Source: Hoeflea sp. YIM 152468 (GTDB taxonomy: Bacteria > Pseudomonadota > Alphaproteobacteria > Rhizobiales > Rhizobiaceae). Taken from it: a DNA stretch of 64,000 nt. Where the stretch lies: positions 1 through 64,000 of the forward strand of contig NZ_JARGET010000031.1 of NCBI RefSeq assembly GCF_029210485.1. Direction: 5' to 3'. The notes beneath the pieces are model-generated. The model did not search any database. It saw only the letters and a program-made list of their open reading frames with translations, and had not been told where the DNA came from. Both the position numbers and the translations under genes were made by a program. Shown one piece after another: positions 1 to 64,000 of this stretch. Positions within the stretch are counted from its first letter, which is position 1, and each line of letters begins with the position of its first letter.

Positions 1-237
1 TCTGGAGGAAGTTTAGGGTCTCAGGTCACCGCCGGCAGGCGCAACCGGCCTTCTGGTGGATACCAGCACAGTTACGCGGCGGCCGTTAACACAGCCTCAA
101 TCCGATCATTAAAATTGTCTGCTTCGGGCCCGATGAGGCGTCTGCCTAACTGCCTTGAAAAGAGCCCAGGATAGGGTCCTGTCACTGCGGCGAGGTGTTG
201 GCGCGTCGTGCGCGGACATCGGCTCGACGTGGCTTGA
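1..237. other. left-edge stretch without a supported gene
   Basis: The sequence between the window edge and the stop codon of the AlaX-type gene shows no reading frame with family resemblance, no ribosome binding site and no clear terminator hairpin. The frames that run through it are continuations of antisense frames of the neighbouring gene. It may include the end of a gene lying further left, which I cannot judge. Confidence 0.4.
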
Positions 238-963
238 TCAGGCCGGAAGCGGACCGAAACGGATCCGGAAGCGGCGGTTTTCCTTGCCCTTCTTCTCGAT
301 CTTGCCGATGTGGATCTCGCCGACCTCGGCGGTTTCGCCGACATGGGTGCCGCCACAGGGCTGGCTGTCGATCGCGGAGTCTTCGCCGATACAGACCAGC
401 CGGATCTGGCCCTGACCGCGCGGCGGGCGGACATTTTTCGATTTGATCAGGCCCGGATTGATCATCAGTTCCTCTTCCGAAATCCACTGATTGAAGATCG
501 GGTGATTGGCCTTTACCAACTGCATCAGCCCGGCCGTGACCTCGGCCTTGTCGATGGTGTCGCTCATGTCGAAATCGACGCGGCTGTCGGTCTCGCTGAC
601 GGAAGCGCCGGTGATCGGATAGGGACAGACGACCGACAGAAGATGACAGGCGGTGTGCATCCGCATCAGTTTGTAACGGCGGTCCCAGTCGATGTGCAGC
701 ACCAGTTTTTCGCCGATTTCGGGTGCGGCCTGATCCGGCGCGGGAATGTGAATGATCTCCGCCTTGCTGTCGCCGGTGACGGTGCCTGCAATCGCGATTC
801 TGGCGCCATCGCCGCGCTCGAAAAAGCCGGTGTCACCGGGCTGGCCGCCGGACGTGGCATAAAAACAGGTCTGATCGAGCAGAATGCCTCCGTCTTCGCG
901 CAGACCCGCGACATGCGCTTCGACGGTGGAGAGATAGGCGTCTTTTAGAAACAGAGATGTCAT
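238..963 (-). CDS. AlaX-type alanyl-tRNA editing protein
   Basis: Free-standing editing domain related to the alanyl-tRNA synthetase editing domain. The family hydrolyses Ser or Gly mischarged onto tRNA-Ala in the cytoplasm. The 241-residue protein has both zinc-binding signatures of the family: H-T-A-C-H (H103, H107) and C-G-G-T-H (C203, H207), plus the N-terminal T-S-G-G-Q-P-G-D stretch near residue 37 typical of this fold. Length fits a mid-size AlaX protein. Its ATG overlaps the stop of the upstream unknown gene by four bases (ATGA), so the two are translationally coupled. cysK lies just beyond on the same strand, and cysK plus this editing gene are often neighbours in rhizobia. Substrate specificity (Ser versus Gly) cannot be read from the sequence. 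Confidence 0.9.
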   Translation of the reverse strand: MTSLFLKDAYLSTVEAHVAGLREDGGILLDQTCFYATSGGQPGDTGFFERGDGARIAIAGTVTGDSKAEIIHIPAPDQAAPEIGEKLVLHIDWDRRYKLMRMHTACHLLSVVCPYPITGASVSETDSRVDFDMSDTIDKAEVTAGLMQLVKANHPIFNQWISEEELMINPGLIKSKNVRPPRGQGQIRLVCIGEDSAIDSQPCGGTHVGETAEVGEIHIGKIEKKGKENRRFRIRFGPLPA

Positions 964-1676
964 TGATACTCTTTTGAAAGTTTAATGAATTCGTTGGCTT
1001 CGTCTGCGTTATCAGCATAGCAAATCACGCCGTTTCTCGCAGCCAGCGAACTCTCAGCCACTGGGAGCAACTGAATCGTGCCGTCATTTTTTACAGCTTG
1101 AGAGACGCATCCGCTGGCTATCATCGCTTCGGCGGTTGTGAAACCCATTCTTGTGCTGGCCATTAATTTATCAAAGTCAACCTGCCCAGATTCCAAATCC
1201 GCGGCCCATTCCCAATTTGGAGATGCCGCAAATGTGTAAAAAAACACATCATTATCTGCTTCGGGAAACGCAATCTTGAACTTATCTGCCCAGGAGTTGA
1301 GGCTGGGGCTGCTTTCAACAATTTCATTGAGATCCCGAAAATTTGCTCGCAAAGCAACCGTCATTTCCTTTCCTGTTGAATCTCGAATGACTGGCTCCAG
1401 AATGGATGCCTTTTTGATGTCCCCTCGTGTCACATTGAACTGTTGATCAATATTGCTCTTTATGGAATCGAGACGATCCTTCAAGTTTATCTCTGACAAT
1501 TCAATTCTGTTCAGTAAATTTGCTTCCAGGCTGCTTATTCGTTGATTGGTAACTTGAATTGAAGACTCCAGTCCGCGCAACGACAAATCCACGACAAACC
1601 AGACCCCACCGATCGCTAGCAGCGCGGAGATCAATGAACCTGTTAAAAACTTTCCGAAGTGCATACCGATATCCAC
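960..1676 (-). CDS. unknown single-pass membrane protein with coiled coil, inserted between cysK and the editing gene
   Basis: I do not recognise this 238-residue protein. Near the N terminus there is one hydrophobic segment (about residues 10-30), followed by a heptad-like stretch rich in L, I, E, N and K (about residues 32-85) that looks like a coiled coil, then a soluble domain with aromatic residues (around F-F-Y-T-F-A) and two cysteines near the C terminus. This suggests a membrane-anchored protein with the bulk outside the cytoplasm. The GTG at 1676 has GGAG eight bases upstream; an ATG at 1664 is an alternative start. The gene is visibly A+T-richer than its neighbours and lies 36 bases after cysK, overlapping the next gene by ATGA. 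These features suggest a recent acquisition integrated into an existing operon. Confidence 0.6.
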   Translation of the reverse strand: MDIGMHFGKFLTGSLISALLAIGGVWFVVDLSLRGLESSIQVTNQRISSLEANLLNRIELSEINLKDRLDSIKSNIDQQFNVTRGDIKKASILEPVIRDSTGKEMTVALRANFRDLNEIVESSPSLNSWADKFKIAFPEADNDVFFYTFAASPNWEWAADLESGQVDFDKLMASTRMGFTTAEAMIASGCVSQAVKNDGTIQLLPVAESSLAARNGVICYADNADEANEFIKLSKEYQ

Positions 1677-1712
1677 CGCTGAAGCTCCACAACAAGAGGT
1701 AGCAAAGATAGT

Positions 1713-2744
1713 CTATTCAAATGGTATGGCAATATTTGGATCGCTTGTAAGCCATTCAGGCACCGGCAAATCCTTTGAGGCGAGGAAGTCGGCGTTGAAC
1801 AATTTCGACTGGTAGCGATTTCCATAGTCACACAGCACGGTGACGATGGTGTGGCCCGGGCCCATCTCGCGGGCCATGCGGATGGCGCCGGCGACATTGA
1901 TACCGGATGAGCCGCCCAGGCAGAAGCCTTCCTGTTCGAGCAGGTCGAACACCAGCGGAATGGCTTCCGAATCGGGGATGTTGAACGACATGTCGGGGCG
2001 AAACCCCTCCAGATTGGCGGTGATCCGGCCCTGGCCGATGCCTTCGGTGATCGAGCCGCCCGAGGATTGCAACTCGCCGGTGGTGTAATAACTGTGCAGC
2101 GCCGCGCCATCGGGATCGGCAAGGCCGATCTTGACCGTGTTGGAGTAGCCGCGAAGTCCTTCGGCCACGCCGGCCAGGGTTCCGCCGGAGCCCACGGCGC
2201 AGATGAAACCGTCGACCTTGCCATCCGTGTCGCGCCAGATTTCCGGCGCGGTGGTTTTCAGATGCGCCTGACGGTTGGCGACATTGTCAAACTGGTTGGC
2301 CCAGACCGCGCCATTGGGATCGGATTTCGCGATCTGCTCCGCCAACCGCCCAGACAGCCGGACATAATTGTTCGGATTGCGGTAGGGTACGGCGGGCACC
2401 TCGACCAGTTCGGCACCAAGCAGGCGCAACGCATCCTTCTTTTCCTGGGACTGGGTTTCGGGAATGACGATGACGGTCTTGTAGCCCAGCGCCTTGGCGA
2501 CCATCGCCAGTCCGATGCCGGTGTTGCCCGCGGTTCCCTCGACAATCGTGCCACCGGGACGCAGCAGACCTCTGGCCTCGGCGTCGCGGATGATTTCCAG
2601 CGCTGCGCGGTCCTTGACCGACTGGCCGGGATTGAGAAACTCCGCCTTGCCCAGAATGGTGCAGCCGGTGGCTTCCGAAGCCGCCTTGAGGCGAATGAGC
2701 GGCGTGTTGCCGATTGCGTCGAGAATGGAGTTGAGGGCTGGCAT
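1713..2744 (-). CDS. cysK: cysteine synthase A (O-acetylserine sulfhydrylase family)
   Basis: PLP enzyme that forms L-cysteine from O-acetylserine and sulfide in the cytoplasm. The 343-residue protein shows the fold type II signature: the PLP lysine K44 in Q-S-V-K-D-R, the substrate loop G-T-A-G-N-T-G, and the phosphate-binding G-S-G-G-T. The ATG at 2744 has AGGA at a good distance (CAGGAAATGCC before the start), which favours it over an upstream in-frame start at 2813. It is the first gene of a minus-strand unit running through the unknown gene to the editing gene. The protein belongs to the longer CysK-like branch common in rhizobia, so cystathionine- or sulfocysteine-related activity cannot be excluded. 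Confidence 0.9.
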   Translation of the reverse strand: MPALNSILDAIGNTPLIRLKAASEATGCTILGKAEFLNPGQSVKDRAALEIIRDAEARGLLRPGGTIVEGTAGNTGIGLAMVAKALGYKTVIVIPETQSQEKKDALRLLGAELVEVPAVPYRNPNNYVRLSGRLAEQIAKSDPNGAVWANQFDNVANRQAHLKTTAPEIWRDTDGKVDGFICAVGSGGTLAGVAEGLRGYSNTVKIGLADPDGAALHSYYTTGELQSSGGSITEGIGQGRITANLEGFRPDMSFNIPDSEAIPLVFDLLEQEGFCLGGSSGINVAGAIRMAREMGPGHTIVTVLCDYGNRYQSKLFNADFLASKDLPVPEWLTSDPNIAIPFE

Positions 2745-2906
2745 GGCATTTCCTGATTCTTGCTGTGGTCGCACAGGCCACTGGAGAGTAGGCAGCCAGT
2801 TCTGGCTTCTCAAGGGGTATGTTGCAAGAAAACAACTCCCCGCCAGGACCTGTTGTCAGGGAAAATTTGCCTTGAACCGGCAAAAATGGGAAATCGGAGG
2901 TTCGGG

Positions 2907-2936
2907 TGATCCGGATTGCGCTGGCGGTCGTAAAAA
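2907..2936 (+). promoter_or_regulatory. candidate ECF sigmaE (ChrR-type) promoter of the chrR-like gene
   Basis: TGATCC at 2907-2912, then exactly 18 bases, then TAAAAA at 2931-2936. The known sigmaE promoter of Rhodobacter sphaeroides, controlled by ChrR, is TGATCC and TAAGA separated by 18 bases. The expected transcript start is about 70 bases before the likely start codon of the chrR-like gene. Two further sites with the same spacing precede the SDR gene and the photolyase operon nearby, which makes chance unlikely. Confidence 0.7.
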
Positions 2937-3014
2937 GCGACAACCGAACCTATTGATCTCGGTATCGTGCCAGCGGCACAATGCAGAGCCTGGATGATGG
3001 AAAGCTGGATACGC

Positions 3015-3671
3015 ATGGTGCGTGAACATATCGATACGATCGACTCGCTGCTTGCGCGCTATGTTGCGGGAACTCTGCCTACCCCGGCGCGGGTGCTGGT
3101 CGAAGCGCATTTGGAACTCAAGCCCAAAAACCTGATCAGGGTTCGCAATCTGGAAGCAATGGCCGGGTTGGAGCTGATGGATATCGATCCGGCGCCGCTC
3201 ACCGACCGGGACGCAATGCTGGCTGCGGTGTTTGACTCCAGCGCGCCCGAGAGCGTGGCCAAGAGCGTGGCCGCCGCGCCGGATGATCACGGCAGGGTGT
3301 TTCCCAAGGCGCTTTACGATTTTGTCGGCTTTGACGCGGCCGACGTGCCGTGGCGCACACGGATGCCGGGTTTCAAGGAATATGAGCTTGGCGATATCGA
3401 GGGCTGTCACGTCAATCTTTTCTGGATCAAGCCGGGCCGCACGGTTCCGGCACACACGCATGAGGGCAGTGAGCTGTCGCTGGTGCTTGACGGCGCGTTC
3501 AGCGATTCGCGCGGTCACTACGGCCGGGGCGACATTTCTGTGGCCGATGATTCGGTCGATCACCGGCCTGTGGCCGACAAGGGGCAGCCCTGCATCGGTT
3601 TTGCGGTGATGGATGCGCCGCTGAAGCTGACCGGCTCCTTGCGCCAACTGATTGGCGATATCATCGGCTGA
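3015..3671 (+). CDS. ChrR-like cupin protein with a degenerate anti-sigma zinc site
   Basis: Full-length homologue of ChrR, the zinc anti-sigma factor that holds sigmaE inactive until singlet oxygen appears. The C-terminal cupin site is intact: H147, H149, E153 and H183 in a protein started at 3015, with the same spacing as the ChrR cupin ligands. The N-terminal anti-sigma part keeps the helix pattern (L-L-A-R-Y-V-A-G-T-L) and H5 and H32, but the two cysteines expected at 36 and 39 are lysine and asparagine (H-L-E-L-K-P-K-N). No ECF sigma gene lies beside it, although chrR normally follows rpoE directly. The start at 3015 aligns with the ChrR N terminus and has GGAAAG upstream; ATGs at 2994 and 2997 and a GTG at 2967 are alternatives. 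Whether it still binds a sigma factor is open. Confidence 0.8.
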   Translation: MVREHIDTIDSLLARYVAGTLPTPARVLVEAHLELKPKNLIRVRNLEAMAGLELMDIDPAPLTDRDAMLAAVFDSSAPESVAKSVAAAPDDHGRVFPKALYDFVGFDAADVPWRTRMPGFKEYELGDIEGCHVNLFWIKPGRTVPAHTHEGSELSLVLDGAFSDSRGHYGRGDISVADDSVDHRPVADKGQPCIGFAVMDAPLKLTGSLRQLIGDIIG

Positions 3672-3709
3672 GTGCTGAGTGCTGACTGCTGACTGCCTGC
3701 GCGGCCTAC

Positions 3710-3739
3710 TGAACCGGAAGGCCGTCCGGACCGTAAGAG
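3710..3739 (+). promoter_or_regulatory. candidate sigmaE-type promoter of the SDR gene, overlapping a terminator hairpin
   Basis: TGAACC at 3710-3715, 18 bases, then TAAGAG at 3734-3739. The -10 matches the ChrR-sigmaE consensus TAAGA exactly and the -35 differs from TGATCC at one base. The -10 lies in the loop of the terminator hairpin that ends the chrR-like transcript, so terminator and promoter share DNA. Start of transcription would fall about 25 bases before the SDR start codon. Confidence 0.6.
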
Positions 3740-3758
3740 GTTCCGGACGGCTTTTTTT
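3721..3758 (+). terminator. rho-independent terminator after the chrR-like gene
   Basis: A perfect 10-bp stem (GCCGTCCGGA with TCCGGACGGC) and an 11-base loop are followed by seven T. It lies 50 bases after the chrR-like stop codon and before the SDR gene. Confidence 0.85.
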
Positions 3759-3772
3759 GATGGGAAACGCAC

Positions 3773-4591
3773 ATGATGAGCTACACTGCCACGCCTTCAG
3801 ACGGATCGGCCTGGGTGACCGGAGCTTCGAGCGGAATCGGCAGGGCGCTGGCGCTGGACCTGGCGCGCGCGGGTTTTGCGGTTTATGCCACGGCCCGCAG
3901 CAAGGATGCGCTGGCCGACCTTGAAGGTCTTTCGGATGGTCTTGAAGGCCGGATCATTGCTGCTCCTGGCGATGTCACCGAGACAGAATCGATGGCGGAG
4001 ATTGCCGCGCACATCGATGCCGAGGGGGGTGGGCTGGCGCTTGCGGTGTTCAACGCCGGAGTCTATCTGCCGGTGCATGGCGAGACGCTGAAGGTCGCCG
4101 ATTTTGATGCGAGATTTGCAGTCAATCTGTCGGGTGTGGTCAACGGGCTTGTTCCGACAATCGACAGGATGAAGGCGCGCGGCCGCGGGCAGATTGCCAT
4201 TGTATCCTCGGTCACCGGCTATGGCGGCATGCCGACAAGTGCGGCCTATGGCGCGACCAAGGCAGCCCTGATCAACATGGCCGAAAGCCTGAAATTCGAT
4301 CTCGACAAGATCGGGATCCGCATCCAGGTGATCAATCCGGGCTTCGTCGACACGCCGGCCACCCAAGACAATGCTTTTGCAATGCCGGCCTTGCTGCAAC
4401 CCGAAGACGCGTCCAGACGCATTGCCAAGGGGCTGAAGTCCGCATCTTTCGAAGTCACCTTTCCGCGCCGTTTCACCTATGTGCTCAAGCTGTTGCAGTG
4501 TCTGCCTTACCCGGCCTATTTCGCGCTGATGAATGCGGCGACGGGGTGGAAGCGCCGACCTCTGGAGACCGGTGGTGATCAGCCGGAATGA
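3773..4591 (+). CDS. short-chain dehydrogenase/reductase of the ChrR-regulon type
   Basis: Classical SDR oxidoreductase, 272 residues. The nucleotide-binding T-G-A-S-S-G-I-G lies at 16-23, N-A-G at about 94-96, catalytic S145/S146, and Y159-x-x-x-K163 are all in place, so an active NAD(P)-dependent enzyme is expected; the substrate is unknown. Two adjacent ATGs (3773 and 3776) follow GGGAAA. In Rhodobacter an SDR belongs to the set of sigmaE-ChrR target genes that also includes a cyclopropane synthase-like protein, DUF1365 and a flavoprotein, all present here on the opposite strand. The gene ends convergently with the transporter gene, with 13 bases of overlap. Confidence 0.88.
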   Translation: MMSYTATPSDGSAWVTGASSGIGRALALDLARAGFAVYATARSKDALADLEGLSDGLEGRIIAAPGDVTETESMAEIAAHIDAEGGGLALAVFNAGVYLPVHGETLKVADFDARFAVNLSGVVNGLVPTIDRMKARGRGQIAIVSSVTGYGGMPTSAAYGATKAALINMAESLKFDLDKIGIRIQVINPGFVDTPATQDNAFAMPALLQPEDASRRIAKGLKSASFEVTFPRRFTYVLKLLQCLPYPAYFALMNAATGWKRRPLETGGDQPE

Positions 4592-6044
4592 GCGGCTTCG
4601 ATGCGGGCTCTGAGCGATCTCTGGGCGGTTTCGTCGAGCGGGAAATTCCACATGATCGCGATGCTCGCAAGTTTGGCCGCGATCGGAACCCAGGCATAGG
4701 CCACCGCCAGGGCGGTCAGTCCGGCGCCTGAGGCTGGGCTTGTGACCGGATCGAAGCCAAAAGCTGCCAGAGAAGGGAAAACCAGGCCGACGCCGCTGGC
4801 AAGTGAGAGCTTGGTGGCCAGACTCCAGGCGGCGAAGTAGGTTCCCGAGCGTTGCTCCCCCGAGGCTTCTGTATCGACATCGATGACATCGGCCTGAATC
4901 GCTGGCGGCAGCGCCAGATCGAAGCCAAGCAGCAGGCCGGTGGCGGCGCAAATCAGGCCGAAGCCGATCAGGCTGCCTTGCGGCAGAAGTGGCGCCGGGG
5001 CGAAGGCCGCGCAGGCCGCAAACATGCCATAGCACCAGGCCCGGTGCTTGCCGACACGCCGTGCAGCCCAGGTTGCCAGCGGCACGCCGGTGATGGCGCA
5101 GAGAAAATAGAGAAACAGCAAGGGCCCGCGGGCGTCGGGCAGGCCGAGCCGGGCGGAGACAAAATACAGAAACAACGTTGCCGGGATGCCGTTGGCCAGA
5201 CCATTGAGAAAAATGCCGCGATCAACCGGACAAAGGGCCGGTTGCGGACCAGATGCGCAAGGCCTGATTTGAGATCGAGCCGATTGCGGGAATGTTCGAC
5301 CGGTTCCGGGGTGAAGAGGATTGTCACGGCACCAAACAGGGGCAGCGCAACCAGCACCACCACGCCCAGCACCGCCAGACCATGAATGTTGCCGCCTGGA
5401 CGCTCGAAGCCGATGGCGAAGGGCAGGGCGATGGCAATCAGCGTTCCGATCAGTGTCAGCGCTTCGCGCCAGCCGGTGATGCGGGACCGGCCGTGGTAAT
5501 CGCCCGCCAGTTCCGCGCCCCAGGCCGAGAACGGGATCAGGGCGCAGGTGTAGCCGAGCGACAGCAGCAGCCCCCAGATGGTCAGCCACGATGTTGTCGC
5601 ATCCGGTGGCGGCCAGAACAGCATGAAGGCGGAGAGGGCCGTCAGCGGCAGGCTGATGGCAAACAATGTGCGTCTGCGCCCGAACGCCGGCCGGAACCGG
5701 TCTGCCGCCCAGCCGATCAACGGATCGTTGAGGGCGTCGAACAACCGCACCAGCAGCAGAGCCAGCCCCACCGAGGCGAGCGAAAGCCCCAGCGTCTCGG
5801 TGTAAAAGGTCGGAACCAGAACGTAAAGTGGCAGGGTCAGCGCGGCGAGCGGGATGGCGGGAAGCGCATAGGCCAGGATGCGGGGCAGCGCCAGAGGCAC
5901 CTCCGGATCAGTCCGGCGGGCAGCAGTGTCGGAAGTGGCGGCCAAAGCGATGTCCAATGGATTGGGCCGGTCGTTGTGACGGACCGGTGCCGGATCAGGT
6001 GTGGCCGTGTTTACGTGCCAGACAGCGATCCGGTTCACCGCCAC
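4579..6044 (-). pseudogene. GPH-family (melibiose/cation symporter-like) MFS transporter, frameshifted
   Basis: Two overlapping frames together encode one 12-helix transporter. The N-terminal part has the GPH/MFS signature around D-A-L-N-D-P-L-I-G and R-x-F-G-R-R-R near residues 108-124. Continuity breaks within the five-base A run at 5209-5213 (T run in the gene sense): adding one T joins R-L-I-A-A-F-F to L-N-G-L-A-N-G and restores a protein of normal length ending at 4579. As written, the first frame hits a stop near 4968. The start used is a GTG at 6044, 42 bases after the cyclopropane synthase-like gene in the same operon. A homopolymer sequencing error is a real alternative to a true loss of function. 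Related transporters occur in the Rhodobacter ChrR regulon; the substrate is unknown. Confidence 0.8.
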
Positions 6045-6086
6045 CCTAATCTTGCTGTAGCCGCGGTGATCCGATGGCCGGTTCGG

Positions 6087-7337
6087 TCAGCTGTAAACCA
6101 CCTGCCGGACATTGATATGGCCGGAGCGGAAGCCGGCTTCGCAGTAATACATGTAGAATTCCCACAGCCGCTTGAAGCGCAGATCAAACCCCATCGGCTG
6201 GACCTCGTGCCAGACATTCCGGAACCGCTGCCGCCACTCGGCCAGGGTGCGGCCATAATCAGGGCCGAAAGCACGGTGGCCGACAAGCTCAAGACCCGCG
6301 GCTTCCCCCAGTGATTTCAAGTGGTTCTCGGTGGGCAGCATGCCGCCTGGAAACACATAACGCTGAATGAAATCCGGATTGGCCCGATAGGCCTCATAGG
6401 CTTCGGGCTTGATGGTGATGATCTGCAAGCCGGCGCGGCCACCGGGCTTGAGACACTGCCGCACCTTGGAGAAATAGGCCGGCCAGTATTTCTCCCCGAC
6501 CGCCTCGAACATCTCGATCGAGACAACGCCGTCATACCGGCCGGTTTCATCGCGGTAATCCTGAAAACGCAAATCGACCTTGTCGGAGAGCCCGGCTGCT
6601 TCGATGCGGCGCCGGGCAAATGCCAGTTGCTCGTTGGAGATGGTCAGCCCGGTGACGCGGCAGCCGATTTCGCCTGCGGCAAATTCGGCAAAACCACCCC
6701 AGCCGCAACCGATTTCGAGCACATGGTCACCCCGCTTCAGACCCGCGGCCTGCGCCAGCGCCCGGTACTTGGCAGTTTGCGCCCCTGCGAGATCATTGGC
6801 GCCGTCGCTGTAAAGTGCTGACGAGTAGGTCATCGTCTCGTCGAGCCACTTCGAATAGAACGCGTTGCCGAGGTCGTAATGGGCGGAGATGTTCTTTTTC
6901 GCCTGGGTGCGCGAGTTTGACCGCAACCAGTGGCGGATCTGCTCGATGAGACGTGCAACACCGCGGGCGCCGCCGGCCAGCGTGTTGCCGACTTCGACAT
7001 TGACCAGAAACAATTCAAGAAAAGCGGTGACGTCGGGGCTTTCCCAGTCGCCGTCCATGTAGGATTCGGCGACACCGATGGTCCCGGCGGTCAGCGCCTG
7101 ATGGGTAAGATTCCAGTTGTGCAGGATCAGCACAGCATCCGGGCCTTCGGACCGGCCTTCGATCAGCACCGTGCGTCCGTCCGGCATACGGATCGACAAG
7201 CGTCCGTGTGCCATATGCAACAGCCCGCGCAGCGCCATCTTGGCCTTGGCCGGCAGTCCGCGCAGATAGCCCGACAAATTGTCAGTCGACAGCTTTTCCG
7301 GCCGTTGATGTCCCGTCCAGGTGGCTTCGGTCTTCAC
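6087..7337 (-). CDS. cyclopropane-fatty-acyl-phospholipid synthase-like methyltransferase
   Basis: SAM-dependent enzyme acting on unsaturated acyl chains of membrane phospholipids. The 416-residue protein has the family's H-Y-D-L-G-N-A-F-Y (about 153-161) and the SAM loop V-L-E-I-G-C-G-W-G-G (206-215), and its length is normal. The start is a GTG at 7337 with AAGGGAGG eight bases upstream; longer upstream frames have no such signal. It is the fourth gene of the photolyase operon. In Rhodobacter, ChrR-regulon members of this family take part in methylated furan fatty acid synthesis, so methylation of vaccenate rather than cyclopropane formation is possible; which applies cannot be decided here. 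Confidence 0.9.
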   Translation of the reverse strand: MKTEATWTGHQRPEKLSTDNLSGYLRGLPAKAKMALRGLLHMAHGRLSIRMPDGRTVLIEGRSEGPDAVLILHNWNLTHQALTAGTIGVAESYMDGDWESPDVTAFLELFLVNVEVGNTLAGGARGVARLIEQIRHWLRSNSRTQAKKNISAHYDLGNAFYSKWLDETMTYSSALYSDGANDLAGAQTAKYRALAQAAGLKRGDHVLEIGCGWGGFAEFAAGEIGCRVTGLTISNEQLAFARRRIEAAGLSDKVDLRFQDYRDETGRYDGVVSIEMFEAVGEKYWPAYFSKVRQCLKPGGRAGLQIITIKPEAYEAYRANPDFIQRYVFPGGMLPTENHLKSLGEAAGLELVGHRAFGPDYGRTLAEWRQRFRNVWHEVQPMGFDLRFKRLWEFYMYYCEAGFRSGHINVRQVVYS

Positions 7338-7374
7338 GAGAGCAGCCTCCCTTGTCTCGCCAATGGTCGAAGCG

Positions 7375-8229
7375 TCACGGCTTTTCCACCTGACGGGCGA
7401 GCTTTCCCTGATCGCGAAAGCTCGCACTGGGAGGCGGTGCCGGACGCGGCACATAACGCACTCCCTTGAGCCACAATTTGAGCGCCTCGTAGTGAATGCC
7501 ACCGACGATTTTCCACGGCAAGAACGGAATCTGCAAGAGGCACGCCGAAATTGATTTGCTTGAGAGGGGTTTGCGAGCGCCGTTATAAGTTGCCGCAAGC
7601 AGCGGACCCGACGCATCGGTTTGCAGAATCCGCCATTTGATCTGCTTGCCGGGAACGCTCATGCGAAACCTGTAACGGGTTTCCATTTCGACAAAGGGAG
7701 AGACGTAAAACAGCTTGGAACGGCTCTGCCTGATGCCAGCCGGGCTGATGTCGCCGGGCTCGACCTTGCAGACATAGGTGTGGTGCTCACCGAATGTGTT
7801 GCGCACGGCATAGACCAGCGCCACGAGGTGTCCGCTCGCCGCATAGGCGTAGAAGACCGACAGCGGATTGAAGACCTGGCCGAAGATCCGCGGATAGCAG
7901 GCGAGCGCGATGCGGGCGGCAGGCTGTTCAAGGCCGCCGTCACGCAGCAATGTGTCAATGTGGCGCCGCAACGAGGTTTCAGCCGTACCGCGCAAATGGT
8001 CGGCTTCGTAAAACGACATCAGATTCGCGCCGTTGACGGAAAACAGGGGCGAGAGGCGGTCGGCATCGTCGAGTCGGTCGAGATCGATCAGCAGCGAATA
8101 GACCTTGTAGCGGAACCTGTGACCGACCGGCTTCATACGCTGGTGCATGACATCGCCGACATAAAGACATGCGGACGCTTGCGCGGGCGTGCTTGCTTCG
8201 AGCCAGGGTCTTGCAGCCTGGTCCATCAT
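7375..8229 (-). CDS. DUF1365 family protein
   Basis: Member of DUF1365 (284 residues), recognised from the N-terminal Y-x-G-x-V-x-H-x-R (Y-V-G-D-V-M-H-Q-R), the central N-P-L-S-V-F-Y-A-Y, and V-R-N-T-F-G-E-H-H-T-Y. The biochemical role of the family is not established. It very commonly sits between a flavin amine-oxidase-like gene and a cyclopropane synthase-like gene, as here, which suggests a lipid-modifying function. Its first ATG overlaps the stop of the flavoprotein gene (TGATG); a second ATG follows at 8226. Confidence 0.9.
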   Translation of the reverse strand: MMDQAARPWLEASTPAQASACLYVGDVMHQRMKPVGHRFRYKVYSLLIDLDRLDDADRLSPLFSVNGANLMSFYEADHLRGTAETSLRRHIDTLLRDGGLEQPAARIALACYPRIFGQVFNPLSVFYAYAASGHLVALVYAVRNTFGEHHTYVCKVEPGDISPAGIRQSRSKLFYVSPFVEMETRYRFRMSVPGKQIKWRILQTDASGPLLAATYNGARKPLSSKSISACLLQIPFLPWKIVGGIHYEALKLWLKGVRYVPRPAPPPSASFRDQGKLARQVEKP

Positions 8230-9569
8230 CAGACCGCCGTTGCTGCCGGATGAGCGGCCATGCTGCGCCAGGGCAGGACCGCGCCGAGTGCTTCGGCGGC
8301 CTCGATACCGGACCGCAGCCCGTCTTCGTGAAAGCCGTAGCCGGTCCAGGCACCGGCAAAATAGGTGTTGTTGTCACCCTGGATCTGCTTGAGCCGGGCC
8401 TGGACCTGCATGGCATCGGTGCCGAACTGGGGGTGATCGTAACTGTACTCGCCAAACACCAGCTCCGGCCGCGGTTCGCGATCGGGATTCAGCGTCACGA
8501 ACAAGGGCTTTTCCGAATCAATGCCTTGCAGCCGGTTCATCCAGTAGGACACGGCAACGTTTGCATCGTTCTTCTGGTCGGAAGAGCGCAGATAGTTCCA
8601 GGAAGCCCAGACCTTCCTGCGTGTCGGCATCAGATTCGCGTCGCGGTGCAGGACAACCCGGTTGGGGCTGTAGGGGATGGCGGTGAGGATCTGGTGTTCC
8701 TGCGGTGTCGGCCGGTCGAGACTGCGCAACGCCTGATCCGTATGGCAGGCGAGGATGACCCGGTCATAAAACCGGGTGCGGCCCAATGTGTCGAGGATGT
8801 CGACACCGTGGCTGCTGCGGCGCACAGAGACGACGCCTGCGCCGAGATTGACGCGCTCGCCGAGCGGTGCCAGCAGCTTGTCGAGATAGGTGCGGCTGCC
8901 GCCGGTGACCGTGCGCCAGACCGGCCGCTCGATATTGATCAGGCGGTGATTTTCGAAGAAATTGACGAAATGCGTCGCAGGAAACTTCAGCATCTGCTTG
9001 GCCGGGGTTGACCAGATCGCGGCGGCCATTGGCACCAGATAATTGTTCATGAACCCCGGCGAAAAGCCGCGCCAGTTGAGGTAATCGCCAATCGAGCGGG
9101 CCGCCAGATGCCCGGCAGCCCGGTCCTGCAGGCAGATCCGGTTGAACCGCAGGATTTCGCGCAGCATCATCAGGAACGACGGCCGCAGCAGATTGCGTTT
9201 CTGAGCAAACAGGGTCCACAGGCTGTCGCCGCCCCATTCCAGCTTGCCGTGATCCAGCGACAAGGCAAAGCTCATGTCGCTCTCGTGGGTGTTGACGCCC
9301 AGATGGGCGAACAAGGCCGTCAGATTGGGGTAATTGAGCTCGTTGTAGACGATGAAGCCGGTGTCGACGGAGATCGGCGTGCCATCGTAGTCGATGTCGA
9401 CCGTGGCGGTGTGGCCGCCGGGGCGTTTTTCTGCCTCATAAAGGGTGACGTCATGCAGATCCCTGAGCGCCCAGGCAGCCGACGCACCGGAAATGCCGGA
9501 ACCGACAATGGCAACTTTCAAACGTCGGGGGGTGGTGGAGACGGTATAGGGCTTGAGATGAACGTTCAT
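8229..9569 (-). CDS. FAD-dependent amine-oxidase-like oxidoreductase
   Basis: Flavoprotein of 446 residues with an N-terminal Rossmann motif (V-A-I-V-G-S-G-I-S-G, glycines 23, 25 and 28), the E-x-x-x-R-P-G-G-H loop that follows in amine-oxidase-like enzymes, and a C-terminal F-A-G-A-W-T-G-Y-G-F-H-E-D-G flavin-binding segment. It resembles the flavoproteins that accompany DUF1365 and a Cfa-like methylase in ChrR regulons, where desaturation or oxidation of modified acyl chains has been proposed. It overlaps phr by ATGA upstream and DUF1365 by one base downstream, so the three are tightly co-translated. Confidence 0.88.
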   Translation of the reverse strand: MNVHLKPYTVSTTPRRLKVAIVGSGISGASAAWALRDLHDVTLYEAEKRPGGHTATVDIDYDGTPISVDTGFIVYNELNYPNLTALFAHLGVNTHESDMSFALSLDHGKLEWGGDSLWTLFAQKRNLLRPSFLMMLREILRFNRICLQDRAAGHLAARSIGDYLNWRGFSPGFMNNYLVPMAAAIWSTPAKQMLKFPATHFVNFFENHRLINIERPVWRTVTGGSRTYLDKLLAPLGERVNLGAGVVSVRRSSHGVDILDTLGRTRFYDRVILACHTDQALRSLDRPTPQEHQILTAIPYSPNRVVLHRDANLMPTRRKVWASWNYLRSSDQKNDANVAVSYWMNRLQGIDSEKPLFVTLNPDREPRPELVFGEYSYDHPQFGTDAMQVQARLKQIQGDNNTYFAGAWTGYGFHEDGLRSGIEAAEALGAVLPWRSMAAHPAATAV

Positions 9570-11032
9570 GCGGCATCCTTGATCTGCCTGTAGGCAGCCA
9601 GCGCGCGGTCACGCGCCAGTTTGTGATCGACAATCGGGTGGGGGTAGGTTTCGCCCAGGCGAACGCCAGCAGAGATCAGCACGCTGTCGGGTGCGCGCCA
9701 CGGCTTGTGGATGAATTTCGTCGGCATTTCGGCCAGTTCGGGCACATAGCTGCGGACATAGTCGCCGTCCGGATCGAATTTCTCGCCCTGCAGCACCGGA
9801 TTGAAGATCCGGAAAAAGGGCGCGGCATCGGCGCCCGAGCCGGCCACCCATTGCCAGCTTGCGGCATTGGAAGCCGGGTCCGCGTCGACCAGCGTGTCCC
9901 AGAACCAGGCCTCGCCCTGGCGCCAATCGATCATCAGATGCTTGGTCAGGAACGAGGCCACGATCATGCGCACGCGGTTGTGCATCCAGCCGGTCTGCCA
10001 GAGCTGGCGCATGCCTGCATCGACAAGGGGGTAACCGGTCTGGCCGTTTTGCCAGGCCGTCAACGATCCTTGGTTGTCTAGCCAGGCAAAGTCATCGAAT
10101 TTCCGATTGTGATTGGCTTGGGGCAGGGCAGGGTTGTTGGCCAGCAGATGCCAGGCAAATTCGCGCCAGCCGAGTTCCTTGCGGAATTTGCCGCGATCGT
10201 CCGGCGCGGCATCATTGTCGGTGGTCTTCAACGCTTCGACAATCTGAGCCGGGGTGATTTCACCGGCGGCAAGATGCGGAGACAGGCCGGAGGTGGCGGC
10301 AATGCCGGGCATGTCACGACGCTCTGCGTAGCCACGCATGCGGTTTTCCAGGAAATCCGACAACCGCGCCAGGGCGCCGTCTTCGCCGGGCGTCCAGGTT
10401 TTGGCCAGTCCCGCTGACCAGTCAGGGCCGGTGGGCAGCAGGCCCCAGCTGTCAAGCGTTTGCGCGGGCAGCTCAGACAGGCCGGCAACGGGTGTCAGCG
10501 CGGTGGGCGCGGCAATGATAGCGGACGGCCGGTCTTCGACATCGCTTTCCAGCGCGCGCCAGAACGGGCTGTAGACTTTGTAAGAGCCGCCGGAGCCGGT
10601 GCGACAACGCGAGGGCTCATGCAGCAAGTGTCCCGCGAAACTTTCGGCCGTGTAACCATCCGACAGCAGGACAGTTTTCAAAGCCGAATCAGCGGCTTGA
10701 AAAGCCGGATCGTAGCGCCTGTTCCAGTAGATCGCAGACGCGCCGGTTTGCCTCAGCAGCTCGGGGATCAGCTCGGCCGGATCGCCGCTGAGCAGAATCA
10801 GCGGGGCGCCGAGATGCGCGAGCCTCTCCGACAGGCGCGACAAGGACTGATGCAGCCACCAGCTGCGCGCCGCCCCCAGCGGCCGGGCAGGGCTGGCGGT
10901 CTCCCGGATATAAACAGGAATCAGTGCGCAATGCCGGCTCGCCGCATCCAGCGCGGCATTGTTGCCGATCCGCAAGTCATTGCGGAACCAGACAATCGCG
11001 CTGCCTTTTGACGTTGGGATGGCGTTGATCAT
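9566..11032 (-). CDS. phrB: deoxyribodipyrimidine photolyase
   Basis: Light-dependent repair of cyclobutane pyrimidine dimers with FAD and an antenna cofactor. The N-terminal part (I-V-W-F-R-N-D-L-R-I) is the antenna-binding domain, and the C-terminal part has the class I photolyase FAD-binding signature (D-W-R-Q-G-E-A-W-F-W, then W-Q-W-V-A-G-S-G-A-D-A, F-R-I-F-N-P), with normal family length (488 residues). ATG at 11032 is taken as the start; a TTG at 11041 is possible. It is the first gene of a five-gene operon and is preceded by a sigmaE-type promoter. Photolyase under sigmaE-ChrR control is known in Rhodobacter. A cryptochrome-like function cannot be ruled out by eye. Confidence 0.92.
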   Translation of the reverse strand: MINAIPTSKGSAIVWFRNDLRIGNNAALDAASRHCALIPVYIRETASPARPLGAARSWWLHQSLSRLSERLAHLGAPLILLSGDPAELIPELLRQTGASAIYWNRRYDPAFQAADSALKTVLLSDGYTAESFAGHLLHEPSRCRTGSGGSYKVYSPFWRALESDVEDRPSAIIAAPTALTPVAGLSELPAQTLDSWGLLPTGPDWSAGLAKTWTPGEDGALARLSDFLENRMRGYAERRDMPGIAATSGLSPHLAAGEITPAQIVEALKTTDNDAAPDDRGKFRKELGWREFAWHLLANNPALPQANHNRKFDDFAWLDNQGSLTAWQNGQTGYPLVDAGMRQLWQTGWMHNRVRMIVASFLTKHLMIDWRQGEAWFWDTLVDADPASNAASWQWVAGSGADAAPFFRIFNPVLQGEKFDPDGDYVRSYVPELAEMPTKFIHKPWRAPDSVLISAGVRLGETYPHPIVDHKLARDRALAAYRQIKDAA

Positions 11033-11080
11033 TCGACGCAAAGATTCCGTTTGGGCGAAAGTCGCCGGGCCTTTTGCTGT

Positions 11081-11110
11081 CTCATACGGCGCTACGGAAA
11101 AGTCGGATCA
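11081..11110 (-). promoter_or_regulatory. candidate sigmaE-type promoter of the photolyase operon
   Basis: On the minus strand TGATCC (11110-11105), 18 bases, then TATGAG (11086-11081). This repeats the spacing and the -35 of the site before the chrR-like gene and fits the ChrR-sigmaE consensus with a variant -10. It would start transcription about 40 bases before the photolyase ATG. Confidence 0.65.
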
Positions 11111-11170
11111 GAATTTTCTTGGGAAAATATGCTGGTTTTCCACCAAGTTGCGGCAGTGGCTGGGCAAAAT

Positions 11171-11208
11171 AAAAAAAGACCGCACCCTGATCGGGGGTGC
11201 AGTCTTTT
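11171..11208 (-). terminator. terminator after tRNA-Asn
   Basis: Read on the minus strand, AAAAGACTGCACCC pairs with GGGTGCGGTCTTTT (one G-U pair) around a short loop and is followed by a T run. It starts a few bases beyond the CCA end of tRNA-Asn. Confidence 0.85.
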
Positions 11209-11214
11209 GGAATT

Positions 11215-11289
11215 TGGCTCCCCGGGCCGGATTCGAACCAGCGACCGATCGATTAACAGTCGATTGCTCTACCACTGAGCTACCGGGGA
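11215..11289 (-). tRNA. tRNA-Asn (GTT)
   Basis: The minus strand folds as a complete tRNA: acceptor TCCCCGG with CCGGGGA, D arm GTAGCTCAGTGGTAGAGC, anticodon loop CTGTTAA (anticodon GTT), and T arm with GGTTCGAATCC. The CCA end is encoded. A strong terminator follows, so it looks like a single-gene transcript. Confidence 0.97.
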
Positions 11290-11457
11290 TCACTGCCTTA
11301 GCAGCGAGGGGGCTATACCAAATGCCTCTCCGATTTGCCAAGCTGTTTTTAAAGAAATGTGTTGATCTTGCCAAGACAGGTGGAAAAGCCCATCTGTTTG
11401 CAGTGAAATCGGGGTTTCCGCGGCCCGGAACTACCGCAGACCGCAAGACCGGATACA

Positions 11458-11793
11458 ATGTCACGCAAACGTTTTTTCGATTTTCACGCTGGCCTTGGCG
11501 AAATCCGGCTCGGTTCCAGGCGTTTCCGGATGCCCCAGAGTGCACCGGTGCGAATCGCCCTGGGCTCAGGCCTGGTTGTCGGCGGAATTCTGGGGTTCTT
11601 GCCAATTCTCGGATTCTGGATGTTTCCGCTTGGCTTGCTGGTGCTGTCGCAGGATGTGCCTGTCGTGCGCCGGTGGCGGCGGATTTTTGTGGTCAGGATG
11701 CGGCGCAGGGCCGGGACGAAGCCGGGCGCCGGCCCGCGCACCGGCGCGAAGCAGAGCCAATGCCCACCAGCGGCTGACACAACAGACGAGTGA
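11458..11793 (+). CDS. small membrane protein conserved in rhizobia, function unknown
   Basis: A 111-residue protein with a basic N terminus, a hydrophobic hairpin at about residues 27-60 (two short helices around G-I-L-G-F-L-P-I-L-G-F-W-M), then R-R-W-R-R and a basic, low-complexity tail. The G-F-L-P-I-L-G-F-W-x-x-P-L-G-L-L-V-L-S core is typical of a small inner-membrane family found next to tRNA genes in related genomes. It lies between two tRNAs that run on the opposite strand. I know no function for it. Confidence 0.7.
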   Translation: MSRKRFFDFHAGLGEIRLGSRRFRMPQSAPVRIALGSGLVVGGILGFLPILGFWMFPLGLLVLSQDVPVVRRWRRIFVVRMRRRAGTKPGAGPRTGAKQSQCPPAADTTDE

Positions 11794-11816
11794 GACAAAC
11801 AAACTGGTGCGGGGAA

Positions 11817-11890
11817 TGGAGGCCTCGCCCGGAATCGAACCGGGGTGCAAGGATTTGCAGTCCTCTGCGTAACCACTCCGCCACGAGGCC
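11817..11890 (-). tRNA. tRNA-Cys (GCA)
   Basis: The minus strand gives a full cloverleaf: acceptor GGCCTCG with CGAGGCC, anticodon loop CTGCAAA (anticodon GCA), T arm with GGTTCGATTCC, discriminator T and an encoded CCA end. Confidence 0.97.
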
Positions 11891-12092
11891 TCATGCCGGA
11901 CACTGACCGGATGGCTGGCAAATAGCCGGAGAATCACCCCTGCGCAAGGGGCATGTTGGGAAGTAAGGCTGCTTTCTCCGTCAGATGTCCGGTTGAAAAC
12001 CGTGAAATTGACCGGATCGTCGGTGGCTTGGCTTGAAACTCGGGGTTCACCGCTTTAATGAAGCGCAAGACCAGTTGCATCGGAGAGACCGG

Positions 12093-12767
12093 ATGGGCAC
12101 CGACTATCAAGAAGCGCGCCAGAAAATGGTGGACCACCAGATCCGCACCACGGACGTCACATCACATTCGGTGTTGAAGGCGTTCCTGACGGTGGCGCGG
12201 GAGGATTTTGTTCCCACGCCGCTCAAGCCGCTGGCCTATATCGACAGCGACATTCAAATCTCCGCTGGCGGCGAGAACGGCATCGGCCGCTACATCATGG
12301 AACCTTCGCCGCTGGCGAAGCTCTTGGAGCTGGCCGAGGTCAACCGCAATCAGGTGGTGCTGGAAATCGGCTGCGGGTCTGGCTATTCCGCCGCGCTGCT
12401 GTCGTTGCTGGCCGGATCGGTTGTCGCCGTTGAAAGCGATGCCGCCCTAGCCGAAGCGGCGAGCGAACGGCTCAGGGAGACCGGCTATGATAACGTGGCC
12501 GTGGTGACCGGCGATCTGGAAAAGGGTTACCCGGCAGAAGGCCCTTACGATCTGATTTTCTTCAATGGTTCGGTGGACGAAGTGCCTGGCGCATTGTTCG
12601 ATCAGTTGCACGATGGCGGCAGGCTGGTCGTGGTGATCGGACAAGGACTGGCGGCAAAGGCACATTTGTACGTCAAGGAAGGCGGCGTTGTCTCCGGCCG
12701 GCCGGCGTTCAACCTGTCGGTCAAGCCCTTGCCGGGTTTCCGCTTGGCTGCGGAATTCGTGTTTTAG
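12093..12767 (+). CDS. protein-L-isoaspartate O-methyltransferase family protein
   Basis: SAM-dependent methyltransferase of the PIMT family (224 residues): N-terminal M-V-D-H-Q-I-R, the helper segment F-V-P, and SAM motif V-L-E-I-G-C-G-S-G-Y-S-A-A-L-L. ATG at 12093 has GGAGAG upstream. It precedes tolC, as in many Rhizobiales. A second, more typical family member (pcm) lies at 38.8 kb. This copy lacks the usual G-x-G-Q-x-I-S-x-P loop (it has A-G-G-E-N-G-I-G-R), so its substrate may differ. Confidence 0.85.
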   Translation: MGTDYQEARQKMVDHQIRTTDVTSHSVLKAFLTVAREDFVPTPLKPLAYIDSDIQISAGGENGIGRYIMEPSPLAKLLELAEVNRNQVVLEIGCGSGYSAALLSLLAGSVVAVESDAALAEAASERLRETGYDNVAVVTGDLEKGYPAEGPYDLIFFNGSVDEVPGALFDQLHDGGRLVVVIGQGLAAKAHLYVKEGGVVSGRPAFNLSVKPLPGFRLAAEFVF

Positions 12768-12971
12768 TCCCTGCAATAGCAGCCGAACACGGGGTGCTGC
12801 CGATTGTCGCGCTGTTGCGCGTTGGCAACTTGATGGGGATTAGTGGCCGAGCCATTGGCTTGTTTGATTGCGTCTGGCGGCACAAACCATCATATGTTGA
12901 TGCAACACCATGATAGTGTCCTGCGCTTGCCCGGGGCGCCCCGAAGTTTGCGCTTGCTGGAGTATGTACTC

Positions 12972-14306
12972 GTGTCGTTTGTCAAGAATTTCCTCGCTTG
13001 CGTCGCCTTGGTCCCGGTGTTGGCGCTCACGCCTCAATCGGTTTCGGCGGAGACGTTGTATCAGGCGATGGCGAAGGCGTATGAGAACAACCCCGATCTC
13101 AATGCGGCCCGTGCGGGTCTGCGGGCGACCGATGAAGGGGTGGCTCTGGCAAAATCTGGATACCGCCCGTTCATTGGAGCGGAAGCGGTCGCCACCTCCA
13201 CCAACACCGAAGGCCGCGTGACCAATTCCGCCAGTATCGGCGTGTCGATCACCCAGACCCTGTTTGACGGATTTCAGACCCGCAACAATGTCCGTGCTGC
13301 CGAGGCCCAGGTCTTTGCCGGACGCGAAAATTTGCGCGGCACCGAAATCGATATACTGCTCGCCACGGTTCAGGCCTATGCCAATGTCAACCGTGACAAC
13401 CAGATTGTCGTCTACCGCAAGCAGAACATTGCCTTCCTGCAGGAGCAGTTTTCTGCGGCGCGGGCACGCTTTGATGTGGGCGAAAGCACGCGCACAGATG
13501 TGAGCCTGGCTGAAGCCGAGCTGGCGGGGGCCAAGGCCAGCCTGACGGCGGCCGTTGCCCAGGCCAAGTCCAGCGCGGCGGTCTATGCACAGATCGTCGG
13601 CTCGGTGCCCAAGTCACTCAAGGCGGTGGCACTGCCGCGCAAGCTGCTTCCGCGCAGTCTTGATATCGCGGTTGCCCAGGGCACGACCGATCATCCGGTG
13701 GTTCTGGCCGCCTTGCATGGTGTCGATGCCGCCGGTTTTGCCGTTAAATCCGAGGAGGGAACGTTTCTTCCAGGGGTCAAGGTCGTCGGCTCGGTTGCCG
13801 AGGCCGATGGCGGCATCACCACAGGTCAGGTTCAGGCCAAGGTGACCATCCCGCTCTACCAAGGCGGTGCAGCGTCAGCGAGTGTCCGCCAGGCCAAGGA
13901 AAAGCTGGGTCAACAGCGGATTCTGGTTGATTCGGCGCGCCGCTCTATCGAGCAGTCGGTGGTGTCGTCCTGGACGCAAATGGAGGCCGCAATCGCGACC
14001 ATTGAAGCCAACAAGGCTCAGCTGTCAGCCGCCAATCTTGCCTTGAACGGTGTGGTCGAGGAGCGCCGTGTCGGTCAACGTACTACGCTGGATGTGCTCA
14101 ATGCCCAGCAAACCGTGCTCACAGCCAAGGAAGCGATTTCCCAGTCGGAGCGCAATGCGATCGTTGCAAGTTTCTCGGTGCTTGCATCCACCGGCAAACT
14201 GACCATCGACCGGCTCGGCTTGCACGTCGCCAACTATCAGCCGGAAGTGCATTACGAGGCCACCAAGGACCGCTGGTATGGTCTTCGCACGGTTGACGGC
14301 CGCTGA
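12972..14306 (+). CDS. tolC: TolC-family outer membrane channel
   Basis: Outer membrane exit duct for type I secretion and RND efflux. After a signal peptide (F-L-A-C-V-A-L-V-P-V-L-A-L-T-P-Q-S-V-S-A) the mature part starts with E-T-L-Y-Q-A-M-A-K-A-Y-E-N-N-P-D-L, typical of TolC. Two outer membrane efflux repeats with long amphipathic helices follow, including R-V-G-Q-R-T-T-L-D-V-L-N-A-Q near the C terminus. I choose the GTG at 12972 because GGAG lies ten bases upstream and the signal peptide begins there; a longer frame starting at 12894 or 12843 is open. It stands in the order PIMT-tolC-popZ-valS. Confidence 0.9.
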   Translation: MSFVKNFLACVALVPVLALTPQSVSAETLYQAMAKAYENNPDLNAARAGLRATDEGVALAKSGYRPFIGAEAVATSTNTEGRVTNSASIGVSITQTLFDGFQTRNNVRAAEAQVFAGRENLRGTEIDILLATVQAYANVNRDNQIVVYRKQNIAFLQEQFSAARARFDVGESTRTDVSLAEAELAGAKASLTAAVAQAKSSAAVYAQIVGSVPKSLKAVALPRKLLPRSLDIAVAQGTTDHPVVLAALHGVDAAGFAVKSEEGTFLPGVKVVGSVAEADGGITTGQVQAKVTIPLYQGGAASASVRQAKEKLGQQRILVDSARRSIEQSVVSSWTQMEAAIATIEANKAQLSAANLALNGVVEERRVGQRTTLDVLNAQQTVLTAKEAISQSERNAIVASFSVLASTGKLTIDRLGLHVANYQPEVHYEATKDRWYGLRTVDGR

Positions 14307-14310
14307 CCGA

Positions 14311-14340
14311 CCCTGACTGACCCTGACTGACCCTGATTGA
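14311..14340. repeat. three tandem copies of a 10-bp unit
   Basis: CCCTGACTGA is repeated at 14311, 14321 and 14331 (the last copy with one change), just after the tolC stop. Every copy carries TGA. Probably a simple slippage repeat. Confidence 0.8.
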
Positions 14341-14514
14341 CCCAAGCGTCGGGCCCGTAAGCGGCGGTCGTGTGCGAGGCATCCGCGTGAATTCCTGTGC
14401 ATGAACCCGCAAGCGGTGAAAGCTGCGATTCTCAAGTCGGGGTCAATGCCCTAAACTGGGGAAGTGATTCGCCGGTTTGTCCGAACCTGGCGACGGGAGT
14501 AACGGAGCGTAATT

Positions 14515-15318
14515 ATGGGACAGGCCGGCGCACAGCGCGAACCTTCAATGGAAGAAATTCTGGCTTCCATTCGCAGGATCATCGAGAACAACGAGCCTGG
14601 ACAGGATGGCAATCCGGCTGAGTCCGAGAGCCACGCCAGCTACAGCGGCGCGGAGGATGACACTGCGGCCGAAGTCGTGGCGGATCAGGAAGCCGGCGTC
14701 AACGGATCAGTTTCCGCTTATCGTGAAACTGCTGCACAGCCGGTTTCTCTGGCTGACGTGGCCGCGCGGGCCCGCGCAACGCCTCAACCGTTTTCGGCCG
14801 AAGTGCACTCGCTGGAAGTCAGCCTCGATATTCCGGCTCCGGGCGATGAACCTGCGCTGGTTTCCGACACCGATGTCGGGTCGGAAGCCGATGACGCCGC
14901 CGCCGACGAACTGCGCGAAGCGTTGCTGTCGGACGAACCAGTCGTAGCGGCTGTCGACGATATTTCGGCCGCAGCCGAGCCGGTTGCCGACACCGGTGCG
15001 GGCTCTCAGGCCCAGTCCGAGAGCGAGAGCGAGAGCGAAGCCGAAGCCGCACCTGCAGAGACGCCGGAGGATGCTGCAACGGTGCCGCAACAGGGCGGCA
15101 GTCAGTTGATTTCGTTGCAGACCGGAGAAAAGGTTGCCGCTGCCTTCGGCGAGCTTGATGCGGCCATACTGCAAGGCCAGAGGCGCTCATTTGACGAGAT
15201 TGCCGAAGAAATGCTGCGTCCGATGCTGACGCAGTGGCTTGATGACAATTTGCCGACCCTGGTGGAACGGCTTGTCCGGGAAGAAATCGAACGGGTGGCT
15301 CGCGGCAATCGCCGCTGA
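14515..15318 (+). CDS. popZ: PopZ-like polar organising protein (DUF2497)
   Basis: Scaffold protein that assembles at cell poles and anchors ParB/centromeres in alphaproteobacteria. The 267-residue protein has the three-part layout of the family: a short N-terminal helix E-P-S-M-E-E-I-L-A-S-I-R-R-I-I (about 9-23), a long acidic, Ala/Glu/Ser-rich disordered linker with an S-E dipeptide run (about 160-172), and the C-terminal helices E-M-L-R-P-M-L-T-Q-W-L-D-D-N-L-P-x-L-V-E-R-L-V-R-E-E-I that drive oligomerisation. ATG at 14515 follows an AACGGAG. Position between tolC and valS is the usual one in this order. Confidence 0.92.
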   Translation: MGQAGAQREPSMEEILASIRRIIENNEPGQDGNPAESESHASYSGAEDDTAAEVVADQEAGVNGSVSAYRETAAQPVSLADVAARARATPQPFSAEVHSLEVSLDIPAPGDEPALVSDTDVGSEADDAAADELREALLSDEPVVAAVDDISAAAEPVADTGAGSQAQSESESESEAEAAPAETPEDAATVPQQGGSQLISLQTGEKVAAAFGELDAAILQGQRRSFDEIAEEMLRPMLTQWLDDNLPTLVERLVREEIERVARGNRR

Positions 15319-15698
15319 CTTCTCGACCTCCATTGCTGCTCAACGGGTCTGTCCCACGGCAAGGCCGCTTGTCCGGCCGGTCGGGGCAGGGGGCGGGATC
15401 CCAGGTCCGAAGCGGCAGGGCTTGCCTTGGTGTCGCACCGGGTGCCGCGCCGGCATGCGCTCGAGACTGCGCCCTGACCGGCGTGAGGGGTTTGCTGCTT
15501 GAATGGAACTGCTGCTATGAGCACGCATAGTTGATCTGAAACGATGATATGGTGTCGACCTGGTCCAGCATGTGACACGCGGTCAATGCGCTGTTCTGCG
15601 CCGGCAGGCTGATCGGCTTGCGCCGGGGTCGTGTTGACTCCACCATGTCGTTCCGGTTTATGCCCATCCTGTCCCTTTAGATGCGAATGGTCCCGATA
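15319..15698. other. popZ-valS intergenic region
   Basis: About 380 bases without a credible gene. The only feature I can support is a promoter-like pair before valS. Short frames here are antisense or have no starts with ribosome binding sites. Confidence 0.5.
15634..15662 (+). promoter_or_regulatory. sigma70-type promoter candidate of valS
   Basis: TTGACT at 15634-15639, 17 bases, TTTATG at 15657-15662. Transcription would start near 15669, about 30 bases before the ATG at 15699, which supports that start over the one at 15681. Confidence 0.5.
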
Positions 15699-18515
15699 AT
15701 GCTCGAAAAATCCTATGACGCCGCGGCCGTAGAGCCGAAAATTGCGACCCGCTGGGCTGAGGCGAACGCGTTCGCCGCCGGCGCCGGCGCCGAGCCTGGC
15801 GCGGACCCGTATTGCATCGTCATTCCGCCGCCAAACGTGACCGGGTCGCTGCATATGGGGCATGCGCTCAACAACACCTTGCAGGACATTCTTGTGCGGT
15901 TTCAGCGCATGCGCGGCCGCGATGTGCTGTGGCAGCCGGGCATGGACCATGCCGGCATCGCAACCCAGATGGTGGTCGAGCGCCAGCTTGCCGAGCGCAA
16001 GGAGCCGTCGCGCCATGACATGGGCCGCGACCAGTTCGTCGAGCGGATCTGGAACTGGAAGGACGAATCGGGCGGCATCATCTTCAACCAGCTCAAGCGG
16101 CTGGGCGCATCCTGTGACTGGTCGCGTGAACGCTTCACCATGGACGAGGGCCTGTCGCAGGCGGTTCTGGAAGTGTTTGTCAGCCTCTACAAGGACGGCT
16201 TGATCTACAAGGACAAGCGGCTGGTCAACTGGGATCCCAAACTGTTGACTGCGATTTCCGACCTCGAGGTCGAGACGGTCGAGATCAAGGGGAGCCTCTG
16301 GCATTTCCGCTATCCGCTGGCCGACGGCGTGACCTACGAACACCCGGTGTCCTTCAATGAAGACACCGAGAGCTACAGCTACGAAACCCGCGACTACATC
16401 ATTGTCGCCACCACCCGGCCCGAGACCATGCTCGGTGACACCGCGATTGCGGTCAATCCGGAAGATGAGCGGTACAAGGACCTGATCGGCAAATCGGTGA
16501 TTTTGCCGCTGGTCGGGCGGCGTATCAAAATCGTTGGCGATGACTATGCCGACGAGACGGCGGGCTCGGGTGCGGTGAAGATTACACCTGCCCATGATTT
16601 CAACGACTTCGAGGTCGGCAAGCGGCATCATCTTCGGGCGATCAATATCCTGACCGCCGATGCCCGGGTGACGTTGAAAGACAATGAGGACTTTCTCGAA
16701 GGCCTCAAGGTCGAAGGCAAGCTGATCGAGGTGATGGAAGAACTCGACGGCATGGACCGTTTTGCCGCCCGCGCCGAGATCGTGGCCAAGATGGAGGAGG
16801 TTGGTCTTCTCGATCAGGTCGAGGCGCACACCCATATGGTGCCGCATGGCGACCGCGGCGGCGTGCCGATCGAACCGTTTCTCACCGATCAATGGTATGT
16901 GAATGCCGCAGAAATGGCCAAACCCGCAATCGCGAGCGTGCGCGAGGGCCGCACCAATTTTGTGCCGAAGAACTGGGAAAAGACCTATTTCGACTGGATG
17001 GAGAACATCCAGCCCTGGTGCATTTCCCGGCAATTGTGGTGGGGGCATCAGATCCCGGCCTGGTACGGACCGGACGGCCAGGTCTTCGTCGAAAAGGACG
17101 AGGAAACTGCGCTCGATGCAGCGATCCAGCATTACATCGCCCATGAAGGGCCGTGGAAAGCCTGGGTCGAGGAAAAGCTGGAGAATTTCGAGCCGGGCGC
17201 GATCCTGACCCGTGACGAGGATGTGCTCGACACCTGGTTTTCGTCAGCCCTGTGGCCGTTCTCGACGCTGGGATGGCCCGACAAGACGCCTGAGCTTTCG
17301 CGCTACTATCAGACCGATGTTCTGGTGACCGGTTTCGACATCATTTTCTTCTGGGTTGCGCGGATGATGATGATGGGGCTGCACTTCATGAAGGAAGAGC
17401 CGTTTCACACCGTCTATGTCCATGCTCTGGTCCGTGACAAGTCCGGCGCCAAGATGTCCAAATCCAAGGGCAATGTCATCGACCCGCTGGATCTGATTGA
17501 TGAATATGGCGCCGATGCGCTGCGGTTCACGCTGGCGATCATGGCGGCACAGGGCCGCGACGTGAAACTCGATCCCTCGCGCATTGCCGGATACCGCAAT
17601 TTCGGCACCAAACTGTGGAACGCGGTGCGGTTTGCCGACATGAACGGCGCTGTGCTCGATCCGGCGTTTGACCCCGCAGCCGCGAAGCTGACGATCAACC
17701 GCTGGATCCTGACCGAACTGACGCGGACCTCAAATGAGGTGAAGGCGGCGATCGAGACCTACAAGTTCAACGAGGCCTCAAGTGCTTTGTACCGGTTCAT
17801 CTGGAACCAGGTGTGCGACTGGTATCTGGAATTGCTCAAGCCGGTGTTCAACGGCGAAGATGAATCAGCCAAAACCGAAGCGCGCGCCTGTGCCGCGCAT
17901 GTGCTGGCCGAATCGGTCAAGTTGTTGCATCCGTTCATGCCGTTTATGACCGAGGAGCTGTGGGAGCACCTGGCTGGAAGCGGTGCCGGGCTCGCCTGCC
18001 ATGCGAGCTGGCCCGAGCCTTCTTTTGAAGACGCAGACGCCGCCTCGGAGATCAACTGGCTGGTTGATCTGGTCTCAGGCCTGCGCTCGGTCCGGGCCGA
18101 GATGAATGTGCCGCCTTCCGCCAAAGCGGCCCTGGTCATGGTCGGAACCAATGCCAAGACTGCCGAAAGACTGGATCGCCATGATCCGGCGATCAAGCAA
18201 CTGGCGCGGGTGACTGAAATCGTGCTCGAGACTGCGGCGCCAGCCGGCTCGGCGCAGATCGTGGTCGGCGAGGCGACGGCGTGTCTTCCGCTCGGCGAGC
18301 TGATTGATCTGGTCGCCGAAAAGGCGCGGCTGGAAAAGGCCTTGTCGAAGGTTCAAGGCGATATCGACAAAATCGAGAGCAAGCTTGGCAACGAGAAATT
18401 CGTTGCCAATGCAAAGCCGGAAATTGTCGCAGCCGAACGGGAAAAGCTTGTGGATCTGCAGGGGCAGAAAGACAAGCTGGCCGAGGCGATTACCCGGATA
18501 AGCCAGGCCGGCTGA
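15699..18515 (+). CDS. valS: valyl-tRNA synthetase
   Basis: Class I synthetase that charges tRNA-Val and edits Thr. The N-terminal P-P-N-V-T-G-S-L-H-M-G-H carries the HIGH motif (H-M-G-H), and K-M-S-K-S-K-G-N carries the KMSKS loop. The CP1 editing domain (T-T-R-P-E-T-M-L-G-D), the anticodon-binding domain and a C-terminal coiled-coil arm (V-A-E-K-A-R-L-E-K-A-L) are all present. Length of about 938 residues is normal for alphaproteobacteria. The family start M-L-E-K-S-Y-D points to 15699; upstream in-frame ATGs at 15681 and 15687 are alternatives. Confidence 0.96.
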   Translation: MLEKSYDAAAVEPKIATRWAEANAFAAGAGAEPGADPYCIVIPPPNVTGSLHMGHALNNTLQDILVRFQRMRGRDVLWQPGMDHAGIATQMVVERQLAERKEPSRHDMGRDQFVERIWNWKDESGGIIFNQLKRLGASCDWSRERFTMDEGLSQAVLEVFVSLYKDGLIYKDKRLVNWDPKLLTAISDLEVETVEIKGSLWHFRYPLADGVTYEHPVSFNEDTESYSYETRDYIIVATTRPETMLGDTAIAVNPEDERYKDLIGKSVILPLVGRRIKIVGDDYADETAGSGAVKITPAHDFNDFEVGKRHHLRAINILTADARVTLKDNEDFLEGLKVEGKLIEVMEELDGMDRFAARAEIVAKMEEVGLLDQVEAHTHMVPHGDRGGVPIEPFLTDQWYVNAAEMAKPAIASVREGRTNFVPKNWEKTYFDWMENIQPWCISRQLWWGHQIPAWYGPDGQVFVEKDEETALDAAIQHYIAHEGPWKAWVEEKLENFEPGAILTRDEDVLDTWFSSALWPFSTLGWPDKTPELSRYYQTDVLVTGFDIIFFWVARMMMMGLHFMKEEPFHTVYVHALVRDKSGAKMSKSKGNVIDPLDLIDEYGADALRFTLAIMAAQGRDVKLDPSRIAGYRNFGTKLWNAVRFADMNGAVLDPAFDPAAAKLTINRWILTELTRTSNEVKAAIETYKFNEASSALYRFIWNQVCDWYLELLKPVFNGEDESAKTEARACAAHVLAESVKLLHPFMPFMTEELWEHLAGSGAGLACHASWPEPSFEDADAASEINWLVDLVSGLRSVRAEMNVPPSAKAALVMVGTNAKTAERLDRHDPAIKQLARVTEIVLETAAPAGSAQIVVGEATACLPLGELIDLVAEKARLEKALSKVQGDIDKIESKLGNEKFVANAKPEIVAAEREKLVDLQGQKDKLAEAITRISQAG

Positions 18516-18876
18516 CCCAGACCCGGAAACACGTGTGCTACGCAGGCGGCCCGGCGATCCCGGCCGTCTGCCCGGATTCGGCTGGTCTGATGCGGAAGCA
18601 GGCATCAATCTGGACGGTTCCAGCAAAATCGTTCTAAATGTGACCGAATTGCAACAAAAGCGTGCCTGCGCTCTCAATTGCTTGGATTTTGGGCCTATTT
18701 CCATCTCGTTGCGGCCCGTCTTGCAGCTTTTTGTGCAAAAAGCCGCGCCGCGCTGCGCTTTTGAGAGTGCTGATGCTGGAACCGGCCTCCTGCCATTGTT
18801 TTGCCCTGTTTACAAACCGCTCAATTAGATTACCTAATTGGGGCAATCGTAAGCTTTTTAGTCCTGGAGGGGATTC
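18516..18876. other. valS-fadL intergenic region
   Basis: About 360 bases with no gene I can support. Its right end carries the inverted repeat described separately and the strong ribosome binding site of the porin gene (CTGGAGGGG). Confidence 0.5.
18822..18840. promoter_or_regulatory. inverted repeat, operator candidate before the FadL-family gene
   Basis: CAATTAG, five bases, CTAATTG is a perfect 7-bp inverted repeat 36 bases before the porin start codon, in an otherwise A+T-rich leader. Its spacing fits a dimeric repressor site near the transcription start; the regulator is unknown. Confidence 0.45.
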
Positions 18877-20106
18877 ATGATTCACGGTAATTTGAAATCG
18901 CTCGTTGCTGTGATGGCCACCAGCGTGGCACTCGCTTCGGCGGCTCATGCAGGCGGATACAGTCGCGGCTCAGCTAATCTTGATCCGTTGATGGAAGACG
19001 GCACACAGGTCTCGTCATCCTTCACCGTCATTGCGCCAAACCGCGGCATGTCTACGGTTCAGCCCGCAGGCGCACCAGCTGCCATTCCTGCCAGCGCTAT
19101 AACACCGACTCCGGCCCTTGCGGCTGCTGGCGCAACCGGCAACGCAGGAGCGAAGTTTACGGAAGCCTACACTGTGTTTGGAGCAACGGCGGCAATGGAT
19201 GTGGTGGGGCCGACCCGTTGTGCCGGAACCTTTTCGCAGCCTTATGGCGCAAATGTTGACTACGGCTGGACACGGATAATGTCGGGCGTGAGCACGACGA
19301 CATCCTCAGAAATGAGCTCAATGGAATTCGGCCTAACCTGTTCGTACAGAGCAGAGGTCGGCAAAGGCAACATGTACGTTATTGGCGGTGTTTTCCACCA
19401 AACGATTGATTACACTGAAGCCCGTGGTTTTGGTTTCGGTTCGGTCCTCGGCGGTGGTGATATCGCTATGGATGACGGAAGTGTCGGCTACCGTGTGGGC
19501 CTTGGCTACACCATCCCGGAAATCGCCCTAAAGGCATCCTTGATATACCGTTCTGCGGTTGATGTCGGACTGAAGGGTGTTGTTCGCAATCCTGCATTCC
19601 CTGGCGGCAGTGTCACGGCGTTTGCCAACGCGACAACGCCGCAAAGCGTCAAACTGGCCGTCCAATCAGGTGTTGCTCCGGGCTGGCTGGTGTTCGGCTC
19701 GGTGGAATGGACTGACTGGAGCGTCTTGCAACAGGTCCAGGTCTTCGCCGATCCGGGTCAGCTTGCCGTGGGTGCCGCTCCGATTGCAGGTGTGACCGTG
19801 GACGCTTTCTTCCGTGATGGCTGGACGGTATCTGGCGGTGTAGCCCATAAGTTCAATGACAAGTTTTCCGGACTGGCGAGCCTGACATGGGACCGCGGAA
19901 CATCCACCGGCCGTTCAAGCTACAGTGATACACTGACGGTTTCTACAGGCGGCTCTTACACGGTCAATGAGAATGTCTCGATCCGCGGCGGCTTGGCTTA
20001 CTCGTTCCTGGACTCGCTCACTGAAGTCAACACCGCCGGCCACACCATCGGATACGACAAAGACTATTCGATCGGTGGCGGTCTGTCGCTGAACATCAAG
20101 TTCTGA
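18877..20106 (+). CDS. FadL/OmpP1-family outer membrane transport protein
   Basis: Beta-barrel channel family for hydrophobic molecules such as long-chain fatty acids. The 409-residue protein has a signal peptide ending A-A-H-A before G-G-Y-S-R-G-S-A-N, an N-terminal region matching the plug, and alternating beta strands through to a terminal Phe (S-L-N-I-K-F) as in outer membrane barrels. Barrel strands such as L-K-A-S-L-I-Y-R and V-S-G-G-V-A-H-K-F-N-D-K are typical. The start has a strong GGAGG. A terminator follows, so it is likely monocistronic. Confidence 0.85.
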   Translation: MIHGNLKSLVAVMATSVALASAAHAGGYSRGSANLDPLMEDGTQVSSSFTVIAPNRGMSTVQPAGAPAAIPASAITPTPALAAAGATGNAGAKFTEAYTVFGATAAMDVVGPTRCAGTFSQPYGANVDYGWTRIMSGVSTTTSSEMSSMEFGLTCSYRAEVGKGNMYVIGGVFHQTIDYTEARGFGFGSVLGGGDIAMDDGSVGYRVGLGYTIPEIALKASLIYRSAVDVGLKGVVRNPAFPGGSVTAFANATTPQSVKLAVQSGVAPGWLVFGSVEWTDWSVLQQVQVFADPGQLAVGAAPIAGVTVDAFFRDGWTVSGGVAHKFNDKFSGLASLTWDRGTSTGRSSYSDTLTVSTGGSYTVNENVSIRGGLAYSFLDSLTEVNTAGHTIGYDKDYSIGGGLSLNIKF

Positions 20107-20131
20107 TCTGAACCAAACCGACGTCGAATCG

Positions 20132-20157
20132 AACCCCGCCCTGGTGGCGGGGTTTTT
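20132..20157 (+). terminator. terminator after the FadL-family gene
   Basis: AACCCCGCC pairs perfectly with GGCGGGGTT around a four-base loop, followed by T-rich sequence, 26 bases after the stop codon. Confidence 0.9.
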
Positions 20158-20397
20158 CGTTGCGGGCACCTCGTTGCAGGCAAATTGTCCGACACCCATT
20201 GATTTTTCATCAAATTTAAGTGTCTCTGTGGCGGAGATCACGGAATGTGACGATTCCGCAACACACTTTTGCGAAAGCATCTGCTATCAATCGCCTGGGC
20301 GCGATGTGCCCATTTCCCGCCACAAACGGGGCGCAGGTCAGGTCATCAACTTACCCCCTGCGCTCGGTCGAAGAGACAAGACGCGCCTGAGGACCAC

Positions 20398-22122
20398 ATG
20401 ACCGCCACACCAATTGACAAGTCCAGGCTTCCAAGCCGCCATACGACCGTCGGTCCGACGCGAGCGCCGCACCGGTCGTATCTCTACGCCATGGGGCTTT
20501 CGGCTGAAGAGATCGCGCAGCCCCTGGTCGGCGTCGCCTCGTGCTGGAACGAAGCCGCGCCGTGCAATATTTCGCTGATGCGCCAGGCGCAGGTTGTCAA
20601 AAAGGGTGTTGCTGCGGCAAAGGGCACGCCGCGCGAATTCTGCACGATCACGGTGACGGACGGGATCGCCATGGGCCATCAGGGCATGAAGTCGTCGCTC
20701 GCCAGCCGCGACCTGATCGCTGATTCGGTTGAGCTGACGATGCGTGGCCATTGCTATGACGCCATTGTCGGGCTTGCCGGCTGCGACAAATCCCTGCCGG
20801 GCATGATGATGTCGATGGTTCGCCTCAACGTGCCTTCAATCTTCATCTATGGCGGATCGATCCTTCCCGGCAGTTTCCGTGGACGCCAGATTACCGTGCA
20901 GGATGTGTTCGAGGCGGTCGGCCAGCATTCGGTCGGCGACCTGTCGGATGAGGACTTGCTCGAAATCGAGCAGGCGGCTTGCCCGTCAGCGGGTTCCTGC
21001 GGGGCCCAGTTTACGGCCAACACCATGGCAACCGTCGCCGAGGCAATCGGCTTGGCTTTGCCTTATTCCTGCGGCGCGCCCGCGCCTTACGAGATGCGCG
21101 ACAAGTTCTGCTATGCGGCCGGCGAGAAGGTGATGGAACTGATCGCCAAGCAGATTCGCCCGCGCGACATCGTCACCCGCAAGGCATTGGAGAATGCGGC
21201 CGCTGTGGTGTCAGCCACCGGCGGGTCGACCAACGCGGCCCTGCATCTGCCGGCGCTTGCACATGAATGCGGCATAGAGTTTGATCTGTTTGATGTTGCC
21301 GAGATTTTCGAACGCACCCCCTACATCGCCAATCTGAAGCCGGGCGGCAAATACGTCGCCAAGGACATGTTCGAGGCTGGCGGAATCCCGCTGCTGATGA
21401 AGACCATGCTGGAACACGGCTATCTTCATGGTGATTGCATGACCGTGACCGGCCGCACTTTGGCCGAAAACATGGAGCATGTTTCCTGGAACGATCAGCA
21501 GGATGTCGTGCATCCGGCCAACAAGCCGATCACTGCCAGCGGCGGTGTGGTTGGCCTGAAGGGCAATCTGGCTTCCGATGGCGCGATCGTGAAGGTGGCA
21601 GGCATGTCGCAGTTGAAGTTCACCGGCCCGGCCCGGTGTTTCGATTCGGAAGAAGAATGTTTCGAAGCTGTTTCAAAGCGCGGCTACAAGGAAGGTGAGG
21701 TTCTTGTGATCCGCTATGAGGGACCCAAGGGCGGCCCCGGCATGCGCGAGATGTTGTCGACCACTGCGGCGCTTTACGGCCAGGGCATGGGCGACAAGGT
21801 GGCTTTGATCACCGATGGCCGGTTCTCCGGCGCAACCCGCGGTTTCTGCATTGGCCATGTGGGCCCGGAAGCTGCGGAAGGCGGGCCGATCGGCCTGCTG
21901 CAGGATGGCGACATCATCGAGATCGATGCGGTCGCAGGAACTTTGAATGTGCAGCTTTCCGATGCGGACCTGGCTGCGCGCAGGGAAAAATGGACAGCGC
22001 GGGACACCGATTACACATCGGGCGCGCTGTGGAAATACGCCCAGACGGTGGGGTCGGCGCGCTATGGCGCAGTCACCCATCCGGGCGGAGCGAAAGAAAA
22101 GCAGTGCTATGCTGACATTTAG
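20398..22122 (+). CDS. ilvD: dihydroxy-acid dehydratase (IlvD/Edd family)
   Basis: Fe-S dehydratase that converts 2,3-dihydroxy-isovalerate (and the methylvalerate analogue) in valine and isoleucine synthesis. The 574-residue protein has the cluster ligands at C56 (W-N-E-A-A-P-C-N), C129 (G-L-A-G-C-D-K-S) and C201 ([15 protein letters not shown]), and the active-site K-G-N-L-A-S-D-G-A and [10 protein letters not shown]. It is of the short type, and sugar-acid dehydratases of the same family look similar, so the substrate is probable, not certain. ATG at 20398 has GAGG six bases upstream. Its 3' end overlaps exoR by 14 bases. Confidence 0.85.
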
Positions 22123-22906
22123 TCATACCCGGACCGGTCTTTGTTGTGCTGTGCTTGCTGCCGCGATCGGCTTTGGCTCTCCGGCGCAGGCGCTTGATCC
22201 CAATGCGGGGGTAACCCGCGAGTCCGGTCCTTTCGATCTGTTCCGGTTCGGCTTCTCGGCCTACAAGAAAGGCCGCAAGGACGAAGCCGTCGAGGCTTAC
22301 AAATATGCCGCTGAAAAAGGCCATCCGGGCGCGCGATGGGCGCTTGCCAACATGTATGCCTATGGCGACGGTGTGGTTGAGAACGACTATGAGGCCTTCA
22401 AGTTTTACGACGATATCGCCCGCCAGGGCGTCGAGCCGGGATCGCAGGACACCGGCTATTTCGTCAATGCGCTGGTTTCGCTGGCCAATTACTACCAGAT
22501 TGGCATTCCCGGAAGCCCGGTGAAAGCCAATCTCGGGGCCGCGCGGCAGCTCTATTTCCAGGCGGCCTCGGCGTTCGGCGTGCCTGAAGCACAATACCGG
22601 CTCGGCCGCATGATCCTTGAAGGCCAGGGCGGCGCTAACGACATCCAGCAGGCCAAGAAATGGCTCAACCGGGCTCGGGCTAGCGGTCACCCCGCAGCGT
22701 CTGCGATTCTGGGCAATGTGGTGTTTGAGGAAGGCCAGACCGTGCGCGGGCTTGCCTTCATGACCACCGCACTGGAGCGCTCATCGGCATCCGACAAGGC
22801 CTGGATCCAGGCCTTGCAAGAACGGGCGTTTTCGCTGGCCGATGAAGCGGACCGCCGCACAGCGGTGGCGCTGGCTCAGGATATGCTGGCCAAGGGCCTC
22901 AACTGA
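22109..22906 (+). CDS. exoR: ExoR-type periplasmic Sel1-repeat regulator
   Basis: Homologue over its full length of Sinorhizobium ExoR, the periplasmic inhibitor of the ChvG(ExoS)/ChvI two-component system, which controls exopolysaccharide synthesis, motility and acid/host adaptation. The 265-residue protein has a signal peptide (ending S-P-A-Q-A), the conserved [16 protein letters not shown] start of the mature part, and several Sel1 repeats such as [17 protein letters not shown] and [16 protein letters not shown]. Gene order with xth, erpA, dgt and argS downstream is as in Sinorhizobium. The start lies inside the end of ilvD. Family knowledge: the protein is proteolysed under inducing conditions. 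Confidence 0.9.
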
Positions 22907-22937
22907 CAGGCGTCTGTGCTATAGGCAATGTCCAGGC

Positions 22938-23216
22938 TCAGACTGAGGGCAGCGGCGCGGTCCGCGGAGAAATGTCCGCCACCGGGCAGCCATCGGAGAG
23001 CTTCTTCCAGCTGGTGTTGTTGAGATTGCGTTCGCATCGCGCCAGATAGCGGGTGGATGAGCCGATCTGAAGACAGATCACACTGCCTTCCTTGATCCTC
23101 TTGCCATTTCCCAGACACTCGCAATCCTGTCCCGCGCTTGCCGGGTAGGCGGACATGCCGACCCCCGCCATAACACCGATGGCCAAGGCAGATTGCCATG
23201 ATCGTGTGTGTTCCAT
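22938..23216 (-). CDS. small secreted cysteine-rich protein, function unknown
   Basis: A 92-residue protein with a signal peptide (to about A-Y-P-A-S-A-G) and a mature part with five cysteines: D-C-E-C near its start, then I-C, R-C and G-C. The R-C-E-x-x-L-N-N-x-x-W-K-K-L-x-D-G-C block is shared by small exported proteins of rhizobia for which I know no function. An upstream in-frame ATG at 23255 would add 13 residues before the signal peptide; I prefer 23216. It lies between exoR and xth. Confidence 0.65.
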   Translation of the reverse strand: MEHTRSWQSALAIGVMAGVGMSAYPASAGQDCECLGNGKRIKEGSVICLQIGSSTRYLARCERNLNNTSWKKLSDGCPVADISPRTAPLPSV

Positions 23217-23287
23217 TGCGCCATGATGCGCCTGAAACTTTGCTGAGGCAAGCATGGCATTGCCACACCGGCGTGTCCGGGTTGGCG

Positions 23288-24076
23288 TTATGGCTCGATA
23301 TGAAGCGAAATCGCCACAGGAACATGGTCGGAGGGACGTTCCCAGCCGCGGACATGTTTTTCCACCGTTGCTGACTTGAGCAGGCCTGCGGCTTCCGGCG
23401 AGAGCATCAAATGGTCAATGCGGATGCCGTTGTTCTTCGGCCAGGCTCCAGCCTGATAATCCCAGAAGGTGTAGGTTTCCGGCGCATCATTGACGGCGCG
23501 CAAGGCATCGGTGAAGCCCAAATTTTCAAGCCGCCTGAAAGCGGTGCGGGATTCCGGCCTGAACAGCGCGTCGCCTTCCCAGACCTTCGGATCGTGGCAA
23601 TCCACCGGTTCGGGAATGACGTTGTAATCGCCGGCCAGCACCAACGGCTCTTCAAGCGCCAGACGGCTTGCGGCAAAGGTTTCGAGCCGCGCCATCCACG
23701 AGAGTTTATAGGGGAACTTGGGGGTGTCGACCGGGTTGCCGTTGGGAAGGTACAATGAGACGACACGCAACACGCCGCCGGCCACAGAAAAGACCGCTTC
23801 GATGAACCGCGCCTGCTCGTCTGCGTCGTCACCAGGAAGCCCGCGGGTGACCTCATCGGGGCTCATCTTCGACAGGATGGCGACCCCGTTGAATCCCTTT
23901 TGGCCATGAGTTTCAACATGGTAGCCGAGATTCTCTATTTCCAGGCGGGGAAAGTTCTCGTCAACGGACTTGATCTCCTGCAGGCAGGCGATGTCGGGGT
24001 CGCTCTCCTTCAACCAGGTCAGAAGATTGTCAATCCGCGCCTTGATGCCGTTGATGTTCCAGGTGACAATTTTCAA
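23288..24076 (-). CDS. xthA: exodeoxyribonuclease III
   Basis: Mg-dependent AP endonuclease and 3'-5' exonuclease in base excision repair. Starts K-I-V-T-W-N-I-N-G-I-K-A-R; carries the metal-binding L-Q-E-I-K, the active-site G-D-Y-N-V-I-P, and the C-terminal R-I-D-H-L-M-L-S and S-D-H-V-P-V. The 263-residue length is normal. The family alignment places the start at a TTG (24076) with AAGGA eight bases upstream; a GTG at 24112 in the same frame has no such site. Confidence 0.93.
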   Translation of the reverse strand: MKIVTWNINGIKARIDNLLTWLKESDPDIACLQEIKSVDENFPRLEIENLGYHVETHGQKGFNGVAILSKMSPDEVTRGLPGDDADEQARFIEAVFSVAGGVLRVVSLYLPNGNPVDTPKFPYKLSWMARLETFAASRLALEEPLVLAGDYNVIPEPVDCHDPKVWEGDALFRPESRTAFRRLENLGFTDALRAVNDAPETYTFWDYQAGAWPKNNGIRIDHLMLSPEAAGLLKSATVEKHVRGWERPSDHVPVAISLHIEP

Positions 24077-24132
24077 GGTGTTTTCCTTAGACAGGCATCG
24101 CGCGTCAGACACGTGATCAGGGGGTGGTGTGG

Positions 24133-24468
24133 CTAGACGGAGAAGCTGGTGCCGCAGCCGCAGGAGGCCACCGCATTGGGATTCTTGATCTGGAATGCCT
24201 GCCCCATCAGATTGTCGACAAAATCGATCTCGGACCCGGCCATGTAGATCAGCGACACCTGATCGATCAGCACACGGGCATCGTTCCGCTCGAGCACCAC
24301 GTCATCATCGTCGGGTTGGTCGGCGAGGTCAAATTTGTAGGAGAACCCGGAGCAGCCGCCACCTTCGACGGACACGCGAAGCGCTGACTTGCCGGTCTCG
24401 GCGGAAACGATTTCCTTGATTCTGCGCGCAGCCGATTCCGACAGCGTCACTGAAATGGGTTGTGTCAT
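24133..24468 (-). CDS. erpA: A-type iron-sulfur carrier (ErpA/HesB family)
   Basis: Carries Fe-S clusters from the Suf scaffold to apo-enzymes. The 111-residue protein has the three conserved cysteines of the family: G-G-G-C-S-G-F and the C-terminal S-C-G-C-G-T-S-F. ATG at 24468 sits behind a perfect AAGGAGG. It is transcribed away from dgt and towards xthA. ErpA is the likely member, but a related A-type carrier cannot be excluded. Confidence 0.92.
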   Translation of the reverse strand: MTQPISVTLSESAARRIKEIVSAETGKSALRVSVEGGGCSGFSYKFDLADQPDDDDVVLERNDARVLIDQVSLIYMAGSEIDFVDNLMGQAFQIKNPNAVASCGCGTSFSV

Positions 24469-24616
24469 GCTACCTCCTTGCCGGGTCAAGAACCGGAAGA
24501 GACGTGTTTCAAATCACTTGACCTATAGGTATGAAGGCGCAGGCTCCGCGTCAATGCTTGGGCGGGTTGAGTCGAGGCCGATGCCTGTCACGATCGGGTG
24601 TTCTTCCCTCGGTGAA

Positions 24617-24632
24617 TGTGACATGCATCACA
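24617..24632. promoter_or_regulatory. CRP/FNR-type site between erpA and dgt
   Basis: TGTGA, six bases, TCACA matches the consensus half-sites of CRP-family regulators exactly. It lies 75 bases before the dgt start and about 150 bases before the erpA start, so it could act on either. Which family member would bind is not visible. Confidence 0.45.
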
Positions 24633-24706
24633 TTAAATGGACACCTAGGGCATGGTGCCGGGATTGGCGCGGGGCACTGATCAGTGCCGCCTGTTGACGG
24701 GATAGC

Positions 24707-25912
24707 ATGGAATTTGACATCAAACAGCTTGGATTCGGGACAGACGCGCGCGCGCCCTGGGCCGCTGATCCCTGGAGCAGCCGGGGCCGGCTCGTCGCCG
24801 AGCCGGCCAGTCCGACGCGATCGGAGTTCCAGCGTGATCGCGACCGGATCATTCACACGACAGCGTTCCGGCGGCTCAAGCACAAGACGCAGGTGTTCGT
24901 TGCCCATGAGGGCGATCATTACCGCACCCGCCTGACCCACACCATCGAAGTGGCGCAAATTGCCCGGGCGCTGGCGCGGGCGCTCAAGCTGGATGAGGAT
25001 CTGGCCGAAGGCGTGGCGCTGGTGCATGATTTCGGCCATACCCCGTTCGGCCATACCGGCGAAGACGCCTTGGCCGACCTGATGGCCGATGCCGGCGGAT
25101 TCGATCATAACGCCCAGTCCTTGCGTATTGTCACCAAGCTGGAGCAACGCTACGCCGAGTTTGATGGGCTCAACCTGAGCTGGGAAACGCTTGAGGGGCT
25201 GGTCAAGCACAACGGGCCGCTGATAGTGGAGGGCGGCAAGCCGGTCCCCGAACCGATCACCCACTACAACAGATGCCATGATTTGTGGCTCGAGAGCCAT
25301 TCCAGCCTGGAGGCCCAGGTCGCAGCGATCGCCGATGACATTGCCTACAACACCCATGACATCGATGACGGCTTGCGCTCGGGGCTGATCACGCTTGACA
25401 TGCTTGAGGAGTTGCCGTTGATCTCACGGTTGATGTCGCAGGTGCGGCAGCGGTATCCCAAGCTTGAAGAGCCGCGCTTGATCCACGAGATCATGCGCCG
25501 CCAGATTACCGAGATGGTCGAGGATGTCATCGGCGTCGCGCAGGCCAACATTCTTGCAATCAAGCCCGCCTCTGCAGACGAGGTGCGCCACGCCGGCCGG
25601 ACCATGGCGCATTTTTCCGACGAATTCGTCGCGGCCGACCGTCACATCAAGACGTTCCTGTACACGCACCTGTACCGGCACCCTGACGTGATGCGGGTCA
25701 GGGCCGCAGCCACCCGGATCGTGCAGGACCTGTTTGCAGCGTTCATGGCCGAGCCGTCGGCCATGGGCGAAAAGCACCGCCATGTCGGCATAGAAGATCT
25801 GCCGGAAACCATGCGGGCGCGGAAGGTGAGGGACTATCTTGCCGGAATGACCGACACCTATGCGATCGCCGCGCACCGGCGTTTGTTTGACCATACACCT
25901 GAATTGCGATAG
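24707..25912 (+). CDS. dgt: deoxyguanosinetriphosphate triphosphohydrolase-like protein
   Basis: HD-domain enzyme that splits dGTP (or other dNTPs) to nucleoside and triphosphate. It has the R-x-R-L-T-H-T-I-E-V first His, the [15 protein letters not shown] motif, and [13 protein letters not shown]. At 401 residues it belongs to the type 2 subfamily usual in alphaproteobacteria. It is followed by argS after 63 bases. Confidence 0.93.
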
Positions 25913-25975
25913 GCAGCGATCACCCGTGCGTGTGCCTGTTTCGCGCTGTTTTCCCGCCATATCCGGACTTAAGCC

Positions 25976-27736
25976 ATGAATGTGTTCAAGGACTTCGAAA
26001 TCAGAATCAAGCAGGCCGTGGAAACGCTTGATGTTGTGAAGGAAAACGGTGGCGACGTCAGCTTTGAGCGATTGACGGTCGAGCCGCCGCGTGATCCGGC
26101 GCACGGGGATATTTCGACCAATGCGGCGATGGTGCTGGCTAAGCCGCTGGGAATGAACCCGCGCGCGCTGGCCGAATTGATCGCGCTGCAGTTTGCCGGC
26201 GATACCGATGTCGCCGAAACCAGCGTGGCGGGACCGGGATTTCTCAATTTCCGGCTGACGGCGGCGTTCTGGGGCCGGTTGCTCACAACCATCATCGCCG
26301 AGGGCGTCGAATATGGCCGCTCGACCGCTGGCGGAAATCGCAAGGTCAATGTCGAGTATGTGTCGGCAAATCCGACCGGACCGATGCATGTCGGCCACTG
26401 CCGCGGCGCCGTGGTTGGCGATACCCTGGCCAATCTGATGGAGTTTGCCGGCTTTGACGTGACCAAGGAGTATTACGTCAACGATGCCGGGTCGCAGATC
26501 GATGTGCTGTCGAAGTCCGCCTATCTGAGATACCGTGAAGCCCTGGGCGAGGAGATCGGCGACATTCCTGCCGGGCTGTATCCCGGGGACTATCTGGTGC
26601 CGGTCGGGCAAGCGCTCGCCGATGAATTCGGCTCCTCGCTGAGGCGGATGGCGGAAGATGAGCGAATGGCGCTGATCAAGGACCGCACCATCGCGGCGAT
26701 GATGGCGATGATCCGAGAAGATTTGAAGGCGCTCAATGTCCAGCATGACGTGTTCTTCTCCGAGCGCAGCCTGCATGCGGACGGCGCCAAGGCGATACGC
26801 CAGGCCATCAATGATCTGACCTTCAAGGGGCATGTCTACAAGGGCAAGCTGCCGCCGCCGAAGGGCCAGCCCCCGGAAGACTGGGAAGACCGCGAGCAGA
26901 CGTTGTTCCGCTCCACCGAGGTCGGCGACGATATCGACCGTCCGCTGATCAAGTCCGATGGCGGCTACACCTATTTTGCCGCGGACGTGGCCTATTTTCG
27001 TGACAAGTTCGAACGCGGATATTCCGAGATGATCTACGTTCTGGGCGCTGATCATGGCGGCTACATCAAGCGGCTTGAGGCCGTGGCCAAGGCCATTTCC
27101 GCCGGGGATGCCAAGTTGACCGTGCTGCTGACCCAGCTGGTCAAGATCTTCCGCAATGGCGAACCTGTGCGGATGTCCAAACGCTCAGGCGATTTTGTCA
27201 CGCTGCGCGATGTGGTGGACGAGGTCGGTCGGGATTCGGTCCGCTTCATGATGCTGTTCCGCAAGAGTTCGGAAACGCTCGACTTCGATTTTGCCAAGGT
27301 GACGGAGCAATCCAAGGACAATCCGGTCTTCTATGTTCAGTATGCCCACGCCCGCTGCGCCTCGGTGCTGCGGCAGGCTCTGGAAACGTTTCCGGATCTC
27401 GATCTGACGCCACAGGCGCTGGCTTCGGCGGACATGTCCGCTCTGTCTCATGAGAGCGAGTTGGCGCTTGTTGCCAAGCTCGGCGAGTATCCCCGGATGA
27501 TCGAGGCTGCCGCCTCGGGACAAGAGCCGCACAAAGTCGCGTTTTACCTGTATGATCTTGCCAGTTTGTTGCATGCGCACTGGAACAAGGGCCGTGATGA
27601 ACCGGGTTTGCGGTTTATTAACGATAAAAACAGACAATCGACAATTGCCAGGATGGGTTTGGTGTACGCAGTAGCATCCGTGTTGAAGTCAGGTCTCACC
27701 ATTACGGGGACCGAAGCACCGGAAGAAATGCGCTAG
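25976..27736 (+). CDS. argS: arginyl-tRNA synthetase
   Basis: Class Ia synthetase, 586 residues. The HIGH motif appears as [12 protein letters not shown], the KMSKS equivalent as R-M-S-K-R-S-G-D-F, and the N-terminal Add-1 and C-terminal DALR anticodon-binding domains are present. It stands between dgt and the SPOR protein, as in Sinorhizobium. Confidence 0.96.
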
Positions 27737-27796
27737 ACGTCACCTTTTACCCACATTGCTCTGGCAGTAGAATGTGCAAGGGTATGTGAGTGATGC

Positions 27797-30700
27797 ATGG
27801 TTGATCAACTTCAAATGAACACCCGGTCCCCGGACCCGGACGACGAGATTGATGATCCCTTGGCGGAACTTGCCCGGATCATTGGCTATGAGCGCCCGGC
27901 GGAATCGGCGCGCACATCCATTGAGACTCCGGATGCCAGTGAATTCGATCTGGAAGCCGAATTGATGCGCGAACTTGATGTTCCGCTGGCGCCGTCTGTC
28001 GACGAGCTGGACCGGATTGAGGCTGACGAAGCCCTTGACCAGGCGCTAACTGACGGCGATCTCGAAACCGAACCCGCCGAGATCAGGCCACAGCAACGCG
28101 GGGAGCCGCTTGTCCGGCAGATGCGCGACGCGCCAGTGACTGACGCGCCGATGGCTGAGGCGCCGGTGTCTGGCGACCCTGTCGATGATGACCGGCCTGA
28201 TGTGGAGCCGGAAGACGAAGGTCTGGACGAGGCGCGGTCTTCCGGTGCACTGTTGCGGGCTATCGAAAACGAATTTCCCGTTGAAGATCGCGATGATCAG
28301 GAGTCAGACGAACCGGCAAGCGGTCAAGACGACTTTGCACTTGCCTGGAACGAAGACGATCTTGCACCTGACTGGCTGGCGGACAAGCCCGCAGATGACG
28401 CGGACGATGACCAGACCGATCACGCGGACGATGACCAGACCGATTACGCGGAACCTGATCAGGATGCCGGGCAATCCACCACAGCGAAGTGGGGAGGGGT
28501 GCAGACTGCCGCTGTGCCCGATCATGCTGGCGACGATGTTCTTGAAGACATGGTTCGCTTTGAACTGCCGCAGCGAGGCGGCGGCGGCTTAAACATCCAG
28601 CCGGGCCCGACAGGCAGACAGGATGGTCGCTCTGGCGCGGATGCCGGTACCGGCCAGGCCGGTGCTTCGGCTGAGCTGGCTTGGCCGGACGACGCATCGG
28701 CAACAGATGGCGATAGCGATGGCGCGACGTCAGGCCCGTCGATGGACTTCGAAGAGTATCTGTCGACCGAGCTGGATGTCTTTGGCCACGAGGTGGCTCT
28801 TGAGGCTGATGGCGATCACAGGAAAGCTGCAAGCCAGTTTGGCGGCAATGCTCAGGATGAAGTCGGAGAGATCGAAGCGGCGCTTGATCTGTTGAGCGAT
28901 GACGCGCTTGACGCCGATCCTGCTGTTTTCGATGCTGCTGCCGAAGAATTGCTGGCCAGCCTGAGCGCCCCTGATGCAGGTTCCGGACCCGACGCAGGAC
29001 CCGCGCTGGCGGAAGGCGCAGAGTCGCAGGACTGGTCACTGGACTCGATCGAAGAATCGTCAGCCGAGAAACATGACGGCGAGCTTGGCGATATGTTCGG
29101 CTTGCCTGATCGCGTGGTTGATCCCTCGGTGTCCAGAACGGAAGATGATCTCGAACTCGATCTGGGACAGGTTCTGGCCGACAGCTTTAACGATATTGAT
29201 GATGATGAGCCGGCAGCCGCACCTGCAAGCCAGGGAGAACTTGAGCCTGAGCCGGGGCGGACAGAGGCCGGGCCGGCTGACCGTGATGATCTGACGGAAG
29301 CCTTTGCCGCTCTGATACCGAGCGCGATTGGCACTGCGCAAGAGACTGGGTTTACCCCCAGCGCGCTGACGGACGCAGCAGGCCACACTGCGGTTGAGCA
29401 GCAGCCGGATCAGCATGACTGGCTTGCCGGTTTTGACGAGGTTGACGGGTCCGGCACAGGTTCCGCACCGGGGACCGATTCTGACGATTACTATTTCGAT
29501 GCGGAGCTTATCGCGGATGCCGATGAGGCAGTTGAGCCGGTCGGCATCATCGATGTGCCGGAACTCGTTCACGACGATCCGCAGCCCCTCGATCCGGATT
29601 ATGACCCTGAGTTGGAAGGGGAATTTGCCGATTTTGCCGATCGCCACGAACCGCAGTCTGAAGACGTCTCCGACGAGGTCATGGGCACCGGGATCGGTGT
29701 CGCCGAGGAATGGAGCCGTTCAGACGGATCGCAGCGCGGCTCTGAAGTGTCTGATGATTATATTGCTCTGGAACGGGAGCTTGGTGCGGGGCATGAGCAC
29801 CCGGTCGATCCCTATCCGGTCAGATTTTCCGATGACGATCCGTTCGCGGGGGGTGCGGATGCGCGCAATGACGCGGCAAGATCCGGCTCGCGTGGGCCGG
29901 TGGTGGCAATTGCCGTTCTGGGCATAGCCGTGGTGGCGGTGGCCGGTGCGTTTGGCTGGAGCATGTTGTCCGGTGACGACACCACAGCGGATGGCGGACC
30001 GCGGATCATCAGGGCCGAGACCGAACCGGTCAAGGTGCTTCCCGAAAACCCTGGCGGCGTGACCGTCCCCAATCAGGACAAGGCGGTTTATGACCGTGTC
30101 GCAGGCGTGGATTCGGGTCCGCCGGGACAGCCCGCGCTGGTCAATTCCGCCGAAGAGCCGGTGGATGTCGTGCAGCGCACGCTCGATCCGGAAATTCTGC
30201 CGCTGGAAGGCCGCGGTGACACTGCGGTCAAATCCGAGGACCGGCTGATTGCCGGTGGCAGCAATGCCGAGGCCGAGACCGATGGCGCGGCTGCGCCGGT
30301 GGTTTCACCGCGCAAGGTGCGGACAATGATTGTCAAGCCGGACGGGTCCATCGTGGCTCGGGAAGAGCCTGACCCCGTTGCCGAGGCGGAGGACACGCAA
30401 CAGCTTGTCGCCTCAGCCGGGACCGTGCTCGATGCACCAGCCGAGACACCCCAAACCCCTGAACCAACGGAGACGGCTGGGGCGGATGCACCCCTGACAA
30501 CCCCGGCCGAAACTGCCGATACGGCTGAGACGGCTGAAACCGATCCTGGTTCGATCGCGCCCGTGCGGGTGGTCAAGACCCAGCAAATCCGGCCCGTGGC
30601 CAATGCGCCGGTGCCGGCCGGCCGGCCGGCAGATCAGCCGATCAATGTTGTCGGTACAGTGTCGCAAGGCGGTAACGTCTCGGCGGCGCCTTCCGCGGCT

Positions 30701-31021
30701 GCTCAACCGGCAACCCCGGCGGCTGAGCCGGTTGAGGTTGCGTCCGCACCGGTCGCGGCCGCCCCTGCCGCCAATCCGGGAGGGTATTACGTGCAGATTG
30801 CTTCCCAGCCGACGGTTGAGGGCGCGCAGCAATCCTGGCGGACCCTGTCCAGCCGGTACAGTTCGGTTCTCGGCGGACAGAGCGTCGATATTCAACGGGC
30901 TGATATACCGGGCAAGGGCGTGTTTCACCGCGTCAGGGTTCCCGCCGGGAGCAAGGACCAGGCCAACGCGCTATGCAGCCGCTACAAATCGGCCGGCGGA
31001 AGCTGCTTCGTCTCCCGCTGA
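27797..31021 (+). CDS. very large acidic SPOR-domain membrane protein
   Basis: A 1074-residue protein with three parts. Residues 1 to about 695 are strongly acidic and low in complexity (runs of D, E, A, S, P) and should be cytoplasmic and disordered. A single membrane helix follows at about 700-723 (V-V-A-I-A-V-L-G-I-A-V-V-A-V-A-G-A-F). After a Pro/Ala/Thr-rich periplasmic linker, the last 80 residues form a SPOR domain (Y-Y-V-Q-I-A-S-Q-P ... F-H-R-V-R-V-P-A-G). SPOR domains bind denuded peptidoglycan at division sites. The orthologue in this position is common in rhizobia, but this cytoplasmic part is unusually long. A terminator separates it from nagZ. Confidence 0.85.
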   Translation: MVDQLQMNTRSPDPDDEIDDPLAELARIIGYERPAESARTSIETPDASEFDLEAELMRELDVPLAPSVDELDRIEADEALDQALTDGDLETEPAEIRPQQRGEPLVRQMRDAPVTDAPMAEAPVSGDPVDDDRPDVEPEDEGLDEARSSGALLRAIENEFPVEDRDDQESDEPASGQDDFALAWNEDDLAPDWLADKPADDADDDQTDHADDDQTDYAEPDQDAGQSTTAKWGGVQTAAVPDHAGDDVLEDMVRFELPQRGGGGLNIQPGPTGRQDGRSGADAGTGQAGASAELAWPDDASATDGDSDGATSGPSMDFEEYLSTELDVFGHEVALEADGDHRKAASQFGGNAQDEVGEIEAALDLLSDDALDADPAVFDAAAEELLASLSAPDAGSGPDAGPALAEGAESQDWSLDSIEESSAEKHDGELGDMFGLPDRVVDPSVSRTEDDLELDLGQVLADSFNDIDDDEPAAAPASQGELEPEPGRTEAGPADRDDLTEAFAALIPSAIGTAQETGFTPSALTDAAGHTAVEQQPDQHDWLAGFDEVDGSGTGSAPGTDSDDYYFDAELIADADEAVEPVGIIDVPELVHDDPQPLDPDYDPELEGEFADFADRHEPQSEDVSDEVMGTGIGVAEEWSRSDGSQRGSEVSDDYIALERELGAGHEHPVDPYPVRFSDDDPFAGGADARNDAARSGSRGPVVAIAVLGIAVVAVAGAFGWSMLSGDDTTADGGPRIIRAETEPVKVLPENPGGVTVPNQDKAVYDRVAGVDSGPPGQPALVNSAEEPVDVVQRTLDPEILPLEGRGDTAVKSEDRLIAGGSNAEAETDGAAAPVVSPRKVRTMIVKPDGSIVAREEPDPVAEAEDTQQLVASAGTVLDAPAETPQTPEPTETAGADAPLTTPAETADTAETAETDPGSIAPVRVVKTQQIRPVANAPVPAGRPADQPINVVGTVSQGGNVSAAPSAAAQPATPAAEPVEVASAPVAAAPAANPGGYYVQIASQPTVEGAQQSWRTLSSRYSSVLGGQSVDIQRADIPGKGVFHRVRVPAGSKDQANALCSRYKSAGGSCFVSR
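28398..28445. repeat. tandem 24-bp repeat inside the SPOR protein gene
   Basis: The unit starting ACGCGGACGATGACC is present twice back to back (28398-28421 and 28422-28445, one or two base changes), giving a repeated A-D-D-D-Q-T-D segment. It suggests length variation of the acidic region by slippage. Confidence 0.75.
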
Positions 31022-31045
31022 CCGCAGATGCCATCGCCAAGCTGT

Positions 31046-31070
31046 AAGGCCGCGTTCAGCGCGGCCTTTT
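31046..31070 (+). terminator. terminator after the SPOR protein gene
   Basis: GGCCGCG pairs with CGCGGCC around a five-base loop and is followed by four T, 25 bases after the stop codon. Confidence 0.8.
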
Positions 31071-31134
31071 CAGTTTCAATGCTGGCGGCGCGGCGATTTG
31101 TGTCAAACCGGGGCGGATCGACTAAGATTGGCGC

Positions 31135-32151
31135 ATGAGCGAATCAAAAGCCGTCATATTCGGGTGCATGGGTTTGGAGCTAAGCTCCGACGAAGCTGCC
31201 TTTTTCGCCGAAACCAAGCCGTGGGGATTCATCCTTTTCGGCCGGAACATCGACAGCCTCGATCAGGTGGCGGATCTGACGGCGGCCTTGCGTGAGAGCA
31301 TCGGCCGGTCCGACGTGCCGATATTGATCGACCAGGAAGGTGGCCGGGTGCAGCGGCTCAAACCGCCGCTCGTGGCGCACTACCCATCCGGCGCCGATCT
31401 CGGGGCGCTGTACCTGTCAAACCCCGAGGCCGGATTGCGGGCCACGTGGATCATGTCACGGCTGCATGCTTTTGATCTGGTTCGGCTGGGCATAAATGTC
31501 GACTGTCTGCCGGTGCTTGACGTGCCTTCGCCGGGGGCACATGAGGTGATCGGCAGCCGGGCCTACGGGATAACACCGGACGTGGTGGCGCGCCTGGGCG
31601 CCGCAGCAGCGCAAGGCCTGAAAGCCGGCGGAATGCTGCCGGTCATCAAGCACATTCCCGGTCACGGGCGGGCAGGCGCAGACACCCATCATGAGCTGCC
31701 GCATGTCGACGCGCCACGCGCCGACTTGTCTGCGCGCGATTTCCAGCCGTTCCGGGCCTTGCGCCATGAGGCAATGGCGATGTCGGCGCATGTGGTGTTT
31801 ACCGAGATAGACCCGGACCATCCGGCGACGACCTCGTCGAGGGTGGTGGCGGAGGTGATTCGGTCGGAAATCGGCTTTGACGGGCTTTTGATGTCCGATG
31901 ATGTGTCGATGAATGCGCTTTCTGGGGATTTTGCCACAAGAACGGGTGCAATTTTCGCCGCAGGATGCGATGTCGTCTTGCACTGCAATGGGGTGCGGGC
32001 GGAAATGCAGGCGGTGGCCTCCCGGACGCCCGAACTCGCTGGCGACAGCTTGCGACGGGCGAAGGCGGTCATGGCCGCGTTTGGTGCGCCTGATGACAGT
32101 CATGAGGCGGCATTGCGGGAAGAATTCGCAGGGTTGATGGCAAGCTCCTAA
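31135..32151 (+). CDS. nagZ: beta-N-acetylhexosaminidase (glycoside hydrolase family 3)
   Basis: Cytoplasmic enzyme that removes GlcNAc from anhydro-muropeptides during cell-wall recycling. The 338-residue protein has the substrate motif K-H-I-P-G-H-G-R-A-G-A-D-T-H-H-E-L-P with the mobile catalytic His, and the nucleophile Asp in L-L-M-S-D-D-V-S-M. No signal peptide is seen, which fits NagZ. It starts a tight series with scpA and scpB. Confidence 0.92.
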   Translation: MSESKAVIFGCMGLELSSDEAAFFAETKPWGFILFGRNIDSLDQVADLTAALRESIGRSDVPILIDQEGGRVQRLKPPLVAHYPSGADLGALYLSNPEAGLRATWIMSRLHAFDLVRLGINVDCLPVLDVPSPGAHEVIGSRAYGITPDVVARLGAAAAQGLKAGGMLPVIKHIPGHGRAGADTHHELPHVDAPRADLSARDFQPFRALRHEAMAMSAHVVFTEIDPDHPATTSSRVVAEVIRSEIGFDGLLMSDDVSMNALSGDFATRTGAIFAAGCDVVLHCNGVRAEMQAVASRTPELAGDSLRRAKAVMAAFGAPDDSHEAALREEFAGLMASS

Positions 32152-32158
32152 CCGGGCG

Positions 32159-33040
32159 ATGGGAAAGGCAGCAGGTGTGAGCAACGCAAATCGGCACAGC
32201 GCTGGCAGTACGAGCAGGACATCGATGGGCAAGACGCCCATGGATGTCGTGTGGGACGATGCCAAGGCGGACCGGCTGACAGGCGATCCGGCACTGGTGA
32301 TCGACGTCGAGGGATTTGAAGGCCCGCTCGACCTGTTGTTGCATCTGGCGCGCACCCAGCGGGTGGATCTGGCGCGTATTTCGGTGCTGGCATTGGCCGA
32401 ACAGTATCTTCTGTTTGTCGAAAAAGCGCGTCAGCTGCGGCTGGAACTGGCTGCCGATTATCTGGTGATGGCGGCCTGGCTTGCCTATCTCAAATCGCGT
32501 CTGCTGATTCCGCAAGGGCCGAAAGGCGATGAGCCGAGCGGCGAGGAGATGGCGGCGCAACTGGCGTTCAGGCTCAAGCGGCTTGAAGCCATGCGCGAGG
32601 CGGCGACGCGGCTGGTCAATCGCAACCGGCTGGGACGCGATGTGTTTGCCCGCGGCGCGCCGGAACCGATGGTGATCGACAAGACTTCATACTTTGACGC
32701 AACGCTTTATGATTTGCTGACGGCCTATGCAGCCCAGAAACAACGCCAGACCATCACCCAGGTGACAATCTCGCGACGGCGGGTCTGGTCGCTCAGCGAT
32801 GCGCGCGTCATCCTCATGCGTCTGATTGGTGAGATGAAGGACTGGACGGCGCTGGACCAGTATTTGCTGCGCTACCTCGCCGATCCCGAAGAGCGGGCGA
32901 CAGCGATTGCCAGCTCGTTTGCCGCCAGTCTTGAAATGGTGCGGGAAGGCCGGATTGAAATCCGTCAGGACGGTGCATTTCAACCTATTTTCATGCGACG
33001 GTCGCAGCAGCCCGTTGCCACAGCAGGAAGCAAGCCATGA
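32159..33040 (+). CDS. scpA: segregation and condensation protein A
   Basis: Kleisin subunit of the SMC-ScpAB condensin that organises and segregates the chromosome. Core F-E-G-P-L-D-L-L-L-H-L-A-R-x-Q-x-V-D-L, then I-x-x-L-A-L-A-E-Q-Y-L and the A-A-W-L-A-Y-L-K-S-R-L-L-I-P segment are typical. The start at 32159 follows nagZ by seven bases; an ATG at 32225 with AGGA upstream is a serious alternative that would remove a poorly conserved 22-residue leader. Its stop overlaps scpB (ATGA). Confidence 0.92.
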   Translation: MGKAAGVSNANRHSAGSTSRTSMGKTPMDVVWDDAKADRLTGDPALVIDVEGFEGPLDLLLHLARTQRVDLARISVLALAEQYLLFVEKARQLRLELAADYLVMAAWLAYLKSRLLIPQGPKGDEPSGEEMAAQLAFRLKRLEAMREAATRLVNRNRLGRDVFARGAPEPMVIDKTSYFDATLYDLLTAYAAQKQRQTITQVTISRRRVWSLSDARVILMRLIGEMKDWTALDQYLLRYLADPEERATAIASSFAASLEMVREGRIEIRQDGAFQPIFMRRSQQPVATAGSKP

Positions 33041-33795
33041 CAATGGACCCGGGACACGGAACCGCTTTCGCCCTGGAACCCGGAGCAGGTGACATGGACA
33101 ACCACGAGATCGGGTCGGATGGCCTTGACGCTCTGCGTGAGCGCGCCTTGCACGAAGCCGAACGCATTGCCGAGGCGTTGGTCTTTGCCTCAAGCGAGCC
33201 GGTGGCCGGGAAGCTGATCGCCGGCAAGCTGCCGGAAGGCGTGTCCCTGGATGGTGTGATGGCCCGATTGGCTGACCGGTATGCGCCGCGCGGTATCAAT
33301 CTGGTGCGGGTCGGCGATGCCTGGGCATTCCGCACCGCGGCTGATCTCGGTTTCCTGATCCGGCGCGACGAGAGTGAAGTCAAGAAGCTGTCGCGCGCCG
33401 GGCTCGAAGTTCTGTCAACGATTGCCTATCACCAGCCGGTGACGCGCGCGGAGATCGAAGACGTTCGTGGCGTGGCGACTTCAAAAGGCACGCTTGATGT
33501 GCTGCTGGAATCAGGCTGGGTGCGGATGCGCGGCCGCCGCCGCTCTCCGGGCCGTCCGGTCACCTATGGCACGACGGTGGCGTTTCTCGATCACTTTGGG
33601 CTGGAGGACCTGCGGGATCTTCCGGGGATGGATGAGCTCAAGGGTGCGGGTCTGCTGTCAGGCCGGGTGCCCTCGAATTTCCAGCCGCCAGTGACACCGG
33701 GCAATGACGACCTTTCCGACGACGAAGATCCGATCACCCAGATGGACCTGGAGGAGCTCGGCCTCTTGACACCGATGGGTGAAGCGGACGACTAA
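33037..33795 (+). CDS. scpB: segregation and condensation protein B
   Basis: Winged-helix partner of ScpA in SMC-ScpAB. The 252-residue protein has the family core E-A-L-V-F-A-S-S-E-P-V, L-S-x-A-G-L-E-V-L-S-T-I-A-Y-H-Q-P-V-T-R-A-E-I and the L-x-x-x-G-W-V-R-x-x-G-R-R-x-x-P-G-R-P-V-T-Y-G-T segment. The acidic C-terminal tail is common in rhizobial members. The ATGA overlap with scpA indicates coupled translation. Confidence 0.94.
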   Translation: MTMDPGHGTAFALEPGAGDMDNHEIGSDGLDALRERALHEAERIAEALVFASSEPVAGKLIAGKLPEGVSLDGVMARLADRYAPRGINLVRVGDAWAFRTAADLGFLIRRDESEVKKLSRAGLEVLSTIAYHQPVTRAEIEDVRGVATSKGTLDVLLESGWVRMRGRRRSPGRPVTYGTTVAFLDHFGLEDLRDLPGMDELKGAGLLSGRVPSNFQPPVTPGNDDLSDDEDPITQMDLEELGLLTPMGEADD

Positions 33796-33852
33796 ACCTC
33801 CATCCGGTCAAGTTCCGGACACAGCGTTGCAGAAACAAGGGTCCCGGCCATC

Positions 33853-34947
33853 GTGAAACAGCAGACAAGAGCGGTCAACGCACGCAGGACTGCCGGCGTC
33901 ACCTTTGCCGCCCGGCTGGCGTTCGAAGATGTCCACCATGCCTATGGAGAGCAACAGACGTTGCGGGGTGTAACGCTGGCTGCGGAGCCGGGTGAAGTGT
34001 TGTGCCTGCTCGGGCCCTCTGGTTCCGGCAAGACCACCTTGTTGCGCATTGCTGCCGGGATCGAGCCATTGGGCAGCGGGCGGTTGTTGCTCAACGACCG
34101 GGAAGTCGCCGGACCGAAGTCAAACCTGCCGCCCGAGCGGCGCGGCATCGGCCTGATGTTTCAGGATTTCGCCCTGTTCCCGCACCTCACCATCCTCGAC
34201 AATGTCCGCTTTGGGCTCACGGCGCTTTCTTCCGCCGACGCCAAGCGTGAGGCGCTGGCGGCGCTCGATCGTGTCGGCATGGTGCATCACGCCGACGATT
34301 ATCCGCATGCGCTTTCGGGCGGTGAGCAACAGCGTGTGGCGCTGGCCCGGGCGCTGGCGCCGCGTCCGGCCGTGCTGTTGATGGACGAGCCGTTCTCCGG
34401 GCTTGATTCGCGGCTCAAGGACAGCGTGCGGGCCGAAACCCTGGCCATTTTGCGCGAGGCCCGGGCCACGGCGATCGTGGTGACCCATGATGCCGAGGAA
34501 GCCATGCGAATGGGCGACCGGATTGCGCTGTTGCGGGACGGCGCCCTCGAGCAGGTGGGAACCGCCGAGGATCTGTATCATCGTCCGACCAACCTGTTTG
34601 CCGCCGGGTTCTTCTCCGAGATCAATGTGTTTGAAGGCTCGGTTTTTCAGGAAAAGGCACAAACGCCGGTTGGGCCCGTCACCGCAAAAGGTTTTAGAGA
34701 TGGTGCAAACGTCTCGATTGCAATAAGGCTTCCCGGTGTTGAAGTTACGGAGACGCCTTGCGGTGTTCCAGCACGGATTGTGGCGCGCAGGTTCCTTGGG
34801 GTTGAGGAGCTGGTGACATTGGTGGTAGCGGGAGGCGAAAACCCGATCGATGCCCGCATTCGCGCCGGCCAATTGCGGAGCGGCGCCCGCGATGTTTCAG
34901 TCACCGTCAACGAGCGTGACATATTGGTGTTTGAAAGAAACGGATAA
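33853..34947 (+). CDS. orphan ABC transporter ATP-binding protein (FbpC/PotA-like)
   Basis: ATPase of an importer of the iron/spermidine/sulfate branch. Walker A G-P-S-G-S-G-K-T-T, Q loop F-Q-D-F-A-L, signature L-S-G-G-E-Q-Q-R, Walker B V-L-L-M-D-E-P and H loop V-T-H-D are all intact. A C-terminal regulatory (TOBE-like) domain follows from about residue 245, giving 364 residues. The start is a GTG at 33853. There is no permease or binding protein near it: scpB lies upstream and tatA downstream. Best guess is an Fe(3+) ATPase whose partners are encoded elsewhere; the substrate is not known. Confidence 0.85.
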   Translation: MKQQTRAVNARRTAGVTFAARLAFEDVHHAYGEQQTLRGVTLAAEPGEVLCLLGPSGSGKTTLLRIAAGIEPLGSGRLLLNDREVAGPKSNLPPERRGIGLMFQDFALFPHLTILDNVRFGLTALSSADAKREALAALDRVGMVHHADDYPHALSGGEQQRVALARALAPRPAVLLMDEPFSGLDSRLKDSVRAETLAILREARATAIVVTHDAEEAMRMGDRIALLRDGALEQVGTAEDLYHRPTNLFAAGFFSEINVFEGSVFQEKAQTPVGPVTAKGFRDGANVSIAIRLPGVEVTETPCGVPARIVARRFLGVEELVTLVVAGGENPIDARIRAGQLRSGARDVSVTVNERDILVFERNG

Positions 34948-34981
34948 ACACCCTAAATCAGGGTAGGAACAGGAGAGTATC

Positions 34982-35191
34982 ATGGGTTCATTCAGTATCT
35001 GGCATTGGCTAATCGTTCTGGTCGTCGTTCTGCTTCTTTTCGGGCGCGGCAAGATTCCGGAACTGATGGGTGATGTCGCCAAGGGAATCAAGAGCTTCAA
35101 AAAGGGGATGGGCGAGGACGAAGCCACGCCAGAAACCACCAAGACAGTCGAAAGCAAGGCTGAAGAAGCTGAAGCCAAGGATCGCGGCTGA
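34982..35191 (+). CDS. tatA: Sec-independent translocase subunit TatA
   Basis: Pore-forming subunit of the twin-arginine export system. The 69-residue protein has the short N-terminal membrane helix ([13 protein letters not shown]), then [24 protein letters not shown] amphipathic helix, and an acidic tail. A good ribosome binding site (AGGAGAG) precedes it. tatA-tatB-tatC follow each other closely. Confidence 0.96.
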
Positions 35192-35232
35192 TACGCCAAT
35201 CCCGTTGCCCTGACGGGTGAGGAGACGCCTGA

Positions 35233-35820
35233 ATGTTCGACATCGGTTGGCCAGAGCTTCTGGTCGTCGCCATTGTGCTGATCATCGTGGTTGGTCCCAA
35301 GGACCTGCCGCCCATGCTGCGTGCCTTCGGGCGAACAACCAAGAAACTCAGGGCCATGGCCGGCGAGTTTCGGGGGCAGTTCGATGACGCGCTGCGGGAA
35401 GCCGAGCTTGATGACGTCAAGAAAACCTTTGACGAGGCGCGCAAGCTCAATCCGATGCAGACCATTCGTGACGCCGTCAATCCGCTCAAGGAAACCGCCA
35501 GGGATTTGAAGTCGGACCTGGACACGTCGATGAAAACACCTTCGGCGGCCAAGGACGCGCCGCCGAAGACGGAGCTTCCCGATTCGAAGATGAAACTGGG
35601 CGACGGGCCGCCGGACTTCAAAGCCTCCGAACCGGTCGTGGCCGATTCGAAGGCCAAACCTGCATCAAAACCTGCTGCTGCGTCGAAATCCGCCGCCACG
35701 GCCAAGAAGGCACCGGCCAAGGCTGCAAAACCCGCAGCCAAGACCAAAGCTGCGGCAAAGTCAGCCCCGGCTAAAAGTGCGCCCCGCGCCAGCAAACCCA
35801 AAGGCGAGGGCCAGGCGTGA
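35233..35820 (+). CDS. tatB: Sec-independent translocase subunit TatB
   Basis: Substrate-receptor partner of TatC. Starts M-F-D-I-G-W-P-E-L-L-V-V, followed by G-P-K-D-L-P-P-M-L-R-A-F-G and a long amphipathic region. The C-terminal third is an Ala/Lys/Pro-rich tail (about residues 135-195), longer than in enteric TatB but usual in rhizobia. The stop overlaps the tatC start (GTGA). Confidence 0.95.
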   Translation: MFDIGWPELLVVAIVLIIVVGPKDLPPMLRAFGRTTKKLRAMAGEFRGQFDDALREAELDDVKKTFDEARKLNPMQTIRDAVNPLKETARDLKSDLDTSMKTPSAAKDAPPKTELPDSKMKLGDGPPDFKASEPVVADSKAKPASKPAAASKSAATAKKAPAKAAKPAAKTKAAAKSAPAKSAPRASKPKGEGQA

Positions 35821-36674
35821 GCAAGAATCCAGGCGTGACCGACGACATTGAAGACAAGCCGCAGCCTCTGATGGCGCACCTGATGGAGCTGCGCAATCGC
35901 CTGATGTGGGCGATTGGCGCCTTCTTCATCGCTTTCTTGCTGTGCTTTGCCTTTGCCAAACCGCTGTTTAACCTCCTGGTTCAGCCGTTTACCTGGGCTG
36001 TCGACTGGGCCGGAATGACGGATCGAAAGATCGAACTGATCTATACCGCTCCCCAGGAGTTCTTTTTCACCCAGATCAAGATCGGCATGTTCGGCGGGCT
36101 CGTGATCGCCTTTCCGGTCATCGCCGCGCAGGTCTACAAGTTCGTGGCGCCCGGCCTTTACAAAAATGAACGGGGCGCGTTTCTGCCGTTTCTCGTCGCT
36201 TCGCCCTTGTTGTTTCTGCTGGGCGCGGCGCTGGTCTACTTCTTCTTTACCCCGATGGTGATGTGGTTCTTCCTGTCCATGGAACAGAGCGGGGGAGGCG
36301 GTGAGGCCTCGATCATGCTGCTGCCCAAGGTGTCGGAGTATCTCGGGCTGATCATGACGCTGATTTTTGCCTTCGGTCTGGTGTTCCAGCTGCCGGTGGT
36401 GACAACACTTCTGGCGCGGGTCGGGCTGGTCAGCAGCCAGGGGCTGAAAGACAAGCGAAAATATGCCATTGTGGCCGCGTTCATTGCTGCTGCGATCCTG
36501 ACGCCGCCGGATCCGGTGTCCCAGATCGGGCTTGCGCTGCCAACCATCCTTCTTTACGAGATTGCCATCTATTGCGCCCGACTCGTGGAGCGTCAGCGCG
36601 CGGCAAATGCGGCCCTGGCGGAAGCTGACGAACCAGCATCACAGGCCGGATCTGATCCCGAAGGGGACGCCTGA
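35817..36674 (+). CDS. tatC: Sec-independent translocase subunit TatC
   Basis: Six-helix twin-arginine receptor. Core H-L-M-E-L-R-N-R-L near residue 20, then F-x-x-Q-I-K-I-G-M-F-G-G and several membrane helices; 285 residues. The start is a GTG inside the TatB stop (GTGA), implying coupled translation. It is followed by serS. Confidence 0.96.
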   Translation: MSKNPGVTDDIEDKPQPLMAHLMELRNRLMWAIGAFFIAFLLCFAFAKPLFNLLVQPFTWAVDWAGMTDRKIELIYTAPQEFFFTQIKIGMFGGLVIAFPVIAAQVYKFVAPGLYKNERGAFLPFLVASPLLFLLGAALVYFFFTPMVMWFFLSMEQSGGGGEASIMLLPKVSEYLGLIMTLIFAFGLVFQLPVVTTLLARVGLVSSQGLKDKRKYAIVAAFIAAAILTPPDPVSQIGLALPTILLYEIAIYCARLVERQRAANAALAEADEPASQAGSDPEGDA

Positions 36675-36752
36675 GCTCCGGATTTATGTGCACCGTGCCA
36701 ATGCCGGCACGGTTGCGGGTTTGGCGCTGCCACTTGAGTACCGGAACCTGCC

Positions 36753-38036
36753 ATGCTTGACATTAAATGGATACGAGACAACCCCGCAGACCTTGATGTT
36801 GCGCTGGCCAAGCGCGGTGCTGATGCCCAGGCCCAGCAATTGATCGCGCTGGACGAGACCCGGCGCAGTCATGTCGGCTCGCTGCAGGCATTGCAGGAGC
36901 GCCGCAATGCAGCCTCCAAGGAAATCGGCAAGGCGATGGCGGCTAAGGATCAGTCTGCGGCTGACCGCCTCAAGGCCGAAGTCGCCAAGCTCAAGGACGA
37001 GTTGCAGGCCGGTGAAGCCAGGGAGCGCGAGCTCGACGAGGCGCTCAAACACGCCTTGTCGGTGCTGCCCAATATTCCTCTCGATGACGTGCCTGTGGGT
37101 ACGGACGAAAGCGACAATGTCGAGATTCGGGTGTCCGGATCAAAGCCTGATTTAGGCTTCGAGCCGAAGGAGCATTTTGAACTTGGCGAAGCTCTGAGCA
37201 TGATGGACTTCGAGCGGGCGGCGAAGATGTCCGGCTCGCGGTTTACCATCCTGACGGGGGGGCTGGCGCGGCTCGAACGGGCTCTGGGCCAGTACATGCT
37301 CGACCTTCACACCAGCGAGCACGGCTACACCGAAGTCAATCCGCCGCTGATGGTCAATGATGCGGCCGCTTATGGCACGGACAAGCTGCCCAAATTCGGC
37401 GATGATCTGTTCCGCACCACCGATGGCCGTTGGCTGATTCCGACGGCGGAAGTTCCGCTGACCTACATGGCGGCCGGGGAAATCATCGCCGAGGAAGATC
37501 TGCCGCGGCGTTACACGGCTCAGACGGCCTGTTTCCGTTCGGAAGCAGGCTCGGCCGGGCGTGATACCCGTGGCATGTTGCGCCAGCATCAATTCACCAA
37601 GGTGGAACTGGTTTCGGTGACCACGCCGGAAACCGCGCTGGAGGAGCACGAGCGGATGACGGCGAGCGCCGAAGCGGTGCTTACGGGTCTGGGATTGCAT
37701 TTCCGGACCATGGTTTTGTGCACCGGTGACATGGGCTTTGGTGCGCGCAAGACTTATGATATCGAGGTCTGGCTGCCGGGGCAGAAGGCCTACCGCGAAA
37801 TTTCGTCCTGTTCGGTCTGCGGCGATTTTCAGGCGCGGCGGATGAATGCACGCTGCCGCAAGACGGGCGACAAGGCGACCCGCTTCGTCCACACCTTGAA
37901 CGGCTCGGGCGTGGCCGTCGGCCGGGCCCTGATTGCAGTCATGGAAAACTATCAAAATGCCGATGGGTCGATTACCGTCCCGGACGTGTTGCTGCCTTAT
38001 ATGGGCGGGCGCACGCGGATCGAAAAGGCGGCATAA
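36753..38036 (+). CDS. serS: seryl-tRNA synthetase
   Basis: Class II synthetase charging Ser-tRNA and tRNA-Sec where present. N-terminal coiled-coil arm (about residues 30-105), motif 2 [14 protein letters not shown] and motif 3 with [18 protein letters not shown]. The 427-residue length is normal. It follows tatC by 78 bases. Confidence 0.97.
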
Positions 38037-38061
38037 ATCAGATATTTCAGGAGAGTATCCG

Positions 38062-38820
38062 GTGCGTATCCTTATCACCAATGACGACGGCATTCACGCC
38101 GAGGGGCTTGAAGTTCTCGAGCGCATCGCCCGGCAGCTTTCCGATGACATCTGGATCGTCGCTCCCGAAACCGATCAGAGCGGATTGGCGCATTCGCTGT
38201 CCTTGTCCGAGCCGTTGAGGCTGCGCCAGATCAAGGAAAAGACTTTCGCGCTGCGCGGTACGCCGACCGATTGTGTCATCATGGCAATCAAGAGCCTGAT
38301 GGACCAAGCGCCGGATCTGGTGCTGTCGGGCGTCAATTCGGGGCAGAATGTTGCCGATGATGTGACCTATTCGGGAACCGTGGCAGGCGCAATGGAAGGT
38401 ACCTTGCTGGGGGTCAGGTCAATCGCGATCAGTCAGGCCTACACGTCTGCGGGCGGCAGGGTCGTGCCGTGGGATGTGGTCGAGACGCTGGCGCCTGCTC
38501 TGCTCAGGAAGCTTGTCGCGATCGATTTGCCTTCGGACACGTTGCTCAACCTCAATTTTCCCAATTGCGCGGTGGATGAGGTCAAGGGCGTCGTTGTGTC
38601 CGATCAGGGGCAGATGTCGCACCGGCTTTCGGTTGAAGAACGGCATGACGGTCGCGGCTTTCCGTATTTCTGGCTCAAATTCGGACGCCGTGAGTTTGCG
38701 CCTGACTCCAACAGCGACATCAAGGCAATTTCCAACGGCTACATTTCGGTCACGCCCTTGAAAATGGATCTGACCAACCATGCAGTCCAGGGGCTGGTTG
38801 CCGCTGCGCTGGAAGAATGA
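38062..38820 (+). CDS. surE: 5'/3'-nucleotidase SurE
   Basis: Metal-dependent nucleoside monophosphatase linked to stationary-phase survival. [10 protein letters not shown] carries the paired Asp metal ligands, followed by P[12 protein letters not shown] and S-G-V-N-S-G-Q-N. Conserved start is the GTG at 38062 with CAGGAGAG upstream; the longer frame overlaps serS. Pairs with pcm, as in many bacteria. Confidence 0.94.
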
Positions 38821-38823
38821 CCG

Positions 38824-39477
38824 ATGAATATGCGGCTGATGGAAAAAGAAGGGTTCGCGGGGCTGTTTCTGCGGCTCCGGGCCGAAGGCGTTGCCGGCAA
38901 GGACTTGCTGACGGCGCTTGAGCAGACGCCTCGGACCTTGTTTCTGCCGGCAGCCTATGCCGACGCAGCCTATCAGGACCGAATCGTGCCGATCGATTGT
39001 GGCGGGTTTGCAGAAAGTCCCGATCTGGTTGCCAGACTGATATCCTCGCTTGCGCTTGAGCCCACTCACCGGGTTCTCGATCTCGGCACCGGCAGCGGGT
39101 TCCTGGCAGCCGTTGCCGCGCGTCTGGCCGAACGGGTGATAACGATCGATCGCTACAAGACCCTGATTCAACTCGCTCAGCAGCGCTTTACCCATTTGGG
39201 AATCGGCAACATCATTGCGCGCCAGGCCGACGGGTTGAAAGGGGTGAGCGGGGAGGGCAATTTCGATCGGATTATTGCAACATGTGCTTTTGAAAGCATG
39301 CCGCGCCAGTTTGTCGATCAGCTCGCTTCGGGCGGCGTCATGCTTGCGCCGATCGTTGAGGAAAGCGGCCCGCCCAAGATGGCACGGCTGACCAAAATCG
39401 GCAGCCGGTTCGAGCGCGAAGATCTGTTTTCTGTTCCGTATCGCCCCTTCTTACCGGGCGTGGCCGCAGCGCTTTAG
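38824..39477 (+). CDS. pcm: protein-L-isoaspartate O-methyltransferase
   Basis: Repairs isoaspartyl residues in aged proteins using SAM. The 217-residue protein has R-V-L-D-L-G-T-G-S-G-F-L-A-A as motif I and G-x-F-D-R-I-I-A-T-C-A post-motif. It starts three bases after surE. This is the second family member in the window. Confidence 0.9.
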   Translation: MNMRLMEKEGFAGLFLRLRAEGVAGKDLLTALEQTPRTLFLPAAYADAAYQDRIVPIDCGGFAESPDLVARLISSLALEPTHRVLDLGTGSGFLAAVAARLAERVITIDRYKTLIQLAQQRFTHLGIGNIIARQADGLKGVSGEGNFDRIIATCAFESMPRQFVDQLASGGVMLAPIVEESGPPKMARLTKIGSRFEREDLFSVPYRPFLPGVAAAL

Positions 39478-39583
39478 CGCCGAATCCGGCACAAAAACGC
39501 GCCGAATCCAACGACCTTAACTGATGAGTAACACTAACGCGCTTTAATCATCAGCATTGGTTTTGCGTTGATTGGGTAGTGTT

Positions 39584-41302
39584 ATGCGTCTCAGACAGAC
39601 AGTCGTTCCCGGTGCCTCGGTGACCCGTTTGCTCGGTGTTGCGCTCTTGGCAGGTTCCGCCGCCGCATGCAGTTCGGATTCGAGCCGCTTTGCGTATCGC
39701 GACACGGATCAGTTGCTGACGGCGTCGGTGCCGCAGCCGTCTTCGACGACGCTGGCGCCGATGGCAAGTGTCGGCGGTGCTTCGGGCGCGCAAGGCGCCT
39801 ATCCGCAAGCCAATTCCTACCCGCAGACTGGTCAGTCAAGCTTTCCGCAGGCACCATCAGCGGTCTCCCAGGCATTCCCGGGCGATTATCGGTCGCCGGT
39901 GCAACCCGGCTATGATCCAACCTCAACAGGGTCTATTCCCGGCTCGGCGGCACGCTCGGCAGCCTCTTCGGATCTGATCACAGGTGGCGTGCAGCGCAGT
40001 TCTGTTGTAACGCGCCAGCTTGCGCCGGCTGAACCGTCGGTGCCGACACCAGCCAAATTGGCGAGCAGCGCCACGCAAGAGACCTTTGCTGCCCCTCAAG
40101 CCCAGGCTTTCCCGGACCGGCCGCAGCAGCTTTCATCAAGCGTCCCGGTGAGCCCTCGTTATGAAGGCAGCAAGGATACGATCCTGGCGCCGGACCCGAT
40201 CGTCACCGGTACCGCATCACAGGATGCGGGCTGGACAACGACGGGTGGAACTCGCATTGCGCTGGGTGAGGGCGAGACCATCTACAACCTGTCCAAGCGC
40301 TATGGCGTGCCGGCCAGTGAAATCATGAAGGCCAACGGCATTACGGATGCTTCGCGTGTGAATGCAGGACGGCAATTGCTGATCCCGGTTTATGTCTATT
40401 CGCGTCAGGCGCCTGTTTCTGCACCGGACAGCAATCCGAACACCCGGGCTGCCAACGCCGGAACAGGTTTGCGCGGCGAAGCCAGGCAGACTGATCTTCC
40501 CGTGCCTGCGCCGGCGCCTGACCGCGATGTGGCCGTGCTGCCAAACCCGCCATCGTTGCGCAATCCGGGAAGTGATGCTGCAACAACCGTGACCGAGAGT
40601 GCGGCAAGGTCAGACAGCAACGCCAATGCGGACGGCGTTTACGTGGTCAAGGGCGGCGACACATTGAGCCGAATCGCCCAGACTCATGGCGTCAGCGTTG
40701 ACGCGCTGAAGTCCGCCAATCAGCTGTCGGGGGCCACTATCCGGATCGGTCAGACGCTTTCAATCCCCGCTCCGAAAGCGTCTCGGATCGACAAGACGAC
40801 AACAACCGCGTCAGTGCAGCCTTCGGACAGGCCCAAGAGCTACACGCCTCCGGTCTCCGCTGCCGGTGACAGCGTCGGGGCAAAGACCAAGGGTGACATG
40901 GCAGCGATTGCGCCTGCGGCCACCGGCATCGACAAATTCCGCTGGCCGGCCCGCGGTCAGGTGATCACCGGATTTGCCAAGTCCGAGAACGGCAAGCGCA
41001 ATGACGGCATTGACATTTCCATGCCGACAGGAACGCCGATCAAGGCCGCGGAGAATGGTGTGGTGATCTATTCCGGTGACGGGCTGAAGGAATACGGCAA
41101 GACCGTTCTGATCCGGCACGATGATGGGCTGGTGACAGTTTATGCCCATGCCGACAAGCTCAACGTCAACCGTGGCGACAAGGTGGTGCGTGGTCAGGTG
41201 ATCGCCAATTCCGGCATGACCGGAGGGGCCAGGACCCCGCGACTGCATTTCGAGGTGCGGAAGAATGCGTCGCCGGTCGATCCTGTACAATATCTCGAGT
41301 AA
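39584..41302 (+). CDS. NlpD-like lipoprotein with two LysM domains and a degenerate M23 domain
   Basis: Predicted outer membrane or periplasmic lipoprotein (signal to A-G-S-A-A-A-C). A low-complexity linker leads to LysM 1 (about residues 222-268: G-E-G-E-T-I-Y-N-L-S-K-R-Y-G-V), LysM 2 (about 348-392: G-G-D-T-L-S-R-I-A-Q-T-H-G-V), and a C-terminal LytM/M23 domain. The zinc ligands of active M23 enzymes are incomplete: the first His is Asn (R-N-D-G-I-D-I), and the HxH pair is R-L-H. This matches NlpD/EnvC proteins, which activate amidases and do not cut peptidoglycan themselves. The start uses the ATG at 39584; a TTG lies 12 bases upstream. Confidence 0.88.
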   Translation: MRLRQTVVPGASVTRLLGVALLAGSAAACSSDSSRFAYRDTDQLLTASVPQPSSTTLAPMASVGGASGAQGAYPQANSYPQTGQSSFPQAPSAVSQAFPGDYRSPVQPGYDPTSTGSIPGSAARSAASSDLITGGVQRSSVVTRQLAPAEPSVPTPAKLASSATQETFAAPQAQAFPDRPQQLSSSVPVSPRYEGSKDTILAPDPIVTGTASQDAGWTTTGGTRIALGEGETIYNLSKRYGVPASEIMKANGITDASRVNAGRQLLIPVYVYSRQAPVSAPDSNPNTRAANAGTGLRGEARQTDLPVPAPAPDRDVAVLPNPPSLRNPGSDAATTVTESAARSDSNANADGVYVVKGGDTLSRIAQTHGVSVDALKSANQLSGATIRIGQTLSIPAPKASRIDKTTTTASVQPSDRPKSYTPPVSAAGDSVGAKTKGDMAAIAPAATGIDKFRWPARGQVITGFAKSENGKRNDGIDISMPTGTPIKAAENGVVIYSGDGLKEYGKTVLIRHDDGLVTVYAHADKLNVNRGDKVVRGQVIANSGMTGGARTPRLHFEVRKNASPVDPVQYLE

Positions 41303-41323
41303 ACGCCCCTCCAGGTGAAAAGC

Positions 41324-41358
41324 GAAAAAGGTCGGCACTGATGTGGCCGACCTTTTTT
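41324..41358. terminator. bidirectional terminator between the NlpD-like gene and the DUF815 gene
   Basis: AAAAAGGTCGGC pairs with GCCGACCTTTTT over 12 bases with a nine-base loop, with A and T runs on both flanks. It serves the two converging genes. Confidence 0.9.
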
Positions 41359-41386
41359 GGTCCTGATGGCAGGGCTCACAAGGTTC

Positions 41387-42256
41387 CTAAAGCGATTTGC
41401 CGCTGCGCCCTGCCAGGTCCTGTATGAATTGCCAGGCCACGCGTCCGGACCGGGCTCCGCGGGTGGTGGCCCATTCAAGCGCCTCCGCGCGCAATGTGTC
41501 AGGATCAATGCCGAGGGCGAAATGCTCGGCATATCCGGAAACCATCTCGAGATATTCATCCTGACTGCATTTGTGGAACCCCAACCACAAGCCGAAGCGG
41601 TCGGAGAGGGAAACCTTTTCTTCCACCGTTTCGCCGGGATTGATCGCGGTCGAGCGCTCATTCTCGATCATGTCGCGTGGCAGCAGATGCCTGCGGTTTG
41701 AGGTGGCATAGAGCAGAACATTCTCAGGCCGGCCTTCAATGCCGCCATCAAGGGCGGCCTTGAGGGACTTGTAAGCGGTGTCGCCATGGTCGAATGACAG
41801 ATCATCGCAAAACAGGATGAAACGGGCAGGGACCGGGCGCAGCAGAGCCATCAGCTCGGGCAGGGTGTTGATATCCTCGCGATGAATTTCGATCAGCTTT
41901 AGCGGAACCTGGATATCCGGTTCGGCAGCCAGCGTTGCATGCGCGGATTTGACCAGGGATGACTTGCCCATCCCGCGCGCGCCCCACAACAGCACATTGT
42001 TGGCCGGCAGGCCGAGCGCAAAACGCCGGGTGTTGTCGACCAGGATGTCGCGAACATGGTCGACGCCCTTGATCAGGCCGATGTCAATCCGGTTGGGTCT
42101 GGCAACCGGGGCCAGATGGTGTGCCTCCGGATTCCAGACGAAGCACTCGGCCGCATCAAAATCGTTTTCCGTGCGAGGTGCGGGGGCCAGTGATTCCACG
42201 GCGCGGGAGAGGCGGGCGAGTTCACTGAGGATCTGGTGGCTGGTTTCATCTTGCAT
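41387..42256 (-). CDS. DUF815-family AAA+ ATPase
   Basis: A 289-residue P-loop ATPase of the DUF815 family. Walker A G-A-R-G-M-G-K-S-S, Walker B R-F-I-L-F-C-D-D-L-S-F, and sensor 1 Y-A-T-S-N-R-R-H-L-L-P-R are present. The role is not established. It converges with the NlpD-like gene and diverges from yajC. The ATG at 42256 is chosen since upstream residues are poorly conserved; a longer frame reaches 42310. Confidence 0.88.
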   Translation of the reverse strand: MQDETSHQILSELARLSRAVESLAPAPRTENDFDAAECFVWNPEAHHLAPVARPNRIDIGLIKGVDHVRDILVDNTRRFALGLPANNVLLWGARGMGKSSLVKSAHATLAAEPDIQVPLKLIEIHREDINTLPELMALLRPVPARFILFCDDLSFDHGDTAYKSLKAALDGGIEGRPENVLLYATSNRRHLLPRDMIENERSTAINPGETVEEKVSLSDRFGLWLGFHKCSQDEYLEMVSGYAEHFALGIDPDTLRAEALEWATTRGARSGRVAWQFIQDLAGRSGKSL

Positions 42257-42460
42257 GCGATTGTCCGGGGTCTGTTGGGGTGGCAATGGTGGATGGGGAG
42301 CGGGTAGCATGGCACCAAGGTGCCGAAAAGCTGTTTTGAACCGGTATTCGCGGCATCAGGCGCCATGTTTGCGTTGCAATCGCCTGTCTTGCCACTATAT
42401 TCCGCTCGACTGCTGGGGCCCCATAGAGGGGCTCCACGCTTTTTCTTCAAGGAGTTTTTC

Positions 42461-42790
42461 ATGTTTGTTACCCCGGCCTATGCCCAGTCTGCACTCGGCG
42501 GCGGCGGCAGCGAGATCCTGATGTCGATCCTGCCGTTCCTTCTCATCTTCGTGATCATGTATTTTCTCATCATCCGTCCGCAGCGGCTTCAGATGAAGAA
42601 ACGCACGGAAATGCTCAACAATGTCCGTCGGGGTGACCAGGTCGTGACCGGCGGTGGCATGATTGCCAAGGTCACCAAGGTGATAGATGATGCCGAGCTG
42701 GAAGTCGAGATTGCCGATGGCGTCAAGGTTCGTCTGGTCCGCAGTCTGATCGCCGATGTCCGGGTCAAGGGCGAGCCGGTCAAGGAATAG
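42461..42790 (+). CDS. yajC: preprotein translocase subunit YajC
   Basis: Accessory membrane subunit of SecDF-YajC. One membrane helix (about residues 20-40: I-L-P-F-L-L-I-F-V-I-M-Y-F-L-I-I) followed by R-P-Q-x-x-x-x-K and G-D-x-V-V-T-x-G-G. The ATG at 42461 sits behind AAGGAG. It is 96 bases before secDF. Confidence 0.95.
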   Translation: MFVTPAYAQSALGGGGSEILMSILPFLLIFVIMYFLIIRPQRLQMKKRTEMLNNVRRGDQVVTGGGMIAKVTKVIDDAELEVEIADGVKVRLVRSLIADVRVKGEPVKE

Positions 42791-42886
42791 CCGCAAATCG
42801 TGGACAGGAAACTGACCCTGTTCACGTTGTCATGCCGGTCGATTTGTCTCACCCTATGTCATCCCAGAGGATGAACCGAGAGCACC

Positions 42887-45457
42887 ATGCTTTATTTCTC
42901 CCGTTGGAAAACAACCCTGATCTGGCTTGCCGTGCTGGCCAGTGTGGTGTTCGCCTTCCCCAATCTCCTGAGCCAGCAGCAGGCTGAGAGTCTGCCCGAC
43001 TGGGCGCCGTCGAAGAAGCTCACGCTCGGGCTGGATTTGCAGGGCGGTTCCTACATGCTGCTGCAGGTGGAACGTCAGGACATTATCAAGGACAGGTTGA
43101 CCACAACCGTCGACGATGTGCGGCGGATTTTGCGCGAGGCGGGGATCGGTTACACGGGACTTTCGGGCACCGGGCAGATGGTTCAGGTCCGAATCCGGGA
43201 TGATGCCCGCATCGAGGAAGCCAAGCAGGTGCTTGCGGAGTTGTCCGAACCGGTCAATTCCGGGCTGTTTGGCGGCGGAATCGTGTCCGAGGCGACAATC
43301 GAGGAGACCCAGCCGGGTCAATTGCGGATTTTGCTGACCGACGACGGCATAACCTACCGGATATCGTCGGCGGTGACGCAGTCGATTGAAGTGGTGCGCA
43401 AGCGGATCGATGAGCTGGGGACAACCGAGCCTGTGATTCAGCGTCAGGGCGCAGACCGGATCCTGGTACAGGTTCCCGGACTTGAAGACCCGGAACGGCT
43501 GAAAAGCCTGCTCAACCAGACCGCCAAGCTGGCGTTCCGGATGGTGGACAGCTCGATGCCGGTTCAGGAAGCAATTCAGGGGCGTCCGCCGGCCAATTCC
43601 GAAGTTCTCTATTCGACCGATGATCCGCCCGTGCCCTATCTTATTGCGCGTTCGGTTCTGGTGTCGGGTGAAAATCTCGTGGATGCCCAGGCAGGCTATG
43701 ACCAGCGCACCAATGAACCGATTGTCAGCTTCCGGTTTGATTCCAAGGGCGGACAGCGGTTTGGCCAGGCCACCACACAGAATGTCGGCCTGCCGTTTGC
43801 GATCGTGCTCGATGAGCAGGTGATTTCCGCACCGGTGATCCGCGAGCCGATTCTGGGCGGCACGGGTCAGATCTCCGGCAATTTCGACGTTCAGAGCGCC
43901 AATGATCTGGCGATTTTGCTGCGCGCCGGTGCTCTGCCTGCCACGCTGACGGTGATTGAAGAACGTACCGTCGGCCCGGGTCTGGGTGCGGACTCCGTCG
44001 CCGCCGGCGAGATTGCCGGCATCATTGGCGCGGTCCTGGTGCTGGCCTTCATGTTCGTTGCCTACGGCATGCTGGGTTTCATCGCCAATCTGGCGCTGAT
44101 TGCCAACGTCACCATGATCATCGCGATCCTGACTCTGTTGGGGGCGACGCTGACCTTGCCGGGGATTGCCGGTATCGTGCTGACAGTCGGCATGGCGGTT
44201 GATTCGAACGTGCTGATCTATGAGCGTATCCGCGAGGAACACAGGGCCGGGCGATCGCTGATACAGGCAATCGACGCCGGCTTCAGCAAAGCCTTCGCCA
44301 CAATCCTTGACGCCAACGTCACCACGCTGATTGCCGCGATCATCCTGTTCTATCTCGGGACCGGACCCGTGCGCGGTTTTGCCGTGACGCTCGCTGTGGG
44401 TATTGTCACGACGGTGTTCACCGCCTTCACCCTGACGCGCTGGCTGGTGGCCGAGTGGGTGCGCCGCAGGCGGCCCAAGCTCATGCCGAAGGGTGCGCTT
44501 GATGCAATCGTGCGGGACTTCAGCTTCCGTTTCATGAAGATCCGCCGCTTCACCTTCGTCCTCTCTGCGGTTGTGTCGGTGGCAGCGATGGTTTTGTTTG
44601 CCACGGTCAACATGAATTACGGCATCGATTTCAAAGGCGGATCGATGATCGAGGTCCAGGCCAAGGACGGCAATGCGGATGTCGGCGACATCCGGGCACG
44701 GCTTTCCGAGCTCAATCTTGGTGACATCCAGGCGCAGGAATTCGGATCGCCGCGAGAGGTGCTGATTCGGGTGCAGGCGCAGGGCGGCGGGGAAAACGCC
44801 GAACAAACCGTCATCACCCTGGTGCGGAGCGAACTGGAGACCGATTACGACATCCGCCGGGTCGAGGTTGTCGGTCCGACAGTTTCGGGTGAGCTGGCAC
44901 AGGCCGGTACCATTGCCGTGATCGCATCATTGCTGGCGATCCTGGTCTACATCTGGTTCCGCTTCGAGTGGCAATTCGCACTGGGTGCGATTATCGCAAC
45001 GGTGCACGATGTGGTGCTGACCATCGGGATTTTCGTTGTTTCCGGCATCGAGTTCAACCTGTCGAGTATCGCCGCGGTGCTGACAATTGTCGGGTATTCG
45101 CTCAACGATACGGTGGTGGTCTATGACCGGGTCCGCGAAAATCTCAGACGCTACAAGAAGATGCCGCTGACCGCTCTGCTGGATCAATCGATCAACCAGA
45201 TGCTGCCGCGCACCATTCTGACATCGGTGACGACGCTGCTGGCGCTTCTTGCCCTGTTCATCTTTGGTGGCGAGGTCATCCAGTCCTTCACCTTCGCGAT
45301 GATCTTCGGGGTGGTGGTCGGCACCTATTCGTCGATCTTCATTGCGGCGCCGGTGCTGATCCTGTTCAAGCTCCGGGCGGACACGTTCCGCGTCGGGCTC
45401 GACAACAAGGTCGAGGCGGACATGGAAGCGGAAGCCGCGGACAAGAGCACGGCCTGA
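42887..45457 (+). CDS. secDF: fused protein translocase subunit SecDF
   Basis: SecD and SecF joined in a single 856-residue polypeptide, which uses proton flow to pull proteins out of the Sec channel. The SecD half has L-G-L-D-L-Q-G-G and a periplasmic P1 domain, the six membrane helices, and V-G-M-A-V-D-S-N-V-L-I-Y-E-R-I-R-E-E. The SecF half starts at about residue 540 with N-Y-G-I-D-F-K-G-G and has G-Y-S-L-N-D-T-V-V-V-Y-D-R-V-R-E-N. Fusion is known in several lineages, rhizobia included. Confidence 0.95.
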   Translation: MLYFSRWKTTLIWLAVLASVVFAFPNLLSQQQAESLPDWAPSKKLTLGLDLQGGSYMLLQVERQDIIKDRLTTTVDDVRRILREAGIGYTGLSGTGQMVQVRIRDDARIEEAKQVLAELSEPVNSGLFGGGIVSEATIEETQPGQLRILLTDDGITYRISSAVTQSIEVVRKRIDELGTTEPVIQRQGADRILVQVPGLEDPERLKSLLNQTAKLAFRMVDSSMPVQEAIQGRPPANSEVLYSTDDPPVPYLIARSVLVSGENLVDAQAGYDQRTNEPIVSFRFDSKGGQRFGQATTQNVGLPFAIVLDEQVISAPVIREPILGGTGQISGNFDVQSANDLAILLRAGALPATLTVIEERTVGPGLGADSVAAGEIAGIIGAVLVLAFMFVAYGMLGFIANLALIANVTMIIAILTLLGATLTLPGIAGIVLTVGMAVDSNVLIYERIREEHRAGRSLIQAIDAGFSKAFATILDANVTTLIAAIILFYLGTGPVRGFAVTLAVGIVTTVFTAFTLTRWLVAEWVRRRRPKLMPKGALDAIVRDFSFRFMKIRRFTFVLSAVVSVAAMVLFATVNMNYGIDFKGGSMIEVQAKDGNADVGDIRARLSELNLGDIQAQEFGSPREVLIRVQAQGGGENAEQTVITLVRSELETDYDIRRVEVVGPTVSGELAQAGTIAVIASLLAILVYIWFRFEWQFALGAIIATVHDVVLTIGIFVVSGIEFNLSSIAAVLTIVGYSLNDTVVVYDRVRENLRRYKKMPLTALLDQSINQMLPRTILTSVTTLLALLALFIFGGEVIQSFTFAMIFGVVVGTYSSIFIAAPVLILFKLRADTFRVGLDNKVEADMEAEAADKSTA

Positions 45458-45460
45458 GCC

Positions 45461-45847
45461 ATGGCGAAGGGCATCGAAATTCGAGCGGCGCATTTTCCCG
45501 GACGTGCGCCGATCGACGCTTACGGCAATGGCGGCTTCCGCTTTGCCGACATGTCGCATCGCGGGTCCATCCTGTGTCTGCCTTCGGGCATTCACGGCTG
45601 GGACGTGCAAGGTGATCAGCCGCTGACGCTGGATTTGTTCGCAAAGGTTCTGGCCGAGGCGGAGGACATCGAGGTTCTGCTGGTCGGCACCGGCCTGTCA
45701 ATCCGGCCGCTGCCGGCGGAACTCAAGGCCGCGTTGCGGGCGGCTGGCATTTCCTCCGATCCGATGAGTTCGGGTGCAGCGGTCCGGACCTATAATGTGA
45801 TGCTTGCTGAATCGCGTGCGGTTGCTGCCGCGATGATCGCCGTGTGA
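45461..45847 (+). CDS. Mth938-like protein (NDUFAF3 homologue)
   Basis: A 128-residue member of the Mth938/DUF498 family, with I-D-A-Y-G-x-G-G-F-R-F near the start and L-x-L-V-G-T-G-x-S-I-R-P-L-P in the middle. The human relative NDUFAF3 is a complex I assembly factor. It starts three bases after secDF and ends inside the start codon of the next gene (GTGA), so all three are probably one unit. Direct function in bacteria is not proven. Confidence 0.88.
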   Translation: MAKGIEIRAAHFPGRAPIDAYGNGGFRFADMSHRGSILCLPSGIHGWDVQGDQPLTLDLFAKVLAEAEDIEVLLVGTGLSIRPLPAELKAALRAAGISSDPMSSGAAVRTYNVMLAESRAVAAAMIAV

Positions 45848-46728
45848 ACGGGATGGCAGAGGAAGCCACCGGGGACGCGCTGAGGCCGGATGAGCGCAAA
45901 GACTTGCTCGCACGCTTGCGCGAGACCGACATCGACCGCTACCTGGCGCTGTTGCTGATGCCTGACGCGGTCCGCGATGATCTTCTGGTGCTGATGCTGT
46001 TTAACGCCGAGATCGCGGCCATCCGCGACCGGATCCGTGACCCGTTGCCGGGCGAGATCAGGCTTCAATGGTGGCGCGATGTACTCGCCGGCGAGCGGGG
46101 CAGTGAGGCGCAGGCCCACCCGGTGGCGGCACACTTGCTTGCCATGGCTGCACGCCGGTCCATGCCTGTGGCGCCGTTGATTGCCATGTGCGAGGCGCGG
46201 ATCTTCGATCTCTATGATGACCCGATGCCCGATCGGTCAAGCTACGAGGGCTATGCCGGCGAAACCGCATCGGCGATTCTGCAGATGTCGAGCTTCCTGA
46301 TTGATCCTGTGGCGTCAACCGATACCGCCACCGCGAGCGGCCATGCCGGTGTGGCGCAGGCGGTTGCAGGGCATTTGCTGATGCTGCCGATGTCACGGGC
46401 AAGAGGCCAGGTGTTCGTTCCCGGCGATCTGCTCGCAGCAACCGGGCTTGACCGGGAGGCATTTCTCGCTGGCGACAACAAGGCCGCTGTCACGAACGCC
46501 GTCCGGGCCTTTGCCGGGTTCGGGCGGGATCATTTGCACAAGGCGCGTCTGGCTCTGTCGAAGATGCCCGGGACTGCGTTTCCGGCCTTTTTGCCCGTAT
46601 CCCTGGTTGCACCGGTGCTTCGTCGAGCGGAGAAAATCGGGGCGGGCTGTCTGGAATCACCGATTCGCCTGCCTCAATGGCGACGGCAGTTGCTTTTGTG
46701 GTGGGCAGCGCAGCGCGGCCGGATCTGA
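45844..46728 (+). CDS. squalene/phytoene synthase-like protein (NDUFAF6-like)
   Basis: Member of the trans-isoprenyl diphosphate synthase fold (294 residues), but the Asp-rich motifs of true phytoene synthases are not clear: the second site reads Y-E-G-Y-A-G-E-T-A, not D-x-x-x-D. This is typical of the NDUFAF6 branch that takes part in complex I assembly in mitochondria. Starts with GTG at 45844 (or ATG at 45853) in overlap with the NDUFAF3-like gene, which supports a joint role. A carotenoid function is less likely. Confidence 0.82.
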   Translation: MNGMAEEATGDALRPDERKDLLARLRETDIDRYLALLLMPDAVRDDLLVLMLFNAEIAAIRDRIRDPLPGEIRLQWWRDVLAGERGSEAQAHPVAAHLLAMAARRSMPVAPLIAMCEARIFDLYDDPMPDRSSYEGYAGETASAILQMSSFLIDPVASTDTATASGHAGVAQAVAGHLLMLPMSRARGQVFVPGDLLAATGLDREAFLAGDNKAAVTNAVRAFAGFGRDHLHKARLALSKMPGTAFPAFLPVSLVAPVLRRAEKIGAGCLESPIRLPQWRRQLLLWWAAQRGRI

Positions 46729-46868
46729 GACGACCCTTTCATCTGAATATATGCTGCCGGTAGGCGGGAAAGAGGGCCGCGCCACCTGGTGGCTTGCACA
46801 CCGAGAGATTGCGGGACATAGTCTGCGCATATTGACGCGGTCTGGCGCTCAGTCTGTCGGAGGGATGC

Positions 46869-47327
46869 ATGAGCCTTGGAGCCTTGATAGTTGTTGTCGC
46901 CTGTGGCGTCCTGCTGGTCATCAGCGCGGTTCACTATTTTGGCGGTTCGAGAATCGCGGCCACGCGCGACCATGGCGAGGTCATTCTTGAATTCGCGCGG
47001 GCCTATCCGGGCGAAGCGATCCGCTCGGTGACGATGACCGAAGACAGGCAGGCGAGCTTTCTCAGACTGGCCGATGGCAAGACCGGTTTTCTGCAGACAA
47101 TGGGCCGCCACCATGTCGCGCGATTGATCCTGCCTGGCGAGGTGACGGTGCTGCCGCTCGAGGGGCAGCCGGGCTTTCATGTCAAATTCCACGATTCGAC
47201 GCTGAAAGGCGGCAATTACATATTTGCGTCCACCGAGGATGCTGCCGAGGTGTCGCTGTGGCTGTGCGGCAATTTTGCCTTTGCTGCTCCGAAGATGGCT
47301 AGTTCAGGAGGCAATGAAGATGCCTGA
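46869..47327 (+). CDS. membrane-anchored protein, function unknown
   Basis: A 152-residue protein with one N-terminal membrane helix (about residues 3-24) and a soluble domain in the form of beta strands. I do not recognise a family. GGAGGG precedes the ATG. Its 3' end overlaps the start of the hydroxylase gene by eight bases, so a shared transcript is likely. Confidence 0.7.
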   Translation: MSLGALIVVVACGVLLVISAVHYFGGSRIAATRDHGEVILEFARAYPGEAIRSVTMTEDRQASFLRLADGKTGFLQTMGRHHVARLILPGEVTVLPLEGQPGFHVKFHDSTLKGGNYIFASTEDAAEVSLWLCGNFAFAAPKMASSGGNEDA

Positions 47328-48291
47328 TCTCAAGGATTTTCCCGATGTCACGCAGATGGCGATTCCGTTTTTCGTGGCGGCCATCCTGCTGGAACTGTTT
47401 GTCATTCGCTATTTGAAACGGCGTGGTGATTACGAAACACGCGACACTGCGACCTCGTTGGTGATGGGGGTCGGAAACGTGGTATCCGGCCTGCTGCTCG
47501 GCTTTGTGGCGTTCGGTGTGCTGATGTGGGCCTGGCAGTACCGGCTTGTCGATCTTGGTACATCCTGGGCCGTGATCGTGCTTTGTTTCATTCTCGATGA
47601 TTTGCGCTACTACTGGTACCACCGCATTGCGCATCGCTGCCGCTGGGTGTGGGCCGAACATGTCATTCACCATTCGTCGCAGCACTACAATCTGTCGACG
47701 GCGCTGCGCCAGAGCTGGACCGGCACATTCACCGGCATGTTCATCTTGAGGATACCCTTGGCGCTGATCGGGTTTCATCCGGTGCTGCTGCTGTTCGTGG
47801 GCGGTCTCAACCTCGTCTACCAGTTCTGGATTCACACCGAGGCGATCGGCAGAATGTGGCGGCCGATTGAATGGATCTTCAACACCCCCTCGCATCACCG
47901 GGTGCACCACGGCACCAATCCGCGGTATCTTGATGCCAATTATGCCGGGACCCTGATCATCTGGGACCGGATGTTCAACAGCTTTGTTCCCGAGCTTGAT
48001 GAGGATTTGCCGCGCTACGGCATCGTCAGGAACATAGGCAGCTTCAATCCGATCAGGGTGGGGTTTCACGAATGGATCGACATGGGCCGTGATGCGATAC
48101 AGCCCGGCCTGAGCATCAGGCAGAGGCTGGCTTATCTGTTCGCACCGCCTGGCTGGAGCCATGACGGGTCACGCAAAGGCTCAGCCGCGCTGAAGGCCGA
48201 TTATGTGGCGCAGAACCCGGAGGCGGCCGGCATGCCCGGATTGCCGAACGCCGAGACAGGTGTCGAAAGCCCCGCGATCGCTGCTGAGTAA
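47320..48291 (+). CDS. sterol desaturase / fatty acid hydroxylase-family membrane protein
   Basis: Di-iron membrane oxygenase family (323 residues). The three His boxes are complete: H-R-I-A-H, H-V-I-H-H-S-S-Q-H, and S-H-H-R-V-H-H-G-T-N, lying between membrane helices (W-A-V-I-V-L-C-F-I-L-D-D-L-R-Y-Y and others). The substrate may be a fatty acid, hopanoid or carotenoid. The ATG at 47320 has AGGAGG eight bases upstream; ATG at 47314 is too close to it. Confidence 0.88.
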   Translation: MPDLKDFPDVTQMAIPFFVAAILLELFVIRYLKRRGDYETRDTATSLVMGVGNVVSGLLLGFVAFGVLMWAWQYRLVDLGTSWAVIVLCFILDDLRYYWYHRIAHRCRWVWAEHVIHHSSQHYNLSTALRQSWTGTFTGMFILRIPLALIGFHPVLLLFVGGLNLVYQFWIHTEAIGRMWRPIEWIFNTPSHHRVHHGTNPRYLDANYAGTLIIWDRMFNSFVPELDEDLPRYGIVRNIGSFNPIRVGFHEWIDMGRDAIQPGLSIRQRLAYLFAPPGWSHDGSRKGSAALKADYVAQNPEAAGMPGLPNAETGVESPAIAAE

Positions 48292-48343
48292 CGGTCTGGT
48301 CGCCGAGTGAGCGCACCGTCGCGCTTGCGCCCCGACAGCGAGG

Positions 48344-49780
48344 CTACTCCGCCGCTTGCCGGACCTGCGAGGCTTCAAGCCAATGGGCGAAATCGGCAAG
48401 AGCCCGGCGGGCCATGGCCTGCTTCTTGGCTTTGGCCTTGTCCTTGCCGCGGAAGCGGCCGCCACCCTCGGGACGCACGATCGCGCCCGGCTCGAGCGGC
48501 GGAAACAGGCCGAAGTTGACATTCATGGGTTGGAACGAGCGCTTGCCGGGTTCATCATCATTGAGCAGATGGCCGCCGGTGATGTGGTTGAGCAGTGCCC
48601 CGAAGGCCGAGGTCAGCGGCGGCGGCGGCAGGGCTTCGCCCAGTCGCTCGGCGGCGGCGAACCGGCCGGCCAGCAACCCCATGGCGGCGCTTTCGACATA
48701 GCCTTCGCAGCCGGTGATCTGGCCGGCAAAGCGCAAGCCCGGACGGCTCTTGAGCTGCAGGGTGCCATCCAGAAAGCGCGGGGAATTGAGATAGGTGTTG
48801 CGGTGCAGACCGCCAAGCCGGGCAAATTCGGCATTCTGGAGCCCCGGAATCATGCGGATGATCTCAGCCTGGGCGCCGTATTTCAGTTTGGTCTGAAATC
48901 CGACCATGTTGTAGAGCGTGCCCAGTGCGTTGTCCTGGCGCAGTTGGACGACGGCGTAGGCCTTGATGTCGGGCTGATGCGCGTTGGTCAGGCCCATGGG
49001 CTTCAGTGGACCATAGCGCAAGGTTTCGCGGCCGCGTTCGGCCATGATCTCGATCGGCAGGCAGCCATCAAAATAGGGCGTGCCTTCCCATTCCTTGAAA
49101 CCGGTGGTGTCGCCGGCGATCAGAGCATCGATGAAGGCGTCGTATTGCGGCTTGTCCATCGGGCAATTGATGTAGTCGCGGCCGGTGCCGCCCGGACCGA
49201 CCTTGTCGTAACGGGACTGGAACCAGCAGATCGACATGTCGATCGACTCGGTGTGGATGATGGGTGCAATGGCATCGAAAAATGCCAGCGCATCCTGGCC
49301 GGTTTCAGCCGCGATTGCCTCGGCCAGACCGGGTGCGGTCAGCGGACCGGTGGCAATGATGGTCTGGTCCCATTGCGCCGGGGGAAGGCCGGTGACCTCC
49401 TCACGGGCGACAGAAATCAGCGGTTCGGCTTCAATCGCATCGGTGACGGCCTGGGCAAAACCCTCACGATCAACCGCCAGCGCACCGCCGGCCGGAATTT
49501 GGGTCCTGTCGGCGCAGTCCATGATCAGGGAGTTTGCCAATCGCATTTCCGCGTGAATGACGCCGACCGCGTTGTTTTCGGCATCATCGGACCGAAACGA
49601 GTTCGAGCAGACGAGCTCAGCCAGACTGTCGGTCTGGTGGGCCTCCGTGCCGCGCACAGGCCGCATTTCATGCAGAATTACCGGCAGGCCGCGCCGGGAG
49701 ATCTGCCAGGCCGCCTCCGAGCCGGCAAGCCCGCCGCCGATGACGTGAATGGGAGCATGGGGAGAATGTGTCTTGGTCAT
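48344..49780 (-). CDS. trmFO: methylenetetrahydrofolate-tRNA-(uracil-5-)-methyltransferase TrmFO
   Basis: Folate- and FAD-dependent enzyme that makes m5U54 in tRNA. N-terminal [13 protein letters not shown] is the FAD site; [10 protein letters not shown] holds the conserved Cys region; C-terminal [12 protein letters not shown] and [11 protein letters not shown] are typical. 478 residues, normal. The ATG at 49780 fits the family start. It converges with the hydroxylase gene. Confidence 0.95.
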
Positions 49781-49839
49781 GCGTTGGCTTACCACGGGCG
49801 GGTTGCGGTCTCAAAGATGTTTGTATCCGCCCTGCAAAC

Positions 49840-49866
49840 GGAAACGGCGCCCCAGGGGGACGCCGT
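49840..49866 (-). terminator. terminator after the first DUF1127 gene
   Basis: Minus strand: ACGGCG with CGCCGT, and inside it CCCC with GGGG, followed by T-rich sequence, 25 bases beyond the DUF1127 stop. Confidence 0.65.
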
Positions 49867-49890
49867 CGCAAACGGTCATTTGGAATGCGA

Positions 49891-50037
49891 TCAGCGGGCC
49901 ATGCGTCCGCGAGCTGCATTGTGGATATCGAAACGGGTCAGGCCGATGTCGGCCAGGGTTTCGTTGGAGAGATTGGCAAGCTGCTGAGCGGTCTGGCGGC
50001 TTTTCATCCAGCTGCGTGCTCTGGTGAGAATATTCAT
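49891..50037 (-). CDS. DUF1127 small protein (copy 1)
   Basis: A 48-residue basic protein. The DUF1127 core is seen as S-N-E-T-L-A-D-I-G-L-T-R-F-D-I, preceded by R-S-W-M-K-S-R-Q-T-A-Q-Q-L. GGAGGAAA precedes the ATG. Short DUF1127 proteins act in RNA-related and phosphate or stress responses in alphaproteobacteria, and CcaF1 of Rhodobacter is an RNA-binding one. Its promoter has the same layout as copies 2 and 3. Confidence 0.88.
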   Translation of the reverse strand: MNILTRARSWMKSRQTAQQLANLSNETLADIGLTRFDIHNAARGRMAR

Positions 50038-50099
50038 GGTCGTTTCCTCCGGTGTGCCCGGTCCGGGCGTGATCTGGGTTTCATCAATTTGATGCCCAT

Positions 50100-50134
50100 A
50101 ATATAGGCGATTGCTGCCTGATTGTGCAGCGCAA
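50100..50134 (-). promoter_or_regulatory. shared-type promoter of DUF1127 copy 1
   Basis: On the minus strand TGCACA (50128-50123), 17 bases, TATATT (50105-50100), with GCGC directly upstream of the -35. The -10 is preceded by CC. The same arrangement precedes copies 2 and 3. Confidence 0.7.
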
Positions 50135-50348
50135 TAACTGCAAGACTGATATGCGCGCCTGGTATGGCTTGATTCGCCTATATCGACATCTGCTGCAGGT
50201 GTGTTGCGCCGTGCGGGCTGGTGCCCCGAGGTCGGTGCGATGGGAGAGCCGCAGTTTGCATTGACGGTGGGCTCAAACAATAACAGCGCCCTGTTGCCGG
50301 GGCGCCGTTTTGATGTCCGGTCAGAAAACCGGGCAGGCATTGTTCAGA

Positions 50349-50495
50349 TTAATTGCTGGGGCGGCGGGAAACAAACGGAATATCGCCGCGGGAAATGCCC
50401 AGGTCGTTGAGTTCGCGTTCTGACATGCGGGACAGCTCATTGACGGTGTTGCGATAGTCGCGCCAGTCTCTGTAAGCCTTGCGGAAGTTCATCAT
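50349..50495 (-). CDS. DUF1127 small protein (copy 2)
   Basis: A 48-residue basic protein too short for usual ORF cut-offs. It begins M-M-N-F-R-K-A-Y-R-D-W-R-D-Y-R and has the DUF1127 core L-S-E/M-S-E-R-E-L-N-D-L-G-I-S-R-G-D-I-P. AAGGA is eight bases upstream of the first ATG; the second ATG at 50492 is possible. It is closer to copy 3 (54.3 kb) than to copy 1. Confidence 0.88.
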   Translation of the reverse strand: MMNFRKAYRDWRDYRNTVNELSRMSERELNDLGISRGDIPFVSRRPSN

Positions 50496-50556
50496 GGTGT
50501 TTTCCTTTCACTGTGGCGTCCGGCGTGATGGCCGGCTGCCGTGTTCCATTGCCCTC

Positions 50557-50590
50557 AATATAGGTCCGGCCGATCCAATTGTGCAGTGCG
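50557..50590 (-). promoter_or_regulatory. shared-type promoter of DUF1127 copy 2
   Basis: On the minus strand TGCACA (50585-50580), 17 bases, TATATT (50562-50557), with GCAC just upstream. Between the TGCACAA block and CCTATATT lie 14 bases, as in the other two copies. Confidence 0.7.
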
Positions 50591-50867
50591 GAAGAACGCA
50601 ATGGAGCCATGCATCCGATGCATTGCGGGTTAACGGCATGCCGCTTGTCGGTCACGCCCGCCAAACCCAACTGACGAGTGAAGGACCGGGTCAGGCCGCA
50701 GGGCACTGTCGGGCGGTCTGGCGACGGGTAGACGTTCACCCGCCTTGCCCGCACAATCGGTCACCGTTCAGGCGGCAGCAGAGGTCTTGCCATGGCCTTT
50801 TCTGGCGGCGCCGGGAGAGGTGGAACCTGAAGATGCTTGAGGATTAAAACATTTGCAATTCAGGTAA

Positions 50868-50879
50868 TGTATGCATACA
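50868..50879. promoter_or_regulatory. palindromic operator candidate before the TRAP operon
   Basis: TGTATGCATACA is a perfect 12-bp palindrome in an A+T-rich stretch about 85 bases before dctP. It resembles sites of GntR/FadR-type regulators, which often control TRAP operons. No regulator gene lies nearby. Confidence 0.5.
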
Positions 50880-50963
50880 CATATTAAATATGGCCATGTT
50901 TCCTCGGGATACCGGGCCATTTCGGTTTGTTTACATTCGAGCGCATATTTCTGGGAGGAAGTC

Positions 50964-51920
50964 ATGTATTTACGTTCAATGGCAGCGGCTGCTGCAATTC
51001 TCGTCGCGTTTCCGGTCGCTGCCGAAGAGGTGGTGCTGCGCGGCGTTTCCGCATTCGGGCTCCAAACCAATTTTTCCCGTGATTTCGTCGCTTTCACCGA
51101 GTGGGTGAACGAGAACGGCAAGGGTGAGATTCAGATCGATCTGCTGGGTGGTCCTGAAGCTGTGCCGACGTTTGAACTTGGAAATGCGGTCCAGACCGGG
51201 GTCGTGGATATCGCCAACAACACCAGTGCATTTTATGGCAATCTGGTTCCGGCCGGTGACGCCTTGCATTTGGCGCAGAACACCATTCAGGATCAGCGCG
51301 CCAATGGCTGTTACGAGGCCATTGACCGCATTCACCAGGAGCAAATGAACGTCAAGTTCCTCGCCCGGACGGGTGATTACACGCCGTATCATCTGTACCT
51401 GACCAAGCCGATCGACACCCCGGACCTTACAGGGCTGACCTTGCGGACAACACCGGTGTATCGCGCCATGTTCGAGAAGCTGGGCGCCACCCTGGTGCAG
51501 ACCGCTCCAGGAGAGGTCTACACGGCGCTGGAACGCGGCTCCATTGATGGCTACGGCTGGCCAAGCCAGGGCATTCTGGACCTGGGCTGGCATGAGAAGA
51601 CAGCCTATCGTGTCGATCCGGGTTTTTATCAGGTCGACGTCAACTTCCTGGTCAATCTTGACACCTGGGGGACCCTCACCGACGCGCAAAAGGCGGTGCT
51701 GGAGCAGGGTGCAGCCTGGATAGAGGCGCGAAACCAGCTCAACATCGAGCGCAATGTGTCCGAGTTCAAGGCCCAGGCCGATGCGGGTATCGAAACCATC
51801 ACCTTTGAGGGTGACGACGCAGCCAAATGGATCGATACCGCTCAAACCGAGGGCTGGGCGAAAGTGACCGAGATCGACGCTGCGCTTTCCGCTGAACTGC
51901 GTTCGTGCATGAGCAAGTAA
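50964..51920 (+). CDS. dctP: TRAP transporter substrate-binding protein DctP
   Basis: Periplasmic binding protein of a TRAP importer (318 residues), with a signal peptide ending F-P-V-A-A-E-E. The conserved G-L-T-L-R-T-T-P-V-Y contains the Arg that binds the carboxylate of the ligand, and A-L-E-R-G-S-I-D-G is the family motif. GGGAGGAA precedes the ATG. dctQ and dctM follow. The ligand, presumably an organic acid, is unknown. Confidence 0.9.
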   Translation: MYLRSMAAAAAILVAFPVAAEEVVLRGVSAFGLQTNFSRDFVAFTEWVNENGKGEIQIDLLGGPEAVPTFELGNAVQTGVVDIANNTSAFYGNLVPAGDALHLAQNTIQDQRANGCYEAIDRIHQEQMNVKFLARTGDYTPYHLYLTKPIDTPDLTGLTLRTTPVYRAMFEKLGATLVQTAPGEVYTALERGSIDGYGWPSQGILDLGWHEKTAYRVDPGFYQVDVNFLVNLDTWGTLTDAQKAVLEQGAAWIEARNQLNIERNVSEFKAQADAGIETITFEGDDAAKWIDTAQTEGWAKVTEIDAALSAELRSCMSK

Positions 51921-51926
51921 GCCGAA

Positions 51927-51951
51927 CGGGGGGCGGCGTTGCCGCTCCCCG
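51927..51951 (+). other. intercistronic hairpin after dctP
   Basis: An 11-bp stem (CGGGGGGCGGC with GCCGCTCCCCG, one G-U) closed by a three-base loop, seven bases after the dctP stop. No T run follows. In transport operons such hairpins typically stabilise the binding-protein message and lower downstream expression. Confidence 0.65.
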
Positions 51952-51968
51952 CCACGATAGGTGCGGTG

Positions 51969-52469
51969 ATGAAAAAACTTGATGCTTTTTTTGATGCGCT
52001 TCTGCTTTTCCTTGCGCGTCTTGCGGCGATCATTCTGGCTTCCATCGCTGTGGTTATCCCGGTGAACATGGCGCTCAAGAAACTGGGACTGCCGATGATC
52101 TATGGCGCGCTCGACGCCATCGAGTACGGACTTCTGGCCGCGACCTTTCTGGCCGCCCCGTGGGTCCTGTCGATCAATGGGCACGTTCAGGTAGACCTGG
52201 TCACCGAAGCGCTTTCCGCCCGCGCCCGGCGTGTCCTATCCATAGGGGCGTGGCTGGTGGCGGGAATCGTGTCCGCGGCTCTTGCCTGGTACGCGTTTGA
52301 GGCGCTGCAAGCCTCCTATCTCCGTGGCGCGACGATCCGAAAAGCCTTCGCAATCCCGGAATGGTGGACGCTGGTCATGCTGCCGGTTTGCCTGATCCTT
52401 TGCGCGATCGAGTTTGCGCGCAAAATTCTGCGTCCGTCACTGCCACCGGTTTCTAAAGCAGGGCTATAG
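51969..52469 (+). CDS. dctQ: TRAP transporter small permease DctQ
   Basis: Four-helix small membrane subunit (166 residues), with P-W-V-L-S-I-N-G-H-V-Q-V-D-L-V-T-E-A-L and L-P-V-C-L-I-L-C-A-I-E-F. Starts at the ATG at 51969 by its position before the first helix; a longer frame reaches 51939. Lies between dctP and dctM. Confidence 0.88.
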   Translation: MKKLDAFFDALLLFLARLAAIILASIAVVIPVNMALKKLGLPMIYGALDAIEYGLLAATFLAAPWVLSINGHVQVDLVTEALSARARRVLSIGAWLVAGIVSAALAWYAFEALQASYLRGATIRKAFAIPEWWTLVMLPVCLILCAIEFARKILRPSLPPVSKAGL

Positions 52470-52478
52470 GAAACAATC

Positions 52479-53795
52479 ATGGATTGGGTGCTTACTCTCA
52501 CACTTATGCTCGGTGGGCTGATGCTGCTTCTGCTGGCAGGCCTGCCGGTCGCATTTGCCTTCATCACAGTCACGATGGTGGGCGCGTTTGAAGTGTTGGG
52601 TGGCGAACGCGGTTTTGTGCAATTGGCCCGAAACGCAACCCAGACAGTGTCAAATTTCCAACTCGCGCCCATTCCCCTGTTCATTCTCATGGGGGAAATC
52701 CTTTTCCACTCCGGGGTCGCGCACCGCGCCATTGATGCGATCGAGCGGGTTGTCACCAGAGTTCCGGGCCGATTGTCGGTGGTGACCATTTTCGGGGGAA
52801 CGGTGTTTGCAGCGCTTTCGGGTTCCACAATAGCCAACACTGCCATGCTGGGGTCGACCCTGCTGCCCGGCATGCTCAGGAAGGGCTACCATCCATCGCT
52901 CGCCATGGGGCCGATCATGGCCTCCGGCGCGATCGCGATGCTTATTCCCCCCTCGGCCCTTGCGGTGCTGGTCGGAAGCCTGGCCGGCATATCGATTTCC
53001 GGGCTGTTGATTGCCGGGGTCTTGCCTGCATTGGCTCTGGCAGTGCTCTTCGTTGTTTATGTCGTCATTCGCTGCATCGTGAATCCGGGGCTTGCGCCGA
53101 CGGAAGATCTGCCGGACATCAGTCTGGCCGAGCGCTGGCGGCCGTTCTTCATCTATGTGCTGCCGCTGTCACTGATGTTTTTCGTTGTCATCGGATCGCT
53201 TCTCGCGGGAGTGGCCACGCCCACCGAATCGGCAGCCCTTGGCTGCATCGCGGCTGTGGTGCTGAGTTTGTGTTACCGCGCCTTAAGCTTCGAAAACATT
53301 CATCGCGCGCTCATGGAAACCGTCAAGCTTTCAGTGATGATCCTGTTCATCATTGCCGCCAGCCAGACATTTGCGCAGGTCTTGTCTTTCAGCGGTGCAA
53401 CCGGCGGCTTCATCAAGATGGTGAATCTGATCGAACCGACGCCGACGATGGTCTTGATTGGTATGGTCCTCATCCTGTTGTTTTTGGGATGTTTCATTGA
53501 TCAGGTCTCGATGCTGATGATTACCGTCCCGATCTTCGTTCCTCTCGCAGCAAATGCGCAGATCAATGAGTTGGTGCTTGGCGTCACCTATCTTCTCACC
53601 ATGGAGATTGGTTTGCTGACGCCACCGTTCGGGCTGCTGCTTTTTGTCATGCGCGGGGTTGCGCCCGACACCATCAGCATGCGCAATATCTATGCCGCGG
53701 TAACCCCGTTTGTGTTCATCAAGCTGGCGGTATTGGCGCTCATCGTATGGCAACCGGCCTTCAGCACCTGGCTGCCCGATCAAATTTTCGATTAG
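52479..53795 (+). CDS. dctM: TRAP transporter large permease DctM
   Basis: Main sodium-coupled membrane subunit (438 residues, about 12 helices). Typical segments are F-I-L-M-G-E-I-L-F-H-S-G, the S-G-S-T-I-A-N-T-A motif, and M-L-I-P-P-S-A-L-A-V-L-V-G. Ten bases separate it from dctQ. No catabolic gene follows. Confidence 0.9.
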   Translation: MDWVLTLTLMLGGLMLLLLAGLPVAFAFITVTMVGAFEVLGGERGFVQLARNATQTVSNFQLAPIPLFILMGEILFHSGVAHRAIDAIERVVTRVPGRLSVVTIFGGTVFAALSGSTIANTAMLGSTLLPGMLRKGYHPSLAMGPIMASGAIAMLIPPSALAVLVGSLAGISISGLLIAGVLPALALAVLFVVYVVIRCIVNPGLAPTEDLPDISLAERWRPFFIYVLPLSLMFFVVIGSLLAGVATPTESAALGCIAAVVLSLCYRALSFENIHRALMETVKLSVMILFIIAASQTFAQVLSFSGATGGFIKMVNLIEPTPTMVLIGMVLILLFLGCFIDQVSMLMITVPIFVPLAANAQINELVLGVTYLLTMEIGLLTPPFGLLLFVMRGVAPDTISMRNIYAAVTPFVFIKLAVLALIVWQPAFSTWLPDQIFD

Positions 53796-54127
53796 ACCGT
53801 GCCGCGAAGCGTAAGACGCAGTCTGCCGCAAGGAGTTTGTGGGCGGAGAAGGATTGTCGCAGGGCATGGTTTTGCGCGCCGGTGAAGACGATACCGTCAT
53901 CCGGCCCTGGTCGGCAGCACATTTGAGCCATCAGAATCCGAATCCGTCCTGGTCGGCGCACGATGCTCTGTGTCCGGCTTCTCAAAAGGGCTGGCTCTTC
54001 TGCCTTGGCCGTCCGACACGTGCAGATCGCGGTCAAAGGCCCGCAGGGGGGAATGCAAGTGGACCGGGTCAACATCTTGCACGGAGATGGATGGGGCGCG
54101 TTGCCAGTTGGTTGGCTCAAACAAATA
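53796..54127. other. stretch between dctM and the hairpin array without a supported gene
   Basis: About 330 bases. Frames of 80-120 codons on both strands have no family resemblance and no ribosome binding site. I see no clear terminator for dctM. Confidence 0.5.
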
Positions 54128-54240
54128 ACGCCCACCGGGGGAGGAGGATCCGGTGGGCGTCATTTTAAATGACTGACGCTCGGGAGGAGGGTGAACGTCA
54201 GTCGCATCGAAGTGGCCATTGGGAGGAGGAGGTGGCCACT
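54128..54240 (-). ncRNA. array of three anti-Shine-Dalgarno hairpins (CcsR/cuckoo-like small RNAs)
   Basis: Directly after DUF1127 copy 3 the minus strand has three perfect stem-loops. A (54240-54211) has an 8-bp stem AGTGGCCA, B (54203-54171) an 8-bp stem GACTGACG, C (54160-54128) an 11-bp stem ACGCCCACCGG. The stems differ in sequence while each loop contains CCTCCTCCC. C is followed by a T-rich stretch (TATTTGTTT), so it could also end the transcript. In Rhodobacter the CcsR small RNAs, four homologous hairpins with CCUCCUCCC loops, are co-transcribed with a DUF1127 gene; cuckoo RNAs are the wider family. Location, strand and loops fit that. Processing and targets are inferred. Confidence 0.75.
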
Positions 54241-54256
54241 CCGAATTCCTTAAACT

Positions 54257-54397
54257 CTAGGAGGCGCGCCGCGCGACGAATGGAATGTCGCTGCGTGTCA
54301 TGCCTATGTCGTTCAACTCGCGTTCGCTAAGCCTGTTAAGCTCGACGCAGGTCTCACGATATTTACGCCAGCTGGCGTAGGAGCGGATCAAATTCAT
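54257..54397 (-). CDS. DUF1127 small protein (copy 3)
   Basis: A 46-residue basic protein: M-N-L-I-R-S-Y-A-S-W-R-K-Y-R, then L-S-E-R-E-L-N-D-I-G-M-T-R-S-D-I-P-F-V-A-R-R. Its C-terminal half nearly matches copy 2. GGGAGAG precedes the ATG. It is followed by the three anti-SD hairpins after a 16-base gap, with no terminator between, so they are probably one transcript. Confidence 0.9.
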   Translation of the reverse strand: MNLIRSYASWRKYRETCVELNRLSERELNDIGMTRSDIPFVARRAS

Positions 54398-54457
54398 GGA
54401 TACTCTCCCTCTGTCCTGCTGTTTTCTGGTTCGCCACCGTGGCGTTCCGATGTTTTG

Positions 54458-54491
54458 AACATAGGGGGCTTTGCTCGATTTGTGCAGTGCA
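54458..54491 (-). promoter_or_regulatory. shared-type promoter of DUF1127 copy 3 and the hairpin array
   Basis: On the minus strand TGCACA (54486-54481), 17 bases, TATGTT (54463-54458), with GCAC just upstream. Same layout as the other two. Transcription would start about 55 bases before the ATG. Confidence 0.7.
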
Positions 54492-54658
54492 ATATTCTCA
54501 TGGAAGCTATTCGGCAATTGCATAGCTCAAGCCAAACTGCCTGAACTGAGTGCATGCAAAGGCAAAGCCGATGATTTCTGTCTCCTCATTTGGCGCAGGG
54601 TATGGGATAGAGAATGGTTCGGACCTCGTTGATGCCATTTTTTCGAAAGAATCACCTC

Positions 54659-55771
54659 ATGTTCCGCAGATATTTGTGCCGCGAGATCGATCAATGGACC
54701 CAGGCCGGATTGTTGCAGCCAGGGCAGGGCGCCGAGTTGCTGGCGGATCACGACCGGCGGCACACCGGTTTCAAGCTCTCGAGTGTTCTCGCCATCCTCG
54801 CGGCTGTGCTGTTCGGGGCTGCGGTGATTGCCCTTGTTGCGGCCAATTGGGACGCGATAGCCCGCCCGCTCCGGGTCGGAATGATTTTCCTCTTCATCCT
54901 TTCGGGACTTTTCACCGCGGCTGTGGCCTTGCGCAGAGGCGCGGGATGGCTATCGGAGGCGGCTCTGGTGTTTGCGCTGCTGTGCCATGGTGCAGGCATC
55001 GCGCTCACGGGTCAGATGTACCATCTGAGCGGGGATGAAGCGGCGTTCATGTTGGTGTGGACGTCTGCTGCGCTGGTTGTATCGTTTTGCTTCCGTTCGC
55101 CAATGGCGGCGGTTGGAGCCGGACTCCTGGCATTCGGTTACCTGCTGGCGCAATCGGCAGCGTTCGGATCACGCGCGGCAGACGTGAGCGATGTAGCCGG
55201 GTATCTCACGGTTGTGGTCCTGGCCCTTGTTGTCGGTCTGGCGAGCTGGCGATCGCGCTCGACAGTGGCGGCTCACCTCTGCGCGTTGATCCTGATCGGC
55301 TGGGTCGTGTGGGTCGTGGATGACACAACGGATCTGGATCTTGGCTATGTGCTGGCTGCAATCGGCGCGGTAGCGTTTGGCATCGGCTCCCTGGGCGCTT
55401 CCCGGCTCGGGGGCGGGGTGGTGCGCCATGGAACCGTGTCAGCCTATGGGGCGGTTCTGTTTCTATCCGGGCTGATTGCGATTCAGGTAGAGCTTGCCGA
55501 TCCCGGACTGGTCAGCGAAATTGTGCTTGCTGCGTTGGTCATGCTGGCCAGTGTCGCCATTGTTGCCGTCGCCGGTGGCGACAACCGCTTCATCCGCCGG
55601 TTTGCCTATTTCACCTTCGCCGGCGAAACCATTTATGTGGTTGGGGAAACCTTGGGCTCGCTGCTGGGAAGCGCCGGTTTTCTGTTTCTGGGCGGGCTGG
55701 TGCTGGCCGTTATCGCCTTTGCGGTGATGAAGATTGAAAAAAGGTTCAAGGCCGGGGAGGGCCGGTCATGA
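54659..55771 (+). CDS. DUF2157 polytopic membrane protein
   Basis: A 370-residue protein with a short N-terminal cytoplasmic domain (R-E-I-D-Q-W-T-Q-A-G-L-L) and about ten membrane helices, recognised as DUF2157 from the N-terminal domain and the A-N-W-D-A-I-A-R-P-L-R-V loop. The function is not known. It overlaps the GDYXXLXY gene (ATGA), the usual partner. ATG at 54659 is chosen; ATGs at 54632 and earlier are alternatives. Confidence 0.85.
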   Translation: MFRRYLCREIDQWTQAGLLQPGQGAELLADHDRRHTGFKLSSVLAILAAVLFGAAVIALVAANWDAIARPLRVGMIFLFILSGLFTAAVALRRGAGWLSEAALVFALLCHGAGIALTGQMYHLSGDEAAFMLVWTSAALVVSFCFRSPMAAVGAGLLAFGYLLAQSAAFGSRAADVSDVAGYLTVVVLALVVGLASWRSRSTVAAHLCALILIGWVVWVVDDTTDLDLGYVLAAIGAVAFGIGSLGASRLGGGVVRHGTVSAYGAVLFLSGLIAIQVELADPGLVSEIVLAALVMLASVAIVAVAGGDNRFIRRFAYFTFAGETIYVVGETLGSLLGSAGFLFLGGLVLAVIAFAVMKIEKRFKAGEGRS

Positions 55772-56379
55772 CAGCCATCAGCCAGATGTTACGCCGAGAC
55801 ATCAACCCGTTCATCGCCGCAATGATCTGCGCGATTGTGCTGATCGGCATGCTCGGGGTGATGATTGGTGGCCGCGTCGCCATCCTGCGCAATGGCTTCG
55901 AGGTGGTGCTCAAGGCCGCGCCGGTTGATCCCAGGGATCTGATGCGGGGCGACTATGTCGAGCTGCGCTACGAAGACATCTCGATGGTCAATGGCGCGCT
56001 GCTGGCAGCGGATTGGCCAAAAGAGGACACCTATGCACAGCTCTGGCTGACGCTGGAGCGCAGCGGTGAAGATCGGCTGGGAAAACCTTCTGCACTCTCG
56101 CTGCGGCAACCAGACTATCGGCTTCCCGGTGCCGTCTATTTGAAAAGCAAGCCGGTGATGGTGTATGCGGATGACCGGGAGCGCGCCGGGGAGGTGATGT
56201 TCCCGCTCCGCTTCGGCATCGAGCGTTATTATGTGCCCGAAGGCGAAGGGCTGGAGATCGAGTCAGCCCGCAATGATGGCAGGACAACGGTTGCGGTGCG
56301 GATATCGCAGTCGGGCAAAGCACAAATCGCGCGTCTGATGATTGATGGGGAGACGCTCTATAGCGAGCCGCTGTACTGA
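55768..56379 (+). CDS. GDYXXLXY-domain protein
   Basis: A 203-residue protein with one N-terminal membrane helix (about 14-36) and a periplasmic domain. The name-giving motif is present: R-G-D-Y-V-E-L-R-Y. A second conserved block is F-G-I-E-R-Y-Y-V-P-E-G-E-G. The family is nearly always coupled to DUF2157, as here. Function unknown. Confidence 0.88.
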   Translation: MTAISQMLRRDINPFIAAMICAIVLIGMLGVMIGGRVAILRNGFEVVLKAAPVDPRDLMRGDYVELRYEDISMVNGALLAADWPKEDTYAQLWLTLERSGEDRLGKPSALSLRQPDYRLPGAVYLKSKPVMVYADDRERAGEVMFPLRFGIERYYVPEGEGLEIESARNDGRTTVAVRISQSGKAQIARLMIDGETLYSEPLY

Positions 56380-56528
56380 AAAGAGCTCGCATTTTGCTCC
56401 GTCAGCGCGTTCTGGGCAAAAAGCCTCGGATGTGCGGTCATTTTTCCTTTGATCGTGACCGAACGGGTGATATAGAGCGACCGCGTTCAGGGTCGCCTCG
56501 CGCAAGCGTGGTTTTGCGGCCCTAAGAA

Positions 56529-56612
<84 letters not shown>

Positions 56613-56668
56613 GTTTATAGTCCGGTCTGGCTGGCGCCGAGCGCACAGGACGACGGGGCGAGTACGAG

Positions 56669-56707
56669 AAGGCACCGAACCGGCTGTTCCGGTCTGGTGC
56701 CTTATAT
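56669..56707 (+). terminator. hairpin after tRNA-Leu, terminator candidate
   Basis: AAGGCACC pairs with GGTGCCTT and inside it ACCGG pairs with CCGGT around CTGTT; a two-base bulge lies on each side. A weak T stretch (TTATAT) follows. It lies between tRNA-Leu and tig. Confidence 0.6.
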
Positions 56708-56794
56708 GAAGAATGCCGAAGCGACGCCGGAAAACCGGCCCAGTCGCGGGGCCAACCCGAACGGTCGCAGTCGCGAGGAAATGAAGGTTTGAAC

Positions 56795-58219
56795 ATGCAG
56801 GTTACCGAAACGCTTGCCGAAGGGCTGAAGCGCGAATTGAAGGTTGTCGTTCCCGCTGCGGACATGGCATCGCAGCTCAACGAGAAACTTGCCGAAGCCA
56901 AAAGCAAGATGCAGATCAAGGGCTTTCGCCCGGGCAAGGTGCCGATTTCGCATCTCAAGAAGGTCTATGGCAAATCGATGATGGCGCAGCTGGTCAATGA
57001 GATGATCCAGGAAAAGCCGACCTCGATCCTTTCCGAGCGTGGAGAAAAGGCTGCAACCCAGCCGGAGATTTCCATGACCGAGGACGAGAAGGAAGCTGAT
57101 CAGATCCTCAACGGAGCAGCCGATTTCGAATTCACCATCGCTTATGAGGTGATCCCAGCCTTTGACGTGGCGGACATGTCGAGCATCAAGGTCGTCCGTG
57201 AAGTCGTCGATGTGCCGGCGGAAGAAGTCGAGGAGCAGGTGCTTCGGGTGGCGGAAAACAGCCGCACCTACGAGCCCAAGACCGGCAAGGCTGCCGACGG
57301 CGACAAGGTGACGATCGATTACCTGGGCAAGCTTGACGGCGAACCGTTCGAAGGTGGCGCGGATCAGGACGCTGAACTTGTCATCGGCTCGAACCGCTTC
57401 ATCCCTGGCTTTGAAGAACAGCTCGTCGGCCTCAAGGAAGGCGACGAGAAGGTGATCAAGGTCACATTCCCGGAAGATTATCAGGCTGCCCATCTTGCCG
57501 GCAAGGAAGTGACTTTCGACATCACGGTCAAGGCCATTGCCGCGCCCGGTGAGCTTGAAATCAATGACGAACTGGCCAAGACACTGGGGCTTGATTCCGC
57601 CGACAAGCTGCGCGAAGTCGTCCAGTCGCAGATCGAAAGCCAGTATGGCCAGATCACCCGCCAGAAGCTCAAGCGGCAGATTCTCGATCAGCTGGATGAG
57701 GCGCACAAGTTCGAATCGCCTTCCAAACTGGTCGATGCGGAATTTGAAAGCATCTGGCGCCAGATCAACCAGGAACTGACCGACAACAACAAGACCTTCG
57801 AAGACGAAGACACAACCGAAGAGGCTGCGCGCGAAGAGTACCGCACGCTGGCCGAGCGCCGTGTCCGTCTCGGTCTCGTCCTGTCGAAGATCGGTGAAGA
57901 AGCCGGTATTCAGGTCAGCGACGAAGAACTGCAGCGTTCGCTGTTCGAGCAGGTTCGCAAGTTTCCGGGTCAGGAAAAGGAAATCTACGAGTATTTCCAG
58001 AAGACCCCAGGCGCCGTGGCCTCGTTGCGGGCTCCGATCTTTGAGGAAAAGACCGTTGACCACATGCTCACCATCATTGATGTGACGGACAAGCCGGTGA
58101 GCAAGGAAGAGCTGATGGCGGATGACGAGGCCGAGGCTTCCGACAAGCCCGAGCCGAAGAAGAAGAAGGCGCCAGTCAAGAAGAAAGCTGCAAAGAAGGA
58201 CGATGCGGCTGCCGAATAA
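56795..58219 (+). CDS. tig: trigger factor
   Basis: Ribosome-bound chaperone with prolyl isomerase activity. The ribosome-binding signature near residue 44 reads G-F-R-P-G-K-V-P, the FKBP domain begins near residue 160 ([10 protein letters not shown]), and the C-terminal substrate arms follow. The Lys/Ala-rich tail (last 25 residues) is common in alphaproteobacteria. The family start M-Q-V-T-E-T-L points to ATG at 56795; a TTG two codons earlier is not needed. Confidence 0.96.
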
Positions 58220-58240
58220 GGCATGCGCGCTTGATGAGAT

Positions 58241-58268
58241 AACGCCGGGGCACTGCTCCGGCGTTTTT
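58241..58268 (+). terminator. terminator after tig
   Basis: ACGCCGG pairs with CCGGCGT (inner GC pairs extend it) followed by five T, 25 bases beyond the stop. Confidence 0.88.
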
Positions 58269-58341
58269 GATTCTGGAAGATGCGCTGGCCATGCGCCGCC
58301 GCAGTGCCGGCCTGGCTGATGCCCGGCCATCTCGCAAACCG

Positions 58342-59205
58342 TCAGATCAGCTTCAGGCCCTTGAGACTGGCATGGCCGTCCTTGCCGATTATGATGTGGT
58401 CATGCACGGTGATGCCCAGCGGCCGGGCGGTGTCGATGATCAGCTTGGTCATTTCAATGTCGGCGCGCGACGGGGTTGGGTCGCCCGATGGGTGATTATG
58501 TACCAGGATGATCGCCGTGGCGGAGAGTTCCAGAGCGCGCTTGACCACCTCGCGTGGATAGACAGGCGTGTGGTCCACGGTGCCGGTTTGCTGCACCTCA
58601 TCGGCAATCAAGGCGTTCTTCTTGTCGAGAAACAGCACCCGGAACTGCTCCCGCGCCTCGAACGCCATGGCTGCACGGCAGTACTCGATCACCGAGGACC
58701 AGGACGCGAGAACCTGGCGAGCCTTGAGATCACTCTTGAGCATTCGCTGGGCGACCACGCCAATCAGTTTGAGATCGGTCGCGACGCTGCTGCCAACACC
58801 CTTGATCTCGGTCAACAAATGGGTGGGCGCACCAAGGGTTTCGGGAAGCGATCCGAATCTGGCGAGCAGAGCCTTGGCGATCGGTTTGGTGTCGCGCCGC
58901 GGGATCAGTCTGAACAACAGCAGTTCCAGTACTTCATAGTCTGCGAGCGCGCTGCCGCCGCTGTCGCGGAAGCGCTGGCGTAACCGGTCGCGGTGACCAT
59001 GGTAGTGTTCGTCTGGACCGAGCGAGACATCGCGGGGTTCCGTTTCTAGCGCATGGCCCGAAGTTTTGGTCTGGCGGTTTTCCGCAAAGTAGCTGCGCTC
59101 ATCCGGAGCCGCCGGATCCGGATCTTTCGGGGCGTTGCCTTCGTCATGCGCGCCATCGCCGGTCAGGCCTTGTTGTGTCTGACCTGGGCGATGGCGTGGT
59201 GTCAT
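58342..59205 (-). CDS. radC: RadC/JAMM-domain protein
   Basis: RadC-family protein (287 residues) with an N-terminal helix-hairpin-helix region (L-x-E-I-K-G-V-G) and a C-terminal JAB1/MPN metal-binding domain carrying [14 protein letters not shown]. The exact function is unsettled; the original link with DNA repair has been withdrawn. The first 60 residues are variable and acidic. It overlaps map by ATGA. Confidence 0.92.
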
Positions 59206-60029
59206 GCGGGTAAGCCAGGACGATCAAGGCCGGCAGGGGACAGGGTAAAGATCTCGCAGCCGGTTTCGGTGACGCCGACGGTGTGTTCGTATTGTGCGGT
59301 CAGCGAGCGGTCTCGCGTCACGGCCGTCCAGCCATCGGACAGTACCTTGACGTGCGGCCGGCCCAGATTGATCATTGGCTCGATGGTGAAGATCATGCCG
59401 GGGCGCATTTCCGGCCCCTCTTCGGCGCGGCCGTAATGCAGGATGTTGGGCGCATCATGAAACAGCTTGCCGACGCCGTGCCCGCAAAAGTCGCGGACCA
59501 CCGAGCAGCGTTCGGATTCGGCATATTTCTGAATGGCTTCGCCAATGGCGCCGGTGCGCGCGCCGGGCTTGACAGCAGCGATGCCGAGCATCAGCGAGTT
59601 CTGGGTGATTTCGAGCAGCCGCTCGGCGGCACGTTTGATGTCTCCGACCGGATACATGCGGCTCGAATCGCCATGCCAGCCGTCCACCACGTAGGTCACG
59701 TCGATATTGATGATTTCGCCTTCACGCAGCGGCTTGTCGTTGGGAATGCCATGACAGACAACATGGTTGATCGAGGTGCAGCAGGATTTGGTGTAGCCGC
59801 GATAATTCAAAGTCGCGGGCAGAGCATTGTGGTCCATGCCGAATTCGAACACAAACTTGTCGATCTCGTTCGTGGTCACGCCGGGCGCTATGCGCGTGAC
59901 CAGTTCGTCGAGGCACCGGGCGGTGAGCTGGCATGCCTTGCGCATGCCTTCAAAGCCGTCCGGGCCATAGAGCCGGATCTGACCGGTGTTTTTCATCGGG
60001 GCCGAACTGGCGTCAATGTAGGTAACCAT
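59202..60029 (-). CDS. map: methionine aminopeptidase type I
   Basis: Removes the initiator Met from new proteins. The 275-residue protein has the five metal ligands in their usual contexts: D in I-N-I-D-V-T, D in W-H-G-D-S-S, H in F-C-G-H-G-V-G, E in F-T-I-E-P, and E in Q-Y-E-H-T. Linked to radC by an ATGA overlap. Confidence 0.95.
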
Positions 60030-60076
60030 GGCAGGCTCGCTTTGTCTTGCTCCGGCAGCTTACCACCGGCGCGTCA

Positions 60077-60799
60077 TTACACTAGGCTGTTTAGACCGGA
60101 TTCCTCAATGGTCACCGTCAATTCAGGGCTGATTTGCTCAGGCGTGATCTTGCACCGTATGGCGCAGGCTTCAACCCCGCGGCTCATTGCCCGATCGAAA
60201 GCGGCTGCATAGGCCGGGTCCCGATCGCGGCACAGGCTGAGCCGGTCGACATCATCCCGCTGGATCAGATAGACCATTATAGCCCGGTGTCCAGCCGCGA
60301 CCATGTCACCGAGCTCCTCCAGGTGCTTGGCGCCGCGTGCGGTGACGCTGTCAGGAAACTCGGCAAGTCCGGGGCTGCGGCAAAAATGCACATTCTTGAC
60401 TTCAACATAGGCGGTGCCCCTTTCGCGATCCTCAAGCAGGATATCAATGCGGGAGTTGACGCCATATTTCTGCTCGCGGCTGCGTTTTGCGTAAGCGCCG
60501 AGCGAGCCAAGCAAGCCCTGATCGATGGCTTCCTCCACCAGCCGGTTGGGGCGGCCGGTGTTGATGCCGACGAGTGTGCCGTCGGCCTCGACCAGCTCCA
60601 GGGCATGTGCATATTTGCGCGTGGCGGAGACATGGCTGGTCAGATAGCATTTCGAGCCAGGCGTGGTGAGGCCCCGCATCGAGCCGGTGTTGGGGCACGA
60701 TCCGGTGATCAGCTCTCCGGATTCAAGCTCTGCATCAAACAGGAAGCGCTTGTAGCGGCGCAGCAGCGTTGCGGGGATCAGGGGCGGGTCGAATCTCAT
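60077..60799 (-). CDS. sfsA: sugar fermentation stimulation protein SfsA
   Basis: SfsA family (240 residues), with C-P-N-T-G-S-M and V-E-V-K-N-V-H and F-P-D-S-V-T-A-R-G-x-K-H-L-x-E-L in the nuclease-like core. The name comes from effects on maltose metabolism in E. coli; the fold suggests nucleic acid binding. ATG at 60799 matches the family start; a TTG at 60835 is less likely. Confidence 0.93.
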
Positions 60800-60883
60800 C
60801 AAGCGGGCGATAACAGGCTTTCCACTCCCTCGCAAACCCGCAGCGGCCGGTTAGCGTCGGCAAGGAGAGGCTGGCGGTGCCGG

Positions 60884-62719
60884 TCAGACCTTCACCCGGA
60901 CATAAGACCCCGGCGCATCTTCGATCGGTTTGAGTTTTCTGCCACCCGGCTTGCGTGCCGGCACCTCTTCGTCGGAATGGGCGCGAATCCATTGATGCCA
61001 GTGCGGCCACCAGGACCCCGGCGTCTCCGTTGCGCCAGCCACCCAGTCTTCGAACTCCGCATTGAGCGGGCCGTCGGACCAGAACTGGTACTTGCCGGCC
61101 GCCGGCGGATTGACGACGCCGGCAATGTGGCCCGATCCGGCCATCACGTAAGTCACGTCACCGCCAAACAGCTTGCCGCCGATATAGGCCGAACGGGCAG
61201 GGGCGATATGATCTTCCCGGGCGGCGAGATTGTAGACCGGAACCTTGATGTCGCCGAGATTCAGGGTCTTGCCGGCGAGTTCCATCTTGCCCTGGGACAG
61301 ATTGTTCTCGAGGTAGCAATTGCGCAGATAGTAGGAATGGTTGGCGGCCGGCATTCGGGTCGCATCCGAGTTCCAGTAGAGCAGGTCAAACGGCATCGGA
61401 TCCTTGCCCTTGAGGTAGTTGTTGACGACATAGGGCCAGATCAGATCCGAGGCGCGCAGCATGTTGAAGGCCGTCGCCATTTTCGATCCGTCGAGATAGC
61501 CGTTCTTTTTCATGGCCGCTTCGATCGCGGCAATCTGCGCTTCATCGACAAACACCTTGAGGTCGCCGGCATAGGTGAAGTCAGTCTGGGTGGTGAAGAA
61601 TGTGGCGGTGGCGATGCGGGCATCCTTCTCCTGGGCCTGCAGCGCCAGTGTCGCCGCCAGCAACGTACCGCCGACGCAGTAGCCGATGACGTTGACCTGA
61701 CGCTCGTCTGTCGCCTTCTCGATGGTGTCGAGAGCAAACGAAATGCCCTCGCGCGAGTAGGCCTCCCAGCCCTTTTCGGCGTGCCGCTGATCCGGGTTGA
61801 CCCAGGAGATGATGAACACCGTGTGGCCTTGCTCGACAGCCCATCTGATGAAGGATTTCTTCGGATTCAGATCAAGAACGTAGAACTTGTTGATCCAGGG
61901 CGGCACGATCAGCAGTGGCCGTTTGAGCACCGACTCGGTTGCGGGGGCATACTGGATGATCTGACAGATCTCGTTCTGGGCGACGACCTTGCCTGGCGAG
62001 ACGGCGATGTTTTCGCCGACCTTGAATTTCGAGGCATCGGATTGCCGCAGTTTGAGTTCACCTTTGCCGGCTGCGATATCCTCGGCCAGCATATGCATGC
62101 CCTTGACGAGGTTTTCGCCGTTGGTGGCAACCATCTCCTTGTACAGTTCGGGATTGGTGGCAATGAAATTGGCCGGTGAAAGCGCACTGGTAATCTGGCG
62201 GACGTAAAAGGCTGCCTTGTGACGGGTATGGTCATCGAGGCCTTCACTCTCGTCGACGAGCTTGCTGGCCCAGTCCGACGTGATCAGATAGGCGTTTTTC
62301 AGGAACTCGAAAAACGGATTGTCGTCCCAATCGGGATCTGAAAACCGCTTGTCGCTGGTCTTGATCCTGGGGCTGTCGTCCTCACCGGACATGCGCTTGA
62401 CCGATTCGCTCCACATGTCGAAATAGCCGGTCAGCAGACTTGTCTGGGCTTCGATGGCGCGCTTGGGATCGGAGAGCCAGTATTCGCCGACCTTGGAAAA
62501 GGTCTTGACCATGTCGGCCATTGGTTCGGAAACTGTGTCGGCGATTTCGCCTTTTTCGCGCGGTTCAATCCATGCCGAGGCGGCCTTGCCCAGCTCTTCG
62601 AGCATGCGCGCAACATTGCGGGCAAAAGCTTCGGGATTTTTGACAACATAGGCTTCGGCAGGTGAAGCATCGCCCTCGGAGTTCTTTTTCCCGGCCGTGC
62701 TCGTGCCTTTGTCTGCCAT
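60884..62719 (-). CDS. phaC: class I poly(3-hydroxyalkanoate) synthase
   Basis: Polymerises 3-hydroxyacyl-CoA into storage polyester. At 611 residues it fits class I. The lipase-like box with the nucleophile Cys appears as G-Y-C-V-G-G, and the catalytic Asp and His lie in R-E-D-H-I-A-P and [15 protein letters not shown] precedes the ATG. Its granule partners (phaA/B, phasins, phaR) are not in the window. Confidence 0.95.
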
Positions 62720-62807
62720 GTTGACGCCTCCTTGTACGTTCCCGAGCTTGCCACCAGCCCTTTTTCTGCCTTAAAACGGCTTTGTTACAGTGCTTGATGA
62801 GCCCTCC

Positions 62808-62868
62808 AAGCATGCATGCTTTCTTGATACGGACATTTGGTGTCCATGTCATGACCACCAGATGGTGG
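62808..62868. promoter_or_regulatory. cluster of three inverted repeats between phaC and the lipoprotein gene
   Basis: AAGCATGCATGCTT (62808-62821) is a perfect 14-bp palindrome, GGACA-N5-TGTCC lies at 62831-62845, and CCACCA-N2-TGGTGG at 62855-62868. The first, about 90 bases upstream of phaC, resembles TGCA-rich sites of the PhaR/AniA repressor, which controls PHA genes. The other two lie close to the lipoprotein start. Confidence 0.45.
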
Positions 62869-62888
62869 AGACCCGAATATAGGTAATC

Positions 62889-63335
62889 ATGACAGATTTT
62901 GTTCGCTTGGCATATGTGACACTTGCCGCACTTTGGGTGGGGGGATGTCAAACCGCGTCGCTCGAGGATGCCGCGCCGCAGCCGGTTGCGGCACGTGCTG
63001 ATGTTGCTGCTGACGATTCAAAAATTGTCCGGCGCAATCCGGGCGTTACGTCTCTCATTCCGATCGAGAAAACCGAACCGGTCGAGGCCAGGACATTTGT
63101 CGTGACAGGCGCCCAGAGATCCGGCGAATACCCGAAACTTGGGCGGCAGCCGCAAGCCGCCAACGCACAGCTTTCCAATGCCCAGATCCTTGCAGCCGAG
63201 ATGGAAATGACGACATTGCTGAAAAGCCGGGCGTCGACACCCGATGCCAGGGCACAGTATGAACGCCGGCTTCGCGAATTGCGGGAATTGGCGGCAAGCC
63301 ATGCCAGTGATACACAGCGGCAAATCGAGAACTAA
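62889..63335 (+). CDS. small lipoprotein, function unknown
   Basis: A 148-residue protein with a lipoprotein signal (L-A-A-L-W-V-G-G-C), a Pro/Ala/Glu-rich spacer, and an amphipathic C-terminal helix with R-A-Q-Y-E-R-R-L-R-E-L-R-E-L. I do not recognise the family. It stands between phaC and the aminotransferase and is transcribed away from phaC. Confidence 0.7.
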   Translation: MTDFVRLAYVTLAALWVGGCQTASLEDAAPQPVAARADVAADDSKIVRRNPGVTSLIPIEKTEPVEARTFVVTGAQRSGEYPKLGRQPQAANAQLSNAQILAAEMEMTTLLKSRASTPDARAQYERRLRELRELAASHASDTQRQIEN

Positions 63336-63414
63336 CTCTTGCCTTCGGGCCGGATTGGATGCAAACCCGTGATATCAGGGCGACACCGAGAAGCCCGTAG
63401 TTGTAGTGGATTCC

Positions 63415-64000
63415 ATGGAAGAATTTCATAAAGTTCGCCGTCTTCCGCCCTATGTGTTCGAGCAGGTGAACCGTTTAAAAGCCTCGGCACGGGCGGGTGG
63501 CGCCGACATTATCGATTTGGGAATGGGCAACCCGGATCTGCCGACGCCCACAGCGATCGTCGACAAATTGTGCGAAGCTGTGAGAGACCCGCGCACCCAC
63601 CGCTATTCGACGTCGCGAGGCATTCCCGGGCTGCGGCGGGCTCAGGCATTTTATTACCAGCGGCGGTTTGGGGTAAAACTCAATCCCGAGACCCAGGTTA
63701 TTGCCACGCTTGGCTCGAAGGAAGGCTTTGCCAATATGGCCCAGGCGATCACAGCGCCCGGCGATGTGATCTTGTGCCCCAATCCGACCTACCCGATCCA
63801 CGCCTTCGGTTTCATCATGTCGGGCGGCGTGATCCGCTCGCTTGACGTGGTGCCGGACGACAGTTTCTTTGCCGCACTTGAGCGGTCTGTGCGGCATTCG
63901 ATCCCCAAGCCGCTGGCGCTGATACTCAACTACCCGTCCAACCCGACAAGCTATGTCGCCACGCTGGATTTCTACAAGGACGTCGTCGCCTTTGCCAGGA
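63415..64000 (+). CDS. alaC: AlaC-type aminotransferase, 5' part
   Basis: Fold type I PLP aminotransferase, cut by the right window edge after 195 residues. The protein begins M-E-E-F-H-K-V-R-R-L-P-P-Y-V-F, then D-L-G-M-G-N-P-D, Y-x-x-x-x-G-I-P-G-L-R-R-A, L-G-S-K-E-G-F and N-Y-P-S-N-P-T, which match the AlaC / LL-diaminopimelate aminotransferase-like branch. The PLP lysine lies beyond the window. In AlaC the reaction is glutamate-pyruvate transamination. Confidence 0.9.
   Translation, partial: MEEFHKVRRLPPYVFEQVNRLKASARAGGADIIDLGMGNPDLPTPTAIVDKLCEAVRDPRTHRYSTSRGIPGLRRAQAFYYQRRFGVKLNPETQVIATLGSKEGFANMAQAITAPGDVILCPNPTYPIHAFGFIMSGGVIRSLDVVPDDSFFAALERSVRHSIPKPLALILNYPSNPTSYVATLDFYKDVVAFAR

Follow-up and report, generated by a model that had tools for sequence, protein, structure and literature searches.

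An αr14/NfeR1-type small RNA encoded directly behind a DUF1127 gene in Hoeflea sp. YIM 152468

Three perfect stems of differing sequence, each presenting the same loop, follow a short DUF1127 gene in Hoeflea sp. YIM 152468 and raise the question of whether they represent a novel RNA, a Rhodobacter-like CcsR cluster, or a member of a known family. We analyzed a window of 64,000 nucleotides (contig NZ_JARGET010000031.1, positions 1 to 64,000), to which all window coordinates below refer. An earlier sequence-only reading had reported stems of 8, 8, and 11 bp around one loop motif on the DUF1127 strand. Our stem search recovered best perfect Watson–Crick stems of the same lengths around CCTCCTCCC, which occurs three times in the whole window, always on the minus strand (54221-54229, 54182-54190, and 54139-54147). 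The 141-nt RNA 54116-54256 has a predicted fold of -65.9 kcal/mol that leaves all three motifs single-stranded, against a mean of -35.3 for 200 dinucleotide shuffles (z = -7.4; 0/200 as good). Stems of at least 8 bp arose at only 20 of 20,000 random window positions, which places three consecutive stems beyond chance. Genome-wide, exact CCTCCTCCC has 26 copies versus 24 for the reversed control; hence, the motif by itself is not rare, and the surrounding hairpins are the unusual part.

An Rfam covariance scan, which the same reading had proposed, settled the identity of the hairpins. RF02344 (ar14) matched at 54123-54249 on the minus strand with 107.3 bits (cut-off 58.8; cmscan), covering the model at full length (positions 1-123 of 123) and spanning all three hairpins, while CcsR1 stayed under its gathering score, as did ar7 and 6C in a more sensitive scan of the locus. 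According to PMC10746234, αr14 members carry three hairpins with an identical, unpaired CCUCCUCCC in each and stems that vary, and this is the structure found at 54123-54249. Differing stems with constant loops are thus a published trait of the family and do not set this locus apart. The three-unit form, suspected of being undescribed, likewise corresponds to the αr14 structure described in PMC10746234 and PMC3927594, the latter reporting three such hairpins in SmelA075 and four in SmelA099; with RF02344 fitting, a new class of three-unit RNA is ruled out. The hairpins are almost certainly the Hoeflea copy of the trans-acting small RNA αr14/NfeR1. The original call of a small RNA gene with anti-Shine-Dalgarno loops beside a DUF1127 gene in a rhizobial relative was therefore right, although its span of 54128-54259 overlaps the DUF1127 stop codon, and its interpretation as a whole is partly supported. 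A search of an open-access library returned no paper on αr14 in Hoeflea, which does not prove that none exists. The features of the locus are as follows:

48344-49795, minus strand: trmFO, conserved neighbour (NF003739, 669 bits)
49891-50037, minus strand: DUF1127-C, 48 aa, with its own predicted promoter (PF06568, 45 bits; TTGCACTGCACAAATCG-like element at 50118-50134, 4 mismatches)
50349-50495, minus strand: DUF1127-B, 48 aa, with its own predicted promoter (PF06568, 64 bits; TGCA-N6-GCAT box; TTGCACTGCACAAATCG-like element at 50575-50591, 4 mismatches)
50642-54114, no strand assigned: insertion with a TRAP operon (dctP, dctQ, and dctM, plus strand; Pfam), missing in relatives, borders approximate
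54123-54249, minus strand: αr14 (NfeR1-type) small RNA (full-length RF02344 match, 107.3 bits)
54128-54160, minus strand: hairpin 3, core of 11 perfectly paired bp, loop motif CCTCCTCCC at 54139-54147, U-rich sequence behind it (stem search and fold)
54171-54203, minus strand: hairpin 2, core of 8 perfectly paired bp, loop motif CCTCCTCCC at 54182-54190 (stem search and fold)
54211-54240, minus strand: hairpin 1, core of 8 perfectly paired bp, loop motif CCTCCTCCC at 54221-54229 (stem search and fold)
54257-54397, minus strand: DUF1127-A, 46 aa (PF06568, 55.6 bits), its stop codon 7 nt ahead of the αr14 match
54459-54522, minus strand: predicted promoter region of DUF1127-A/αr14 (TGCA-N6-G-A-A box 54510-54522; TTGCACTGCACAAATCG 54476-54492; CTATGT, -10-like, 54459-54464)
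56529-56612, plus strand: tRNA-Leu(TAG), conserved neighbour
56789-58219, plus strand: tig (trigger factor), conserved neighbour (TIGR00115, 406 bits)

The surroundings point to the same family. The window runs from tig through tRNA-Leu(TAG), the GDYXXLXY and DUF2157 genes, DUF1127-A, αr14, the TRAP operon, DUF1127-B, and DUF1127-C to trmFO; an S. meliloti record labelled plasmid pSymB (L134, 3.7 Mb), reads tig, tRNA-Leu(TAG), αr14, αr14, DUF1127, DUF1127, trmFO. Both αr14 loci thus have tig, tRNA-Leu(TAG), two DUF1127 genes, and trmFO in common, along with similar promoter elements, three hairpins with unpaired CCUCCUCCC, and a full-length model match (S. meliloti αr14/NfeR1 is also known as SmelC397 or smrC14). 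They differ in that Hoeflea has a DUF1127 gene between promoter and small RNA and carries the TRAP insertion, whereas the S. meliloti locus contains αr14 twice, neither copy being preceded by a DUF1127 gene. The DUF2157 and GDYXXLXY membrane protein genes (54614-56379, between DUF1127-A and tRNA-Leu/tig) are also foreign to the S. meliloti arrangement. Among 17 other Hoeflea genomes, 16 hold DUF1127-A, αr14, DUF1127-B, and DUF1127-C together within ~1.6 kb; in the seventeenth (G109, 77% complete), only the paralogue was seen. A TRAP operon splits the locus in none of these 16. In alignments, the relatives cover about 49.5-50.6 kb and 54.1-54.5 kb of the window and lack the intervening 3.5 kb, which identifies the TRAP operon as an insertion in the Hoeflea sp. 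YIM 152468 lineage, placed between αr14 and the DUF1127-B promoter. The operon, pointed out as a neighbour in the earlier reading, is therefore no conserved partner, and a conserved TRAP–αr14 tie is ruled out. By eye, a gene resembling IS5-type transposases lies between two αr14 copies in Shinella sp. PSBB067 (L135, 4200-5000), suggesting that the αr14 locus took up DNA in another lineage too.

At E <= 0.001, RF02344 was recovered in all 18 Hoeflea genomes (17 over the cut-off), in 97 of 101 genomes of the family sample (91 over the cut-off), and in 46 of 150 genomes of the order sample (22 over the cut-off); none of 14 control genomes had a match. The plasmid collection gave two records. In the proposed check of stem covariation in relatives, each loop's own arms were compared with arms swapped between loci (66, 68, and 55 hairpins 1, 2, and 3, respectively, from 69 family loci). 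Own arms folded better throughout, with means of -16.5 versus -8.1 kcal/mol for hairpin 1, -15.6 versus -8.1 for hairpin 2, and -27.0 versus -16.7 for hairpin 3, and they left the motif free in 185/189 cases versus 1055/1890 for swapped arms. Perfect stems of at least 7 bp were present in 19/66, 34/68, and 52/55 own hairpins 1-3 versus 23/1320, 51/1360, and 297/1100 swapped ones; these counts indicate that many stems of hairpins 1 and 2 are interrupted. Within the genus, the stems hardly vary, so the same comparison is low in power (-16.8 versus -15.7, -16.6 versus -13.3, and -27.4 versus -26.3 kcal/mol; perfect stems in 3/18, 7/18, and 17/18 own versus 26/306, 50/306, and 229/306 swapped hairpins). 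The proposal of selection on structure thus holds at the level of the wider αr14 family, where the arm exchange supports stem covariation, and the genus adds little to it.

The second element of the locus is the DUF1127 gene. A short DUF1127 gene together with an anti-Shine-Dalgarno hairpin RNA is what PMC10253847 words as a CIN1 locus, and this combination lies at 54123-54397. In our family survey of 69 loci, a DUF1127 stop codon occurs within 100 nt upstream of αr14 in 35, in 30 of which it lies within 15 nt; six loci have DUF1127 upstream at more than 100 nt, 13 solely downstream, and 15 have none within reach. The layout with DUF1127 directly before αr14 is common in the family, and with both it and the three-hairpin form in print, neither is undescribed. 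The survey took one locus per genome (the best match, further copies being unclassed), 29 from the family search and 40 fetched, leaving out about 20 of the 91 genomes over the cut-off. More distant DUF1127 genes escape detection with its flanks of 1.5 kb (29 loci) and 1.2 kb (40 loci); one flank was shortened by a contig end (L168), the strand was assumed for a locus lacking an exact motif (L171), and the DUF1127 profile was built on the three window proteins only.

The locus is thus real, conserved, and largely explained, with an αr14 small RNA in the NfeR1 place and a DUF1127 gene in front. While the RNA family and its mechanism class are already known, the promoter logic and co-transcription proposed here for the Hoeflea copy are predictions. 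The best explanation of the whole, to which we assign a probability of about 0.7, is a DUF1127–αr14 transcript that is activated by a LysR-type regulator and whose loops block Shine-Dalgarno sites. A regulator of the LsrB/VtlR type would activate the promoter upstream of DUF1127-A, and a single transcript would carry DUF1127-A and αr14 and end at hairpin 3, which probably doubles as a terminator, judging by the U-rich stretch after its stem. Cleavage in the short unpaired stretch past the stop codon may then free αr14, by analogy with CcaF1–CcsR; as S. meliloti NfeR1 is transcribed alone, function does not require release from an mRNA. Each loop would pair with GGGAGGA-type Shine-Dalgarno sequences, thereby blocking translation, and the targets would largely be mRNAs of solute-binding proteins and transporters.

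Evidence for the first steps comes from the upstream region. TTGCACTGCACAAATCG is exact upstream of DUF1127-A in 18/18 aligned Hoeflea loci (17 genomes), with a CTAT-type -10 after it and a TGC(A/G)-N6-like box ahead of it, and, allowing up to 2 mismatches, it is single-copy in the genome of Hoeflea sp. YIM 152468. Many of the 69 family loci lack it even when up to 3 mismatches are allowed. The DUF1127-B and DUF1127-C copies have 4 mismatches, each followed by CCTATAT, and TGCA-N6-GCAT stands exact before DUF1127-B; three similar LsrB/VtlR-like promoters thus precede the three DUF1127 genes, one each. In published work, LsrB activates NfeR1 through a TGCA-N6-GCAT box located at -72 to -60 of nfeR1, and in Agrobacterium and Brucella small-protein genes and sRNAs are under VtlR, which activates them through GCAT-N3-TG-N3-T (PMC7486931). 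At 54510-54522, the form is instead TGCA-N6-GAA and precedes DUF1127-A, not directly αr14, and the GCAT-N3-TG-N3-T form shows mismatches at this promoter. In S. meliloti, the TTGCACTGCACAAATCG 17-mer lies ahead of the first αr14 copy without an intervening DUF1127 gene, and TGCATCACTTGCAT starts 71 nt ahead of the second copy (L134, 4278-4400); as this distance fits the published LsrB box, we infer that the second copy is NfeR1. A similar promoter element thus precedes a lone αr14 in S. meliloti and a DUF1127–αr14 pair in Hoeflea. The Hoeflea arrangement agrees with VtlR/LsrB control, and LsrB-type activation of the DUF1127-A/αr14 promoter appears somewhat favored on these sequence grounds.

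Co-transcription of αr14 with DUF1127-A is the probable arrangement, since αr14 follows the DUF1127-A coding region after only 7 nt, which leaves little room for a separate promoter. Transcription of αr14 alone, from a promoter of its own within the DUF1127-A reading frame, would match NfeR1, which has its own promoter in published accounts (PMC10746234 among them), and would suit the 34 of 69 family loci that lack a DUF1127 stop in the 100 nt upstream. This is nevertheless unlikely here, as the conserved element sits upstream of DUF1127-A in all 18 aligned genus loci and does not recur in the DUF1127-A region even with up to 5 mismatches (49-55 kb scan). The comparison with Rhodobacter sphaeroides, where an RpoHI/RpoHII promoter drives a DUF1127 mRNA from which separate CcsR RNAs are released, was apt as far as it concerned a DUF1127 gene followed directly by an anti-Shine-Dalgarno hairpin RNA with the identical loop motif, as in the CcaF1–CcsR1-4 operon (RF02791; a CIN1 locus in PMC10253847). 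NfeR1 is closer, however: RF02791 matches weakly across hairpins 2 and 3 (30.1 bits against a cut-off of 65.3), which rules out CcsR membership, while RF02344 spans all three. The R. sphaeroides operon also has four RNAs, the Hoeflea gene order is shared with the S. meliloti αr14 locus, and the conserved element upstream looks like the LsrB-type promoter of NfeR1, making a CcsR-type cluster improbable. That the hairpins merely end or protect the DUF1127-A mRNA as its 3' untranslated region, with no targets in trans, is barely credible: the αr14 match lies only 7 nt past the stop codon, and 35 of 69 family loci share a nearby upstream DUF1127, but S. meliloti αr14 copies stand without a DUF1127 gene ahead, and NfeR1 acts in trans according to published work.

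Beyond the DUF1127–αr14 transcript itself, we tentatively suggest, as a possibility with the odds against it, that an NfeR1-type promoter in Hoeflea lets one LsrB/VtlR signal yield a small protein together with the sRNA that this protein may help mature, with two more DUF1127 genes under diverged promoter copies, forming a bridge between the CcaF1–CcsR operon and stand-alone NfeR1. The promoter link makes it possible to ask whether a DUF1127 protein acts on its companion sRNA; PMC12501420 terms the RNA binding of CcaF1 versus the PhoR binding of Agrobacterium DUF1127 proteins an open puzzle.

Repression by αr14 loops through anti-Shine-Dalgarno pairing is highly probable. S. meliloti NfeR1, reported in six copies, silences mostly transport mRNAs via three redundant motifs (PMC7143759). 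In the Hoeflea genome, GGGAGGA occurs 5-11 nt before ATG at 62 sites versus 6 for the reversed pattern, and the control AAGGAGG at 51 sites versus 11 reversed. Thirty loci were fetched for each: 20 GGGAGGA loci had an ORF of at least 100 aa, 12 encoding transport proteins (nine of them solute-binding), compared with 15 control loci, four encoding transport proteins (three solute-binding). The transport excess is borderline (12/20 versus 4/15, one-sided Fisher p 0.05), and that of solute-binding proteins gives p 0.12 (9/20 versus 3/15, one-sided Fisher); at least one of the 20 ORFs (L195) seems to start inside a gene, given its partial domain match. The enrichment of transport genes among these candidate sites is no more than suggestive. 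Within the insertion, dctP carries GGGAGGA 4 nt before its ATG at 50964 and could be an αr14 target, though with 62 GGGAGGA-N5-11-ATG sites in the genome this proves nothing.

AbcR1/AbcR2 resemble αr14 in anti-Shine-Dalgarno pairing with transporter mRNAs and in the activation of AbcR1 by LsrB/VtlR (PMC7486931 among the sources), but they are described with two distinct anti-Shine-Dalgarno motifs instead of three equal loops, and neither standard nor sensitive Rfam scans gave an AbcR-kind match at 54123-54249. Elsewhere in the same genome, two weak ar14 matches on C36 are probably chance or very distant: L003 (1501-1607, 31.7 bits) has two motifs, with a tRNA nearby, and L004 (1501-1606, 31.2 bits) has no exact motif. 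A further element (L002, 1501-1646; C23:142614-142759, minus strand) consists of two CCTCCTCCC hairpins and a terminator-like hairpin, with no DUF1127 gene within its locus, and may be a two-unit cuckoo RNA not yet catalogued. Of 18 Hoeflea genomes, 16 have sub-threshold ar14 matches of this length (33.6-45.6 bits); the 11 that were aligned all carry two motifs and a conserved stretch upstream, and in both L002 and L059 the element has, by ORF reading, sugar ABC transporter genes on one side and a LysR-type gene on the other.
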